A stretch of DNA of 64,000 nucleotides from Rhizodiscina lignyota. Lineage: Eukaryota > Ascomycota > Dothideomycetes > Aulographales > Rhizodiscinaceae. The stretch is from positions 186,001-250,000 of the forward strand of contig ML978143.1 of NCBI GenBank assembly GCA_010015805.1, read 5' to 3'. Numbering within the stretch: the first letter of the stretch is position 1; each line of letters starts with the position of its first letter. A program made the translations under genes and the position numbers. Shown here one piece after another: positions 1 through 64,000 of the stretch. The notes beneath the pieces are model-generated. The model saw only the letters and a list, made by a program, of their open reading frames with translations. It did not search any database and was not told the DNA's origin.

Positions 1-930
1 AACAGTTCCAGGATCAGATCAGCGAGGCAACGAGGAGAATATTGCAAGGGGACCGCGGTTATCGAAACACCATGCACCGACCGATTCGGCTGAATTTAGA
101 GCGGATGCAAATAGAGACGGAAGAGGAACCGGCACTGCACGCAAATCGAAACGTATTCGAGACGCTGAAGAAGCACGCCAGGCAGAGGAGCGACTAGAGC
201 CTCTTGAGCGTAGCCCTGAGTTAGGGACTACACCAGTTCCTCCAACTCCGGATACAACGCAAGCTAATAGTCTCCAAGAAACCTTTCACCGACCAAAAGA
301 ACTTTTAAGCGAGAAAGAAGGAGGCCCTCCGCTAGCTGAATCGCCACACCACACTGAATTCCCGGCACCTGCGGCGAACCTATCTGTGCGAAAAAGTCGG
401 AAGAATGGGAAACGCTTAAAAAAGAAGCGCCGAGCTACTCAGTCAACTCCCGATTGCAAGCCCACCCCTGGTAGACGCAATTGCCAGCATGAACTGCCCC
501 TTACCAACGTCGCCGAGGACGAACAACCTCCATTGAAACGCAGAAAGCTTCCAGCATCGCGGGAGTACAAGTGTCCAACTTGCGACCTACGACTTCATGT
601 GTACGTCGGCCAGCAAACTTTCCGAGGAGGCTTATATCATCCCGGTGCGTTCGCGCGTATGGATAGAGAATGACACATTTAGAAGTTGAATGCTAATACC
701 TGATAGGGCATCTTGAAAGAGACCTGGATCACTCGTGGTGGACTGGAGATGGCGTTGATACGTACAATGTGGGCAAGCGACCACCCGAAGAAGCGTACAA
801 ATGGACTTGTTGCGGGGAGGTAGAAAACTGGCCCGCATGCAAACTACATGTGCACGAGTCGGAGATGTTTGATAGATCTGTCTTACCAGATAATTTTGAG
901 GACTCTGACGTCGATGAAAATAGACCTTGA
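1..930 (+). CDS. CHORD-like Cys/His protein A (5' truncated by window)
   Basis: The reading frame is open from base 2, so the start lies outside the window. I read exons 2-644 and 707-930 (288 visible residues), with a 62 nt GT-AG intron containing TGCTAAT. The visible N-terminal part is a charged, proline-rich linker ending in basic clusters (RKSRKNGKRLKKKRR, PLKRRK), likely nuclear targeting. The C-terminal domain shows CPTC (about 572-583), then YHPG across the splice junction, then WTCC and a C-x4-H end. This order matches the CHORD zinc-binding fold seen in the four following genes. The third cysteine of the pattern (C-x2-H) is Gly here, so one zinc site may be lost. A short acidic tail follows. 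Function unknown; the domain call is inference from motif order. Confidence 0.7.
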
Positions 931-1484
931 AGTCCTGCCAAGCCGCCACGCAGAATGCTCGGTTCCGTTCGAGGAATCGAGCAAGGCTCATGCGCCTTTG
1001 TGTACTATGGGAACGACTCCCACACCTCCATGTAAAATGTTTGGCCTAAACACAAAAAGCATATTATTCTCACTCGATATCCAAGTCCGGAAATATTCGT
1101 GCGATCCTTGGTAAAGTTCACTGTGGCACTCGCTCGTCTCAAAAGCCCCCGTACTATATATCGGAATGGACGGTAAATTCTATTTAAAGATACATACTGT
1201 ACAGAACCTAGCCCTTGTCCATGGCAAGATATCTTAACTTCGGCACACCCCAAGAGCACGGTCTCGTTTCCCGCGCCAGCTCTCCTGAAAATCATATTTC
1301 ACGGCGGGACGTGGCGCGGGTCAACGCGTCACGCGTCGCGATGAATGAATTCCGTCCAAGCACCACTATATGTATCTTCCCCTCTGTAAACTTGATTTTA
1401 CGTTATGAGATCTAGCCCTTCAAATCCATGATTTAAGATATACTCGTCTCTAGTCACGCCCAGCAATCAAAGGGAAAATCCACA
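931..1484. other. Intergenic region A-B with paired ACGCGT boxes
   Basis: No credible gene. It serves as the 3' flank of gene A and the promoter of gene B, and contains two adjacent ACGCGT hexamers at 1324-1336. Confidence 0.6.
1324..1336. promoter_or_regulatory. Two adjacent ACGCGT (MCB-like) boxes
   Basis: ACGCGT occurs at 1324-1329 and 1331-1336, about 150 bp upstream of the start of gene B. ACGCGT is the MluI cell-cycle box bound by MBF (Mbp1/Swi6) in ascomycetes. That it works as such here is inference. Confidence 0.35.
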
Positions 1485-2503
1485 ATGCCACGAACATGGA
1501 GGGCTTGGTGCCCAAGACTTCAGCACAAGATTGATAACGCAAAACCTCGAAAAAGACGCAGAGCGCTGCGAAAACTACTGCGTCAAATGCCCCATCTTTC
1601 AGAGATCCTTTCTGAACTCTTGAAGCAGAAGGTGCCATTTGTGCAGAGCCTGAGAGTGGGGTATTCATTGCAACTTTTCCAAATACCTTACAGTCTACTC
1701 ACTAACAACAATACCCAGAGATAATATCTATTCGGCAGAGAACCGTAACCTAGCTGGATCAGGCGTTGGACATACTGCAGAAGAGGAGGACGAAGAGCCT
1801 GTAACATCTCCTTTCTCAGATCGCACGCCGAATTCAGGTCAAGCCGCCAGTGGAGTGTCAGAGAATGAAAGTCTCCTCGCGCAAGATGAAAGCGACCTCA
1901 CGTTCATGGATACTCAATCTGGGCCTGCTTCAAACCACACCCAGAGCCATAATAATACCCGTGCTTCTACATCTAAGCGCAATCACTATCCTTTTATTGG
2001 TACGCCATCCAATCGCTCAACAGTGCCAGGACTAAATACGCCGAGATCAAGCACAAAGAAGATTCGGTGGAAGGCCGTAAATGTCAGAACTCCAAAATCC
2101 GGTCATTCGGAGAGGACAGGCAACACCGGGCAAGTCACAGCAGTTGTCATTGTTCCTCCGAAAGATGCATCCGCACCAAGTTCCACAGCCGCAGGGGAGC
2201 CAGAAATTCGAAGATGCAGGTATTGTTGGAATTATATGCCCGACCACCTTTTCGACGGCGCAGAGGAGTGTCACTATCATGAAGGCACAACTTTCTCGCA
2301 TGTTTTGCTACATCCAGATCGCTGACTTATTCCCAGGTAAAAAAGTCAAGGCAGAAACAGGGAGGATATGGAATTGCTGCAGTGTCAAAGCAGGTCGTAA
2401 AATCAAAGGATGCAAGACAAGATGGGCTCATGAGAGGTGTAAACCTAAGAAGGGAAAGCGTAAGTTGACGAATACAGATACAACTGGGGAGGGCGCTGCG
2501 TAA
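1485..2503 (+). CDS. CHORD-like Cys/His protein B
   Basis: Exons 1485-1660, 1719-2284 and 2337-2503 give 302 residues in frame. Exon 1 encodes a basic helical N-terminus (KPRKRRRALRKLLRQ) resembling the N-termini of genes C, D and E. A polar, disordered linker follows. The C-terminal domain has C225-x2-C228, C243-x2-H246, WNCC (C261, C262), and C273-x5-H279, the order expected for a CHORD-type zinc module. The last intron is best read as a GC-AG intron (2285-2336). The GC donor is the only one that keeps phase 1, and it places the splice exactly where the paralogues splice, after the C-x2-H-x-G motif. The intron has a GCTGAC branch point and a CCCAG acceptor. Role unknown. Confidence 0.72.
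2285..2336 (+). other. Probable GC-AG intron in gene B
   Basis: The donor reads GAAG|GCACAA and the acceptor CCCAG. No GT donor nearby gives the required phase 1, and without splicing the frame stops soon after 2284. The position matches the GT-AG introns of paralogues A, C, D and E. Confidence 0.6.
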
Positions 2504-3389
2504 CAACAACGAATCTGAGAATGCAAGATCTTCCGGAGCAGGGGGGTAACTAGCAATATGTTTGACAATGTCACAATGTTCAGCAAAACAAGTTGTTGTA
2601 CAAAATTATTATTCTGAACAGTTATCGCACCCCTGCTGATCCCAGGTCAAAGATCGATGTGCGCGGTCAGGGGTAGCTCTGTAAATCTCCGATAGAGTAT
2701 GAGCGTCCGAGCGGTCGGGAGGTGGCTGGGCTTTTGCTGCTCGAGCCATCAAATGTGACAGAGCACATACCAAATTGTGATTCACCCCAGCACCTGAGAC
2801 ATCCATTAACGCGCAACAAACGCGTCGCGGGTAGCATGATGGCGTCGTGGCCGGAGCCTCAAGACATCATCTTGCTAGGCACCGGATTCCCCTGATATAC
2901 CCCTGGCTCGAGTTCTCGCCGTTTCGTGCACCTTCCTCTCGGCTCTATGTCAAACCAAATGGGGAGACGCACTACATATATTATCTAATTAATAATTTTA
3001 GTTTCAATCTCACTATGCGGTGTGGCGCGTTGCCGTTGATGATTTACGGAATCTTTCGGGCATCGTCGATTACACATCTCGCGCAGAAGCAAAATGTTCA
3101 ATGCTCGAATCCAAAAAGGGTAATATTTGGCCATTTGCGGGAGACAAGTACCTTTCAGGAACGTATTTGAATTTTTAATTCTGACTGGTTCCTACAGTTA
3201 CGATGCACCTATTGCGAGGAGTACAAATAGCAGCATACGGAGCAGTCATCTCCAAACTCCATCCATCCCAATTCTAAGAAGCGGATACCGTAGAATTTAT
3301 TGTACAACCCTAATCACTCCGATATTCTCTTTCGCGATGCCAAAATGCAATCTAGAATTAGATACCGGATACACCAAAGGAGATGCTTC
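2504..3389. other. Intergenic region between convergent genes B and C
   Basis: AT-rich in parts, with no credible gene. One ACGCGT lies at 2820-2825. Nothing else recognised. Confidence 0.55.
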
Positions 3390-4657
3390 CTAGGATCTCG
3401 AGCTCGAGCTCTGATTGGAGGGAGTCATGTGATTCTTTCCCAAACTGGGCTTTATTTGAATGATTGTCCGCGTTGGCAAACAGGAGTGCTCCGAGACATG
3501 CTTTGCTGTACTCGTTGCGAACCGGAGTTTACTACTCAGGAACGTCCTGCGCCGTCTCTCCAGCCGCTCCTTTGTGGATGCAGTAACTTGTAATGTGTCG
3601 TCTCCCTGCAGAATCCCAGGGCAATCCTGCCTTGACAAGTGCCTGCCCAATCTGCATCCAGCGTTGAGACCCGTGCGAAAGCAGCATGGATATTGGTATG
3701 TGTTCAACGGGCCGTAGCGATCTGATGCATAATATTTGCCACAAGCATCTGACTCAAGTTGCGCTTCGCCTGCGATTACTGGTCAGCACCGAGGCATAAA
3801 AAAAGACGAAATGCACCAGTCTTACGCGGATGGAACAAACAGCACTTGCTCTCTTGAGGCTGATTGGGAAAGAACATGTGAAAGCAACGGACACATTCAA
3901 CACGTCTCTCTGTGTTCTCGTCGGCAGACTCCTCAGCCCCGTCTTCTTCGATCTCGATCACAGGATTAACAGCAGCTTCAGGGCGTCGCTCAACGCTGAA
4001 TCTGGGCAGAAGTTCAGAGGTGGTTTCGTCTGTTCGCTTTTGCTCGAGCTGCAGTTTTAATTTTCGTCGCTTTTCTTTTCTCTTCTCCTTCTCCTTCGCA
4101 GGACGAGAGGAATTCTTTGTGGAGTTCTCTCCTAACTGAGTAGAACTTCCCTGAGTAGTACCGCTTTCTCGAGTTGAGATTGTTTCCTCCATCAAGATTG
4201 GCGCAAACCGAACAGATTTTGGAGCTCGGGGCCAGATATGCCTGGGGCCATTCACAGCGCGGGGAGGAGATGCCAATGTATTGAGCGCATCGTCGATTTT
4301 TGCAGGGGATCCGGAGGAGGCTAATATGTTGAGCGCTTCATTTATCTCCGCATTTTCTTCTACTTCCCATTGCGCTTTTCTTACATGCCTTAAACTGTGA
4401 TCTTTATCAGCTACACACGGCTTGATCTCTGTAGAAATGTCTTACCGGAAGTCTCGCCAGTCACAAGAAGGCAGCTCTTCTAAACCGAGAGGCAGACTTT
4501 TTGTGACATACCGGCGAATGTCAGCTCGCGGAGTTGATTCAAACCAGTTGATCATGCTCAGTGCATAACGCAACTGAGAATTGGTCGCCCGTTCGATCTC
4601 TTCTTGAACAGCTTCGCGCTCAGCAATATCGTCAATATCCGCGTTTGTGGTGTCCAT
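3390..4657 (-). CDS. CHORD-like Cys/His protein C
   Basis: Reading on the minus strand, exons 4657-4446, 4394-3826 and 3769-3390 give 386 residues in frame. The N-terminus is helical (ATNSQLRYALSMINW), like that of gene E. It is followed by two short related repeats (EALNILASS, DALNTLASP) and a lysine/glutamate-rich linker. The zinc-like module runs C238-x2-C241, C256-x2-H259, C289-C290, C299-x4-H304. The second intron, phase 1, falls directly after the C-x2-H-P motif as in the paralogues. Unlike the others, the protein continues about 80 basic residues beyond the domain. It is the only member on the minus strand, divergent from gene D and convergent with B. The start is the first ATG after an in-frame stop. 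Function unknown. Confidence 0.75.
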
Positions 4658-5312
4658 GTCAGAGCCCAGTTCAGAGTCCCTTGCGTCAATTGATTAAACG
4701 TCTACAGAGTACAAAAAAATAAGGCTTGTCTTTGCAGCGGGAGTTGGACGTTGAAATGGAAGAGACGCGTATGACCCGCGTCTATCATTATCGCGTGGCT
4801 TACTCGCACGGTCGTATGGAAATAGGGGGATTCCGCCACCTCCACACCCTGGTTCATGAACAAGTCAGCCCATCACTGTGGAACCTGCAGCCCGGTAGAC
4901 GCGGTTGATCGATTCTTGATCGGGTCACATTATTGGAGGCGCGTGCTTAGAGTTGTTTCATAAGCTTGACATCAAGAGCGCCAGGCTGTGTCCGCAGCAA
5001 GAAAAGGTAACAAACGCATCGGGAGCACTCCGTACGAAGTAATGTGCCGCGTGCATTTCTTGTGAGAACGCCTATCAAGAGCAAAAGCAAATCCCTCATC
5101 TCGGCCGTGTCTCTGCTCCAAACTTTCTCTCCAAATTGCATCACCTCAACTTGAAACCCTTCGCATCTGACATTATCAGCAGCAGGCCCAATTTTCTTTG
5201 ATCGGGTGCGCTTCCATTGCAGGTCTATCAGCTCTGCCTCAATTTTTCGACTCCACAGAGCAGGGCCTCTGTAGTATTGTTACATTGTCTTCCGCAGCAT
5301 TGAATTAACAAG
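4658..5312. other. Shared promoter region of divergent genes C and D
   Basis: No gene seen. An ACGCGT hexamer lies at 4765-4770, 108 bp upstream of the ATG of gene C. Confidence 0.5.
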
Positions 5313-6071
5313 ATGTCACGGAGTCAAACAGAGAAGTGCTTACCAGACGACTTGCATCACAAAAAGACAATCGAATTATTCAAAGCTATCAATAGTGCGT
5401 CTCTCGACGACCTCAGACTTGCGCTTTTCAATTCGAGAAGCCAGTGTCTCAATCACGAGCCCATCGAATTCATCCAGGATGTTCAGGGTCGTGACAAAGA
5501 GGTGGACAACTGGGCCGTGATTCAGCACGCGTTCGAGAATTTGGACCTGTCTGGATCGTTGAGAGAGCAAAGAAGCCCGGGGAAGAGGTAAGCTGGGGGA
5601 ATTTCGCTTTTTGCATCAGTTGAGTTATTGAACTGATCAGTGGCTTAGACAAAGCAAAAGAAGCGCAAATTTGCGCACACATATATCTGTTCGAAGTGCG
5701 ACAAAGAGTTCGATCTTATGCATGCTGAAGAAGGGGAGTGCAAGAGGCATTCCGGTATATACGAACACATCTCCCGCTAATCCAGATTGTAGCACTAATT
5801 GTGGATCGTAGGTCAACTCGAAATTGACTGGGAGTATGAATACTGGTATAACATAGAGCCAGAAAGCATAGAGGATGAGTCTCCAGAAGGCACTGGTGCT
5901 CCCATAGAAGCCTACATCTGGTCGTGTTGTATGACAGATGGTACCAACGAAGGTTGCATAGCATCAATACATGAAGCAAAGGGCTACGCTTGGAAGAAAT
6001 CAAAAAACGAAAGCGCACTGCCTATTGAAACTGCCACAGACTTGTACATACTTATTTTCCTTCTGGGTTGA
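5313..6071 (+). CDS. CHORD-like Cys/His protein D, possibly frame-broken
   Basis: Three exon-like blocks are clear. Block 5313-5587 encodes a helical N-terminus resembling those of B, C and E. Block 5649-5754 encodes CSKC and ECKRH. Block 5812-6071 encodes IWSCC and GC-x4-H. The last intron (5755-5811) is phase 1 and matches the paralogues. The obvious first intron (GTAAGC at 5588, TTAG ending 5648) joins phase 2 to phase 0, so the frame does not hold. An in-frame TAG at 5646-5648 prevents an earlier acceptor. Either a weak upstream donor (candidates at 5502 or 5517) is used, or the gene carries a frameshift and yields only the N-terminal part. All metal-ligand positions are intact, which argues for recent damage or alternative splicing. 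Confidence 0.5.
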
Positions 6072-6335
6072 GTGCAGCGTGCCATCCTCGCAATCCTTGA
6101 GAACTTCGAAAAGAAAGTGCGCATCAATCACCTTAGAGTAACAATTTTTCCTCTCTGATAGAGATGTATTACAGTTTATATTATATCAATCCATTCACGA
6201 TTCTGAAGAATATTGCTCTCACGTGGATGGCGGGGTGGTCTTGTCCAGTGTTTTGGATGCACCTCGCGATCTCACTCTTTCGGCTCATTTCCTCAAATCA
6301 CTGGTCACAACTCTTTTTAACAACGAATACAAGAA

Positions 6336-8342
6336 ATGGAAGGATTTGCAGATCCTGAGGAGATTCAGAGGTCCCTAGACAGCCAGTTAGGAATCGAGCG
6401 TCCACTACACTGGGGAAGGGACGCGTTCGAGCTGGTGTTGCGGCACGAAGAAGTACTCCAGACGTATATTGACCCGACGAATATCATTCAGCTGAAATAT
6501 GCGATCTTAAAGACAATTGATCGGAGCAAGAAATCATACAACGCGTTCATAAAGGCCGTGACCGAAGATGTACCACTCGATCTCCGAAAACGTTGGAAAG
6601 ACGCGTCGCAACGCGTCGAATCTGAGCGCGTCAAGGTTATTTCGACCGCCTCACAGGACAGCTACGGACCAGACGATGACAAACTGTTCGATGATTTTAT
6701 AGGCTTCGATGAAGCTTTTCCAGAACCGTTCCAAAGTACGAACGACAAAGATTCTGAATATGACTCCAACTATGGCAGCTCTATCTCATCAACAGCAGCC
6801 GAGGACAAGGATTCCTCATCGTCTGTCTCCTCAACAGAGTCACGAAATTCGCCAACCAAGCGGAAAAGGTCCTCTAAAGAGCAAACAATTTCGAGAGGTC
6901 GTGATCCGTCACCACAGACAGTCACTATCGATCTATCAAATGTCACGGCTCTTGGCGAAAACAGCAAGTACATTCAGCTTGCGTACTGCACAAACTGCGG
7001 AAAGCACTTTGACCCGGATAAGCCCGTTCTAGATGAATGCAGATACCATCCATGTGAGTGTCACGGCGTCAACTGAGGCAGTTCGTTAGCTAACTATCCC
7101 ACTCCAGATAAAGCAGAGCTTGATAAGCGGACTGCGTATATGAAAGAATACAACACGGGAATGCACGATGACTATGTCAAGAAGCATGGAATGCCGCCAT
7201 ATGCCCATCATCACCCTTGCTGCGAGAAGCCAATGGGTGGGAGAGGCTGTGTGGCGGGATATCATGTCCCCAGGCTATGGATGAAAATCTACATCGGCGG
7301 TGACTGCGATGAAAAGCAGACATCGTTCTGTAAGTCTTGCGTCTCCTTGGGACCTGAGAACCTGAACATCCCTGAACTGAAGGTTCTGAAGCGTCTGGAG
7401 AGACGCATGACTCCATTTGAGAAACTCCCGGACAAGACGCAAGATCAGCGGGTTACCTCCGAATTGATTCGTACGCCCCACAACAAAGTTGACAAGACCA
7501 TATCAGCTGCTGTACGGCTGGGAGATAGGCCAAGAGCGAACCCGGACCGTGCAATACATACCTCGAATAACAAGATTCCCACTCCTCCGGCATCCTCTCC
7601 CCCGAAACGTTCGGGAGGCAAGCGAAAATGGGCGGACTCGAATCGCGCGACAGATCAGAACACTCCCTCCAGCTCTGGTTCTACTGCAAAATCAGTCGAC
7701 AAGGATATGAGAGCAGGTTCGATTTATTCAATACGCCCTGAGCAGCACAAGGTCCTTTCCACTCCTGCTCCAGCTAAACAATCTGGCGAGAAACGAAGAA
7801 GAACAGATTCGGAGCAATCGATACATGCTGAAGAGAAGAGAGCACCTGCCAAACGTCTCATCGACAATCTGAAGTCAGTGAACTCGGAAACTTCGAAACG
7901 GAGAGAGACCACGGGCGTTACATCTAGCTCACGTCCAACCGGAGGTTCAGCACGAGAATTCAAAACACCTCAAGCACAGCACAGTCTTCCTTTGGTATCA
8001 TCCGGTGGCCGATCGATCGTCTCAACGATTGAAGCAGGACCATCGTCGAATCGTTCGGTGGGGACGTCAGTGAAGCAAACGACAACGCCTTCGGCTGCGT
8101 ATCCAGTTGGAAATACGGCGCGAGTCTTCAAAACACCTCAAGTACAGCGCACCCTTTCTTTGACATCCTCCAGTGACCGGTCGAACACATCAACAGCCGT
8201 AGCCGGACCATCCTCGAATCATTCAAAAGGTCCCTCGGCAGGGCAAGTCCGGCAGCAGACGCTACCGTTTACAACGGTCAGACAGTCGTCAAACGTGGCC
8301 ACACCATATCAGGGCAAAGGAAAACGGAAAGCGGGATTTTGA
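6336..8342 (+). CDS. CHORD-like Cys/His protein E with long basic tail
   Basis: Exons 6336-7053 and 7108-8342 join in phase 1 to give 650 residues. The N-terminus is helical (IIQLKYAILKTIDR), like gene C. A Ser/Asp-rich linker with KRKR follows. The zinc-like module runs C218-x2-C221, C235-x2-H238, C277-C278, C287-x4-H292. The loop between C-x2-H and CC is longer than in A, B and D. The remaining 350 residues form a low-complexity tail. It holds repeated Pro-rich/basic modules (SGGKRKW, SGEKRRR) and a 40-residue near-duplication (7950-8069 and 8118-8237) containing FKTPQ and AGPSSN. This is the largest member and the right end of the array. Basic patches suggest a nuclear protein; no biochemical role can be read. 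Confidence 0.75.
7950..8237 (+). repeat. Internal 40-codon duplication in gene E
   Basis: Two copies, 7950-8069 and 8118-8237, are offset by 168 nt and share ARxFKTPQ, then LxSS, then AGPSSN. They keep frame and sit in the disordered tail. Confidence 0.7.
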
Positions 8343-8830
8343 TTCCAGAAGAGGCCCAGTGGCTGCGGGTTGGCGGTTTTAAGGTAGTGGTAATTGGCGT
8401 TCGGCATCATAAGGGAAGTGTACGCGTTGCATTGTTAGTTAGTAGTTGATATCCTGTATCATAATTCATTACTCTTGAGTTTTAGGGTCTTCAAATGTTT
8501 TGACGCGAGCGGCTCAGGATGTCGAATATACGTATGCGATGGGTTCGTTGTATCGTACAGTTGTATTAATTCTCTGTTGATGAAGTGGCAGCGAAAACGG
8601 GATCGCTCCGGTTGGCCGATTGAGGCTGCTCGGCAATCTCCGCTGACGCATCGTCGTTAAATTTTGAAGAGTAATCTGATTTAAAGCACCCTCAACCCCC
8701 CACCTTTTCAATATCTTTGTTCCCTTGAGCCACCATATATTGGACACGGGTTTGGAGAGTTGGCGCCTTTGCGCCGGCGCAACAATCATTGACATTCGCG
8801 GCATCTCGTCGATTTACCGCCCTTGCAAAA
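8343..8830. other. Intergenic region E-DUS1
   Basis: 3' flank of gene E and promoter of the dihydrouridine synthase. No other feature recognised. Confidence 0.5.
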
Positions 8831-10602
8831 ATGACATCCATCGAGGCGACAGCGACCGGCAGTCCAAGTCCAAAACGTACTCTGACGGACGAAGTGAGTG
8901 AGCGAAATGGAAAGCGGCGTAAACTTCATGGCCGGGCATTCTATGAGAGCTTGGGAAGCCCAAAGATTATCCTTGCACCAATGGTCGACCAGTCAGAATT
9001 TGTATGAGCCTGTATTCATTCTTTTATCAGCACGTAGAGACTGACATCTTATAGGCATGGCGCATGCTTACTCGCTCATTCCTCCCTCCCGAGTCCTCCA
9101 AAAGCCTCCTTGCCTATTCGCCCATGTTCCATTCGCGCCTCTTCAACGAAGACCGAAAGTACCGCGACCAACACTTCCAGCCAGTACGCGGCCCCTTACC
9201 TTCTCCGCCAGACTCCTATCACCAGGACGAGTTCAATGAAGGCAATTGTTACCTTGATGGCAACCCCACAATAGACCGGCCACTCTTCGTACAGTTCTGT
9301 ACGAATTCACCAAACGATTTCTACGAGGCCGCGCGATACGTGCAGGGTTGGTGCGATGCAGTGGACTTGAATCTGGGTTGTCCGCAAGGAATCGCAAAGA
9401 AAGGACACTATGGAGCATTCCTGCAGGAGGACCAAGATCTCATATGCAGACTGATCAGGAAGCTGCACGATGAGCTAGATGTTCCAGTGACGGCGAAGAT
9501 GCGGATACTTGATACGAAGGAGAGGAGTCTAGCATATGCTAAGAGGATTCTAGATGCTGGCGCAAGCATAATTACAGTGCATGGGCGACAGCGAGACCAG
9601 AAAGGCCACAACACTGGGCTGGCGGACTGGTCTGCGATCCGATATCTGAGGAACAATCTTCCACCTGAGACTGTCATCTTCGCGAATGGGAATATTCTGC
9701 AGCATGGAGACATAGAACGCTGTTTGGAAGAGACTGGTGTTGACGGAGTGATGAGCGCGGAAGGGAATCTTCATGATCCATCCATCTTTGCGGAGCCGCC
9801 ACCTGTCGGCCAGGAAGGTCGTGAATATTGGCGTGGCGGAGATGGGAAAGGTGGTTATCGGGTTGATGCGGTCATGAGACGGTATATGGACATCATCTAC
9901 AAATACGTACTGGAACGGCCGCCGCCGCCTCGTGGACCTCTTTTCATACCTAGCGACGAACAACCGACAGATGATGCGCAAAAGACCAATGGAGAAAAGC
10001 GCTCAGCTGAGGCGAATGGTGAATGTGAAGATAACACGCCGCTGCGCAAAAAGAGGAAGAAGGATAAAAACAATGGAAAGCAACAACAGCGGGAGACGAA
10101 CCCAAATTTGTGCGCAATGCAGCCGCACCTGTTTTCATTGCTACGACACTTCATCTCAGTGCGTCACGAGGTTCGCGACGCACTAGCTCACAGTCGTGCT
10201 GGGGACATTGAAGGATTTGAAAACGTTCTGCGGTTGGTCGAGATTGCTGTGAAAGAAGGAATCCTCGAGTACGAGCGATCTGCCAAAGCTGAATCAGCTA
10301 CCACGAACGGAGAGCAGGAGACGGCGAAAGACGCGCACAAACCCGAGAGCGAGTCTTCGGAGGCTGCAATTGCGCGATGCCAGAGACCGTTTTGGATTTG
10401 CCAGCCATACGTCAGACCACTGCCAAAGGAAGCCTTCGAGAAAGGCAGTATGCAGCTATCCAAGAAAGACAAGGCGAGGCTGGCGAAGGAAGCGGAACTT
10501 GCAAAGAGCACTGGATTGAATCCCGAGGGCAGGGTAGAGGTCAAAGACATTGGGCGTGATACCCAGGTTGAGATACCGAAGGAAGGAGTTGTTTGTGGAT
10601 AG
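8831..10602 (+). CDS. DUS1: tRNA-dihydrouridine synthase, Dus1 type
   Basis: Exons 8831-9001 and 9055-10602 (phase 0) give 572 residues. The enzyme reduces uridine in the D-loop of tRNA (U16/U17 in yeast Dus1) using FMN and NAD(P)H. Family signatures in order: LAPMVDQSEFAWR at the start of the barrel, DLNLGCPQ with the catalytic cysteine, TAKMRI, TVHGRQRDQ, FANGNI and GVMSAEG. Together these form the FMN-binding TIM barrel. The C-terminal third carries a lysine-rich low-complexity insertion (KKRKKDKNN) and a helical region, as in other fungal Dus1 proteins. The start is the first ATG of the frame; only a TTG lies further up. The gene is convergent with the PuuE-like gene. Confidence 0.93.
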
Positions 10603-12075
10603 CTTGACAACAGACGAATCTAAATTATCACTTTTCCACGTTCTCGACATGATATGCTCTGGTGCCTCTCTAAAGTGAGGCGGTTCTTCCATCGAGCCTG
10701 CCTAGGTGCTGTTGCATAACTACAATCGGAGACAATTGTTCTTCAACATCTTAGCACCAATCGCACCACGACCACTTTGGTTCCTGGCAGTACTTACTCT
10801 GTCGCTTAGACGCAGCCACTCCAGCGTTGCTTGGATTGCAGATGACCATTCTTGCCTCCAGCGCACACTTCGTATCTAGTATCGCTCTAGCCATGTAGGA
10901 AATCTCTTTACACATAATATGAGTGTTGATACGGGTTCTATTAAAATCACTGTCTGCCTATCGTACCTGATCGAGCATTTAAGACCCCATGTAGTTCCTG
11001 TTTCCTCAGGGATTTATATATATAACTGCTACAACTGGGGAGATGCCTTCAAACAATTTCCAGATGTGGCCCAGACCAAGATGTCTAAGTAATGATGCAG
11101 CACGTCTCCTTTTCCCGCGGTATCCGGTCTGAGCAAAATGTTCATCAACTTTTTGGCACTTTTCGATTATCAACCCTCACCCAAAACGTCTTCGCAACAT
11201 TCGCTGCTGCTAACGGTGCATGTGATGGCAGGTAGCACTAGGTGATACTAGCTAAGTATAAGTTTTAGTTCTTATAGCTTGTTCGAATTCAATCTTAGTT
11301 CATGTGGCATCGTTCAGCTACTTTAGATTATTCATTATATATTTCTATACGTACGGTTGATATAATATCCCCTTATAACCGATATGGATATTCCGGTAAC
11401 ATCATTTGGTAGCTTTAATGGCCGTGTCGCTCCATCGTGTCGAAAAACCAAGGTGGCCGGCTAAGCATAGTCTCTATAGAGTTTTTGGATGCTCATCTGT
11501 GTGAACTGGGAGCATGCATAGACAGGCGAAAACCATTTCGCATAGACAAGCATATTTCCGGCGATATTATTGTATCAATAAGATATGTACACGAACGCTT
11601 TCCTGGCGATCTTCTAGGCGAGAAGTTAGAACGAACGGAAGGGAACGCTAATTCGGTGGTACAGAATTGTCCAGAACAGAAAGTAGAAGCAGAAGGATAG
11701 GAATTGAAGTGCTCCGCTTTAACCGTATAAATTATATCGAAGTGATGCTCCCCCAGATAACTAAACAACTGAAATCCCAGAGTGGTTCAGGTTTAGGTGC
11801 GCCCCTCGATTCAAATATGACCTAGCCGACTCATAATTCGAGAAGACACCGGTTATGCTGAACACTTTTTGTTGATGATGATGCACTTCAAATGCCAAAA
11901 GACAAGCTACAGTACTTGGCCGCAGAGAGTAGAGCCATCATTCCCTGCAAAACTCACCCGGTATGGAGTAGTTCCCATCCGGACATGTGTTTACATAGAT
12001 CACCAGAGGACTCCGGAGCACATGATAGACCCATCAGTTTGCTCAGACGCACAAGTTCAACACAATCATTCACAT
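10603..12075. other. AT-rich intergenic region
   Basis: About 1.5 kb between two convergent genes, strongly AT-rich around 11250-11400. Short open frames lack family features or plausible splice partners. No RNA gene or repeat was recognised; decayed repeat DNA is possible but not shown. Confidence 0.5.
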
Positions 12076-13157
12076 TCAAGCTAATTGGCCCTTCTTATAT
12101 GGAAACGTCGCCGCAAAATGCTCCGCAATCTGTGTCCTCGTGGCAATCCATACACCCGGCTTCGCGGTGATATACTCGACAAACTTCTTCAGTGCCATCA
12201 ACCTGGCCGGCTTGCCCGTGCATCTGCAGTGCAGCGCGACCGTCATCATCTTCGGCATACCCGCCACACCCTCCTCATACAGCACATCGAACGCGCTTTT
12301 GATGTGATCATAAAAGTCGTTCGGCGCACTGAAGCCCTGGGCGACGTAGTACTTGAAGTCGTTGCAGTCGTAGCTGTAGGGTACCATAAGCATGCCCTTG
12401 GGGTTAGGGTCATCCTTCTCGGCGGGGACGTCCTGCCAGTAAGGCACGTCGTCGGCGTAGGAGTCCGAGTTCCAGACAAGCGGGACGCCCTTTTCCTTGT
12501 ATACATCCCACACGAGAGCGTGCGAGCGGGGGGAGAGGCGCCCATAGTACCAGCCCTTGGGGTAAGAGCCCGTGAGATTTTTGATTGAATCCATGCCCTT
12601 GCGGATGTACTCCTTCTCCTCCTCGGGGCCGACGGTGTGGTAGTCGATCCAGCGGTAGGCGTGCGAGGCGATGTCATGGCCGTTCTCAACTGAGGATTTG
12701 GCGACCTCGGGGTTGTCTTCTAGTGCTTTGCCTACTGCGTATCTATATCGCACTCGTTAGAAAACGCCGAAAGAAAGAAAGAGCTCGTGAAAGTTTCATA
12801 CAGCGTATATTTGATGTTGTACTTGTTAAACAGGCGAAATATGCGCCACACGCCCGCTCGCGAGCCATAATCGTACTCCGACTCTATGTTAATCGCACGC
12901 TCTTGAATGTATGGTTCGCCACCGGGCTTCTCCCACAGGCCAGTCTCGCTGTGCAGATCGCCGTTCAGCACGCAGTTCTCTGCGCCCTCCTCGTAGTTGA
13001 TGACGAATGAGACTGCGATTTTGGCGTTGTTCGGCCACTCTGGATTGTGTGATTTGGACCCGTAACCGATGAGGTTGCGAGGGAAGTCGTAGTGATCATC
13101 CCACTTCCATGGCTTCACCTTTAGGTCGTCTGACTTTGGGAGGTAGAGAGTCGTCAT
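12076..13157 (-). CDS. Polysaccharide deacetylase family protein, PuuE/allantoinase-like
   Basis: Exons 13157-12802 and 12742-12076 join in phase 2 to give 340 residues. The protein begins near PRNLIGYG, followed by NYEEGAE, ENCVLNGD and YDYGSRAG. This layout is typical of the cofactor-independent allantoinase PuuE and related fungal polysaccharide deacetylases. The NodB-like core shows ENGHDIASHAYRW and, further on, VPYSYDCNDF and TVALHCRCTGKPAR. PuuE opens allantoin to allantoate in purine breakdown; other members act on chitin or related sugars. There is no signal peptide or carbohydrate-binding module, which favours a cytosolic role over cell-wall chitin deacetylation. The exact substrate remains uncertain. 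The P450 lies upstream on the same strand. Confidence 0.85.
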
Positions 13158-14061
13158 TTTGGAAGACTTGAGAAGGAGGTTTCACGGCAAGATACAGGTG
13201 ACAGCCAAGAATATGAGAGGTGCGAAAAGAACGCGAGACAGGACTGACGCTACATTAAAGTTATATGCTCATATGCAGGGCACTGATAACCATTATTCAA
13301 ACGCGTCCAAGAAGGATCGTCAGCACCCGTTTATCTCATGCTAGCCTCCCGAGTTAGCCGGCCTGATACCTTACTTCCACTTGAATGGCGGCCAATTCCC
13401 GCATTGGTGTGAGAAGAATTGGATGGAGGATGAGCGAAGTCGGCGTAGACCGAGGGCAAGAGAGATAGCGGACGCTCAGGTCCGCAGCTTGTCTAATTGA
13501 ACAGAGGGGTGTGAAGAGAACAGTCCGTGGAAGAGAGGACCTCGAGGGACTCAGGCTACATCGAGAAGCTTCTTCGAGAACCACAGTTATGTTCAAAATA
13601 TTGGGGCAGGGCTGATCACGGTTATGTATGGGGGAGGAGAGGAAGACGCGAAAACGCGTCGTTCCGCCGGAAGTCGGTACCCTATTTGGTTAGCTCAAAC
13701 GCTAACCACTTTAGGGAAATCGCCGAAGATGGGGGATATCGATATCTCTCCATGAACTACCTGACTAATGGCGAGCAGCTCTCGCACTTCAACGCAAGCG
13801 AGACTGTCTCTGAAAGCTTGATTTTATAGTCTTCGGAGTGCATGTCACAAGAACGCACCGTGGAAACATCGCCTACGAACAACGATCAGGCGACATGAAA
13901 TATTTGGCCACCGAGCAGATGTAGTAGCGTCTAACTATGACTAGCTCCTCCTATTCTATCGGAGTAAGAGTATGTCAGGCCTGAGTCTACCCCCCTTGAT
14001 ATAAAGATAATCCAGCTGCCGGGGAAGCTGTAGCGTCTAAGAGTGAGCAGCTTTTGTAATC
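13158..14061. other. Intergenic region with short duplicated segments
   Basis: No intact gene. A segment at 13785-13818 resembles 14062-14095. An ACGCGT lies at 13654-13659. The region may hold decayed coding DNA. Confidence 0.4.
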
Positions 14062-14315
14062 TTACTTCAAGGTTAGCGAGACTACATCTGAAAGCTGTGC
14101 GAACTCTGCCTTGAGGGTCCCTTTCAGTCCATTAGCTTGTCTCCGCAGCTCTGCCTCTGCGGCCACTTTCAGTTCGTTGAGCTGTCTCTGCAACTGCGAG
14201 AAGACCCAACAAGCGTGGCTGAAGAGTGGCGAGAAGATTCGGAAGGCGTGTCTGAGCGTGTTGTAGTTCTTTATGTGAACGTTGAAAGGAGGGCGTCTAG
14301 GTGAATGGGAATGAA
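14062..14315 (-). pseudogene. Possible coiled-coil gene remnant
   Basis: On the minus strand an open stretch of about 80 codons without an ATG ends at 14062. Its last half has heptad-like spacing (QLQRQLNELKVAAEAELRRQ), which looks coding rather than random. The frame is closed upstream by TGA, and a nearby ATG lies in a different frame. A diverged second copy of the final segment (QLSETVSLALK) is found at 13785-13818. I read this as a possible broken gene; a missed small exon is the alternative. Confidence 0.25.
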
Positions 14316-14381
14316 CTCTCCCATGAATTCTGTCCTTAAAGCTTCATCAATTCATACAAGTTCCTTTTCGATGACCAGTCT

Positions 14382-15863
14382 CTACCTAGGATGGAACCAC
14401 ACTCCCACACCCTCAAGCTTAGAAAGAAACGCTGCAGGCGTAAACGCACTCTTATCCCATTCAACCTCAACGTCATACTTCGTGAATACGGTAGCAAGCA
14501 TCTTCAGCAGAATAAATTGAGCTAGATACTGCCCAGGACACGATCTCGACGGACCACCCCATATCAACAGCGCTCGTTGCATCGCCCTTACATGCTCCGC
14601 ATCGCCCACGAGCCATCGATCGGGATTGTACGTCTCTGCATCCGCGCCGTAGACGTCTGGATTGCGGTGTGCTACATAAGGACAGCATCCAACGGTCGTG
14701 CCCCCGGGGAGGTAGTATCCATCGACTGTGGTTCCGCGTCGAGGAACCTTGCGTCCCAATTGTACCCAGATGACTGGGATAATGCGCATTGCTTCTTTGA
14801 GGCATGCGTCGAAGTACGGTAGGACGGCGACTTCGCTGTATTTTGGCGGATCACTTAAATTCGCGCCGTCGAGCTCTGCGACCAAGCGAGCTTTAATATC
14901 CGGGTTTGTTCCAACGTTGGCAAAGAAAGAGAGCATCGAGACGAGGGTTGTGTCATGCCCCGCGCCCAGGTTTGTCAGAAGCATATTCTTCGACCACAGG
15001 AGTCTCCAATTCGGACGGCGGTGGTGTAGCAGAATCAAATCCTTCGCCATGTCATTTCGCGGATCGTCCTCGGGCGCCTTGTTCGCATCATCGATGCGCG
15101 CCTGCGCGTGAGCCCCTAGCCACTTGCTGAGATGGCTTTGATGCGGCGGCTTTATCAGGAATGCATAGCACACCAGCGGTCTCAGAGCTTTGAGTTTCTG
15201 GGAGATGTACGTGCCGATCTTGCTAAGCCCGATGACGCTGTAGTACTTCCATACCAGGTCATGCCCCCTGATAGCTCCGTGGTCATGGCCGTCTTTGATA
15301 TAGCCAGGACGGTCTGAGAATGAGACTTCTGCGAGCGCGTCGCACATGAAGGCGTGTAGTTTGATGTCTATGTCAAGCCCTTGTCCATTACCAGTACGCA
15401 GATTCTCCTCCAAGTCTACCAGCACCCTGTTCACGCTGTCCTCGTACTTTTGCACACTTGCTGTGGAGTAGACTGGGCCCACGATCCGTCGCTGCAGGCG
15501 GCGCTTTTCGTCGTTCATCTCTCCGAGGAAATCCAAACCGTCTGGTGTGTCATCAGAGCGAGTTATCCAGTACCAATCCGCCTTTACGAATCCGCTTCCC
15601 GCTCCGTAGACTGTCTTGAGTGACGATGCCGACCATACGCTCACTTCATTAGGGGATATGCGAACGACAGGCCCGTACCTCTTGTGTAGGTCAAGTGCAG
15701 CATGCTGGAAGTTCCCTCGGTGATATTTGTGGATGAGCCATAGTCTGGATATCCGTGCAAAGAATGGACCTGGAACGTTTGCCAGTGGGTGGAGGTAGAG
15801 GTTGTAGATGGCGTTTATCAACGGAAGAATGATAACTATAGCTGCTATCCAACCGACATCCAT
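14382..15863 (-). CDS. Cytochrome P450 monooxygenase
   Basis: A single exon of 493 residues, starting at the ATG at 15863; the open frame further up has no other ATG. The N-terminus is a hydrophobic anchor (WIAAIVIILPLINAIYNLY) for the ER membrane, followed by the LANVPGPF hinge. Landmarks: I-helix GAGHDTT, ExxR helix KEAMR, YNPDRW of the PERF region, and heme loop WGGPSRSCPG with the cysteine near residue 442. The heme loop departs from F-x-x-G-x-R-x-C-x-G by W for F and P for G. The reaction is NADPH-dependent monooxygenation of an unknown substrate. The absence of introns is notable beside intron-bearing neighbours. No PKS, NRPS or terpene synthase lies in the window, so membership in a secondary-metabolite cluster is not supported. 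Confidence 0.93.
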   Translation of the reverse strand: MDVGWIAAIVIILPLINAIYNLYLHPLANVPGPFFARISRLWLIHKYHRGNFQHAALDLHKRYGPVVRISPNEVSVWSASSLKTVYGAGSGFVKADWYWITRSDDTPDGLDFLGEMNDEKRRLQRRIVGPVYSTASVQKYEDSVNRVLVDLEENLRTGNGQGLDIDIKLHAFMCDALAEVSFSDRPGYIKDGHDHGAIRGHDLVWKYYSVIGLSKIGTYISQKLKALRPLVCYAFLIKPPHQSHLSKWLGAHAQARIDDANKAPEDDPRNDMAKDLILLHHRRPNWRLLWSKNMLLTNLGAGHDTTLVSMLSFFANVGTNPDIKARLVAELDGANLSDPPKYSEVAVLPYFDACLKEAMRIIPVIWVQLGRKVPRRGTTVDGYYLPGGTTVGCCPYVAHRNPDVYGADAETYNPDRWLVGDAEHVRAMQRALLIWGGPSRSCPGQYLAQFILLKMLATVFTKYDVEVEWDKSAFTPAAFLSKLEGVGVWFHPR

Positions 15864-16992
15864 CTTGCTGGTTTCAAGGAGTTTGCTATGTTTCGAGAGC
15901 TCTTGGTGCAGTGTTGGCTGGATAGCGGACAAGCCGGAGTAATCAGCTCCCAGAAGCTTATGATAATGAAATTGCCTCAGTTGGTTCCGAGGTTACATGC
16001 CGTGAACACCCCAACCCCGTTCGGAATATTGATCTACTCATTCAGCGTTGCGAATGAAGTCGTCGAAAAAACAAGAACGAAAGATAAAATCCACTTTATT
16101 AGGAAGCATTGAAATGAAAGCTGCACTTGGATAGGTGATCAAGATCGGGACAATAATAAGTCAAAGCAGGTCGCCGCTCGTCTTACATTGCCACCAGTAT
16201 CACAGTGTCAGCAAGATATCCAAACCGAGCAGGTGTCACTGGTGACAGGACGTTGCATGGGCAGCATGGCGTATCACCGGTATGGTGAATGAGGGAATGG
16301 CTGCGAGAGGTTAGCGGTCAAGAGCGATGCACCAGCCGGGATTTTAAATACAACCGATCGTGTCCTGTATGGCTATACAATAGCTCTCAAAGCGGTAATT
16401 GGTGCATCCAAACAGGAAGGAGCGATGTCCTGATACAATACTAGACTCGGTCGAGAACTGTGGAGGAGCATGTGTGGTAAGAAAATTCAAGAGCATTCAT
16501 TTCCTTCGGAAATACATCCTTCGGAAATACATCCTTGTGCGTGATGTCTACTCGCAAGATCGTAGCACTGCAGAAACCGATATTGTTCAGATGGATAAAG
16601 GGAACGGGTACCTCGTACAGTGCCTGAAGCGAGTCGTACTGTGATAAGAAAAAGGTCAGGAGTCGTCAAGCTGAAGCTGCTGGTAATGATCAGTCACCCA
16701 CACGATACGAGCAATGCTCGGTACTACCATGATAATGAAAGTATGCTGTGGAAATGAGATTAACGATATGGAAGAGGATGGTGGCCCTATGGGTCACTGT
16801 CTTGGACAGTGGGATATACCGTGTGAAGGCGCGTCGCTGCTTGTAAAAGGATCAGTCGGCCTCCCAGTTGGCTTTCCCCGAACCAACCTCGGGAGGTTCC
16901 CTTACGAGTACGACTCCGCATCTCTGCAGCTTCCTAAATCCTAAGGCTCAACATGTCATGCGTATCGCTCGCAATTGCTTCCATTCTTCACA
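15864..16992. other. Divergent promoter region of P450 and amidase
   Basis: No credible gene. Contains a 15 bp tandem duplication at 16503-16532. Confidence 0.5.
16503..16532. repeat. 15 bp tandem duplication
   Basis: The unit CCTTCGGAAATACAT occurs twice in a row. Confidence 0.85.
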
Positions 16993-18847
16993 ATGGAGCC
17001 CGCATACATATCGATCGCCCGCCGTAAGCAAGAGGAGCAGCGTAGTAAGATTCCCAAGGAATGGCTGCTGCCAGACCGTTTCCTGCCAACCCCGAGCACG
17101 AAGAATGTTCTTGATGTGATACCGCGGAGCGGACTCTTGACGGATCAGGAGAGGAGGATCACCGAGGATTATGATGCCACTGCCCTGCTTGAGGCGCTGA
17201 AGACTGGAAAGTTGAAGAGTGTGGATGTAACGAGGGCGTTTTGTAAGGTAGGATATGCCCCTCTGCTCGCGATAAGAGAAATGGAGACGCAGAGCTGACA
17301 CGCCTTCTCGAACAGAGAGCAGCAATTGCGCATCAATTGGTAACAGGAACCCTATGCCTCCTCTCAATTCAACTCTAACCATTCACCTAGACAAACTGCC
17401 TCACAGAAATCAACTTCGCCGCCGCCCTCTCCCGCGCCGCTTCCCTCGATGCACACCTCGCGCGCCATGGCAGCCCCACCGGACCCCTTCACGGCCTACC
17501 CATGTCCATCAAGGACAGCTTCCAGATTCCTGGACTCGATGCAACCGTTGGCCTCACCGCGCTGGCTTTCAAGCCATCCACCATCGCCTCCGACCTGACC
17601 GCGCTCCTCCTCGATGCCGGTGCTGTGATCCACTGTAAAACGAACATCCCTCAAACCCTCTCCGCGCTAGACTCGCACAACTACACCTTCGGGCGCGTGC
17701 TAAACCCCTACAACAGGCTTGTCACTGCGGGCGGAAGCTCCGGCGGCGAAGGCGCCTTAATCGGCCTACGAGGTAGTCCGCTCGGTGTAGGGACGGACGT
17801 CGGCGGGAGCATCCGCGTGCCTGCGATGTGCAATGGGATCTACGGGATCAAGCCGAGCTGCGGGCGTGTGCCGTACGGTGCGCAGCAGGACGGGCGGCCA
17901 GAGGCCAATGGACGGATGGGGATTCAGGCGTGCGCGGGGCCGTTGGCGGGCAGTTTGAGGGACTGTGAGACGTTTTTGAAGGCAATTGGTGAGATGAAGC
18001 CGTGGGAGAGGAGTCAGGATGTGTTGTATGGGTCTTGGGAAGAGCAGGGAAGATGTTCGCGGAAGATGCGGATTGGGGTTGTGAGGAGGGATGGGCTGAT
18101 TGAGCCGCTGCCGCCGGTGCAGAAGTTGATTGATGAGGTGGCTCAGGCTATGGGGAAGAGCGGGAGTATTGAGGTCGTGGAAATGGATATTAGCGAGGTA
18201 TTCTCGAAGGCACAGTCACTCTCCAATGCCCTGCTGGGCATTGAGGGCGGGAATTCGGTGTTCGATCTTATCGAATCAACTGGGGAACCGCTCAGTCCGT
18301 GGCTGCAGACAAGGATGAAGAGGAAAGCTTCTTCTACTTTGGAGCAGGCGAGAGTGTTGCAGGCCAGGAGGCTACAGCTGGAGAATAAGTTCCTCCAGAT
18401 CTGGAAGGACGCGCAGGGCGACATTGACTCGTTCATATGTCCGATTGCACCGCATCCCGTGCCGCCCATCGATCGGTGGAACGGAGTGAGCTATACCATA
18501 ACGTTTAACTTGATCGATCTGCCGGCTGGGGTGAGCTGCTGTTCTTTCACTTCCTCTTTCCACTAGCTGACGTCGTTCTCCAGGTAATACCCATACGCAC
18601 ATTCACGAGCGAAGACATGCGTGATGGCAAGTTCGCATTGCCTCCGGGAAAGCCCATAGGTTCATGGGATGCAAGGAATCGAGAGCTGTGGACAGACGTG
18701 GACAAGTCTGTGTATCTTGACACGCCAATGTGCATTCAAGTCGTAGCGCCGAAGCTGCAGGAGAAGCGGCTCTATGAGGCGATGCAGGCCATTGACGAGG
18801 CTGTAAAGCCGCTGCGCAAGACGTCTGGGCTAAAAGCGAATCTCTAA
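16993..18847 (+). CDS. Amidase-signature hydrolase (acetamidase type)
   Basis: Exons 16993-17247, 17316-17339, 17391-18530 and 18584-18847, all phase 0, give 560 residues. The second exon is a 24 nt microexon. The Ser-cis-Ser-Lys triad of the amidase signature family is visible: SIKD (K134), AGGSSGGEGAL (S209) and DVGGSIR (S233), at the family's spacing. The C-terminal exon carries LPPGKPIGSWD and ends in a helix. Such enzymes hydrolyse small amides to acid plus ammonia, as acetamidase AmdS does in nitrogen scavenging; the substrate cannot be told from sequence. No signal peptide, so probably cytosolic. Divergent from the P450 with 1.1 kb between them. Confidence 0.9.
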
Positions 18848-19765
18848 GAGAATGTGTGGCAGTAAATATGAGGTTATACCGAACCGCTCCATATAAGTTT
18901 GAGGATCTGCTGTGGTTGTACCCATTCCACAGCCGATCTATGTCGTAAGATATCGTAGTACGATGCATTACGTTAATGCACAGGATGGTAGATCAGTCGC
19001 TGCTGGACGCCACGATAGTGGCACCTGCAGTCGTTTCCGATTTAGAATTTCGATACGGAGTACTCCGTATCAGCCTTGCCTTTGAGCCTTGCCATACAGC
19101 CTTAGCCTTACTAGGACGTTGGAGTCTATATCTACAACTTACTCGAATTTGATGTGACAAACTCTTTGTCGTCTTCTGCCCGTTCCTACGATGAATGAAA
19201 CTAGGACGATGCCATGAATCGAGTCGAACTTCCGAAAAATCAACCTTAATCGTCGCAAGATACAAAGAGAGTTGAAAGCTCACAAAACTTTCCAGATATC
19301 GAAAATCCAACTGATATAGAAGGCAAAATTGGGGAGCGGCGCCGAGCTTTCCCTCCATTTGAGCTCACTTACTAAGCCTGTTCGGAAGATGGAAATTCCC
19401 TTTGTTGGTCTCCTGACAAAGCTGGGGAAGACTTATCACATTATCTCGTTGGGGCGGAGTGGGGCAAGATCAAACTTGGTTCATATATGGTGGAGACAGA
19501 CGGCATGGGATTTCATTTGTTCATGGCTGTAAACACCTCAGTTAGTCACATCAGGAGAGACTGTCAAGCTGAATTGAACCGATTTTCATTCCATCGTTTA
19601 TCATAGGTGTGAGCTGTGTCCTGCACCAAGCCACCGACTCCCAAGAGTGCATCCATGCCTTTTCTCTACCCGCTGCTTTTTCTTTTTGGTATCCCTCGCC
19701 AGACTCCAAATCCAGATTGTGATTCCACAATACCGTCATCATCAACCCCAGCTATACATGCTAGC
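18848..19765. other. Intergenic region between convergent amidase and GAD
   Basis: No gene recognised. Holds a perfect 20 bp palindrome at 19052-19071. Confidence 0.5.
19052..19071. repeat. Perfect 20 bp palindrome
   Basis: GATACGGAGTACTCCGTATC is identical to its reverse complement. The core GGAGTACTC recurs at about 58208. Confidence 0.85.
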
Positions 19766-21770
19766 TTAGCAGACAGCATGCGTCTTGCCATGCTTCCCCT
19801 GCAAGCTATGATCATCCTGGTCCTTATACGCCGCATTCGGGCCGCCCAGGACGCTCAGCTTGCGCCACTTGTTCGCTGCCTGCTGCACCATATGCTGGCG
19901 ATGGTCCTCGATCTTCCTCTCATCCATCTTATCCAGAGTCTCAAGCGCAAACTTGAAATCCTGGAGGAGGGCGTCGCAACGCGACTTGCTGAAGTCTTCG
20001 CGCACCACAACGCGCATCATCTTTAGGTTCTCGCTGTGCGGCGCCATGGTGTACGCGGGCACGACCCAGCCGCGCTCACGCAGCTGATGCGCGACGGCGA
20101 ACTCGTCGTACTTGGCACCCTTGCGGGGGTCGAGGCGGACGGCCACAAGCGGGAGGCCAGCACCGCTGAGCTTGGACATGATGATGAAGCCAAGCTCGGA
20201 GAGGTTCATGGCAAGGTAGTCGGCGGTGCGGGTGAGGTTGCTGTATTGCGCACGTGATCAGTCAGGGATCGCTTCCACATCATTATGCAAGCAAGTTGGG
20301 GTGATTAGGAAGCCTCCACACTAGCGGGACCTGCAGGAACCCTGCTTGGACAGGTAAGCAGAACTGAGCACTTACCACATAATCTTCCTGTAGCCACGCT
20401 TGCCCAGGCGAATGAGCTGGTAGTACTGGCCGATGATCTGGCTGGCGCCTCGTGAAAAGTTGAGCGTGAACGAGGCCTGGTCGGCGCCAAGGTAGTTGAT
20501 ATTGAAGATAAGCTCCTTGGGCAGGAACTCCGGGTCGCGCCAGATGACCCAGCCGACACCAGGGTACACGAGCCCGTACTTGTGTCCGGACACGTTGATG
20601 CTGACGACCTTGGGCAGGCGGAAATCCCACACGATGTCGGGCTTGGTGAAGGGAGCGACGAAACCACCGGATGCGGCGTCGACTAAATCATTATGATTAG
20701 ATTTCATTTTGATTTGAGCATTGGAGGAAATGAGCTCACCATGGATGCCGCAGTCAATGTCCTTCTCGACGAGGAGATCGTTGATCGCCTTAACATCCTC
20801 GTACTCTCCAGTGTACGTTGTGCCGAGAATAGCACAGATACCAATGGTGTTCTCATCCACGAGGTCGACTGCCTCCTCTGGGTCAATGACATAGCGGTCT
20901 GCTGTGCAGTAGACATATCTCTCCTCCACGTCAAAATATCTGGCCGCCTTCTCCCAGCACACCTGTACGGCGGAGTTCATGACGATGTTGGGTTTGTCGG
21001 TGGACTTGCCCTCCGCCTTGCGCTTATTCTGCCAGAGCTTCTTCATCGCAAGGACGGCCAACATGATGGCCTCGGAGGAGCCGATGGTGGAGGTTCCCAT
21101 GGCATTGGTCTTCTCGTCGTGCGCGGGGATGTTGAAGAGGCGAGCGATCATGGACACGCAGCGGTTCTGGATGTCGGCGGAGACGGGGTATTCCTCGTAG
21201 TCTGTTTGTACCGTGTCAATTAGCTTAAAATACGTTGGTTTTGATTTACAAATTGCTCTTACCGATGAAGTTCTTAGCGAAACCATCGACCATGAGCTTC
21301 TCGGCTTCCTCTTCCTGTGGGGTTGTAAGCCGATGAAAGGCACTCTCAGTTCACGACGCAAAATTACCATGTACGTCGTAACGAAAGATGCCAAGCTAAC
21401 ATTGTCGTCAGTACGTCATCTCCACTCATAATTGCCGTGTTTCCTTACTTGAGAGTTGGGTTTCCGTCAAGAGTGAGATCATCCCTTGGTGCCGGTACGT
21501 TAGCAGAAAATTTTCGACAAGCTCATTGCATGCCACTCACTTGATCATTCTGTACACAACCTCTCTGGGCATCTCCTTCTCGGGCATCTCGATCTTTGGA
21601 AGGTCTTGAGCGGCATACTTGGAGCCGTAGACGGAGATGACGGCTGGGTCCTCGTCTTCGAGGTCCTCGTCAGGAAAGATGGACGGGACACGCTCGAACT
21701 TGAATTTCTTCAGGCCGTCGACGACGGGGTCAACCTGAGCATCAGTTGGAATGCTAGCGAGGTGGACCAT
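19766..21770 (-). CDS. GAD1: Glutamate decarboxylase
   Basis: Seven exons on the minus strand (21770-21541, 21484-21449, 21395-21368, 21314-21263, 21201-20740, 20682-20376, 20240-19766) join in phase to give 529 residues. The enzyme uses pyridoxal phosphate to convert glutamate to GABA plus CO2 in the cytosol. It feeds the GABA shunt and takes part in acid and oxidative stress responses. Visible family blocks: [50 protein letters not shown], and SGHKYG with the PLP lysine near residue 304. Exons 2 and 3 are only 36 and 28 nt. The C-terminus is rich in Lys/His ([10 protein letters not shown]). A calmodulin site as in plant GAD is not evident. Gene symbol by family analogy. Confidence 0.95.
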
Positions 21771-22572
21771 GTTGTGCTAAGCTTGCTGTGGTGGAAAGAA
21801 GATTTGTGTTGTGAGAGTAAGGGGTCAGAACAAGCAAGTGGAGGGGTAGATGTGGGACGTGCGAGCTTCTTGTAGAGCTCCAGAAGATGTGGATGGGGTG
21901 TCGTGCGATCAAAAGCAAAGGGTGGAAGTTCTGATGGCGGGACGTAGCGAGGCTTAAGAGGCAGAGGGTGCGCGAATTGGAGGAGGGAGAGTGGGAGCGT
22001 GGCGATGGGAATTACGGTGACGACGAGCTGTGGATGAGCTGTGCTCGCTGAGCGGGCAGGGATTGGAGCAAGCTTCACGCCTAAAACATGCAAGCATCAC
22101 CCACATCCCGGGCCATGATGCGGCAGGAGGCCTCGGCCAATCAGCAGCCGTACCAGTCCGATTTAAGTGGCATACCAAGCTTTTCCTTCCCGCCTTCCGA
22201 GCCGGTTAGGGTTCTGTGGTGGCTCTTGGATGTCTTGGGTGAAGCTTCGCTTCCATGTGCCACCGTCGGCCGCATAGGGAGCAGTCTGCAGCCACTCTCG
22301 TTCAGCTGGAGGAGAGAGAATCGCGTCGTTCCTTCAGGTCAATGGTACGAAGACTGTTGCATTAGCCGTAAATGCTCCGCTTCCAGCGTGAGAGACGATG
22401 GGCCTAAAGGGGTTGGAATTGAGCGTTGTGTGCATAGTTCACGGCGGTGAATATATGAGTTACAAATGGCTACAAGAGGCAAGGCCAAGAGCTGCTAGGG
22501 CAAATCGTCCTCACAGCCAAATGAGCTCCTGTTGTTGGTAAACAAACGCTCCGCGGACCCGATTTCCAAAGC

Positions 22573-22590
22573 GTTGTTGTTGTTGTGTTG
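22573..22590. repeat. GTT-type microsatellite
   Basis: GTT units in a short run, broken once, in the promoter of the F-box-like gene. Confidence 0.7.
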
Positions 22591-22620
22591 CTCCAGCCTA
22601 CGACGTCACCGCGTCTGGCG

Positions 22621-22626
22621 TATATA
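22621..22626 (+). promoter_or_regulatory. TATA-like element
   Basis: TATATA lies 81 bp upstream of the ATG at 22707 and just downstream of a GACGTCA element. Confidence 0.35.
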
Positions 22627-22706
22627 CAACACCTCTTCTATTTTCTTTCCCTTCCATCTTACTCCACCTTTCTCCTTCAATCAAACACAATTCAAGGCCC
22701 GAGCTC

Positions 22707-23942
22707 ATGGCGGGTCTCCTCTCGCTCCCAGACGAGCTCCTCCTCCAGATTAATGAAGATATCAAACAGCTTCATGGAGTGCACGTTGCACCTCCCACAC
22801 CTCCTATCGAGAACTTTGTTAACTGGTCGGCAGATATACCGGTCGAATCTGCCAACCTACAGAAGTATGCACGAGACCTCATCCACCTTAGCAACGCTTG
22901 CCAAAAGTTGCGTCACGTCTTCCATCCTCTTGCATGGGAATACTTCAGTCCACCCGCCGTTAAGAAACACAATCGCAAACAGTATCTGACGACGCACCCG
23001 AATCAAGGCCTCATCAAAAACATCACGTATATGGAGCTCGAGAATGGGGAGTGTTTCGAGCTTGCGGCATGTCACACTCTCACTCTCTATATCGCCTCAT
23101 CAACCTTTCCTGGCGCTATGGAGGCCGGCCTCATGGATGGAAAGTCTTCTGTAGAGCATCTCCGCATCATCGGCGGCGACTTCGAGCCCTACGAACTGCA
23201 CCTAATTACTTGGGTGCCGCGGGCACTCAAAAGCCTCTTCATCAACTTCGCGGACCCGGCATTCAGGCACGAGTTAATTCCTTACATATTGAAGAAGCAG
23301 CGCCACACGCTCAACACCATCATAATGACGCTGAATAGCTGGATGCCGCTACCGCTGCTCAGCACCTTGGACTTTGGCTCCTTCACGGCACTGAGGAAGT
23401 TATGTCTATGTGAAAGGCACCTCTTGCGACCGGACGAGACATACGGCCCGATCTTGGATGTTCCCCTCCCGCTGTCTTTGGAAGAGCTTGGTGTTCACTT
23501 CAGCTTCGAGCTACACCGGTTTGCCTTCTGGGCTACAGATGTGTTATTCGATATGGAGCCAGGTGATTCGCGTCGGGAGTTTGAGGTGGTGCACACCGAT
23601 GTGTCGTTCTAGTGGGTGGGAGGATGGCCGACGTGGCTCCGAGAGCTGGTGCTCCGCAAGAACGAGGGGCGTGTGCTGAAGCTGAAGGAGGTGGCCATCA
23701 GAGAGAACGCTTGGGATGAGGAATGGTTGGGGGAGATTCGGGAGCTTGTAGGGGTGATGGCAAGGAGGAGGGCACTCTGTCCGTTCAGCCCTGCGGACGT
23801 GGTGCTAGAGGCACCTAGGGAGATCAAAGATGCGTTCGAAGGTGCCGATATTGCGCTGATGGTGACTGTCAACACGGCAACGCGGCCGCCGATACCCGCA
23901 CTTGAGGAGGATGAAGGTGATGAGAGCGGGATTGAGGAGTAG
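22707..23942 (+). CDS. F-box/LRR-like protein with in-frame TAG at 23610
   Basis: The ATG at 22707 opens a frame of 301 codons that begins LLSLPDELLLQI, the usual look of a fungal F-box N-terminus. Leucine-rich stretches follow (VEHLRIIGG, LKSLFINF, LRKLCLCE). The frame stops at TAG 23610-23612 and then continues in the same frame for another 110 codons to 23942. That part has coding-like content (LRELVLRKN, LKLKEVAIREN) ending in an acidic tail. No intron could remove the stop. The gene is either truncated by one base change, reads through, or encodes only the 301-residue form. F-box proteins are substrate receptors of SCF ubiquitin ligases; that role is inference. Confidence 0.65.
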
Positions 23943-25551
23943 GGCGTGCTTATGTAGAGCAGTGAAGCCATGAAATGACAATCGGCTTGCGAATAACCTC
24001 ACAACTTGATCGAATAGCCATGACCTTGAATTGCATTGAAGCTCGAACGGTGTTCGATTTTCAATGGATGAACGGCACTGTTCCCAGATCATCGAGATAC
24101 ACGGAGTGTCCGAGCCCTTGCTGCAGCTGCGGCAGAAGTTAACCCAGGCCACTTTGATATTGTTACACTTGGCGCTGCAGAAACCGCCGGCCGCAAACAG
24201 TGTACCTGAAAATGGGACATCGCCTGCAGTTGGCGGGCCATCAACAGTCGATGGATCTCTCAGTCATATCCGCACACCACCTCCATCAGCCACAGCTATC
24301 CTGAGCGAGGATACGACTCCTACTGTGCAACCGAAGACGTCTTAACGCCCATGGCCCCTTTATGGCCAGAAAGGAGGTGCCATGGACTTGCAGATTAGGC
24401 GGAATAAGCTAGTTGGTATCGCTGCGGGAGTGGAGAAAGAAACGTGAGAATGGCGTCTCAGGGCTCCTATTTGAGGACGGCAGGCGATCCAAGAATTTCC
24501 GTTCCAGCAAAAAAAGCCGACAGCAGAGGCCGGCCATATTCTTTCTTTTCTTCCAGAGATGCACCCCATTGCGTCAGCGAGCACAACTCGTTTACAATGT
24601 GCTTGTTCGGCTTCAGCAAGTTCAACTACTTTTCAACTCTCAAACCAAGCTATCTATCAGAGTTTCCATCCAAATGCCCGAGTCCCTTTCACAGATTCCG
24701 CGCAACATCGCCTGGTAGCTCTACATCCACCGATTTTGTCTTTTCTCCGTCGAATAAGTGAGATTTATGTTTCACACCACAGCCGAGATAGTGATATTGA
24801 CTTTAGGGGTGGCAACTCGCAGGACAGCTGTGATGTTGCCCTCGGCAAGGTTGGGAGCAAGACTGCCAAGCATTTCATTCGTGGGACAGAGGGCTAGGAA
24901 ATGTAAAGGTGTGTGCATACATACCCAAGCCTGACAGAGTACGATTGTTGAATGAGTTGATAAGGGGGAGAGAGAGAGAGATTTTCTCATTCGCCCTTTT
25001 AGGCCATTTCTGGTCCACGTGGGGGTTTCTGCCTGACTAATATACAAGATGCCTTATAGTTCATTAAAATAAGTGCTTTTTGAAGGTCTCAATATCTCCC
25101 TGGCATTCAGGCTTGAACAGTGTATCCTGAAGCCGAGAGTTGATAAGGTCCGCGGTCTGAGCTGGCAGAGCCGAGATTCAGCCGGAATTACGTAGTTTAG
25201 CCAGCTGAGCTGCCCTCGATCTCGATACATGTCAGCTTTGCAAACGTACAACCTGATTCTGCTTTCGGAAATACTCAGCTTGACGATTGAAGTATCTCAG
25301 GTCTGGCCGTAAACTGCAAGCTGCACGACGAGCGGCTGGGAAGTCCACTTTCCAGATTCACGCGAAATACGCAGGAACCTTTTACGTAGCTCAAAGGCGA
25401 TGCAACATCCAATTGATGAATCGGCCCATATCTTTTCTAGAGTCCTTTCACTAAGTGGTTCCCTATTCATGTTTTATTGATCGCGGCCGTCTCTGTGTTG
25501 TCAAGCCGACATATCAATGTCCTCAGCCAGCTCTCGGCCTTGCCGTTCAAC
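23943..25551. other. Intergenic region upstream of HET gene
   Basis: 1.6 kb with only short frames lacking family features; a 93-codon frame at 24064-24345 is the best but unconvincing. A GA microsatellite lies near 24968-24982. No RNA gene supported. Confidence 0.5.
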
Positions 25552-27871
25552 ATGTCTCCGTGGAGCGACCTAGGAGCGAATTTCAAGTTTCAGGATCTTG
25601 AAAGAGTTTCTCTCCCAATGCAAAAAGAATGGATGCCCGCTTTCCGGCGTAGTGAACGGCTGATACGCGCGTCGGAGGAGCCGGGGCAGCCCTCTGACTG
25701 CTGTCAGAATTATTACAAAGGTCATATCTCAAAGCTAGTAAGCACTGAAAACAACGCCAGAAGGCTAGTACGCGTCTGTTGATATCAATTAGGAAAATTG
25801 TGATGAAATGTACACCGAAGTATTAGACGACATGATTGGCGACTCTCCACCTGCCTTATACGAGGTGTTTCGCTTTTGTTTATACTCTGGGATTATAGAT
25901 TGTCGCAACTTGAAATGTAGAGAACTTAAGGCCAAGATGTCGAGTTTTTTCCCGGAGGAAGAGTCAGAATGGCCAGCTTTTCGAGAATGGGCAATAGTGC
26001 GAACATCTTGCCTAGTCGCATCAGAAATAACTGGATCTGACCCTGAATCTCAAGATGACTCGGTCAGTGGTTTGGAACGTGGATTGCTCGAGCCCAGTCA
26101 AATGCCCGTTGAATATTTCGAGCTCATGGAGTGGATGATGGATATCGACTATTTCTTGGCCCACCCCAATGAAAAACGCAATCCGTTTCGCTTGACTTCA
26201 TCCTTTTACTTTGCGTCACAACCCGGGGATAGAATTCAACCGCCTTATCGTGTCTACGAAGCGAAATCGCGGGAAGCTCTGGAACAGGGAAAGAGCTTGG
26301 GGATCTGTCCAAATCGCTTGTGGAATGTTGTATCAGGGAGTCCGCGCCTGGAATTCGACTTGGTGGGCCTAATGACGGCTATAAATAATGTCCCTGCGCG
26401 GACCAAGTTCGGTCATAAGGAATCGAAATCGCAAATCGCCGCTGCGGCGCCCATTATTCCAACGACATCCAGTGGAAATCATACCGCGTGCGCTCCGGAT
26501 CTTTGCCACTTTGCGTTTATCGACAGCACTGGTGTCAAAATTCTGCATAAATGCCCTGGACAGAATTGCACAAGGCTGGATTTCACTCCACTGGTCACTG
26601 GGCAACCTCCATACATCTGGTCAATTGATGACGCCAAATTCACCCATCCAGGCAAGAATAAATATGTCGCTATTTCTCATGTCTGGTCCGATGGCACAGG
26701 AGCTGAAAATGGGGTTGTTAATAAATGCATGCTCGAATACTTCCAGGACATCGCTGTCGCTGCCGGATGCAGAGCTCTATGGTGGGATGCAATATCTATT
26801 CTTATCGACCCGACGCTTCGCAGCGAAGCCATAAAAAACATGCATACCAATTTTTCAGACGCCAGATGCACCGTAGTACACAACCAGTATACCGTAGGAT
26901 ATCCGTGGAGGGAGGACGGTAGCCCATGCATTGCCCTCGCTCTTTCTCCCTGGTTTACACGTGGCTGGACGGCGTTGGAGTTGCTCGTCTCAGAACAGGT
27001 CAAGGTCATCTTCAGGCATCCCATGGACGAGAACAGATACGAATTGAAAGATCTGAAAACAGAGATCCTTGCGTCCAATCCAGTATGTAGTCGCGGCCAC
27101 TGGATTGCATCAACAGTTATTAGACGGCTCTGCGATTCAAAAGTTGAGAGCCTATCGGACGTTCTGCATATCCTGGGGACGAGAAGCACATCATGGCCAC
27201 GCGATCGCCTTACTATCGCATCTCTCATTTCCGGTCTGAAGCCTGATGACAAAGATCCGGAAATGCAAGCGATAATTACACAGGATCTTATTATTCACTT
27301 TGGCAAAGTAGATCCCAAATTTCTTCTGCATGGAGGCCCTACAGAAGGACAAGGAGTATTTTCATGGTGCCCCTCAACGCTCGTGATTGGAGCCAAACCC
27401 AACATACCCTCGGGCTTTACGCCCTCAGAATGGCTGTCTGTTCACTCGGATGGTACTCTGACCGGTCAATTCATAACAAGGGTGCTGGAAAGCCAGGATA
27501 TAGAACGACTAATGCCATTTACAACCCACCCTTCTGGTAGCTGGAAAGTGCAGTGCGCTTTGAATAACTGGCAGCAGTGCATGCTAATATGGCCGGAAGC
27601 AAACGACGGGTTAATCGGGACCCCCGCTATCCTAGTAACGGTGCTGGGTTTGGACATACTTACTATCGATACTGGTAACAAATCCGTTCTTAGACCGAGA
27701 GCATTTCTGGACTGTCGCATGGAAGGCCTCTGCTATGGACAGCAAGGTTCCGAACGCGCCTGCGTCCGCCTCGGGAAGAAAATCGACAATCCTTCAGCAC
27801 AAAGCGCGAAAGACCTCTATGACCAATGGCAGCAGAGAGACATGGATTGTATATACGACATGCGCGAATAG
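25552..27871 (+). CDS. HET-domain (heterokaryon incompatibility) protein
   Basis: Exons 25552-25737 and 25793-27871 (phase 0) give 754 residues. The HET domain is read from three blocks: KYVAISHVW (about residue 351), WWDAISI followed by AIKNMHTNFSDA (about 392), and WFTRGWTALELL (about 452). These parallel the usual YVALSYVWG, WIDALCINQ and RxWTxQE. The histidine and aspartate changes place it in a diverged HET subgroup. The N-terminal 280 residues and the C-terminal 230 match no family I recognise. No NACHT or WD repeats are present. HET domains trigger cell death on recognition of non-self in Pezizomycotina; whether this gene acts in vegetative incompatibility is unknown. F-box-like genes flank it on both sides. 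Confidence 0.85.
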
Positions 27872-28671
27872 GATCTGAAACATCAGATCATTTGGACTGG
27901 CCCTCAGAGGAGCGAAATGTTGGAGCGTTCGAACTCTACCCCTGCGAGTCTAGCAAGATGCCACGAGCGAAAAAGCCAATTGGCACGCTCCAAAATCAGC
28001 GGCGAATCACCATACTTGAAGTCTATCTTTATACTTGAGCTTGAACTGGATTTGGACGAGGTGGATTGGACATCTCCGAAGCACAAAGGGGATTGATATT
28101 ACCAATCACCGAATTCAATGCCGAGATGAGGACTGAAGTCGCCTAAGAGTATTGGGCAACTGATGGAAGAAGCGAATATCGGCCTGAAGGTACTCAAAAA
28201 CGTGCACGCGTGGCAGGAGTTGAAGGGGCGGTGAGTTCGGTGTGACGGAAGTTCCGAACTATGCTTTAATTGTACCTTTACATAAAACCGAACCCATCGC
28301 AACGAACTGTGACGTGTTTCTCCCAATCTTTGACATCTTTCAGAACTGGTAATCTGATGGAAGCCTCCTCCATTACTCGGGCAATGTGCTCAGGCGCATC
28401 CACCATCACATATTGAAGAAATTTCGGCCAACAACGTCTCCGACGAACGTCGTTGGCAAGTATATTTACAGCATAGCGGTCTATTTAACGATCACCCACG
28501 GTTCGCACAGACGAACGCGTAACCTTTGATTCGACGCGTCCCACCGCGTCAGCGCTAAGCCATATTAGGAACCCCTTTAATTCCGAGGCAGCGGCATTTT
28601 TGGTCTTCTCTCGAACCTCCAACGACCTATCCTTCCCGATTGAAGACGCTGGGCATATAGCTCAGCTGAAC
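27872..28671. other. Intergenic region HET-F-box
   Basis: No gene recognised. Two ACGCGT boxes at 28515-28539 lie close upstream of the next gene. Confidence 0.5.
28515..28539. promoter_or_regulatory. Two ACGCGT (MCB-like) boxes
   Basis: ACGCGT at 28515-28520 and 28534-28539, about 135 bp upstream of the ATG at 28672. Same hexamer as upstream of genes B and C. Confidence 0.35.
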
Positions 28672-29295
28672 ATGCCCCATCTTCTTGATCTTCCCAACGA
28701 AATCCTTGAGCAGATCATCCAATTTGTCCGTGTCCTGCCCAGAACTCGCTCGGCGTGCAGTGGTCCTTGGCCATTGCCGGAACATTTTCATGCTTGGGTT
28801 GGACAAGCTTTGCTCGAAGACTCGCAAAACGACTGGAGTAAAAGAGAGGGACTAATATCTCTTGCCTCGACCTGCAAGCAACTCTACGTGGAGACGTTAC
28901 GAGTCTACTACCAGGAGGCGCCAGCCATCAACTGTCAACATCCGAAGACTTTGAGACAGAAGTTCGAGAGCCCTCTCCCGTATCAAAAACTTCAGTTGAT
29001 CAAGGAAACCTGGCTGCAAGAAATTTGGCATGAACGGGTGACCAACCTAGCTCACGCCAAACTCTGCGGGGAGCTGCCTCACTTGAAGTCGATCACAGTC
29101 TATGAGCTCCAGTGGAAGAAGAGGGCGTTTGATTATGAGGCTAATGGTTTATACGACAGGCAAGACAGGATGATACCTCGAGAGCCTCTGCCTACTACGT
29201 CTGTAGAGCCTCCAGACAAGATTGCTCAAGCAATGCGAGATGCAGCCATCGACCTGCAGTTTTTGAAGTATGTTCCAGACTATCGACCGGCATAG
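28672..29295 (+). CDS. F-box-like protein
   Basis: A single exon of 207 residues. The ATG at 28672 is the first in the frame and is followed directly by LLDLPNEILEQIIQFV, a typical F-box helix. Further on, ISLASTCKQLYVET matches the usual second part of fungal F-box/2EXR proteins. The remainder is hydrophilic and shows no repeat domain, so the substrate-binding part is short or missing. It probably acts as an adaptor of an SCF ubiquitin ligase through Skp1; that is family knowledge, not seen here. It lies 0.8 kb downstream of the HET gene on the same strand. Confidence 0.7.
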   Translation: MPHLLDLPNEILEQIIQFVRVLPRTRSACSGPWPLPEHFHAWVGQALLEDSQNDWSKREGLISLASTCKQLYVETLRVYYQEAPAINCQHPKTLRQKFESPLPYQKLQLIKETWLQEIWHERVTNLAHAKLCGELPHLKSITVYELQWKKRAFDYEANGLYDRQDRMIPREPLPTTSVEPPDKIAQAMRDAAIDLQFLKYVPDYRPA

Positions 29296-30171
29296 TGAAA
29301 TCCGGAAGTGCCGTCAAGCACGAAGAGGGGAGCCTGGTAGGTGAATCAAACTCTTTTCAAATCACACAATGGACGAGCGCGGCCACAGAAGAGCAGCTGG
29401 GATCTGGGCCGACTCCAAACGCCGAATCGTTCAAGTGCGATCTATTTGAGTTGGTGATGATTCATCTTTTCTAATTGATATGAACTGGCTCCAGATTAAT
29501 CTGGATTATTTCTATGTAATACCCAATTGCCGTTGATCTGCGGAGGCGCTATTTTGAGCCGTGTGCGGATTAAATTTGGATACTTTTGATAAGCACTGGA
29601 TTCGCATATGGATCGTATTGAGCTTTTAGCAGCACTCTCGCATAAGCTGAACATCAAGCCACCATTGTGCTGCACGCCATCAGAGCCGGCTATTTCATCA
29701 CCTGATTCAGTATCTAGGCGGTGAACAAAAGTCGAACCGTGAGTCATTGACGGTGAGCGACGGAAAAGAAACACCGTCAAGCAAGAAACGCCGAGGCAGC
29801 TGCAACTTTTCATATTGCATCTTAAAGCCGAATATGCAGTCAGTATCTATAGTACAAGTTCCATCCTCGTCCTTTCTGAGAGCACTATGTATCAATCGTC
29901 CATATCATGCACACACGCACTGATACACCCAGAACACCCATGTGTGAAGACTGTGGCCGCCAAAACAGAGTGCCCAAGCAAAATGAATCTTTTCCTCCCT
30001 TTCCCATTGCGCTTTCCATTCCAGTGACTGGGATATCATCGTACAAGCCCGAAAAACCATTCCAGCGCTGTGGCTACTGTCGCTGGTATAGCCATGGCAG
30101 TCTTCCTATCAAAACAATCTCTTCCATTCCATTCCATGTTGACATTGACGCTTTCCTGCCGAATGCTTGTC
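29296..30171. other. Intergenic region
   Basis: Between the F-box gene and the convergent Zn2Cys6 gene. No credible gene or repeat. Confidence 0.5.
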
Positions 30172-33116
30172 TCAGATAATATTCGCAATGCTAATCCGAC
30201 TCGCGCCCTCGCTCCTCTCCCTCGGATCCTGACTCCTCTCTCTCTGCGCCCGCGCTCCCGCGCCCTGTGGCGGATGCGGAGGGGGCGGCGTCCTAGACAG
30301 TCTCCCCGGCGGTTCAGGATCGGGCGGCGCGAGTTGTAATCTCTTCCCCGTATTATGCGCCGGCTGGTGATAGTGGTGGAAGCCTCTTGCTCCCCGCTCG
30401 GGCTCCGTAATGTGATTCTGACCCCTCTGGTCGGCGGCAGACCCGTATTCGTACTCGAAGCCCCGCGACTGGCGCTGCTGCTCTTCCATCAGTTCGTGTA
30501 GTAGGCGCTCGATATGATCCCACCCGCCCCAGTCAACCTTCTCCCGGCGCGAAAGCAGCGTAGACGCCGGATCTTGCGCCGCGCGCTCTGGCACAGCAGC
30601 CGCAGTCTCGTTGAACTCGGCCGGCGGATTCTCGCCATTAATATGCGCCGCACCGCCGTAACCCCCCGCGCGCGCGGTATGCGGCGCCTCAATCTTGACG
30701 CCAGGTTCGACTTCGGACTGCGCGTTCAACTTCAAGCCAGTCTCCGAGCCCGTCCAGACCCAGCCCATCTCCGGTGAGCCCTGCAGATCCGCGCTTAAGT
30801 ACGCGATCATCTCCTCGTCGATCTGCAGCAGATCCTGCCGCCCTCTGCCGGCTCTCCACCGACCGAGCAGCGTGTCGAGGAAGAAAGCGAGGTGGCGCCC
30901 GCACGACATGTTGTAGTTGCGCAGTTCGCCGACGGTGGCGGAAACGCGCACGCACGTGAGTGCAGACTGGAAGTCGCCGCGGAAAGCGAGGATGAGGGTG
31001 CAGCGCCAGAGGTGCGCGCAGCCGATGTTGAGGGCTGTGGATTTGATGGCTGATTGCCAGCGATCGGTTCGTGTGACATTGATGTCGGGTTCGGTGTAAG
31101 GGCGCGGTGAGGGGCGGTGGCTTGCAGGTTGTGGAGATGAGGGAGGCGTCTGTAACGTTCGATTAACGTATCGTACAGTGTCTTTGGCGACGGCTAGACA
31201 TCGATTCATTGCTTCGATGCGCTCGTTCGCTGGAACCAAGATTGACAGATTATGCCTGTAGAGATGGAAGCGTGCAGTTTGGAGAAAGAAGGCAATCGTC
31301 AGATTATGCGGTTCGAGGTATGTTGAAGAATGTATTTGGAATGTTTCGGTGAATGTTGACATGACTGCGTTGAAGTAGTCGTCGTATGTCCGGAGCGTCT
31401 GCGGGGATATTGTCCTAGATTTGAGAGTCGTCTTAAGTTGCGAGATGAAGCGCACGACAGGTATGACGGTTGCGAGCGAAGAATGCGAGTTAGAGCCCGG
31501 CGGCTGCTTGAGGATGATACCTGGCTGAATCATGTCATCATCCACAGGACATGGCCAGCCAACTTGGCAGTCTTCGTCATTGATTAATGGTGGACGACCA
31601 CCTTCGAGTGAGAGAAAGCTGTGCTTGTCAGACTAAACATGTTCTCGCCGCCCTAAGCATGGGCATATCTGGAAAATCGCATCTTACCGGTCGGTTGCAT
31701 AGATACACCACCATAACCGTCTTCTCATCTCTTCTTCAAGCATCCCCCAAGGCCCAGTCTCGATGTGCAGGCCAATATCTTGTGCCATTCGCACGGCAGA
31801 ACCTAGCCATACCCAACCTGCGGATTTCATATTCATCTCGACGAGATAGTGGCTGAGAAGTAGTGATGCACGAGCATGGTCCATGGTCATCTCGTCTGTC
31901 CATGTGTTGACAGTCCGTGTTGAGGCTCTCAGAAAGTCGACGCCTTCAACTGTTGGACGAGCTTTCAACTCTGGAGATTCCGGTTGTGCCGACTCTAGAG
32001 TTTGTAATGTTCCGCACGCCAAGACAGCGTAGAACATTGAAGCCCAAACCTGAGGCATTCCATCAAATGAACCTTTCGCGTACATGTCTTCGACCTGTTT
32101 GTGGAATGTAGGCCAGTGAATGATCGGGAAGAGTCTGTGAACAGAGTAGTAGTACTGGGACAGTAGTCTGTCCACCAACGGCTTTGCTGGTAATTGCCGC
32201 TCAGGGTTGACCATGACTGCAGGTTTGACAAGCTGCCTATACAGTGGGGGCACCTTGAAAATGCCTTTACCATAGTCTCGGATGTTCTGACGAACGCCCT
32301 CGAAATCTTTAAGGACTGGTAGATCTACCCTTCTCTCCGTTGACGGACGGATGTCTGGCAGCTTCAAGATGGGGCTTTCTGACTCGCGCATCGATGATTG
32401 CAATTGAGCAATCTCTTGCTTCGCGTCGGCCAGTTGGCTTTGGAGGTCCTGGACCTGCCTGGAAGAATGTCTTCAGCGTTACTCTTCTTGTTCGAAAATG
32501 AAAGCGATGGCCTTACTTTATGGACGACATCCTTCGATTGGTCTCTTTGGTGAACTGGCACTTTACGCTTCTGGTCGCGCACTCGGAGCAGCTCTGCGTC
32601 TCCGTCGCATCGCACTGAGCCAATATGAGCAAGGCGGTACTTTAAGGATACCAAATGTGTTTAATGGTGACGCACTTTCACCTTTCTTTCACGGCATGCA
32701 TCGCAACTTGGGTCCTTCCGCCGCTGACGGTAAGCTCGTTTCTGGGCTGCAGCCAAACCTGGAGACATGTGTGTGGGTGAGATTCCAGCCGCAGCGTAGC
32801 CATTGTCGCTGGGCCCCACGGGGTCTTGAAAAACACCGGCGGAAGCGCTTTGCGACGCCGATTGATTGCCATATGGGTGGCCGTACACACTCAACGAAGC
32901 AGTTCCGGGTGATCGTGTGACGGAGTGAATTTGAGGAAGCGGGCCAGGCTGCGGCTGAGTTCGCGGAGGTCCAGGTGGGCCAGCTGCGAACATTCCTGAT
33001 GGCGGAGGGACCAGAGTCTGCGACGATGCTGACGAGGAGACTGAAGAGTCGTGACTTCCAACGGAGTGTGGCCGATGTGGGTGGCGTCCATAAGACGATT
33101 GGAGGGATGAGTTCAT
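30172..33116 (-). CDS. Zn2Cys6 fungal-specific transcription factor
   Basis: Exons 33116-32676, 32614-32517, 32458-31688 and 31618-30172 join in phase to give 918 residues. The N-terminal 130 residues are Ser/Pro/Gln-rich. The binuclear zinc cluster has six cysteines at 138, 141, 148, 156, 159 and 166, split by intron 1 after the third basic residue pair. A coiled-coil linker (QVQDLQSQLADAKQEIAQL) follows and suggests dimer binding. The middle-homology regulatory domain is seen at QYYYSVHRLFPIIHWPTF and LLLSHYLVEMNMKSAGWVWLG. The C-terminus is long, proline-rich and charged. It is a nuclear DNA-binding regulator with unknown targets. A 4.2 kb gene-free region lies upstream, suggesting complex control or a long leader. 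An extra 5' non-coding exon is possible. Confidence 0.93.
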
Positions 33117-36100
33117 GGTTCTCAAGTGATCGACGCTCCCCGCTCTCGTTAGGCTTTCGTGACTCGAAGAGCAGCCATCAAAACAATTACAGGAAGTGAG
33201 CGATATGAGACAGCAAAGAGTGTTTGGCTGCTTAGTCGGGCAAACTCCAGATTTTGATGACACTAAAGGTCAAGTGTCAGAAAGGCAGAGCGAGCACCGG
33301 GGATCCGAAACTAGGCCGTGATCGGGACGAACCGATACCTTTTAAAGCGCGAGTCAGACGCAATAGGAAAGATCCTGGGGAGGGTGGAGGAGAAGGAGTA
33401 TGCAGACGCAGGAGCAAAATCGCGTGCGCTCCAGGAATCCGGTAGGCGGTCAGGCTGGTCTCTCGCGCAGTGTTCCTTGGTCAATAGTGGTGCGCAGAAG
33501 GTTCCGCGAGAATCAGAGTGGCCGAAAGTGGAAGGCTTCTCGTCCGTGCGACAGTGGTGCTTCGCGAGGTCAGCCGAGCTCTCCGAGTTTTGAGTGGACG
33601 ATAGGAAGACGCGATAATACAGGAGCAGGGAAGGGGCGGGAGATGGCAGTGAGATGTACGGTAGCAGTGTTCTAGTGTCGCCGTCGAGAGCTCGAGCATA
33701 GCCGAGTTGGGCACTCTGACATGAGAAGGAGTACGTAAAGCGCAGGGCAGATGGGAGACGGGATCAGATTAGAGAAAGAATCAGATACGGCGACGACGGA
33801 TGAGCGGCATGAATAGGCGCGAGCGGCATATGGACATTGGATGCGGTGCAGGCAGGCGTGTGGCAGCGGCGAATGTGGTGTAGCAGCGGCTCGAGGACAA
33901 TGTGATGGATGGGATTTGTCGCGCGCAATAAGGTAGGAGAGGAAGCAAAAAGCAAGCGCAAGAGCAATCAGCGAGTGTGCTTACCTGTCACAATAACGGA
34001 CCGCCGCAAAGGTGGTGCAACAGGGATGCAGACGATCGGAGGAAACGGCCTTGGTGGCTGTCTGCGCGCCCTGCTTTGACCAGGCCAGCGACACTTCCGA
34101 ACGGCTGATGGAGCGAGCGCGCTGGCGTCGTTCCTGGCGCGGTGGCGAGTCCGCTCGGAGCAGATGGCAGAGGGCGCGGCCAGTCGGCAGCGCAGGCTAA
34201 AGGGCGCGGAACGGTTTTGGATGGCGCGCCGTTGCGCAGGTGTAGGCCGGATCTAGGATTCAGTTAGATGGCGAGGGCTCGAGGGAGCGATGCGATGCGA
34301 TGCCCAGGGCAGGCAGGGCAGGGCAGGGCAGGCGGCAGGTCACCGCCACAGCAGCGCTCAACGCACCGGACAGACAGGCATGCAATGCCCAGGAGCGTGT
34401 CTGGACGAGCAGCACGACCATAAGAGTCGCAGCAGCAGCAGGTCGCGCGCTCCTGTATTTGGCTTCGGTGCGTCAGCGTCAGCAAATCAATCACTCTCGC
34501 TCGCTGAATGATGATGCACGGAGACAGGGCCCACGGCAGACGTGGAGCCCTGACTCCGGGATCCAAGCGGATGGGAGTGCGCTGGGTGCTGTGCTAACGA
34601 CGGCCCCAATGGAGAATGATTAGGTGGATGGATGAGTGGATGTGGTGGAACACAGGCAGAGCGTCGACTAGCAGGCCGGCATGCAGGATCCAGACTCGGT
34701 CGGCGGTGGCATTGACGTGCTGCTGGAAGCATGAAGACGAGGGCAATAGCCAGAGCAGTAGCCGCGGACGATGCCGCTGTGGGACAGCGACGGGGACGGA
34801 GGATTGTGAGAGGAGATGGCACGGCAGGCAGGAGGCTCTCGCTGCTCGGCGCGAGTGATGCGAGCGACTTCTGGACGCTCCTTCCCCACACACCGAGCGT
34901 TAGGGTTGTTCGGTTGGATGAAGCGGGCAGCGGCGCTTGGATCGGCGGCCAGACTGAGGGCCAACGGGGCGCCTTCCAGTTCCTTCCAAAACGCAGCGCC
35001 ATCGACCAGCCCCCTTGCTGCCGACCCCCAGTTTCCCGCGTGCTGGCGTCAGCGCCGAGAAGAACGAGATGGACGTCCAGCGGCGCTCCGTCTGCTGCGG
35101 CGCGGAGAGCTCGCATGTCGAGGCCAGGCAGAGGGCAGGCGGACGGCGGGCAGGTGGCATGCAGACCGGTCGCGTTGCTGAGGCAAGAGGCAGGGACGGC
35201 ATGTCAGGGGAGCGCGGTGATGGGCGATCTTGGGCGGTTGAGATCCCGTCTCAGCGCTGCGCTTCAACCTTCCGAGCACTCGCCATCGCACATGGATTAG
35301 GACATGCCCTGTGAGAACTCCCGAACTCGCCGCACCTCCACGGCCTCCCGCGCCGCAACCCTGCTGCGTCCATCGTGTGAGTGTCCAGCGGTCACCGCCG
35401 TGCCATGCCCCTTCCGGCCTGCCGCCATAAGGCCCGCCAATCGCGCCAGCCGGAACGCGCCCGCGACTCCTTCTGCTTCTCTTCCGGAGAGCGCACTCCA
35501 TGTCGTGTGTGCTGGAGATGCTCGAGAGATAGCCTACTTCTATCCTAAGTATAGCCCCCCGCACCCTGGCCACGCCTCAATTTAACTTCCATCGCCGCCG
35601 CCCATTGATGACAGTGACAATGCCATTGCCATATTCGTTCTGTCGGAAACGGCGCGAGCTCCACCTGCTGATCGTCCCGCATCTGACACTCCACCTCCCA
35701 ATATCAGGGACGCTGGGCCGGCACCGACAATTCGGAAGCTTGGCCGCGCTCTGAGGTCACGATACAGACGACGTTCACTCAGAGTTGCCGCGCTGTATAC
35801 GCTGCACGCGTGGGCCACGTTCTTGTGTCGCCCGCCTAACCGCAAGGGCTCGATGTTTAAGACATGCCATGTAGCCTCAATCGACCACCAGTCGATCTCG
35901 GGGCATCCGAGCACTTCATCAGCCCTGTCGCCCGCGCCTCTCGCTTGACAGCGCGGCCAAGACACAAATTAAAGCGCATTCATGCAACGGCGCAGCAGGC
36001 GAGCAGAGCCTCACGTTAGCTGCGCGCCGGATAAAAGGGCCAGACATTCTGGCGTGCAGGAGACTTTCTCGCCAAACGCTCCGAGCCGTGCACGCCCAAG

Positions 36101-37299
36101 GTTGGCACTGCAGGCGCTTAGGGTATTGTTCATCATCTCGTGCGTCTATGCGAATACGAAGGCGCGAAAAACCGGGCGCCCCATCCCCATCTCAATGCAT
36201 GCGAATCACCCTCCCTTTCGCCCTCGCCCGCACGCCGCCAACGCCCTCGCCGCCCACTAGCGCCCTGCTTCTCGAAAGTCGAAACAAACGCCGGCCGGCA
36301 ATCCTCCGAGAGCGCGAGCCTGCTCAGCCGCGCTGTGGTGCGTGCGGATTGGGGGCACGCCCGGCCACATCAAGCAGATGACTGGCATGCTTCTGCTGCC
36401 CGTATTCTCGCCGCCATGGGCATGAAATTATCTTGCATGAAGCGCCGCCCACCTGGATCGATGAAAATCCTCTTTCCCCGCTGACTGTGTCTTCTCACAC
36501 GCCCACTCACCACCGCTCGTCCAACCGGAATTCCAGAAATGCTGCATACGCCGCCCAAACGCACCTCTGCACCTCTGCAGAACCTGGCACATGGGCCTTC
36601 CAAAACAGCGCGCAAATGCCGTTGCTTCCACGGCCGCGGTGCGTCGCCGACCGGGCTCATGCTGGCCGCCGCGCTCCAATTCTGCTATTCGCTACGCCCG
36701 CCAGTCACTCCTCACTGACTACCGTCTCTCTCCAAATAGGCCGCGGTGCGTCATCTTCGTGTTCGCATATTTAGGGCACGGTAGCGATGAGACTCTCTGC
36801 GGCCTGCAGGGCTGTGTAAGGCAGGTCGTCGGCAGCACGCGAGAGCGAGCATAGGCGTTGAAACATCTTTCACGCCTTCCGAAGGGGTAAGGAAGGCCAT
36901 CGTCTCCCATCTCACGTGACTTCGGAACTCGCCGGTCGGCCAGCCTGTGACTGCCAGAAGCGGCAGGCTTCTTGAACGTCGACCTCCGCACGCTCCACTT
37001 CGCTCCACCCTCAATTCCATCGCACACTCATTTGCACAATTTTCACTGCACTGAGCCGCCGCCACTATCTGAGAAAAATCAATACGTAGATGCTGCGCTA
37101 CTTTCGCTAAAGTATAAGTACAACAAGAGCAAGTATTACGCTGTCATTATCTCATTGGCCTGCAACCCCTTGATAAGCCTGCCACTCTTTTTTCGTCTTG
37201 AAGGATCGATTTTCGATCTTCTCAAATTCATAATTCGCATTTTTAGAACTCGCATTGTCATCATACTCTCTGCGCCAAAACCATTGGCCACATTCGAAG
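33117..37299. other. 4.2 kb GC-rich gene-free region
   Basis: Shared upstream region of the Zn2Cys6 gene and adenine deaminase. Roughly 33.3-36.9 kb is visibly GC-rich. Overlapping frames occur on all six readings with low-complexity Ala/Arg/Pro/Ser content and no domain, the pattern of non-coding GC-rich DNA. The last 250 bp before 37300 turn AT-rich. Confidence 0.6.
34307..34339. repeat. GGGCA/GGCA short tandem repeat
   Basis: A run of GGCAG and GGGCA units inside the GC-rich intergenic region. Confidence 0.75.
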
Positions 37300-38364
37300 A
37301 TGTGCAAATCATCGATCCATTCGTTCCTTCAGGCCCTTCCCAAGGTGGAGCATCACATGCACATCGAAGGTGCTCTGTCGCCTTCTCTGATCTTCAAACT
37401 GGCCGCGAAAAATGGCATCGAGCTCCCCAAGGATGATTCAGCATTCTCTTCTGTCGAATCCCTGGTCGAGCGGTACAAGCACTTTACCTCCCTGGACGAT
37501 TTCCTCCACTACTACTACATCGGCATGTCTGTCCTCCTTTCTGCCGGTGATTTCGAGGCTCTTGCATGGGACTACTTCCAACACGCCGCGGCTGACGGTG
37601 TTGTCCACGCTGAGCTATTCTACGACCCGCAGGCGCACACTTCCCGAGGAGTATCCTACTCAACAATCGTCTCGGGTATATCTGCCGCGCGGAAACGAGC
37701 AGAGTCCGAGTTTGGCATTACGACAGAGCTCATATGCTGCTTCCTGCGGCATCTCCCTGTGTCCGACTCGCTGATGGCATTTGACTCCTCAGAAATCCAG
37801 GCTTCTTTCAAGGATGGTTCGGTAATCGGCATCGGTCTCGACTCTACCGAGCTCGACAAGCCTCCGCATCTTTGGAAAGAACTCTACGCAAAAGCAGCAA
37901 CACAGGAGCTTAATCTTACCGCGCATGCTGGCGAAGAGGGACCGGCAGAGTACATCACGGACGCTCTGGCATCGTTACACATCTCAAGAATAGATCATGG
38001 CGTTCATCTAATCGACGACCCGGAACTGATGGCGAGTGTGGCGAAGGAAGGCATCATGCTGACAGTTTGTCCAATCAGCAATGTCGTGCTGAAATGCTTC
38101 CCGAGCATCAAAGACGTACCGATTCGGAAGTTTTTGGACGCGGGCGTCAGGTTCAGTATCAACAGCGACGATCCGGCATATTTCGGTGGTTATATTCTAG
38201 ACAACTACTGTGCTGTAGATGATGCTTTTCAACTAAGCGCGGAGGAATGGAAAAGTGTCTGCAGGGCGGCAATTGAGGGCAGTTGGTGCTCCGAGGAGAG
38301 GAAAGCGGAACTATTGGAGCGGCTTCACAGCGTAATGGAGCATTGGAGAAGCAAAGTTGCATAG
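37300..38364 (+). CDS. AAH1: Adenine deaminase (Aah1-type)
   Basis: A single exon of 354 residues from the first in-frame ATG at 37300. It belongs to the adenosine/adenine deaminase metal-dependent hydrolases, converting adenine to hypoxanthine plus ammonia in purine salvage. Metal and catalytic motifs: VEHHMHIEGA (H19 and H21), LTAHAGEEG with the active-site Glu, RIDHGVHL, and SINSDDPAYFG with the metal-binding Asp. The stretch VCPISNVVLKCFP is characteristic of the fungal Aah1 branch rather than of mammalian-type adenosine deaminase. The length matches the family. No targeting signal is present, so cytosolic and nuclear location is likely. Adenine rather than adenosine as substrate is by subfamily resemblance. 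Confidence 0.93.
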   Translation: MCKSSIHSFLQALPKVEHHMHIEGALSPSLIFKLAAKNGIELPKDDSAFSSVESLVERYKHFTSLDDFLHYYYIGMSVLLSAGDFEALAWDYFQHAAADGVVHAELFYDPQAHTSRGVSYSTIVSGISAARKRAESEFGITTELICCFLRHLPVSDSLMAFDSSEIQASFKDGSVIGIGLDSTELDKPPHLWKELYAKAATQELNLTAHAGEEGPAEYITDALASLHISRIDHGVHLIDDPELMASVAKEGIMLTVCPISNVVLKCFPSIKDVPIRKFLDAGVRFSINSDDPAYFGGYILDNYCAVDDAFQLSAEEWKSVCRAAIEGSWCSEERKAELLERLHSVMEHWRSKVA

Positions 38365-38975
38365 CTAAAATATTTCTGGAAATGAAGAAAATATCTCAAA
38401 GGACTTCTACCGTTAGTCACATTGGGATATGAAGCCACAGAAGGGTGCCTTTTAGTCTTCGGGTGCTACATCGCGTATTTGGCGGGATCGTGCATTGACC
38501 ACCGCGTTCAACTTGCAATTGCACGCGATGGAACGTATATGCCGTTTCCCTTATCACAATCCCAAATTCTAACCGAAATGCTGTGTCATTTCCATCGCAC
38601 GTGGTTCTTGTGTTCCAGCATGTAGTGCAGTTACATAAGAGCTCCGATATCGTTTGATAAAGCAGCAAAGCTCCTCCGCTCCGCTGCAAATGCGCGCTCG
38701 TGAGATCCATTCCTTAAGCAGTATATCTTTCCGTTTCCATGTCTCCATACATATTACCTCTCAGCATTTCTGTTCCTTCAAGGTTGCAACGGTTTCGTTA
38801 AGGCCCACAAAGTCATAAGAAAGAGACGGGACAGAGCGAGACTCGACAGTCTCACACGATCAAGTCCGACCCGAAGACGAGCCCCAATCGCGCGAGAGAA
38901 AGAACCAAACCAACATCGAACTAGAACATAGCATCAAATTGAACCAATACGACTATCCACTAAGGTCAATTCAAC
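38365..38975. other. Intergenic region AAH1-DUF1989 gene
   Basis: Promoter of the DUF1989 gene; no other feature recognised. Confidence 0.5.
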
Positions 38976-39908
38976 ATGGTCGCCCCGTGGTCAGCCAGCA
39001 ACCCCCTCCAACCAACCTACTCCGCACCCCCAATCGACAAAGAGCTCTACAACCGCATCGCCATCAACACGCAATCCCGCCACCTCACCCAGTCTTTCAC
39101 CATCCCGCCCCGCTCCGGGCTCGCCTGGCGCGCTCCCGCCGGCTCCATCATCCGCCTGTCGACGCCCGAAGGACCGCAAGTCGGCGACCTCAACCTCTGG
39201 AACCTGCACAACCCGCGCGAGCGCTTCTGGGCGACGCGCACGCGGCAACTCCAGCGCTCGCATGCCCGCGTCGGCGACCGCCTGTGGAGCTGCCTGCCGT
39301 ACCTGCGGCCCCTGGTGACCGTCGTGGCCGACAGCCTCGACGGATGGAACAAGGACGCGCGCGGCGTGCCCGTCGAAGACGAGTTCGGCGTGCGCTGGGG
39401 CGTGCACGACCTCCTCGGCACGCGCTGCGACCCGTACGTCAACCGGCTGATCAGCGGCGAGAGCTACGACTTCCAGTGCCACAGCAACCTCACGCGCGCC
39501 GTGCTGCCGTGGGGCCTGGCCGAGAGCGACGTGCACGACGTGATCAACGTCTTCCAGGCGACTGGCTTCGACCGCGAGGGCCGCTACTGCATGGCCGCCA
39601 GCCCCGCGACGGCCGGCACGTATCTGGAGCTGTTTGCTGAGCAGGACCTGCTGTGCGCGCTGAGCACGTGTCCGGGCGGGGACCTGTCGAATTATGGGTG
39701 GGGGGAGGGCACGGAGGGGCGGAGCATGAAGGATTGCTGTCGGCCGATTAAGGTGGAGGTGTTTGAGATTGAGGGGGGTGCGAAGGGGGAGGTGTTGATG
39801 GGGTGGAAGGAGCCGGAGGTGCCGGCGTATAGGGGGTTACATTCTATTAAGGTGCCAGTTGGGGAGGATGGGTTGGAGGTTGAAGGGGTGGAAAGAGTGA
39901 ACGCGTAG
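38976..39908 (+). CDS. DUF1989 (urea carboxylase-associated) protein
   Basis: A single exon of 310 residues. Recognisable DUF1989 blocks: IPPRSGLAWRAPAGSIIRL near the start, GPQVGDLNLWN, the RFW(A)TRTRQ segment, LLGTRCDPY, SYDFQCHSNL and the cysteine-bearing DLLCALSTCPGGDLSN. In bacteria this family sits beside urea carboxylase or is annotated as a urea-carboxylase-associated or aminomethyltransferase-related protein. The biochemical role in fungi is unproven. No targeting signal is present. The first two thirds have very high GC at third positions, which opens false frames on both strands; the last third is G-rich. It follows adenine deaminase on the same strand. Confidence 0.85.
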   Translation: MVAPWSASNPLQPTYSAPPIDKELYNRIAINTQSRHLTQSFTIPPRSGLAWRAPAGSIIRLSTPEGPQVGDLNLWNLHNPRERFWATRTRQLQRSHARVGDRLWSCLPYLRPLVTVVADSLDGWNKDARGVPVEDEFGVRWGVHDLLGTRCDPYVNRLISGESYDFQCHSNLTRAVLPWGLAESDVHDVINVFQATGFDREGRYCMAASPATAGTYLELFAEQDLLCALSTCPGGDLSNYGWGEGTEGRSMKDCCRPIKVEVFEIEGGAKGEVLMGWKEPEVPAYRGLHSIKVPVGEDGLEVEGVERVNA

Positions 39909-40504
39909 TGACTGAGCTTGTGGAGTGCTCAAGGCATGGCGTATGGAGACGAAGCATTTTGAATGTGCTGTAGAGAACGAGTGAATTCGAGGGACTGGAG
40001 TAGAGGTATGTAGTATGACCGCACCCATATCTTCGTTCACAAATGCACCGTTTACTTAGTCACACGCAAGCTGTGCTTGTCTTGTGCCATCCAGATCTCT
40101 TAATGGATACATTAACTTGTTTAGGGTGTACCAAAGGCAAGCACGCAAGAATCCAATGCTACAACGTGTATTCATGGCGTGTTTGGTTATATCCGGAGTT
40201 CTAGTCAGCACATTGGGGGAGACTCGGCAGTACTGGCAGAGTTAAATGCAGAGAGTAGACGGATTCTTGTATTCAGCGTCTACAGAATCCAGAAGGGTAA
40301 GCCAAAAGGCCCAACCGGCCAAGCGAACCTGCCATTGAAGGCCTCTACTGATCGTGACAGATCACTCCTTCCAGCACGTCATCCTCACAACTTCCTTCTC
40401 CTTCCCCCACACCTTGGCGTCCCTGCCTCATGGCTCCGGTATCTGCGCACGTAAGATCTGTATGGTCTCATCTCTACTCGCCAGTTGCTTGCGGAGGTCC
40501 GCAA
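39909..40504. other. Intergenic region between convergent genes
   Basis: No credible gene or repeat recognised. Confidence 0.5.
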
Positions 40505-41257
40505 TTACCTCGTCATCTCATCTTCGGCCTCCTCATCTTCCTCGGTCGGGGCGCCTGGGGGTGCGTCTTGCGCAGCGATGGGAGCTGCTTCGGTGGCCGC
40601 CTCGCGCACCGCAGTCGCGCGTTTAGGGGCTGGGAGCTGTGGTCCCTCGCTCTTCTCGCACCTCTTGCAGCCAGCCGCTGGGTCGGCGTCGGGGTCGTTC
40701 AGGAGCGTCGCGAAGTATCCGCTGGGATTCTTATTAACGTCCTCGAAGGCACAGACGAGAAGCTTCACTGCGGTTCTGTAGCACCAGTCGGGGCGGCTGC
40801 TGAGGTACTGCGCGAAGGGAGAGACCGAGTCGGCATTGGCTGGCTCGTGGATGATTGTGTCGGCAGTGAGGCCCCACATCTGCACGAAGAAGTTGATGTC
40901 CACGGCGGGACTGTCTGGCTCTGGGTCTTGTGAGGCGACGAGCTGGTCTTCTGAGTGTTCTGGGTCCGTGATGTAGCTGACGACAGTGTCGATGAAGCGC
41001 GTGAACTGGTGTTCGTGCAAGTCGGTTCTTGCCTGGCTCAGCAACTCCTTGACCCAGCCACCATGGCCCTCATCCTTGAGGCAGGCGTTGTACCAGTCCC
41101 GTAGATGGGAGGCAACGCGGTCGGACTGAATCCACCGTTTTTCTAGGTCGGACGCCAGGAAGCTGGAAGAGTTGTGGAGATCGGTCAAGAGAGACGCGTC
41201 GAAATGGAAATGGCTTGCATTGCTACGCCTCGCCGAACGTGTGCTGGTAGCAGCCAT
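40505..41257 (-). CDS. Hypothetical protein, acidic tail
   Basis: A single exon of 250 residues from the ATG at 41257. I do not recognise a family. The N-terminal 170 residues look globular and helical with many Trp/Phe residues (WYNACLKDEGHGGW, WCYRTAVKLLVCAF). One C-x2-C pair follows (CKRCEK), and the last 50 residues are Ala/Pro-rich and then acidic. There is no signal peptide or membrane segment. It lies between a convergent DUF1989 gene and DRS1 on the same strand. The frame has coding-like composition and a good ATG context, so I regard it as a real gene. Confidence 0.65.
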   Translation of the reverse strand: MAATSTRSARRSNASHFHFDASLLTDLHNSSSFLASDLEKRWIQSDRVASHLRDWYNACLKDEGHGGWVKELLSQARTDLHEHQFTRFIDTVVSYITDPEHSEDQLVASQDPEPDSPAVDINFFVQMWGLTADTIIHEPANADSVSPFAQYLSSRPDWCYRTAVKLLVCAFEDVNKNPSGYFATLLNDPDADPAAGCKRCEKSEGPQLPAPKRATAVREAATEAAPIAAQDAPPGAPTEEDEEAEDEMTR

Positions 41258-41686
41258 GGTAACTTTGTGGGTGGTGGAGAGGTAGTATTGTAATGTGGGA
41301 AGTGGTTATAGAAAGCAAGGTGTGGAAGTTATGGTGTGGAAGTCAAGGTGTAGAAGTCAGGTTGTAGAAGCCAGGTTGTAGAGAATGAAGAAAATTTTTG
41401 GTAGGTGCCTGCGGCAAAACATTCACAATGATGTTGCCCGTGCGTGGCGCGTCAGTGTTGTCATGTTGTTGTGTTATACCGCGTAACCGTGACTTTTGCT
41501 TTGCTTAGCGTGGATGTTAACACAGGTGAATAAGCGCTTCACCTTTCACATCTCATGCGTATCTGGATTAAATCATAGCGGGAGATGAAGGGACTGTTAT
41601 GAGACCGAGTGAGCTCAGGAGGTGGATTGCCATCGCACACAATTTGGTGTTCGGCGAATGCCCCATCAAATCTCAACCTACTCTGC
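41258..41686. other. Intergenic region with GTGTAGAAGTC-like short repeats
   Basis: Around 41318-41385 a degenerate AAGTYAGGTTGTAGAAG-type unit repeats several times; otherwise empty. Confidence 0.5.
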
Positions 41687-44160
41687 TCATCGTCTACCAC
41701 GCGTCTTCCCCGCTCTCTGTATTGGTTTTGGCTTCGACTTGGACTTGGGCTTTGACTTCGAATTACCCTTCGCCCCATTCATTGCATCACCCTTCCCCTT
41801 CTTCCACATCGTCTTTTCCTTCCTCTCGTCTCTCATATCAAGCCTCTTCTTCTCCTTATTACTAAGCTTCTTCTTTGCCTTCCCATTGGCCACACCATCT
41901 ACCGGACCATTCAATTCCGAGTATCCCTTCGACCTCGCCTCCTTCTTGTCCTTCTCGCTCTCGAACCAAGTCCTCTTTGGCCGGCTCATAATCTCGTTCT
42001 CATGCTCGACCAGATTCTCGCCCTTCCTCACATCTCTCTCCGCCTGGTTGAGCACTTTCTCTTCCTTCTCCTCCTTCAACACGGCATCGACCTCTTCCTC
42101 CAGGTCATCGATTTTTTTTGCCCAAGCGTCTGCCTCCGCAGGTGGCACTACTCTGGAAGCAATCTTGGCGCCTTGCGCCCGGGCTGCCTTGACAGCGGCT
42201 TTGACAACTTTCCGATCGGGCTCAGCGGCAATCGTACACGACCGGCCAGATCGTCCAGCACGCGCTGTTCTACCCACACGATGAAGATAGATTTCGTGAG
42301 ATTGAGGAGCTTCGTAATTGATAACGGTATCGACGCCTTTGATGTCGAGACCACGCGAGGCAAGGTCGGTCGCAAGAAGGAATGAGACTTTTCCTGAACG
42401 GAAGGCTTCTACACTGTTTATTCTCTGCATGTGCAATTCAAAGATTAGCAACAACATTATGCAATTTTGAGCGCAATTCCGTCACATACCTGTTCCTGGC
42501 TCATGCTTCCATGAAGCTCGCCAGCTTTCAGCCCGCATAAGCCAAATAGCACTCTTACTCTATGGGCGTCCTTCTTCTGCCTGAAAAACACAATAACCTT
42601 CTCCGTGTATACATTTTCGCATAGCCACATGAGGCATGCCAGTCGTTTGTTCTCTCTGCCTGGCCTCAGCCTTACAAATTCCTGCACCAAGCCTTGCACC
42701 GTCTGGCGCTTCGCATCCACCATCAACCTCACTGGTCGATTTAGTCCGACGCGAATGAGCTTGTCGACTGAGTCGGTCATCGTTGCTGAGAAGAGCATCG
42801 TTTGGCGTGACTTTGGAATGGTCGTGAGAATCTCATTAAGCTCGTCTGCGAAACCATCCTCCAGCATGCGATCGGCTTCATCGAGAATGAGGATCTCAAT
42901 AGCATCAACAGCAAAGCTCGGGGAATTGCGCATGTGGTCGATGAATCTACCTGGCGTAGCAATGACTATGTCTGGACGGCTCTTTAGAACATTCTCCTGC
43001 TCGCGTAGACTGAAGCCGCCGACAATGAGGGCGGATGTGACATCGGTGAAACTAGCGAGCTTCTTTGTGACGTTGAAGCATTGAACTGCTAATTCTCTTG
43101 TCGGCATGAGGATCGCGACACGAGTTGTTGCAACTTTCTTTGGCCTGTACAGTAGACGTTCGAGGATCGGAATGATGAAAGCGGCAGTTTTGCCGGATCC
43201 AGTAACTGCTCCACCCACAACATCTTTGCCTAGTAATGCAACGGGGATGGTCTTTGATTGAATTGGAGTGGGAGTGCTGAAGCTCACCGAGGAGAGCCCT
43301 TTGAGGATCGGACGGGAGAGGGACATTGACTGGAAGGAGCCAGAGCCGGACGGGATTGGCTTTTTAGATCCGTTCAGATTTTCCTCGGGCGCGAAGAATG
43401 CTGCTCGACGCTCTGCCTCGACTGGATCTTCCTCATCTTCCTCGTCTGATGTCTGAGAAGCGAAGTCGTCTGGATGAGATACGGGCACTGCTTCTGAGCC
43501 TGAATCGGAAGCATCATCTGCATCTGCACTGTCTAGCTCTACCCCAGAATCTTCATCTTCCTCATCCGCATTTTCTTCATCCATCGCAGCCATTCCAAAT
43601 CCATCCTCTGCCAGGGTCTCATCTTCATCATCCCCAAAACTGTGGAAGACATCCTCATCGCTATCTTCCTCAGCATCCTCAGCGTTAGAGTCCGCATTGT
43701 CTTCTCCACTGGTTCCATTAGTCTTGCCCTTCCGCCTGCGAGCAATAATGTCATCAATGTCCACGCCTTTCTTGTTCCCTCCCACGACCTGTTCTTTCGG
43801 AACCGTGGCCATGCCCCAGCCATCGAAGTCTTCCAGACCGTCTACATCTCCTCCGCCAATCTGAAACTCAAAGTCCGATGCGAGTGCCCCATCATCTTCA
43901 CCAGCATCTGCCCATGTGTGGTTCGGGGTGTCGTCGTTGTCGTCTGAATCTTGCCCGCCGCCTCTCTCGACTTCACTCTTTTTCTGCTTCTTTGCTTTGG
44001 CTTTGACTTTAGAACTGTCTGCATTGTCCCGCTTGCGCTTTGTGCCGACTTGAGCACGATTGTCGTCAGAGGCGCCTTCGAGGTTGGGGAAGTCGTCGTT
44101 GTCGGAGATGGTTAGAACGAAGTCATCTTCAGGAAGATGTTGAAGCCCCTGCAGAGCCAT
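41687..44160 (-). CDS. DRS1: ATP-dependent DEAD-box RNA helicase Drs1 (ribosome biogenesis)
   Basis: Exons 44160-42490 and 42424-41687 (phase 0) give 802 residues. Drs1 is a nucleolar helicase needed for maturation of the 60S ribosomal subunit. The N-terminal 270 residues are acidic with Asp/Glu-Ser runs and a lysine-rich segment, as in yeast Drs1. The helicase core shows the Q-motif ([11 protein letters not shown]), [47 protein letters not shown] and [13 protein letters not shown] in order. The intron falls inside the second RecA lobe. The C-terminus is highly basic ([15 protein letters not shown], then [12 protein letters not shown]), fitting RNA binding and nucleolar retention. It is divergent from the oxygenase-like gene with a 454 bp shared promoter. 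Confidence 0.96.
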
Positions 44161-44614
44161 AACCTCACAACTGTATTGGCATATGGGCTGTGCTTTGACA
44201 GAGATGTTCTTGATGTAGTGGATATAATTTTTGGTGAAGGATGATTTTCATACGCTAAAAGTTTGGCGCTCGGGCCCTTGTCTTGCAGGGGTGCGATGCG
44301 CCGATTATGTCACACATCGTGGCCTCCAGTCGCGTGAGCTTTCAATCCCATCTCGCCGGAGATTGAATTCACGATTCATACACTCTGTTAATCATATGAC
44401 CTGCAATGCTTCGAAATCGATAACGGCTGTGGTGTTGTATGCCAGTATCTGCCCCGCGACCACCCCGTAAGAGGACCAAGGCTGTGAATGTGGCTATGTT
44501 CGCAACGCCAACTGCCTGACGTAGCGCGTGGCTTTATATCTCCTCCTCTCTTTTCCTAGATCCCATATTTGTCTCTTCTTCAGCTTTCCACGTCCTATAG
44601 CTTAACGCTGAACA
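44161..44614. promoter_or_regulatory. Divergent promoter DRS1 / oxygenase-like gene
   Basis: 454 bp between two divergent start codons. TTTATATC near 44532 and a pyrimidine-rich tract before the ATG at 44615 look like core promoter elements of the plus-strand gene. Confidence 0.4.
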
Positions 44615-45766
44615 ATGGAAGCCCTCAAACGATTCAGCAGCAAGCTCCGTCGTCGGTCTCACGTCCCTTCGAAGCCTTCACATCTCGATGAAAAACAGCC
44701 GCCCGAGTCCACCCCCGCGCCTACTCGTTCCGAATCCAGCTTAAGTGCTCGCCCGAAGCCTCTCAGAACTGTAACATTCCCGAAGATTGCAGAATATGAT
44801 CAGTACCTTCTCCCAGACCAAGGCTGGGCGCCAATAACATTCCCTCCGAATGACCCGGTACAAGAATCGCTCAAGATGCTCTTCCGCTCCAGCAAGACAT
44901 TCTTCGACCTGCCGTTGGAAGAGAAAGACAAATACAAGACGAGTTTCGGCAGTGAGGAGGGATGGTCTAAAGTCGAGGGCGAGAAGGAGATGATCACGCT
45001 TCGAACCATCGACAATACACCAGAACAGCTTAAGGAGGCGGCAGAGAGGTGCTGGTCCTTGGCTGGACGATATGTCAATGAATTACTGGAATGTGTTGCC
45101 ACGAGCCTAGACTTGCCGGAGGAGGCGCTCTGCAAGTTCTCAACGCCATGCCTCAGCCTGGACGACGTGAAGAGAGCGACAATGTTGCGCCTCTTCCGCT
45201 ACGAAGTGCACGAGGACAAGGTCGTGGCAGAAGCGCATAATGACTTGGGTTTGTTGTCGCTCGTCATGAGCGATACTCCTGGGCTGGAGGTTTGGGACCG
45301 ATCGGTACAAGGCTGGTGCGATTTGGAGCGGCAATGTGGAAAGCCCATCGTCATGAGTGGACGACAGCTCCAGCGGCTAAGCAACGGTCACTACGGACCA
45401 GGTGGTCACCTCGTGCGCTCCTATGGCCAGAGTGCATGGACTGAGACGCGCAATCCATTGGCTATTGACGGTGTCTCCAATCCGAGGTACAGATACAGCA
45501 TTGTGTTCATTTTGAGAGCGCATTGGCCTGTGCCAATTGACTCAGATGAGCTCTCGAGCGAAGTCACTGGCAAATTCACAACTCCCATGAAAGCGATCAC
45601 AGCCAAGGATCTGTTCTTTCAAATCAAGAAGAATCACTACAACATTAATGCAAATCTAGAAGACCGGAATGAACAGCGAAAAAACATTGATTCGTTGAAA
45701 AAGGCGCAACAAGAAAGAGGAGAGGCCAATGAGCAGCCAGAGTTGCAAATAGAAGCTAGTGGGTAG
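44615..45766 (+). CDS. 2-oxoglutarate/Fe(II) dioxygenase-like (isopenicillin N synthase family)
   Basis: A single exon of 383 residues. After a basic, Ser/Pro-rich start, the DIOX_N-like region reads KMLFRSSKTFFDLPLEEKDKY. The oxygenase core gives AEAHNDLGLLSLV (H-x-D iron ligands), then GRQLQRLSNGHYGPGGHLV (distal histidine) and RYSIVFIL (arginine for 2-oxoglutarate). The facial triad therefore looks complete. The family hydroxylates or desaturates small molecules; fungal members lacking a cluster are mostly uncharacterised. The C-terminal 50 residues form a charged coiled coil (EDRNEQRKNIDSLKKAQQER), unusual for the family. No targeting signal is clear. Confidence 0.85.
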   Translation: MEALKRFSSKLRRRSHVPSKPSHLDEKQPPESTPAPTRSESSLSARPKPLRTVTFPKIAEYDQYLLPDQGWAPITFPPNDPVQESLKMLFRSSKTFFDLPLEEKDKYKTSFGSEEGWSKVEGEKEMITLRTIDNTPEQLKEAAERCWSLAGRYVNELLECVATSLDLPEEALCKFSTPCLSLDDVKRATMLRLFRYEVHEDKVVAEAHNDLGLLSLVMSDTPGLEVWDRSVQGWCDLERQCGKPIVMSGRQLQRLSNGHYGPGGHLVRSYGQSAWTETRNPLAIDGVSNPRYRYSIVFILRAHWPVPIDSDELSSEVTGKFTTPMKAITAKDLFFQIKKNHYNINANLEDRNEQRKNIDSLKKAQQERGEANEQPELQIEASG

Positions 45767-45837
45767 GATATACAACGTTGCTGCCCGCGTGTCTCGCCCT
45801 CATCATCATTTTATTTCAACGGTGAATTTTCCCATCC

Positions 45838-45844
45838 TATAAAG
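45838..45844 (+). promoter_or_regulatory. TATA box
   Basis: TATAAAG lies 116 bp upstream of the ATG at 45960, followed by a pyrimidine-rich leader. Confidence 0.45.
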
Positions 45845-45885
45845 CCTTCCCCTTTCCTTGTCCTCCAACCTTCTTCAACACTGCA

Positions 45886-46050
45886 CTCAGAAACGCTCAG
45901 AACCATTACCCTCAGAAACATCACATCACCTTCAGAACCATCGCACTCAGAATCTCATCATGAGCATCATGAGCATTTGTAAGCATCACAACCAGAAGCA
46001 CGGCACTCGGAAGCATCGCACCCATAAACGTGGCATTCAGAAGTTCCCCA
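45886..46050 (+). repeat. Degenerate CTCAGAA/AGCAT repeats across a start codon
   Basis: CTCAGAA or close variants recur about every 13-17 bp, then GCATCA-type units continue past the ATG at 45960 into the first 30 codons. Confidence 0.55.
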
Positions 46051-47162
46051 TGAGCCTCACTCTCAAACGCCGTCTGAGAGTCCCTGCACCATTCGGGAGA
46101 GATGAAGAAGGCTATGCCATCTTCGGACCTATCCGTAGGCCTCCAATAATCCACCGACCGAGTGACTACTTTACTCAGGCGGCCGAACACCGCATGGCTC
46201 GCTATGAAACGCACTATCCTCGCCTCTGTAAATGGAAGTTGTCTCTATCAACAAATCCTCAAACGCGAAGCAGGCTCTTCACGAAGCTCCCTCCAGAAAT
46301 CCGACTCATGATTTACGAATATGCGCTTTGCCAGCCGGACGGCATTCCACTCTGGCGTGGACCTTCATCTGCGAACGTTGAAAAACGTCAAAACCCAAAC
46401 GTCTACTATAAAAGGAGACACGAGAACCATTTACAGAGAGCGAAGAGCTACGAGCAAATGAGCCAAGACGTCGGTTCCATTCTCTGCACCTGCAAGCGCC
46501 TTTACATGGAAGCAAGAGATCTATTATTCACGACAAACACATTCAAGGTTCTCTTTCTCATGGGAGGTGATGAAAATCACATCTCACGACCTCTTCGAAA
46601 GATTGCCCCACTAATACAACATTTGGAGATCGAATTGAGTCCCGATGTCTATTGCACCTGGCATTTGGACGGGAACTCCATGCTTATGGAACTCTGCAGA
46701 CTCATCGACGACTTCCATTACGGCGAGATGCTTCGTTCGCTGAGAATATATATTAATTGCAATGAGAAGCAACTCGGGCAAACAAAGTCAGCATTCGGCA
46801 TAAGTTGCTTAAGAGCATGGATCGCAGGGACTAAGGCGTGCCTGAAGCAATTGAGCAACTTCCACGTCGCAGGATCCGTCCTCGTTGGGGATAACTTTTC
46901 CGAATTGCTCTCGTTCCCTGACCTCGGATGCACCCAGGGGCAAATCGACGATTTCAAATTGGAGGACGTGCAAGCTGCTATACGGAACAAAATGCCTCTG
47001 ACAGTCCCACCATCGGACTTTGAAGAGAGACAACGACAATACACGAAGGGTAACTTTAGTATGCACTATCTTGGTTTTCCAGTCTACCGCCTAGGCCCTG
47101 TCCAAGAGTGGTACGACGGCACTTGGGATGTTGTAGACAGTAAGACTCAAATTTTTGGATAG
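45960..47162 (+). CDS. 2EXR/F-box-like fungal protein
   Basis: A single exon of 400 residues from the first ATG of the frame; a start at the later Met before SLTLKRRLRV is also possible. The first 30 codons lie in a degenerate repeat and encode a His/Lys-rich tract. The recognisable domain begins LFTKLPPEIRLMIYEYAL and continues with ILCTCKRLYMEARDLLF. This is the 2EXR/F-box-like pattern very common in Pezizomycotina proteins of unknown role. The central part (IAPLIQHLEIEL, MLRSLRIYINC) is leucine-rich like an LRR. A role in protein-protein interaction is inferred only. A TATAAAG box and CT-rich leader lie just upstream. Confidence 0.75.
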   Translation: MSIMSICKHHNQKHGTRKHRTHKRGIQKFPMSLTLKRRLRVPAPFGRDEEGYAIFGPIRRPPIIHRPSDYFTQAAEHRMARYETHYPRLCKWKLSLSTNPQTRSRLFTKLPPEIRLMIYEYALCQPDGIPLWRGPSSANVEKRQNPNVYYKRRHENHLQRAKSYEQMSQDVGSILCTCKRLYMEARDLLFTTNTFKVLFLMGGDENHISRPLRKIAPLIQHLEIELSPDVYCTWHLDGNSMLMELCRLIDDFHYGEMLRSLRIYINCNEKQLGQTKSAFGISCLRAWIAGTKACLKQLSNFHVAGSVLVGDNFSELLSFPDLGCTQGQIDDFKLEDVQAAIRNKMPLTVPPSDFEERQRQYTKGNFSMHYLGFPVYRLGPVQEWYDGTWDVVDSKTQIFG

Positions 47163-48318
47163 GGGAATATTCCTAGCGCGTCTTTCAGGAATTCAGACGT
47201 CGTTCGCACACGCTGGAGAGCAAATCTTGACTCTGAGTAATCTTCAGAAATGTATTGCTTCTGGGCGCCATCTCCTGTTCAAAAATCGTATTCATGGCTG
47301 TGATTGAAGTGATATTCCGAATAAATGTTCTAATTAATGACGGACTCGATAGAGGTAAAGCGAGCGATTCTAGCGTGTCCAACTCGACAAACCGCCATGC
47401 TACCTCCTAGAGATTATAGATAGCGGAATGTCTGTTCATGAGACTGATGTTTGAACCTTGGATAGGGCAAACGGAAAATCTAACACTCACCTCGGCAATC
47501 TCTTCGTCGCCTGTCATGCACCGCGTCGCCCACGGAGTCGTCATCGCTGGTCGTGGTAGCGTATTTAGGCGTTGTGCGGACATCGCTGGTCCCGCATAGG
47601 TCGCCGTACCACAGAGTTTGTTCCTCATCAAATAGTCCACTAGTATACGTGGTGACCTAGCGTAAGTTTCTTAGTATATTGCTGAGGAAGGGTTTTATAA
47701 ATACGGTGTCCTGCTAGGTGGCGCCTGGGGCCACGAGAAGCCGCCGATGTATCCGTTCACCTTGAAATGTGCCTTCGGTGGTGGAGCTGTCGCCATCCCA
47801 GCATAGCTGTTACACTGAGTGTCAGAGTAGTAGTTGATTGGGATGCGACTGACGCCAACGCAGGAGAGAATCACGGTAAGGCGGAGGCGAGCACGACTGG
47901 AGACCTTCTCGCAAAGAGTCAACGCTTTCAGTCGCTTGAACGATACCACGAGGGCTGAATGGAAGTCTCGTGTTGGCTAGAGTCTTTGCAGTGGGCTGAT
48001 ATTGCTTCTTTCCGCCGCATTATGTATACTTTCGTACTGTCTCTGTCCAAACTTCCGCCTGATGACAGGCAACCCAGCAAATTCCCACGATTATTCCCCA
48101 AGTGACAAGCTAGAGCCACCGTGTGCGGATATCGCGTGCCGCACAATAAAGTACACAAAGCACCTGTCCCAATTTTTGCCCTTGCGGTAGACCCAGAAAG
48201 AAGAACCTCTTGTTTCGTTGCGAAACGAAACCCCAAATGCGAGTCAAAATACACACAAGAAGTCCTCCGCAAAACCACTCTTCGTCTGCTCATAGTATCT
48301 ATTCGGCGTTACTCTTGC
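47163..48318. other. Intergenic region between convergent genes
   Basis: 1.16 kb; only short frames without domains. No tRNA, repeat or other feature recognised. Confidence 0.5.
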
Positions 48319-51300
48319 CTACCGCCTCGCCATCGCTGCAGCAATCGCAGCATCCAGCCCCACTACCCTCAAGCTCTTTCCCCTCTTCATGTTGTCTCCA
48401 CCGTTCGCCCCCGTTCCCGCAGCAGCCATCGCAGCATTAAGGCCCGCCGTACCCGTCATGGCGCTCCACTTCGAATCATCCCAGTGCCTAAAGCACGCCT
48501 TCATATCACGTGGCGCTCCCTCGACTACGACCGTGCTCACGGGGACGAACGGCCTATCTTCCATCGAGGCGGCGAGGATACCATAGTCCTGCGCGAAGAG
48601 CAGGGCGGTGGTGAACGCGGCGGGGAAGTTGCGGGAGGAGGGGGTGAGGATTCTGGTTTTGGTATGTCAGGAAAGCTCTACGGTCGTAGGAGACGGGAGC
48701 GTGTTGTAGCGTTTTATGTGGGAGCACAAATAAAGATGGAAAGAGGAAGGATTAGGGGGTGGTGAGACGGGATAGGAGGCGTGAGAGGGAAGGGAAGGCG
48801 TGACATACATATATATCTCAAAGAACGCATCCAACACAAACACTCCCTCCACGCCCTCGACGTCCGTCTGCGCATACGGCGCAACCTCCGTGACCTTCGG
48901 CGGGCTCGATGGCGCCGCAGCTGCGCCGGCACTAAGTGGCGTCTTTGGTGTCTGCGGAGGAGAAGATGAGCGATCCGAGCTGCCAGTCGCACTAGTCGCC
49001 GACCACGACGGCCGCCGCCCCATGAACGGCGGCCAGAGCGAGCTCACCTGGAAGCCTCCCAGCGACAGAGATGCCGCCGGTTTGGCGTCGTTAGAAATCT
49101 TAAACAGTCTGGTGCGATAGCGCTCGCAGCTCGCCTTGCGGGCCCAGTGGTCCGCACTGGCGAAGATCTTCTTCGGCCCCCTTTCCGGCTGCGGGAAGAG
49201 GTCGATGAAAGACTGCGGCTCCTTGCCCTCGGCGACTTCGGCGACGTCCGGGCTGAGCCCGATGTCCATTGCGATAAGGCGTGCGCAGCCAACTTCTTCG
49301 GCAGTGCAACCGACGCCCTTCCAGAGGTTGAGCTTCCCACCTGCGAAGACGAGGAAGGGGAAGCCGGAGCAGAAGCTGCGGAGAGAGAAGTCGACTTCGT
49401 CGAAGGCAATATGGCCGACGTGTTTTCGGCCGCAGAGCATGAATTTTTGCGAGGGGTTTGGCTGGCTGTGTGAACCACGGCGGGTGACGACGATGCCGCC
49501 GAGAGCTTGGAAGAAGGCTGGACTCTCCTTGCCTTGTTGTACAATGTCCAGCTTTGCACTATTGTCCTTTGCGACTCGGCGGCCGAATAGTTGGGCGTCT
49601 TCGGCCGCAGAAGGGGAGACATTTGAGCCTGTCCACAAATAGACTTCCGTTGCCTTGCTGCCATTTGCGCGCTCGAATGAATGGCTGATGATGTACATTG
49701 AATCCTCGAATAGAATGTATTCCTCATTCGGCGGTAAGCTGATCATCTTACCGTCGCTTGAGATCTCATGTATCTGTTTGCGAGTTGTCCGAATCTTGCT
49801 GGTATCCAGCGGATATTCCTTCAACAGCGCCTGTGTATCGATGTCCACACTGGTCGGCATGACAGGTGTCTCGGTGAAGAAGTCAGAGAACAGCTTTGTA
49901 GCTTCGGAAGTCTGAGGAACAGGTGATTCAGGAAGTGGTTTTAGAGTGATGCTGTTTCGTGACCTCTTGGAAGTATCTGGTTGAGGACTTGTTGGGTTGC
50001 GTCCGCCAGATACCATTGGTGACTTCGGTCGACTGCTCGACTTGGGTAGCAGCCCAGCACTTGAGGGAGGTGATATGGGTAACTGGCTACGATGTTGCGG
50101 TTCTTCCGTCTTCTTGATAATTGGAACACCTGTCTTTTCCTGTCGAGGCTCCACCACTGCTGTCCTCTTTGGCGACTCGAATGGAGCACCAAGACCAGCT
50201 TCTCGCATCGCATCCTCCTCGTCATTCTTCGTAGGCAGCTTTATAGGCGAGCTAGGTCCCGATGTCGACGTTGGGGAGTTTGCCGGTTTGCCCCAAAGCG
50301 AAGCTGCACTCTTCACAGACACGCTCGGCTCTATCTTTTCCGGTGAGCCTGGCCGGGACTGTGGCTTTGTGGGACTGGGGACACTGGTCTTCTGCAGGTC
50401 ATTGATGGTCGGGGATTTGGTCAATGTTGAAGTGTTTGGCAGTGGGTTGACCTTATTTGCAATTTGACTTGCAAAGACGCCTGTTCCGGTTTTCGGAATT
50501 GGAGCTGGCTTTGGCACATTTTGAGCTGGAATCACTGGTACATCCTTCGCATCTTCGGATGGAGTTACATCCCTAGATGAAGTGGGGATTGATGGAAGTT
50601 GCCTCGGAGAGCCACTGGGCTGACCACCAACTCGACGAGCTATTTGATCTGCGAAGGATGCAGTGCCTCCCTTTGAAATTGAAGAATACGGCTTCTTCGG
50701 CTCCTCCACCGGCGGCTCATTTAGAGTAACTGGCTCAACCTTTGCTGGCTCAGCCTTTGCTGGCTCAGGAGTTCTACCGGCGGCAGGCAAGGCTTTAGAA
50801 AACTGCAACGGCTTCGGCTTCTCGATCCTCTCAGGCGACGGCTCTTCAGTTGTGATAGCATTGACAGAATCTTGGTTACCTCGAAGTGGCGACGCTCTGA
50901 TGTCGTTTTGTGCATCGCCGAAACCAAAGTCAAAGCCACCAAGGCTCACATCCGGAGTTTGCAATGTCACCTTTGGTGGTTCGTCGCTTCCAAGCACCAA
51001 CTCTTCTTTAACAAGAGATATCGATCTGGGAGCTACCTCTTTCGGCTTCTCTTGCACTGGCTCTGCCCTGGGCTGTGCCTCAGTCTTGCCGGGTGCTCGT
51101 CGCTTTGGTCCCCTCGCTCGAGCTTTGGTCATATGCGTCAGCGGCTCTCCTTCTTTCGGCGGTTCAGATGAAGTGTTTCGGGCAGTGGAGAAAGTTGATG
51201 CATTGTCGGTGGAGGCATTGCTCTTAGCACCGCCTGCAGGAGGAGGTCCGCGAGCTAACATGCCCACCAGGCCAGGATTGAATCGTTCTGCGAGCTTGCT

Positions 51301-53626
51301 CGATACGCCACTTCTCAATGGATTCAAAGCAGGTGATTGTGAAGGTGTAGAAGAACTCTGTAAAGGAGCTGGTTTTGGAGTTGAAGGTTGTGAGAGACCT
51401 TCATTTGCCCTTGCAGGGCCCGATTCGCGCAGTCCGGAAGGTGTACGATCGTGCAGAGACGATGAAGGTTTACTCCACGTTGCTGGACTCGTGCGTGCTG
51501 CGAAGGGATATTCAGAGGGTCCGTCAGTGGTTGAAGGCTTCGGCTTATCAACCACCGGTGGCTTCTCGGTCATTCTCCTTCTCGCAGCCAGAGCCTCAGG
51601 GACGTCCGTCTTCTTCTCTGGCAGAGGTGGAGAAGCAGGTTTATCATCTGTTTCTTCAGCTTCCTTTTTCACGCGCATAGCCTCCTTTTGTTTCATGATG
51701 CTCTCCTTAAGCTCATCTCGCTTCACGCGTGGTGCCGGACCGCCGGTGATGTTCAGAGCAGCCTTTCCCCGCGTGATATTGGCCTTGAACATATCTGGAG
51801 CGACATAATTCTTCGTCTCTGTCCGGCGCAGTTTGCCCAGGGCGTTCTTGAACTCTGGCTCCGTATTTGATGTGTTGTCATCGGAGGTTTGTCTAGTCCG
51901 AAGGGTGGCGCGGAAGTCTGTCTTGGGCGGCGTTTGCGGTTTTGGTTTGATTTCGGGAGGAGGGCTCTTGGCTTTGGTCGAGATGGATGATACTGTAGAG
52001 GTAGATGTACGACTGAGATCTTTAGTCGGATTCGACTCTGTTCGCTCTAGAGTAGGAGTAGGCTCTGGCGATGTCGACACCTCTTTTGAGGCTTCAGGGG
52101 CGACCTCCGCAGTTGGTGAAGTAGCAGCACTCTTCGTTGGGCTTGTAGAAGGCTTCTCCATAGCAGAGATATCAACAGAGCTCCGATTAGACCGCTGCTG
52201 CTTTGCTTTGTTCAGCTCTGCCATCCAACTTGGCTGATTTGAAACCTTTGGTTTCGGCGACTCCGGCTTGTTGATTGCACTCTCCAACCAACTCGATTTT
52301 GTTGGGCTCCAACGCTTCGAAGGACTTGGAGGAGTGGCCGCGTCGGTATTGCCATCAAAATCGGATCGCAATGATAGCGTCGACTTGGACCGAGTGTGTG
52401 AGGGTAGTGCTGGTTTCACAAAGACATCCGGTGGTGCTGCATCGACATCTGGAGTGATCGTTTGATTGCTGTAACTCGAGGTTGGACGCGAACCTGCTTC
52501 CTGAGAGCCCTCGCGGCTTAGAGAAGAGCCAGACGCATTGTCCAGACGTGGCATGCTGGAGGAACCAGACGCTCCTCCCTTTGCTCCAGCGTGTGAATTC
52601 TGTCTGCTCAATCCTTGGGCTGCTTGCGCACTCCATCTCTTGTTGACACTATCTGAACGCTTCATCATTGCGCTTTGTACGAAGCCACCTGCTCCCTTTG
52701 TAGGTGATGGGGGCCTCATGGGAGTTGCATTGTCAGGTGTGGATGGGCTAAGTTGTTTCGGAGGATCGAGTGGTTTTTCAGCAGTGCTATATGCCGAGCT
52801 GGAAGTTGCCGTAGAGAACCGATTGCTCCACGATGTGCTTTCGCGTACCGAGCTGCCCCGAGAAGGAGAGCTAGACCGCAGACTATCCGGTGGAGGGCTC
52901 GTGGCACCTTCTACGGGTGAAGATGCAGATTCAGCACGCGACATACCGGGCAGACCAAATCTACGTGGTGCCTCTCCATCTACTACTGGGTCCTCCTGAT
53001 TCCGTCTGTATGCTGCTGATCCAGTCCCCCTATCTGCCGTCTGTTTGAACCATGATGGATCTTTCGAGCCGAGAGATTGAGCGATCTGAGTGCGTGTAGG
53101 CTCTGCTGTCTCCTCCGATGCTCTGCTCCCAACCCCGGAAAACGGCCTTCGTCCACCAGACGAGCCTGGCCTCTGCTGCCATGAAAGCGTTCCTGACCGT
53201 GCCAATGCCGAAGCTGACTTTGTCGGCGATTCCGGTCTCGACGGTTCGGGTGCACTTGTGAGCTTGGTCATCGTCTCTCCAATCGCGTCTGCACGAGGTG
53301 CACTTGGTGAGAGAGCCTCCATCGCCGCGTTGCTGTCAAGGTCGAGAGTCTTCGTCGCGGTGGAAGGTGGGGTGGCAGTCTTTTCCGGACTCAATGAACG
53401 CGCGCGCTCTGGACGTACACTAGTCAGCACTATATGGACGCGGTTGAAAACAACGCGTCCGGGTCTTACCAGCTCTCCGTGCAGCGCGTTCACTTCGGCC
53501 TTTCTCGATGTCGGCCTCAATGGACGAGAGCCTCAGCGCATCCTCCTGCTCATGCTTCTCGCTCAATTCCCGGATGCGCTTCACGAAGGCCGACGGGTCC
53601 AAGTCGTCTTGCGGACTGGCCGACAT
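48319..53626 (-). CDS. DUF4045 / gelsolin-repeat (villin-like) protein
   Basis: Exons 53626-53470, 53429-48809 and 48652-48319 join in phase to give 1703 residues. The N-terminal two thirds are disordered, rich in Ser, Pro, Thr and Lys, with many SPTKS-type phosphosite-like motifs. This matches the DUF4045 region of fungal gelsolin-like proteins. The last 500 residues hold gelsolin-like repeats. Markers are EEYILFEDSMYIISHSF, ATEVYLWTGSNVSP, LDIVQQGKESPAFFQALGG, and the final GVFVLDAFFEIYI, which crosses the last intron into LLFAQDYGILAASMEDRPF. Such domains bind actin and calcium, so a cytoskeletal role is likely but not shown. The acceptor of intron 1 (ATATAG at 53430) was chosen over a nearer one because only it keeps frame. 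Confidence 0.88.
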
Positions 53627-54233
53627 GTCAAAACAAAACTTGGAATCTCACGCGCAGCGGACTCCTGGGCACAGCATGTGTGGATTGGGATTTGCAGGTG
53701 TGGTGTGAAGGGTGCAGTCGAGCGCCCTGGAAAAGCGGGATCCCCTGTTGCTCAAAAGCTTGACATGGTGCAGGCGCTGGGGCATTCCTACACCTATTTT
53801 GGGACGCTCAACACAACCAATATTTAGATTTCACGAATTACTTGGTGGTCGTGTCTAATCTGTTCTATCCTATTGCTCGTCTAAGCCTCGGGTTCTACTA
53901 TTTTTCCTATCCATGTCGGTGTCGAACGACGCGCTTTGTCTATCCGCTCGCGTGTCTTCCACGAGTGCTCGACCGGAATGAGTGTCAGTGTGAGACTAAG
54001 CCGCTTTGGGCGTGAGAACTTGTGACGCGTGTTTGAGAAGCCACAGTCCGATTCCCGAAGGTGTTTCGGCGGTCGATCAAGCACAGACGCCTTGCGGCAT
54101 CGAGCTCGAGGAGAGGGACTGCCGGACTGCTTGAAATCGTCGTGCAGAATTATGTACCTGCATGAGCAACGATGGACTGAAGAAAAGCTGGTACCGACGC
54201 GTCTCAAGCGCGTTTATATATGGAGAGGGCGCA
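53627..54233. other. Intergenic region gelsolin gene - ARL2
   Basis: 3' flank of ARL2 and promoter of the gelsolin-repeat gene. No other feature. Confidence 0.5.
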
Positions 54234-55101
54234 TTAGAACAGAAACAAACGGTTCTTTGCGTCCTCAACAACCCACGCTAGGCCTTCCTGCAGATTGAGT
54301 CCCGTCATAGCCGAACAGGACATGATCTTCCAAAGATGTGTCTTGATGTTGTCCAATTGCAGTGCCTCAGGCAGACGTTAGATCTGCACTGCTCGCGGAC
54401 ATTGAGAGTGCTGTGGCTCAGCTCACCTTGCGGACTTCGTCCTCGCTCATCGCCCCTGAGACGTCGCTTTTGTTTTTGAACACCAGCAGACTAGCCCCCG
54501 AAAGCCTCTATGCACCTGTCAGCATTTAATATGTAGATTCGGAACAGCGATGATTGTTGTACTTCTTCCAATAAAAGTGAGCCGAGCTCTTGGCGGCAGT
54601 CGTCCATCCGTTCTCTGTCCGTGGAGTCGACCACCCATATCAACTGTGGAAGTGAGCAAATGCGTCTACAACGAGTGGCTAGATTCGTACTGTGTCAGTA
54701 CGCTCAAAGTAATTCTTCCAATATGTGCGTAACGTCTTCTGGCCCCCGACATCCCCTGACAAGAGAGAATTAGGCATTGATAAAGTTTAGTGCAATCGGG
54801 CATAGTACAGATATTCAGCTTATACCTGAGGCCATCAGTATCAGTGGCGCAAGAAGACAGTGTATTCGGCCTTACCCTTCATAATCAATTGTCTTGATGA
54901 TGAAGCCGAGGGTAGGACTGACGGTGTGGACGTCTTCGCCCATAATGCGCTTCACGATCGTCGTCTTTCCAGCATTATCAAGGCCTCTTTAACCGCTGCA
55001 TAAGTATGAAGAGCGTTAAAATTCGTGCAGGGTGTTACTCACAGCATCAAAATCCTCATCTCCTTGTCCTTCAGTCTCGCTTTGCGCAGGATCGACAGCA
55101 T
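54234..55101 (-). CDS. ARL2: ARF-like small GTPase, ARL2 (Alp41/Cin4) type
   Basis: Seven exons on the minus strand (55101-55043, 54986-54876, 54825-54809, 54755-54691, 54643-54563, 54507-54427, 54365-54234) join in phase to give 181 residues, the family's normal length. Exon 3 is a 17 nt microexon. GTPase motifs: GLDNAGKT (residues 21-28), SPTLGF switch 1, WDVGGQ switch 2, NKSD and CSAMTG. The N-terminus [19 protein letters not shown] and [16 protein letters not shown] are typical of ARL2. Its role is tubulin folding with cofactors D and E. Residue 2 is Leu, not Gly, so it cannot be N-myristoylated. The gene was assembled by matching each short exon to the family order and phase; every exon is short, which makes it easy to miss. 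Confidence 0.93.
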
Positions 55102-55788
55102 GTCGGCGTTGGGTGAAGGAGAGAGCGTGCCTTCACTGCCTTCTGGATGCGGAAAACCCTTGGCGCATGAGATGCTACGCAAGCGAGCAGTCACCACCCT
55201 CCCACAATAAGCTGCCACTCCTCAATAGAACAATAGTAGCATGCGACAATAGCAATTTCTGACTGGCCATCCGAATTTGGTTGCAGCTCTCCGCGTTGCT
55301 CTCTTTTACTTCTACAATACACCTCCTTTCTTCCTTCTTCCCAGAAGTACACCCTCTCACTTACCTCTACCTCTCCACCCTGTGCTCTTTCATCAACCCT
55401 CCAAGTACCCTTCACAACCCTCTCCACCCTTCACATCCAACTCCTGGCCATTCAGGCCCTCAGAGGTTGAAAGTGCGATGCTAATTGCGTTCATCACACG
55501 GGCGCCGTCTTGACGACGTGAGTCTACTTGGTGATCACACTCTTATTCTCATCCATCTCATGTTAACCAATGGAGCAGTCAGCCTCATCAACACCGACTT
55601 CTCTGGTCAGCCTGTGATCGCGTCCAGCTTTGCTTCGCCAAGCAGCATTCGACTCATCACTTGACTTTCTTCGCTTAAGAATAGCTGCAACTTCACGGCT
55701 TCTCGATCACTTCAATTCCGGCGCGACAGGATCGCACCGCGTACACCCAAGGCTTTGCAGTCACATCTCAAAAAGTGGACACGTCGAC
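55102..55788. promoter_or_regulatory. Divergent promoter ARL2 / GNAT gene
   Basis: 687 bp between divergent start codons with long pyrimidine-rich tracts (55310-55440). A transcribed leader or 5' UTR intron of the GNAT gene is plausible; no gene seen. Confidence 0.4.
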
Positions 55789-57948
55789 ATGGCCAGCGCA
55801 GCTGCAGGACCTTCGACGCCGGCCTTCGTGCCTCCTCATCTCCGCACAAGATACGCTAGGAACTCTCAGAATAGCAGCAATAACAACAGTACAGCTGCCA
55901 ACGGTGATCCACCTGCCGAAAAAGACGCCACCTCAGACCTAACGACGAATGGGACAGCGACGAACGGTTCCCACCAGGCCAACGGAACTTCACAAAATCT
56001 GAATCCTTCCAAATGGGCTAATAACACCAACAATAACGGCCGGGTGAATGAGGGCAGTCATAAGCACAGAAGCTCGAGACGGATTCAAAACAATGCTGCT
56101 CCTGCCAAAGTGCAACGCGCAGACTCGCCTCAAGAGATGCCACAACAACAGCCTGTGCAAGTCGAGAACACCTCGGAACATGTTGCGCCGCAAGGCAAAT
56201 CTCAAGAGCCTTCCGCTCAAAAACCCACACAAGTCGAGACCAACGGACGACAGACCGCTCCTCAGGACAAGGTTCCAAGTCAAGACGGCGAGGCCAAAAT
56301 GGCGATGGCTAAGGTTACTGCCGGCACCACGAGTGCTCCTCAAGACAAAAACCCAACTCAGAAATGTGAGGTCAAGCTGGTGACAGCAAAGATCACTGCC
56401 GCTTCAACAACAGAGTGGCCTAGGACTGCAGAGACGGCTCACACAAACGCCTGGTATCAGAAGCAGGCACTCCATCAGCAACCTAAAAAATTGACCATGC
56501 GCGAGGCGATGAAAAAGAGCAAGTCGCCATCTGGCACTCCACAGCTTCGCAACGCTTCACCTGATAGCAACGCTTGGGCGTCCCCGGACACAGAAGGCAA
56601 CACAAGACCGCTTGCGGACCATGAAGACCCATACCAAGCTGTCCGTCACATGGTGGACTGGGAGGGCAACCTTCTCCCACCACCGGTCGAGTGGGTCGAG
56701 AGGAGCACATTCCATGATCCGCGATTCTACGAAACCATCAACAGGTGGGTCTTGAAAGTTAGCAATGCCGGCCAACATCTGATTAAGGTTGACACGGAGC
56801 CGACCTTCCAGTAAGTGATTCCTGTGAGATTTCCTGAAGCACACTTGCTAACATGAGATATCAACACAGCGATGAGACTAACGGCGAGCTTGCTCCCCGC
56901 TCATGGGTACCAACTACCATCGATTTAAGGTCTGCGCAAGAACACTGGGCCCATACCTACAAGATTTTCTTAGAGGATGAGGACCCGTCAGCCAGACCCT
57001 TCTGGCATCTGTACCAGACTAATCGATCGAACTGTCTCAACCCTCTGATAGTTCCCGATGCCCGTGTTGACCCCACCGACGAGGGCTTCAAGGCCTACAA
57101 CAAGGACAACGGCAGCCATGCCAAGTCGATCCTCTACCAGCAAAAGTTGGCAAAGAAGCGCAATGGCTTGGCCAAATTCCGTGAGGAAGAACGCCGTTTC
57201 AAGGCGCGGCCTAACCCCATCGCGCCTCCACCCAACCGTCTTCGTCCCAAGGTCAACATGTTCGTTCGACCAGCTGAAGCGCGTGACCTCGACCAGATCA
57301 CCGCCATCTACAACTGGTACGTCAACAATTCGGTACTTGTCCCAGAGCAAGAGGACATCTCGTCAAGCACCATGCGCAGCCGCCTCCGCACCATGGCAGA
57401 CGCCCGCCTCCCCTTCCTCGTCGCCGTTGCCAAAGCGTCGAACTACAACGCGCGCAGTCCCGACGAGACAATCATCGGCTTCGGCCACGCCGACGAAATG
57501 GGCGATATGAAGAACATGTGGTGGTTTACAGTCGACATGGAGATCTACGTGCACCACGACTTCCTGACCAAGGGTGTGGGCAAGAACCTTCTCGGCCGCC
57601 TGCTCTTCTGTCTCGACCCAAACTTCCAAGTCGATGGAGGCTGCGACTGGGATGGTGGTGAAGACTGGATGTACGGCAACAGGAGGCTGGTTGGTAACGT
57701 GCTGTGCCACGTGCCGTATGCTACGACGGATGTGGCGCGTGCGGCGTGGGTTGGAGGTCTGCTGGAGCGATCCCACTTCGAGAAGTGCGGTGAGATGAAG
57801 GACATCGGTGTCAAGCTTGGGGTTAAGTAAGTGGATAATCATGATTTTGGTATTAACAATATGCTGACTATAGTTTTGTAGTGTCAGCCAGGCGATCTAC
57901 AAGCTCAAGACTGCGCACCGGATCGATCCGAAGAATCCTTTCGCTTGA
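55789..57948 (+). CDS. GNAT-domain acetyltransferase-like protein
   Basis: Exons 55789-56810, 56870-57826 and 57882-57948 join in phase to give 681 residues. The first 300 residues are polar and disordered, rich in Asn/Gln/Thr (SNNNSTA and similar), with several APQDK-type imperfect repeats. The C-terminal half has a GNAT N-acetyltransferase fold: FVRPAEARDLDQITAIYNWYV at the first strand and helix, LPFLVAVA, IIGFGHAD, and YVHHDFLTKGVGKNLLGRLL at the acetyl-CoA binding turn. The usual Q/R-x-x-G-x-G/A loop reads K-G-V-G-K. The substrate is unknown. The start is the first ATG of a frame that is open further upstream, so an earlier non-ATG start cannot be excluded. Convergent with YSH1. Confidence 0.85.
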
Positions 57949-59319
57949 AGTACACATGAATGGCACGAGACCCCTGACTTGCGCTGGAGGGTGGTTTGGT
58001 CGATACTTTTCTTTCTTCTGACGATTTTCTGAACTTGCGAGTTGGCTTCTCATGGCGTGGGGGTCGTAATGGCTGCAAGACAGTGGTTTGGTTCACAACA
58101 AGCATCATGGCGAAGGATAATCGATGTGGCATATCTCCAAAACCCAGTAAATGCCTGAGACCGCGGTGCGGTAAATTGCATAAAATGGACTTGTTTTCTC
58201 TTCTCTACGGAGTACTCTATGCTCTTTGCTCTCTTGGCTCTGCACATACAATGCGGGCTATGGCCATACTCTGCGCTTAGCGCAAACCATCAATTCAATA
58301 GGCGTTAGTACACTCCTCTCGGATTCCACTATTATAGTGATGGCTTACCTCGACAGTGACAGATATTCCATGCTACACAGATGCAGGGAAATATTATAAC
58401 TTACAGTCTCTTCTGATATGATATACGATATTTATTGAAGCTGTGTAAACTTGATCAATAAGGCCACATCTATTTCAAACCAAGCATTTATTGATACTCA
58501 TTGAATTGAAGGAAAAAATTCTGTGAAGTCGGCAATATAGTTGTGAAAACCCATACGCTAACCACGTAAGTTAGGCAATTAAAAAAATATCAATGTCTGA
58601 CCTTCTTCAGACATTAGAATCTGTATTTATACTATTAACTCTCTGGTCGGTTCCTGGTCAATCAAAGAACCGTTGCATTACCAGCTGCAGGTAGTATGCT
58701 GTGGGGTGTGGCGAGAGGTCACCTTTTAGCCCCCGCCGTGTTGATTCTCTTCTCTATCAAAAGCACACTAAACCGAACGTTTAGAGACGCTTCCTCCTCC
58801 GTTGAAGAGCAGAAGCTGGCAATGTTACATCATCTTGACCTCCACGGAGCCAACCTGTGTCATTCATCTGAAGTCAATTAAAGTGAGCATTCGGGCATGC
58901 TATCTCTTGTATGGAAGAGCAGACCTCCTTTTTACTATACACCTTCGACGTATGCTGAGTGAGGGTTCTTTATCCACCGAAGGGATACTACGTTGAGCCT
59001 CCGAGACGCTCACCCTTTTGTTGAACAGCAAAGGTCGTTAATGCCACGTTCTTTCGACACTCAATGAAGAAAGCTATTTCAGCTGTCCAAAGCATATTAA
59101 TTCCAAAGCACATTAAATTGAGCTTTCGGACATGATTTGATTTGTATCGGAGAGCAAGATTGATTTATGCTACAAGCTTTCAACCTTAGCGGAGCTGAGC
59201 AACTTCATCACTCTCCATCCTTACCCAAGCAGACACTGTTCTTTCAACGCCAGAACCAATGCACTCTTTCTTCTCTCACTACCAACACCTTCCCTTCGCT
59301 TTTATTGATTCGTTGATGA
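57949..59319. other. AT-rich intergenic region with a diverged duplication
   Basis: 1.4 kb without a credible gene. Two related segments lie at about 58781-58980 and 59000-59200. Confidence 0.5.
58781..59200. repeat. Diverged direct duplication, about 200 bp unit
   Basis: The segments share ordered anchors: GAGACGCT, then GTTGAAgAGCA/GTTGAAcAGCA, then ATTAAAxTGAGC, TTCGGxCATG, and TATxGxAGAGCA. Spacing is similar in both copies but identity is modest, suggesting an old duplication or mutated repeat. Confidence 0.5.
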
Positions 59320-62306
59320 TCACTCCGCCCAAAGCGGAGCCACACACTCCACTGCCCTCTCCACCACCGCCCTAACCCGATCCCTCAAAACCCCACTCGC
59401 ACACTCAACGCTCAGATCTTCCAGCCACACCTTGGCAACCTGCTTATCCACCTTGATCTCTACTCCGGGGACGGGAATGCCCATGGCATGCAGGCGTGCC
59501 ATTTCCTTCTTTTCCCACTCCATGTCCACATCTGTGGTTTCAGTGGACTCGGCTTCGGGTGTTGGGGGAGAAGCGGGAGGACGCGGGGCGGTGATGGGGG
59601 TGATGGAGGGACCAAATTGTGCTTCAAGGAAGAGGCAAAGGCGGTCGAAGCGGGCTTTCGGGTCGGACTTGGCGTGTGGGTTTGGGCGGGAGGTGGTGTG
59701 AGCGTGGGTGTGAGCGTGAGCTTGGGAGGACTCTGATAAGATTATTAGCATAAAGCGCATCAAAAAAGAAAAAGGAAATGAAATGGCCAAGTAAAGGGAA
59801 TAGGGGAATGAAAGCACATACGTCTCACAGCAGCGGGACTGCTCTCCACCGTAAACAGCACCGCGAGGACCGCATCCGCGATGCCATCGTTGATCATATT
59901 GCCTTCCCACTCAACCTCTACTTCACCTTTTGCACCGCACTTGACGATAACGCAGTCCATGACCTGGAAGGCGGCGATGGCGTCGTCTCGGCCGATTTCC
60001 TCATCGGGTTGGTCTTCGCCCTTGACGCCGTTTACGTGGCCTGCCTTGCCGTTCACGCCATTCTTGCCAGGCTGGAGATCCTTGAGACTGCCGAACGTGC
60101 CCTCTAACGCCCAACGGATGAGATCCACACCAGCTGTGCTGAGTCTCAGGCGTTGACGACACGTGATCGTAGTGGTCGTGAGACCGGCGTACTCGCGCAG
60201 GTCCTCAGGTGCCATGAGGCTCATCTTGAAATCGTTCTGGACAAGCACGCCAGTGATGAGTTGGTTGTCGGTTGTAAGCGTGGTCTCCTCGGTTTCAGAT
60301 TTGGTGCGAACGGCAAGGGAAGGTGGAGGAATCTGCGCGAGCTTGCCAACGACCTTGGCAACCTTGTCCTGCTTGAAGGGGATGCGAAGTTCTTCGGTGT
60401 TGGCGGGGGAGAAGACTTTCATAGGCCGGGCGCGGTCGGCGTTCAGGGAGAGGAGCTTGGACTTGAAACGCGTCATTAGGTGTTTCTCGCCGTGGACCAG
60501 GATCTGCAGAACCGTCAATGTTTTTGATATCTCCCTCTGGGATATGAGACTTGAGGGTAATAGCGGGACTTACAACGACCTGGGGATTGACCTCTTCAAC
60601 GAATTCACGGTTCTCTTGGCCATCGACGTGAGCAGCAAATGCAAACTCTTGCACGCTACATCTCCTTGGAATCTGTACTTGATCTGGCTCCTTCCCCAGC
60701 GGTCCTCTGCCTCTTGCTCCGCCGGCTGTACTTCGAGTCATGACGGCATTGATGAATTCTGGCTCATTCACAATGAGCTTGGCCATTGTCCCTTCGACTG
60801 AGTAGCCGGTAATTATGACTCCGTTTCTCTCGTCTGGTGCCCATCTTTCGAGCAGCTCTCGGGAAACGCCGTTCTGCAGCATACCTGGCGAAGCAAGCAT
60901 GACGCAGCTCCCAACATCATCGAATCTCTCCAAGTTCTTCAGACTTCTGATATAACGAAAGTCCCAAGGTCCGGCTTTTGTGATATCTCCTGCCGCTTCA
61001 GCTTCTGCCATGCGCTCCCGGAATAGCCTTTTTATATTGGCATTCATCGCAGAGATGTATGTCTGATACACCACCATACATTTTCGCGCCAGACTACTCG
61101 CGTAGTATATGGGAATTTTCTGGTACTCGGGGTGTTTGCCCCAGTACTCGTCGAGAATAAGCAACAGCTCCTGCGCTCGTCCCAATGCAAAAACTGGAAG
61201 CAGAGCACGACCACCACGGTTGAGAATAGACGTGATTGATTTCATCAAAGCGGCCTCCTTCTCCAATCTCGGTACATGGCTGGCTGTGCCGTACGTAGAC
61301 TCCGTGATCAGGACGTCCACTTTCGTGTTCTTCGGCGCCTCCGCTGTGATAAGATGCCTGTCCTCTTCTCTTGAGTAGTCTCCTGTGAACAATATCTTCA
61401 AGCCCGCAATCTCTATGAGGAACATTGCTGCGCCGAGGACGTGGCCAGCAGGGTATGGTGTGATTCGGATTGAAGATATGGTATGTGTAGTGTAGTAGTC
61501 GATCGCTTCGATTTGAGGGAAAGTGGAAAGGTGATCTGCTTCGTTGTAGAGCTGTATCCGCTGTTCTGATGATGACGACATGTTGCCGACACGGACAGAA
61601 TCTTGGATAAGCCATTTGTAGATGGCCTTTGTGGGGTGGGTCATAAAGACTCGGCCCTTGAAGTTGGTTTTGGCGAGGACGTAGGGAAGAGATGCCGCGT
61701 GGTCGATGTGAAAACTGGTGTCGACTAATCAGTAGATTCATCCTATCGAGATGTAGACAGATACGTCTGTATACGCAGGCAGGAGCACGGAGAAGGGAAG
61801 AGGACGGTTGGAGAACGAATTATATTTGTTTCTCAGTACAGGATGGTCAAACAACCATGGCGACAGAAGGCATGTTACAAGGATCCTCAGTCTGCTGCGT
61901 GGGCATTCTGTGAGGCGGGAAGAGATTGCTGTCCATCCCGCGATACCAAGTGTGTCCATGCCATGCCATGCGAGATATGCAGCTTCGAGGAAAGCACACT
62001 TACTGGCTTACGAGTAACACGTCGACGGTGCTAAGATCGAACTCATCGTAGAAGGGCATGGCAGCGAAACCATCGTAAGCTGGATGCATTCCAGCGTCGA
62101 GCTATGGGGAGAGTCAGAGTCTAGTCCGCCAAAAACTCATTTGCTAAAGGACATACCATTACTGTCTTCCCCTTGTACTGAATGATGTGACACGACCTTC
62201 CAACTTCATTTCCGCCTCCCAAGCAGAGGAACATGAGCTCATCGCTTGGATCTACGACTTCCTCCTCTGGTTTCGCCATATCGGCGAGCTTCCGCTTGGC
62301 CGCCAT
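59320..62306 (-). CDS. YSH1: mRNA 3'-end endonuclease Ysh1 / CPSF73
   Basis: Exons 62306-62157, 62101-62004, 61714-60574, 60503-59822 and 59732-59320 join in phase to give 827 residues. Ysh1 is the zinc-dependent nuclease of the cleavage and polyadenylation factor that cuts pre-mRNA before poly(A) addition. Metallo-beta-lactamase/beta-CASP motifs: [22 protein letters not shown]83-F-H-I-D-H88 rebuilt across intron 2, [33 protein letters not shown], and the beta-CASP blocks [13 protein letters not shown] and [11 protein letters not shown]. The C-terminal third matches the CPSF73-100 C-terminal domain and ends in an alpha/beta region. Intron 2 is 289 nt, far longer than others here. It is divergent from TAF4 over 495 bp. 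Confidence 0.97.
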
Positions 62307-62801
62307 CGCGTCGTGAATCCACTGAAGACAGCGCTATGACAGTTGGTCATGAGAGAAGGTCTGGTGACAGCATCAGCGCAGCAAATGAGTCGCGGTAGAT
62401 GCTTTGTCGAGCGCGGAACTTAGAAGGCGTGATGCTGGGGAAAGGTGAAGTTGCGCGCTAATGCGGAAGATTGAATGGCTCCGGAAGCGGCTCTGCCGAG
62501 GTTTTGCCGCACAATAGCTCCATTCTCGCGACATCGCGACTCTCACTTTCTCCAACCCCAACTCCATCTCAACCCACGCAACACAGCACCGCCTCACCAC
62601 ACAGCTCAACGTCAACCGACTATATACACTCCACCTTCCAGCCTCTCGGGGCAGCAGCCACACTTCCCCGACGCTCCAGAGCATGATAACAACGTCATAG
62701 CGTGTGAATCACAGACCGAACGCCGGCAGCCCTTGCCGCGCCTTCTGTTCTGTGCTTCCCACCACATCTCACATCTGCTCCGTCACATTTAATCACGAGC
62801 A
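62307..62801. promoter_or_regulatory. Divergent promoter YSH1 / TAF4
   Basis: 495 bp between divergent start codons of two essential genes. No clear TATA box; CA/CT-rich on the TAF4 side. Confidence 0.45.
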
Positions 62802-64000
62802 TGGCACAACCTTTCGAGTATCCTCCGACCAAGAGGGTCCGGATGGATGAAGCTGGCTCGCCGCATCCTGTCACGCCTTACGCATCATCACCATCTCCCA
62901 TAACTCCGCAGATCCAGACTCCGCAAATCCAGCTACCGATAGCGCCGAATCCGTACTCTTTCAATACTCCACAGCCAATACACATGCCTGGTGAGATGGC
63001 TCCGCCTATTGGCACTCCAGGAGGTGTGATGGGTCCGCCGCAGCGTCCAGCCGACAAACCAGTAGAGAAACAGGGTCGCGATCAGGGCACGGACATGAAT
63101 GCGCTCACCGATGTCATGTTTGGTACTGGTGTGAATCTCAAAGACGAAGAGGCTGCGATGCAAGCCAGCTATCGCGACAGCCTCTCTCAGTCTTTCGGTT
63201 CATTCAATACCCAAACAACAGGTACCATCACACCTAGTGGTAGCTTTGGTGCTTCACAGCCCTACTCCTTTCCTTCATCAGGTCTTTCAAGCCAGCGACC
63301 AGTATCACAGCAATCGATTGATGATGAACTAGCTGCAAGACACAAGCAGGTAGCACGACAGTACAACGAGCGAAAGTCCGCACCTCTCTACGACCCTTTC
63401 CTGCAGATGAACACGCTGCGGATCAAGGTGCAGGACAAGGCATACGATAATGGCGTGAAGACAGACCTTGGAGGTGTCTACTACAAGAACCCAGACCCTG
63501 GTACAACTTCTTCAGGCGTCGCCGGCGTGGGCCCAGATGGTATTGGAGTCATTGCCGCTGCTGCACATCATTCACCAAGTTCATGGCTTGCAGCTAATGC
63601 GCAATTGACAGAGTTGCTCTCCCTTCTTTCTCTTGCTGCGAATGAGCGCCTTCGAAACATCACCGAAGACGCGTATGAGCTGGCTAGAAACCGTCAGGCG
63701 AACAGTCATGGTGTCGTGGACCCAAACTGGACGTCATTGGCAACTGGAGGTGGAAAGGCAAGCAACACCTCTGCGGTGCCTCTTTCGGTCACGAAGACAG
63801 CGTGGGACCGACAGCCTGGTACAGTTGTGCCTTCGAAGCGGCCGTTAGAGGATTCCTTGCAAAACCACAACCGACTTCCTACCCCTCCATCTGAACCATC
63901 GCCGACGCCGAAGCCAACAGTGTCCTATGCCAACAACCTCGCCACGGTTCTTCGAGGTCTCTCTCAGGAGGATCATCAGGCAGAAGAAGCTCGTATTGCG
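62802..64000 (+). CDS. TAF4: TFIID subunit TAF4 (3' end outside window)
   Basis: The frame is open from the ATG at 62802 to the right edge (399 codons visible). The N-terminal 140 residues are Pro/Gln/Ser-rich with TPQIQ repeats, typical of fungal TAF4. The family domain follows: DPFLQMNTLRIKVQDKAYDN, then WLAANAQLTELLSLLSLAAN and ERLRNITEDAYELARNRQ. In these, the TAF4 histone-fold region begins that pairs with TAF12. TAF4 is a core subunit of TFIID required for RNA polymerase II initiation. A Pro-rich stretch (LPTPPSEPSPTPKP) precedes the cut. No intron is seen in the visible part. Confidence 0.92.

Follow-up and report, generated by a model that had tools for sequence, protein, structure and literature searches.

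A tandem array of CHORD-like Cys/His module genes in Rhizodiscina lignyota and its probable kinship with Rex3/REXO1

The left end of the 64,000-nucleotide stretch of Rhizodiscina lignyota DNA analysed here (the window) encodes a run of related Cys/His modules, which raises the question of which known module family they are related to and what such an array might do. A preliminary description had placed five of these modules (A–E) here with a common ligand order, and all five were found when reading frames and splice sites were analysed (Table 1). The spacing of 13–14 residues between the second and third cysteines in B–E is borne out, and the one changed ligand noted in gene A proved to be the third cysteine, replaced by glycine (RGGLYH), with seven of the eight ligands present. 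The placement of the modules near the C-terminus needs correcting for gene E, in which the N-terminal helical segment, linker and module are followed by a long disordered-looking tail, so that the module lies mid-protein with ~358 residues after it.

Table 1. Genes and modules of the array within the window (window coordinates)
Feature	Position	Strand	Structure and remarks	Basis
Gene A, 3′ part	1..930	+	exons 1-644, 707-930; disordered-looking linker and module	ORFs, splice sites
Module A, Rex3/CHORD-like	572..855	+	split by 62-nt phase-1 intron 645-706	
Gene B	1485..2503	+	exons 1485-1660, 1719-2284, 2337-2503; N-terminal helical segment, linker, module	
Module B, short-loop form	2215..2431	+	sole window module with a Pfam CHORD match (E 4.3e-4, below cut-off)	
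Gene C	3390..4657	-	inferred exons 4657-4446, 4388-3826 (or from 4394), 3769-3390	
Module C	3639..3895	-	intron 3825-3770	
Gene D	5313..6071	+	first exon from 5313, its 3′ junction not fixed; module exons to 5754 and 5812-6071	
Module D	5688..5972	+	intron 5755-5811	
Gene E	6336..8342	+	exons 6336-7053, 7108-8342	
Module E	6987..7265	+	intron 7054-7107	

The array was also expected to continue past the left edge, and the DNA there does encode further modules, at C23:179998, 181616, 183484 and 183826. The last two share one gene (gene T), the only array gene with two modules, the other seven of the eight having one each. In total, eight genes with nine modules (A–E plus three genes to the left) occupy ~16.2 kb between an Hsp70-family gene and a Dus gene. 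Among A–E, gene C alone has the opposite orientation, and the N-terminal exon of gene A lies left of the window, with its ATG at about -1241 (C23:184759) and the position of its first junction not fixed. In the surrounding 80 kb, a strict pattern of the two module halves in order within 400 nt matched eight times, missing module A, and the two halves in this arrangement occurred in none of 200 order-2 Markov simulations. Neither half was matched in the adjoining locus that stretches up to the leftmost module (L005, C23:170000-179999), and two weak matches elsewhere in the genome, at C10 and C4, carry no module motif.

The ligand order C-x2-C, C-x2-H, CC, C-x4/5-H is present in all nine modules and complete in eight, module A being without Cys 3; from this order, and by analogy, the modules are predicted to bind two zinc ions. 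Every module is interrupted at the same site by a predicted phase-1 intron of 49–62 nt (52–62 nt in A–E), picked by homology among several candidates, and branch-site-like motifs are shown in eight of the nine. At this family site gene B has a GC-AG intron, its second. Seven ligand columns are invariant while identity to the first row of the alignment is 22–29%, and leave-one-out profiles recover seven of the nine modules at E ≤1.2e-6 (per 100,000 sequences), missing B and F. The structure model of module D (pLDDT 42.7) was too poor to use.

To which family do these modules belong? The preliminary description had proposed a locally expanded, CHORD-related family with a C-x2-C first pair. Expansion and first pair both stand; relatedness stands in a weak form, the Pfam CHORD model (PF04968) matching only B (21.3 bits, E 4.3e-4) and T1 (E 0.02) of the nine, both under the 24.6-bit cut-off, and 2YRT (CHORD containing protein-1) heading the PDB sequence matches at a non-significant E of 0.15 (0.012 with Rex3 added). 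In a profile comparison, hhalign reached 79.3% against a four-CHORD profile, over 28 columns only; the Pfam cut-off was reached by no module. When references were scored with the module profile, the genome's own Rex3 obtained 19.2 bits, 2YRT 17.3 and the CHORD2 of this genome 11.7. For all three, none of 1000 shuffles that left every Cys and His in place scored as high, which indicates similarity beyond the ligands; own CHORD1 and 2XCM did not beat their shuffles (112 and 40 of 1000). Matches to other Pfam families below the cut-off were Zn_ribbon_FGT1_1 on module G, Cys_rich_VLP on F and HIPIP on T1.

These CHORD matches would be expected if co-chaperone CHORD proteins acting with Hsp90 and Sgt1 had expanded here. 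However, the FH[DE] loop and the F-x2-F-[ML] segment between CC and C, found in all four CHORD sequences compared (from three proteins), are absent from all nine modules in a ligand-spacing comparison in which the CC of gene C was corrected by eye. PMC2935968 describes these segments as carrying Hsp90 contacts in Rar1, and CHORDs as paired and accompanied by a CS domain or partner; in the array only gene T has more than one module, and Pfam scans of pieces covering part of the exons found no CS domain. Because the contact segments are lacking, the link to Hsp90, Sgt1 and NLR immunity drawn in the preliminary description finds no support, and we reject a co-chaperone expansion as highly improbable. 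Two canonical CHORDs are encoded elsewhere in this genome, by a gene of their own.

The co-chaperones do not provide the sole reference available. A single-CHORD class exists in Rex3/REXO1, where the module is accompanied by an N-terminal KIX domain and a C-terminal DEDDh exonuclease (PMC12129344). The genome's own Rex3 module reads C-x2-C, C-x2-H, CC-x8-C, C-x5-H, and the C-x2-C pair with a short CC-x6-10-C spacing recurs in nine of nine array modules. Of the five references tried, Rex3 gave the best match to the module profile (hhalign 84.5% over 62 columns, spanning all ligands). Direct similarity is low: tblastn with the Rex3 module gave a best E of 0.003 on the 16.8-kb array and found only itself in the whole genome. 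Such low similarity, together with the uninterrupted open frame of the Rex3 module, the non-significant PDB E-values and the unreached Pfam cut-off, would suit a two-zinc module of independent origin, whose likeness to CHORD and Rex3 would come from convergent ligand order only. The shuffle results for Rex3, 2YRT and CHORD2, the common eight-ligand order with its CC pair and the hhalign match to Rex3 argue against convergence, which we regard as rather unlikely. The genome's Rex3 escaped an RNase_T search run at the default cut-off, and an EloA-BP1 search for it gave one false lead.

Beyond the module, a helical N-terminal segment of ~45 residues is recognisable in seven of the eight genes. 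Cut by hand, it outscored every one of 1000 shuffles in genes C, T, B, G and F, and every one except 4 in E and 3 in A; in gene D it was not significant (107 of 1000 as good). Its structure model was middling (pLDDT 65.2), and a fold search with it returned no match (best E 9.9). Whole-gene duplication predicts that paralogues should agree at both ends, and gene C is indeed nearest to gene T in the N-terminal segment as well as in the module, where module C is closest to T2 (52% overall and 56% across 32 residues). In G, T, A, B and E, for which the linker was measured, it consists of 69–76% S/T/P/G/Q/N/E/D/K/R and is disordered-looking. We rejected identity of the N-terminal segment with KIX, since 741 of 2000 shuffles did as well as the N-terminal profile against the own Rex3 KIX region and hhalign gave a probability of 0.15%. 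A tblastn KIX lead at gene T (E 0.26) was lost after the shuffle test, and a better one (E 0.017) falls in the tail of gene C, outside the segment. No known Pfam domain reached its cut-off in a set of 10 exon pieces or in another set of 8 pieces, covering part of the exons; below it were HAM1_C and DUF179 on the N-terminal piece of gene T and efThoc1 on gene E (E 0.028).

No DEDDh exonuclease was matched by Pfam in the 10 exon pieces, the own Rex3 likewise having none listed, and tblastn of the Rex3 catalytic part on the array gave only E 0.22 and up; a Rex3 with a hidden nuclease was rejected on both counts. Decaying Rex3 duplicates without the exonuclease, now little constrained, would look much the same in this respect, and would also account for the ligand lost in gene A, the non-standard donor in gene B and the failure to place a first junction in D, G and A. 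Open frames as long as 624 codons, the usable module introns with their branch-site-like motifs and the ligand columns kept invariant amid divergence argue for selection instead. The difference between the N-terminal segment and the Rex3 KIX and the intronless Rex3 module speak against decay too, and we consider it very unlikely.

We therefore lean, with moderate confidence, towards a locally expanded, tandemly duplicated Rex3/REXO1-type family of CHORD-like two-zinc modules serving as non-catalytic adaptors. The array, the common intron site, the two conserved regions and the absence of the Hsp90-contact segments are observed; the remainder of the model is conditional. Copies would arise by local duplication and then diverge in loop and linker, presumably varying their partners. 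By analogy with 2XCM, Cys1, Cys2, Cys3 and the last His would form zinc site 1, and the middle His, CC and the next Cys zinc site 2. The putative zinc module may grip one protein partner while the N-terminal helices bind another, or themselves, with the long charged disordered-looking linker setting the reach between them. Basic clusters hint at a nuclear location. It is conceivable, if unlikely, that the array diversifies interchangeable nuclease-free Rex3-type adaptors whose task would be to recognise partners that change quickly, or to tune them, as might happen in transcription-coupled RNA decay or in fungal self/non-self recognition; to our knowledge such a role is known for no CHORD-type module.

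CHORD-type modules are easily assumed to be Hsp90 partners. The array belongs to a C-x2-C, short-loop class in common with Rex3, which keeps the zinc ligands and not the known Hsp90 surface, here expanded in a fungus with no attached enzyme found. Among the open-licence papers listed, no title or abstract opening described a fungal array of such modules. If confirmed, the array would separate the CHORD fold from chaperone function and offer a natural set of paralogues for finding the binding partner of the Rex3-type module.

Collectively, the array shares the eight-ligand order and CC pair with the CHORD of Rar1, CHORDC1 and melusin (PF04968). Unlike the array, those domains have C-x4-C, CC-x15-C and both contact segments, and the co-chaperones combine paired CHORDs with a CS domain, or with a partner (PMC2935968). 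Rex3/REXO1 resembles the array in its C-x2-C pair, short CC-C spacing, single module and lack of Hsp90-contact segments. It differs in the KIX domain and DEDDh exonuclease beside the module (PMC12129344), neither of which was found in the array genes, whereas the array genes are set apart by their tandem arrangement and the intron inside the module. Judged by sequence, the single CHORD-like module of Rex3 fits better than the co-chaperone CHORDs as the nearer relative of the array.

A six-frame reading of the window (C23:186001-250000), which belongs to a 33.4-Mb genome in 29 contigs, found the CHORD-like zinc modules of genes A–E where the preliminary description had placed them, each in two halves. 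When the halves were joined over a short predicted intron, the ligand order C-x2-C, C-x2-H, CC, C-x4/5-H was obtained in all five, save that in A Gly replaces Cys 3. The array had also been expected to run past the left edge, and reading 16 kb leftward (L004 and L005) did yield four further modules in three genes, G, F and T; neither module half had a match in L005 (C23:170000-179999). The array comprises 8 genes and 9 modules, extends from about C23:178118 (the ATG of G) to 194342 on contig ML978143.1 (C23), and is flanked by a Dus gene and an Hsp70-family gene that we take to be LHS1-like. The paired motif, expected about zero times by chance, was observed 8 times versus 0 in 200 simulations; the array is real and larger than first described. 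Gene T is its sole two-module gene, with the tandem modules T1 and T2 at L004 5485-6097. The window genes have short introns and include a HET-domain (heterokaryon incompatibility) gene at 25808-27871; HET genes mark filamentous ascomycetes, and on these two features the DNA would come from a member of that group.

Features of the array and its left flank
Feature	Position	Remark
Gene C	window	minus strand
Module G	C23:179998	
Module F	C23:181616	
Gene T modules (two)	C23:183484 and 183826	
Hsp70-family gene	L005 4613-6682	directly left of array
Family intron of gene B	window 2285-2336	GC donor AAG|GCACAA, weak consensus; GT in eight relatives

All nine modules carry a phase-1 intron candidate of 49–62 nt at the residue after C-x2-H, although these introns are predicted, and for most modules the choice among alternative candidates was made by homology. 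The borders are GT-AG in eight modules and GC-AG in B, and branch-site-like motifs were seen for 8/9 introns, the rows for G being in the wrong frame. Leave-one-out profiles recovered seven of the nine modules (E at most 1.2e-6) and missed B and F, at E 12 and 24 respectively; the middle loops of these two are short. Gene C is closest to gene T in both its module (E 5e-6; 52%) and its N-terminal segment (E 8e-5), which is what duplication of whole genes would produce. For gene D, the search found no well-matched GT-AG donor from which the first exon could be spliced in frame to the module exon (window 5313-5650), so this gene may start elsewhere or may be damaged. Nor did genes A and G yield a clear first-exon junction.

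Genome-wide searches with six of the nine modules as single queries (D, T2, A, E, T1 and B; not C, G or F) gave matches with E < 0.1 exclusively within the array, and two weak matches outside it (E 0.165 and 0.296) had no module motif. Since queries D, A and B retrieved not even an array neighbour, sensitivity is low and distant copies may exist elsewhere in the genome. Close to the end of a contig, L009 1-200 (C10:14009 onward) is very AT-rich, as sequence hit by repeat-induced point mutation would be.

The preliminary description took the modules to be CHORD-related, and in a broad sense they are. Pfam accepted no match for any of the nine; CHORD appeared below threshold in two modules, at E 4.3e-4 (B) and E 0.02 (T1), and not in the remaining seven. 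Against 177,635 PDB sequences, the nine-module profile ranked the CHORD domain 2YRT first (E 0.15) and 1WIG, which we take to be a LIM domain, second (E 0.34); with Rex3 added, 2YRT reached E 0.012 and the next match 1.7. No hit among these carries significance by itself. According to PMC12129344, a study of Rex1 and Rex3, Rex3/REXO1 has a single CHORD, a KIX domain upstream and an adjacent DEDDh nuclease. A search with the catalytic part of Rex1 led to a gene at C2:1035283-1036146 in which a nuclease part matching that query (E 2e-21) comes after a module; by this architecture we identify it as the Rex3 of this genome. Its module has the spacings C-x2-C, CC-x8-C and C-x5-H. It scored highest of five references under the array profile (19.2 bits), ahead of 2YRT (17.3), CHORD2 (11.7), 2XCM (5.9) and CHORD1 (2.8), CHORD1 and CHORD2 being the two canonical CHORDs of one gene on C20. 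With every Cys and His kept in place, Rex3, 2YRT and CHORD2 each exceeded 1000/1000 shuffles, and 2XCM and CHORD1 failed to do so (40 and 112 of 1000). By hhalign, array versus Rex3 gave 84.5% over 62 columns, array versus CHORD 79.3% over 28 columns, and CHORD versus Rex3 0.64%. Weighing against this match, the Rex3 module as a lone query retrieved no array gene genome-wide; on the array stretch alone it reached only E 0.003. The array modules are Rex3-type rather than co-chaperone-type.

Outside the module, the array genes share an N-terminal segment approximating I[DE]-x-A-x3-QLR-x-AL. Cut by hand, it scored above 1000/1000 shuffles in C, T, B, G and F and above all but 4 (E) and 3 (A) of 1000; D failed the test (107 of 1000). 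Modelled from four window rows, the segment shows three main helices (pLDDT 65.2), and a fold search with this model gave no match. Comparison with the KIX region of Rex3 ruled out a Rex3 KIX. In genes G, T, A, B and E the linker consists to 69–76% of S/T/P/G/Q/N/E/D/K/R; basic runs occur in each of these linkers save that of B. Pfam found no family at cut-off in ten exon pieces (part of all exons); because it also missed the nuclease of the genome's own Rex3, tblastn with the Rex3 catalytic part was added (best E on the array, 0.22). An anatomy in which a flexible linker connects two conserved regions, and in which no enzyme was found, would fit an adaptor, and Rex3-type modules may bind protein partners, as CHORDs in general do. 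Local expansion with strong divergence suggests, at a guess, partner diversification.

For 2XCM, PMC2935968 lists two zinc sites, Cys159, Cys164, Cys178, His218 and His181, Cys196, Cys197, Cys213; by ligand order, the Gly of gene A would fall in the first. The predicted model of module D, translated through its intron, is poor (pLDDT 42.7). Hsp90/nucleotide contacts of Rar1 CHORD-II in the same paper include Ala185, Phe187, His188, Asp189, Trp194, Phe204, Phe207 and Met208; their places are the FH[DE] loop, the position two residues ahead of CC, and the insert that separates CC from the next C. The contact Trp position is Trp in modules D, A, B and G only. FH[DE], F-x2-F-[ML] and CC-x15-C are present in 4/4 CHORD sequences versus 0/9 array modules (in module C the script had started from an earlier CC, and the spacing was corrected by eye to CC-x8-C). 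The Hsp90 interface as known is therefore, as judged from sequence, missing from the array, and an Hsp90 link is not supported. In being without these three features, the genome's own Rex3 is like the array modules.
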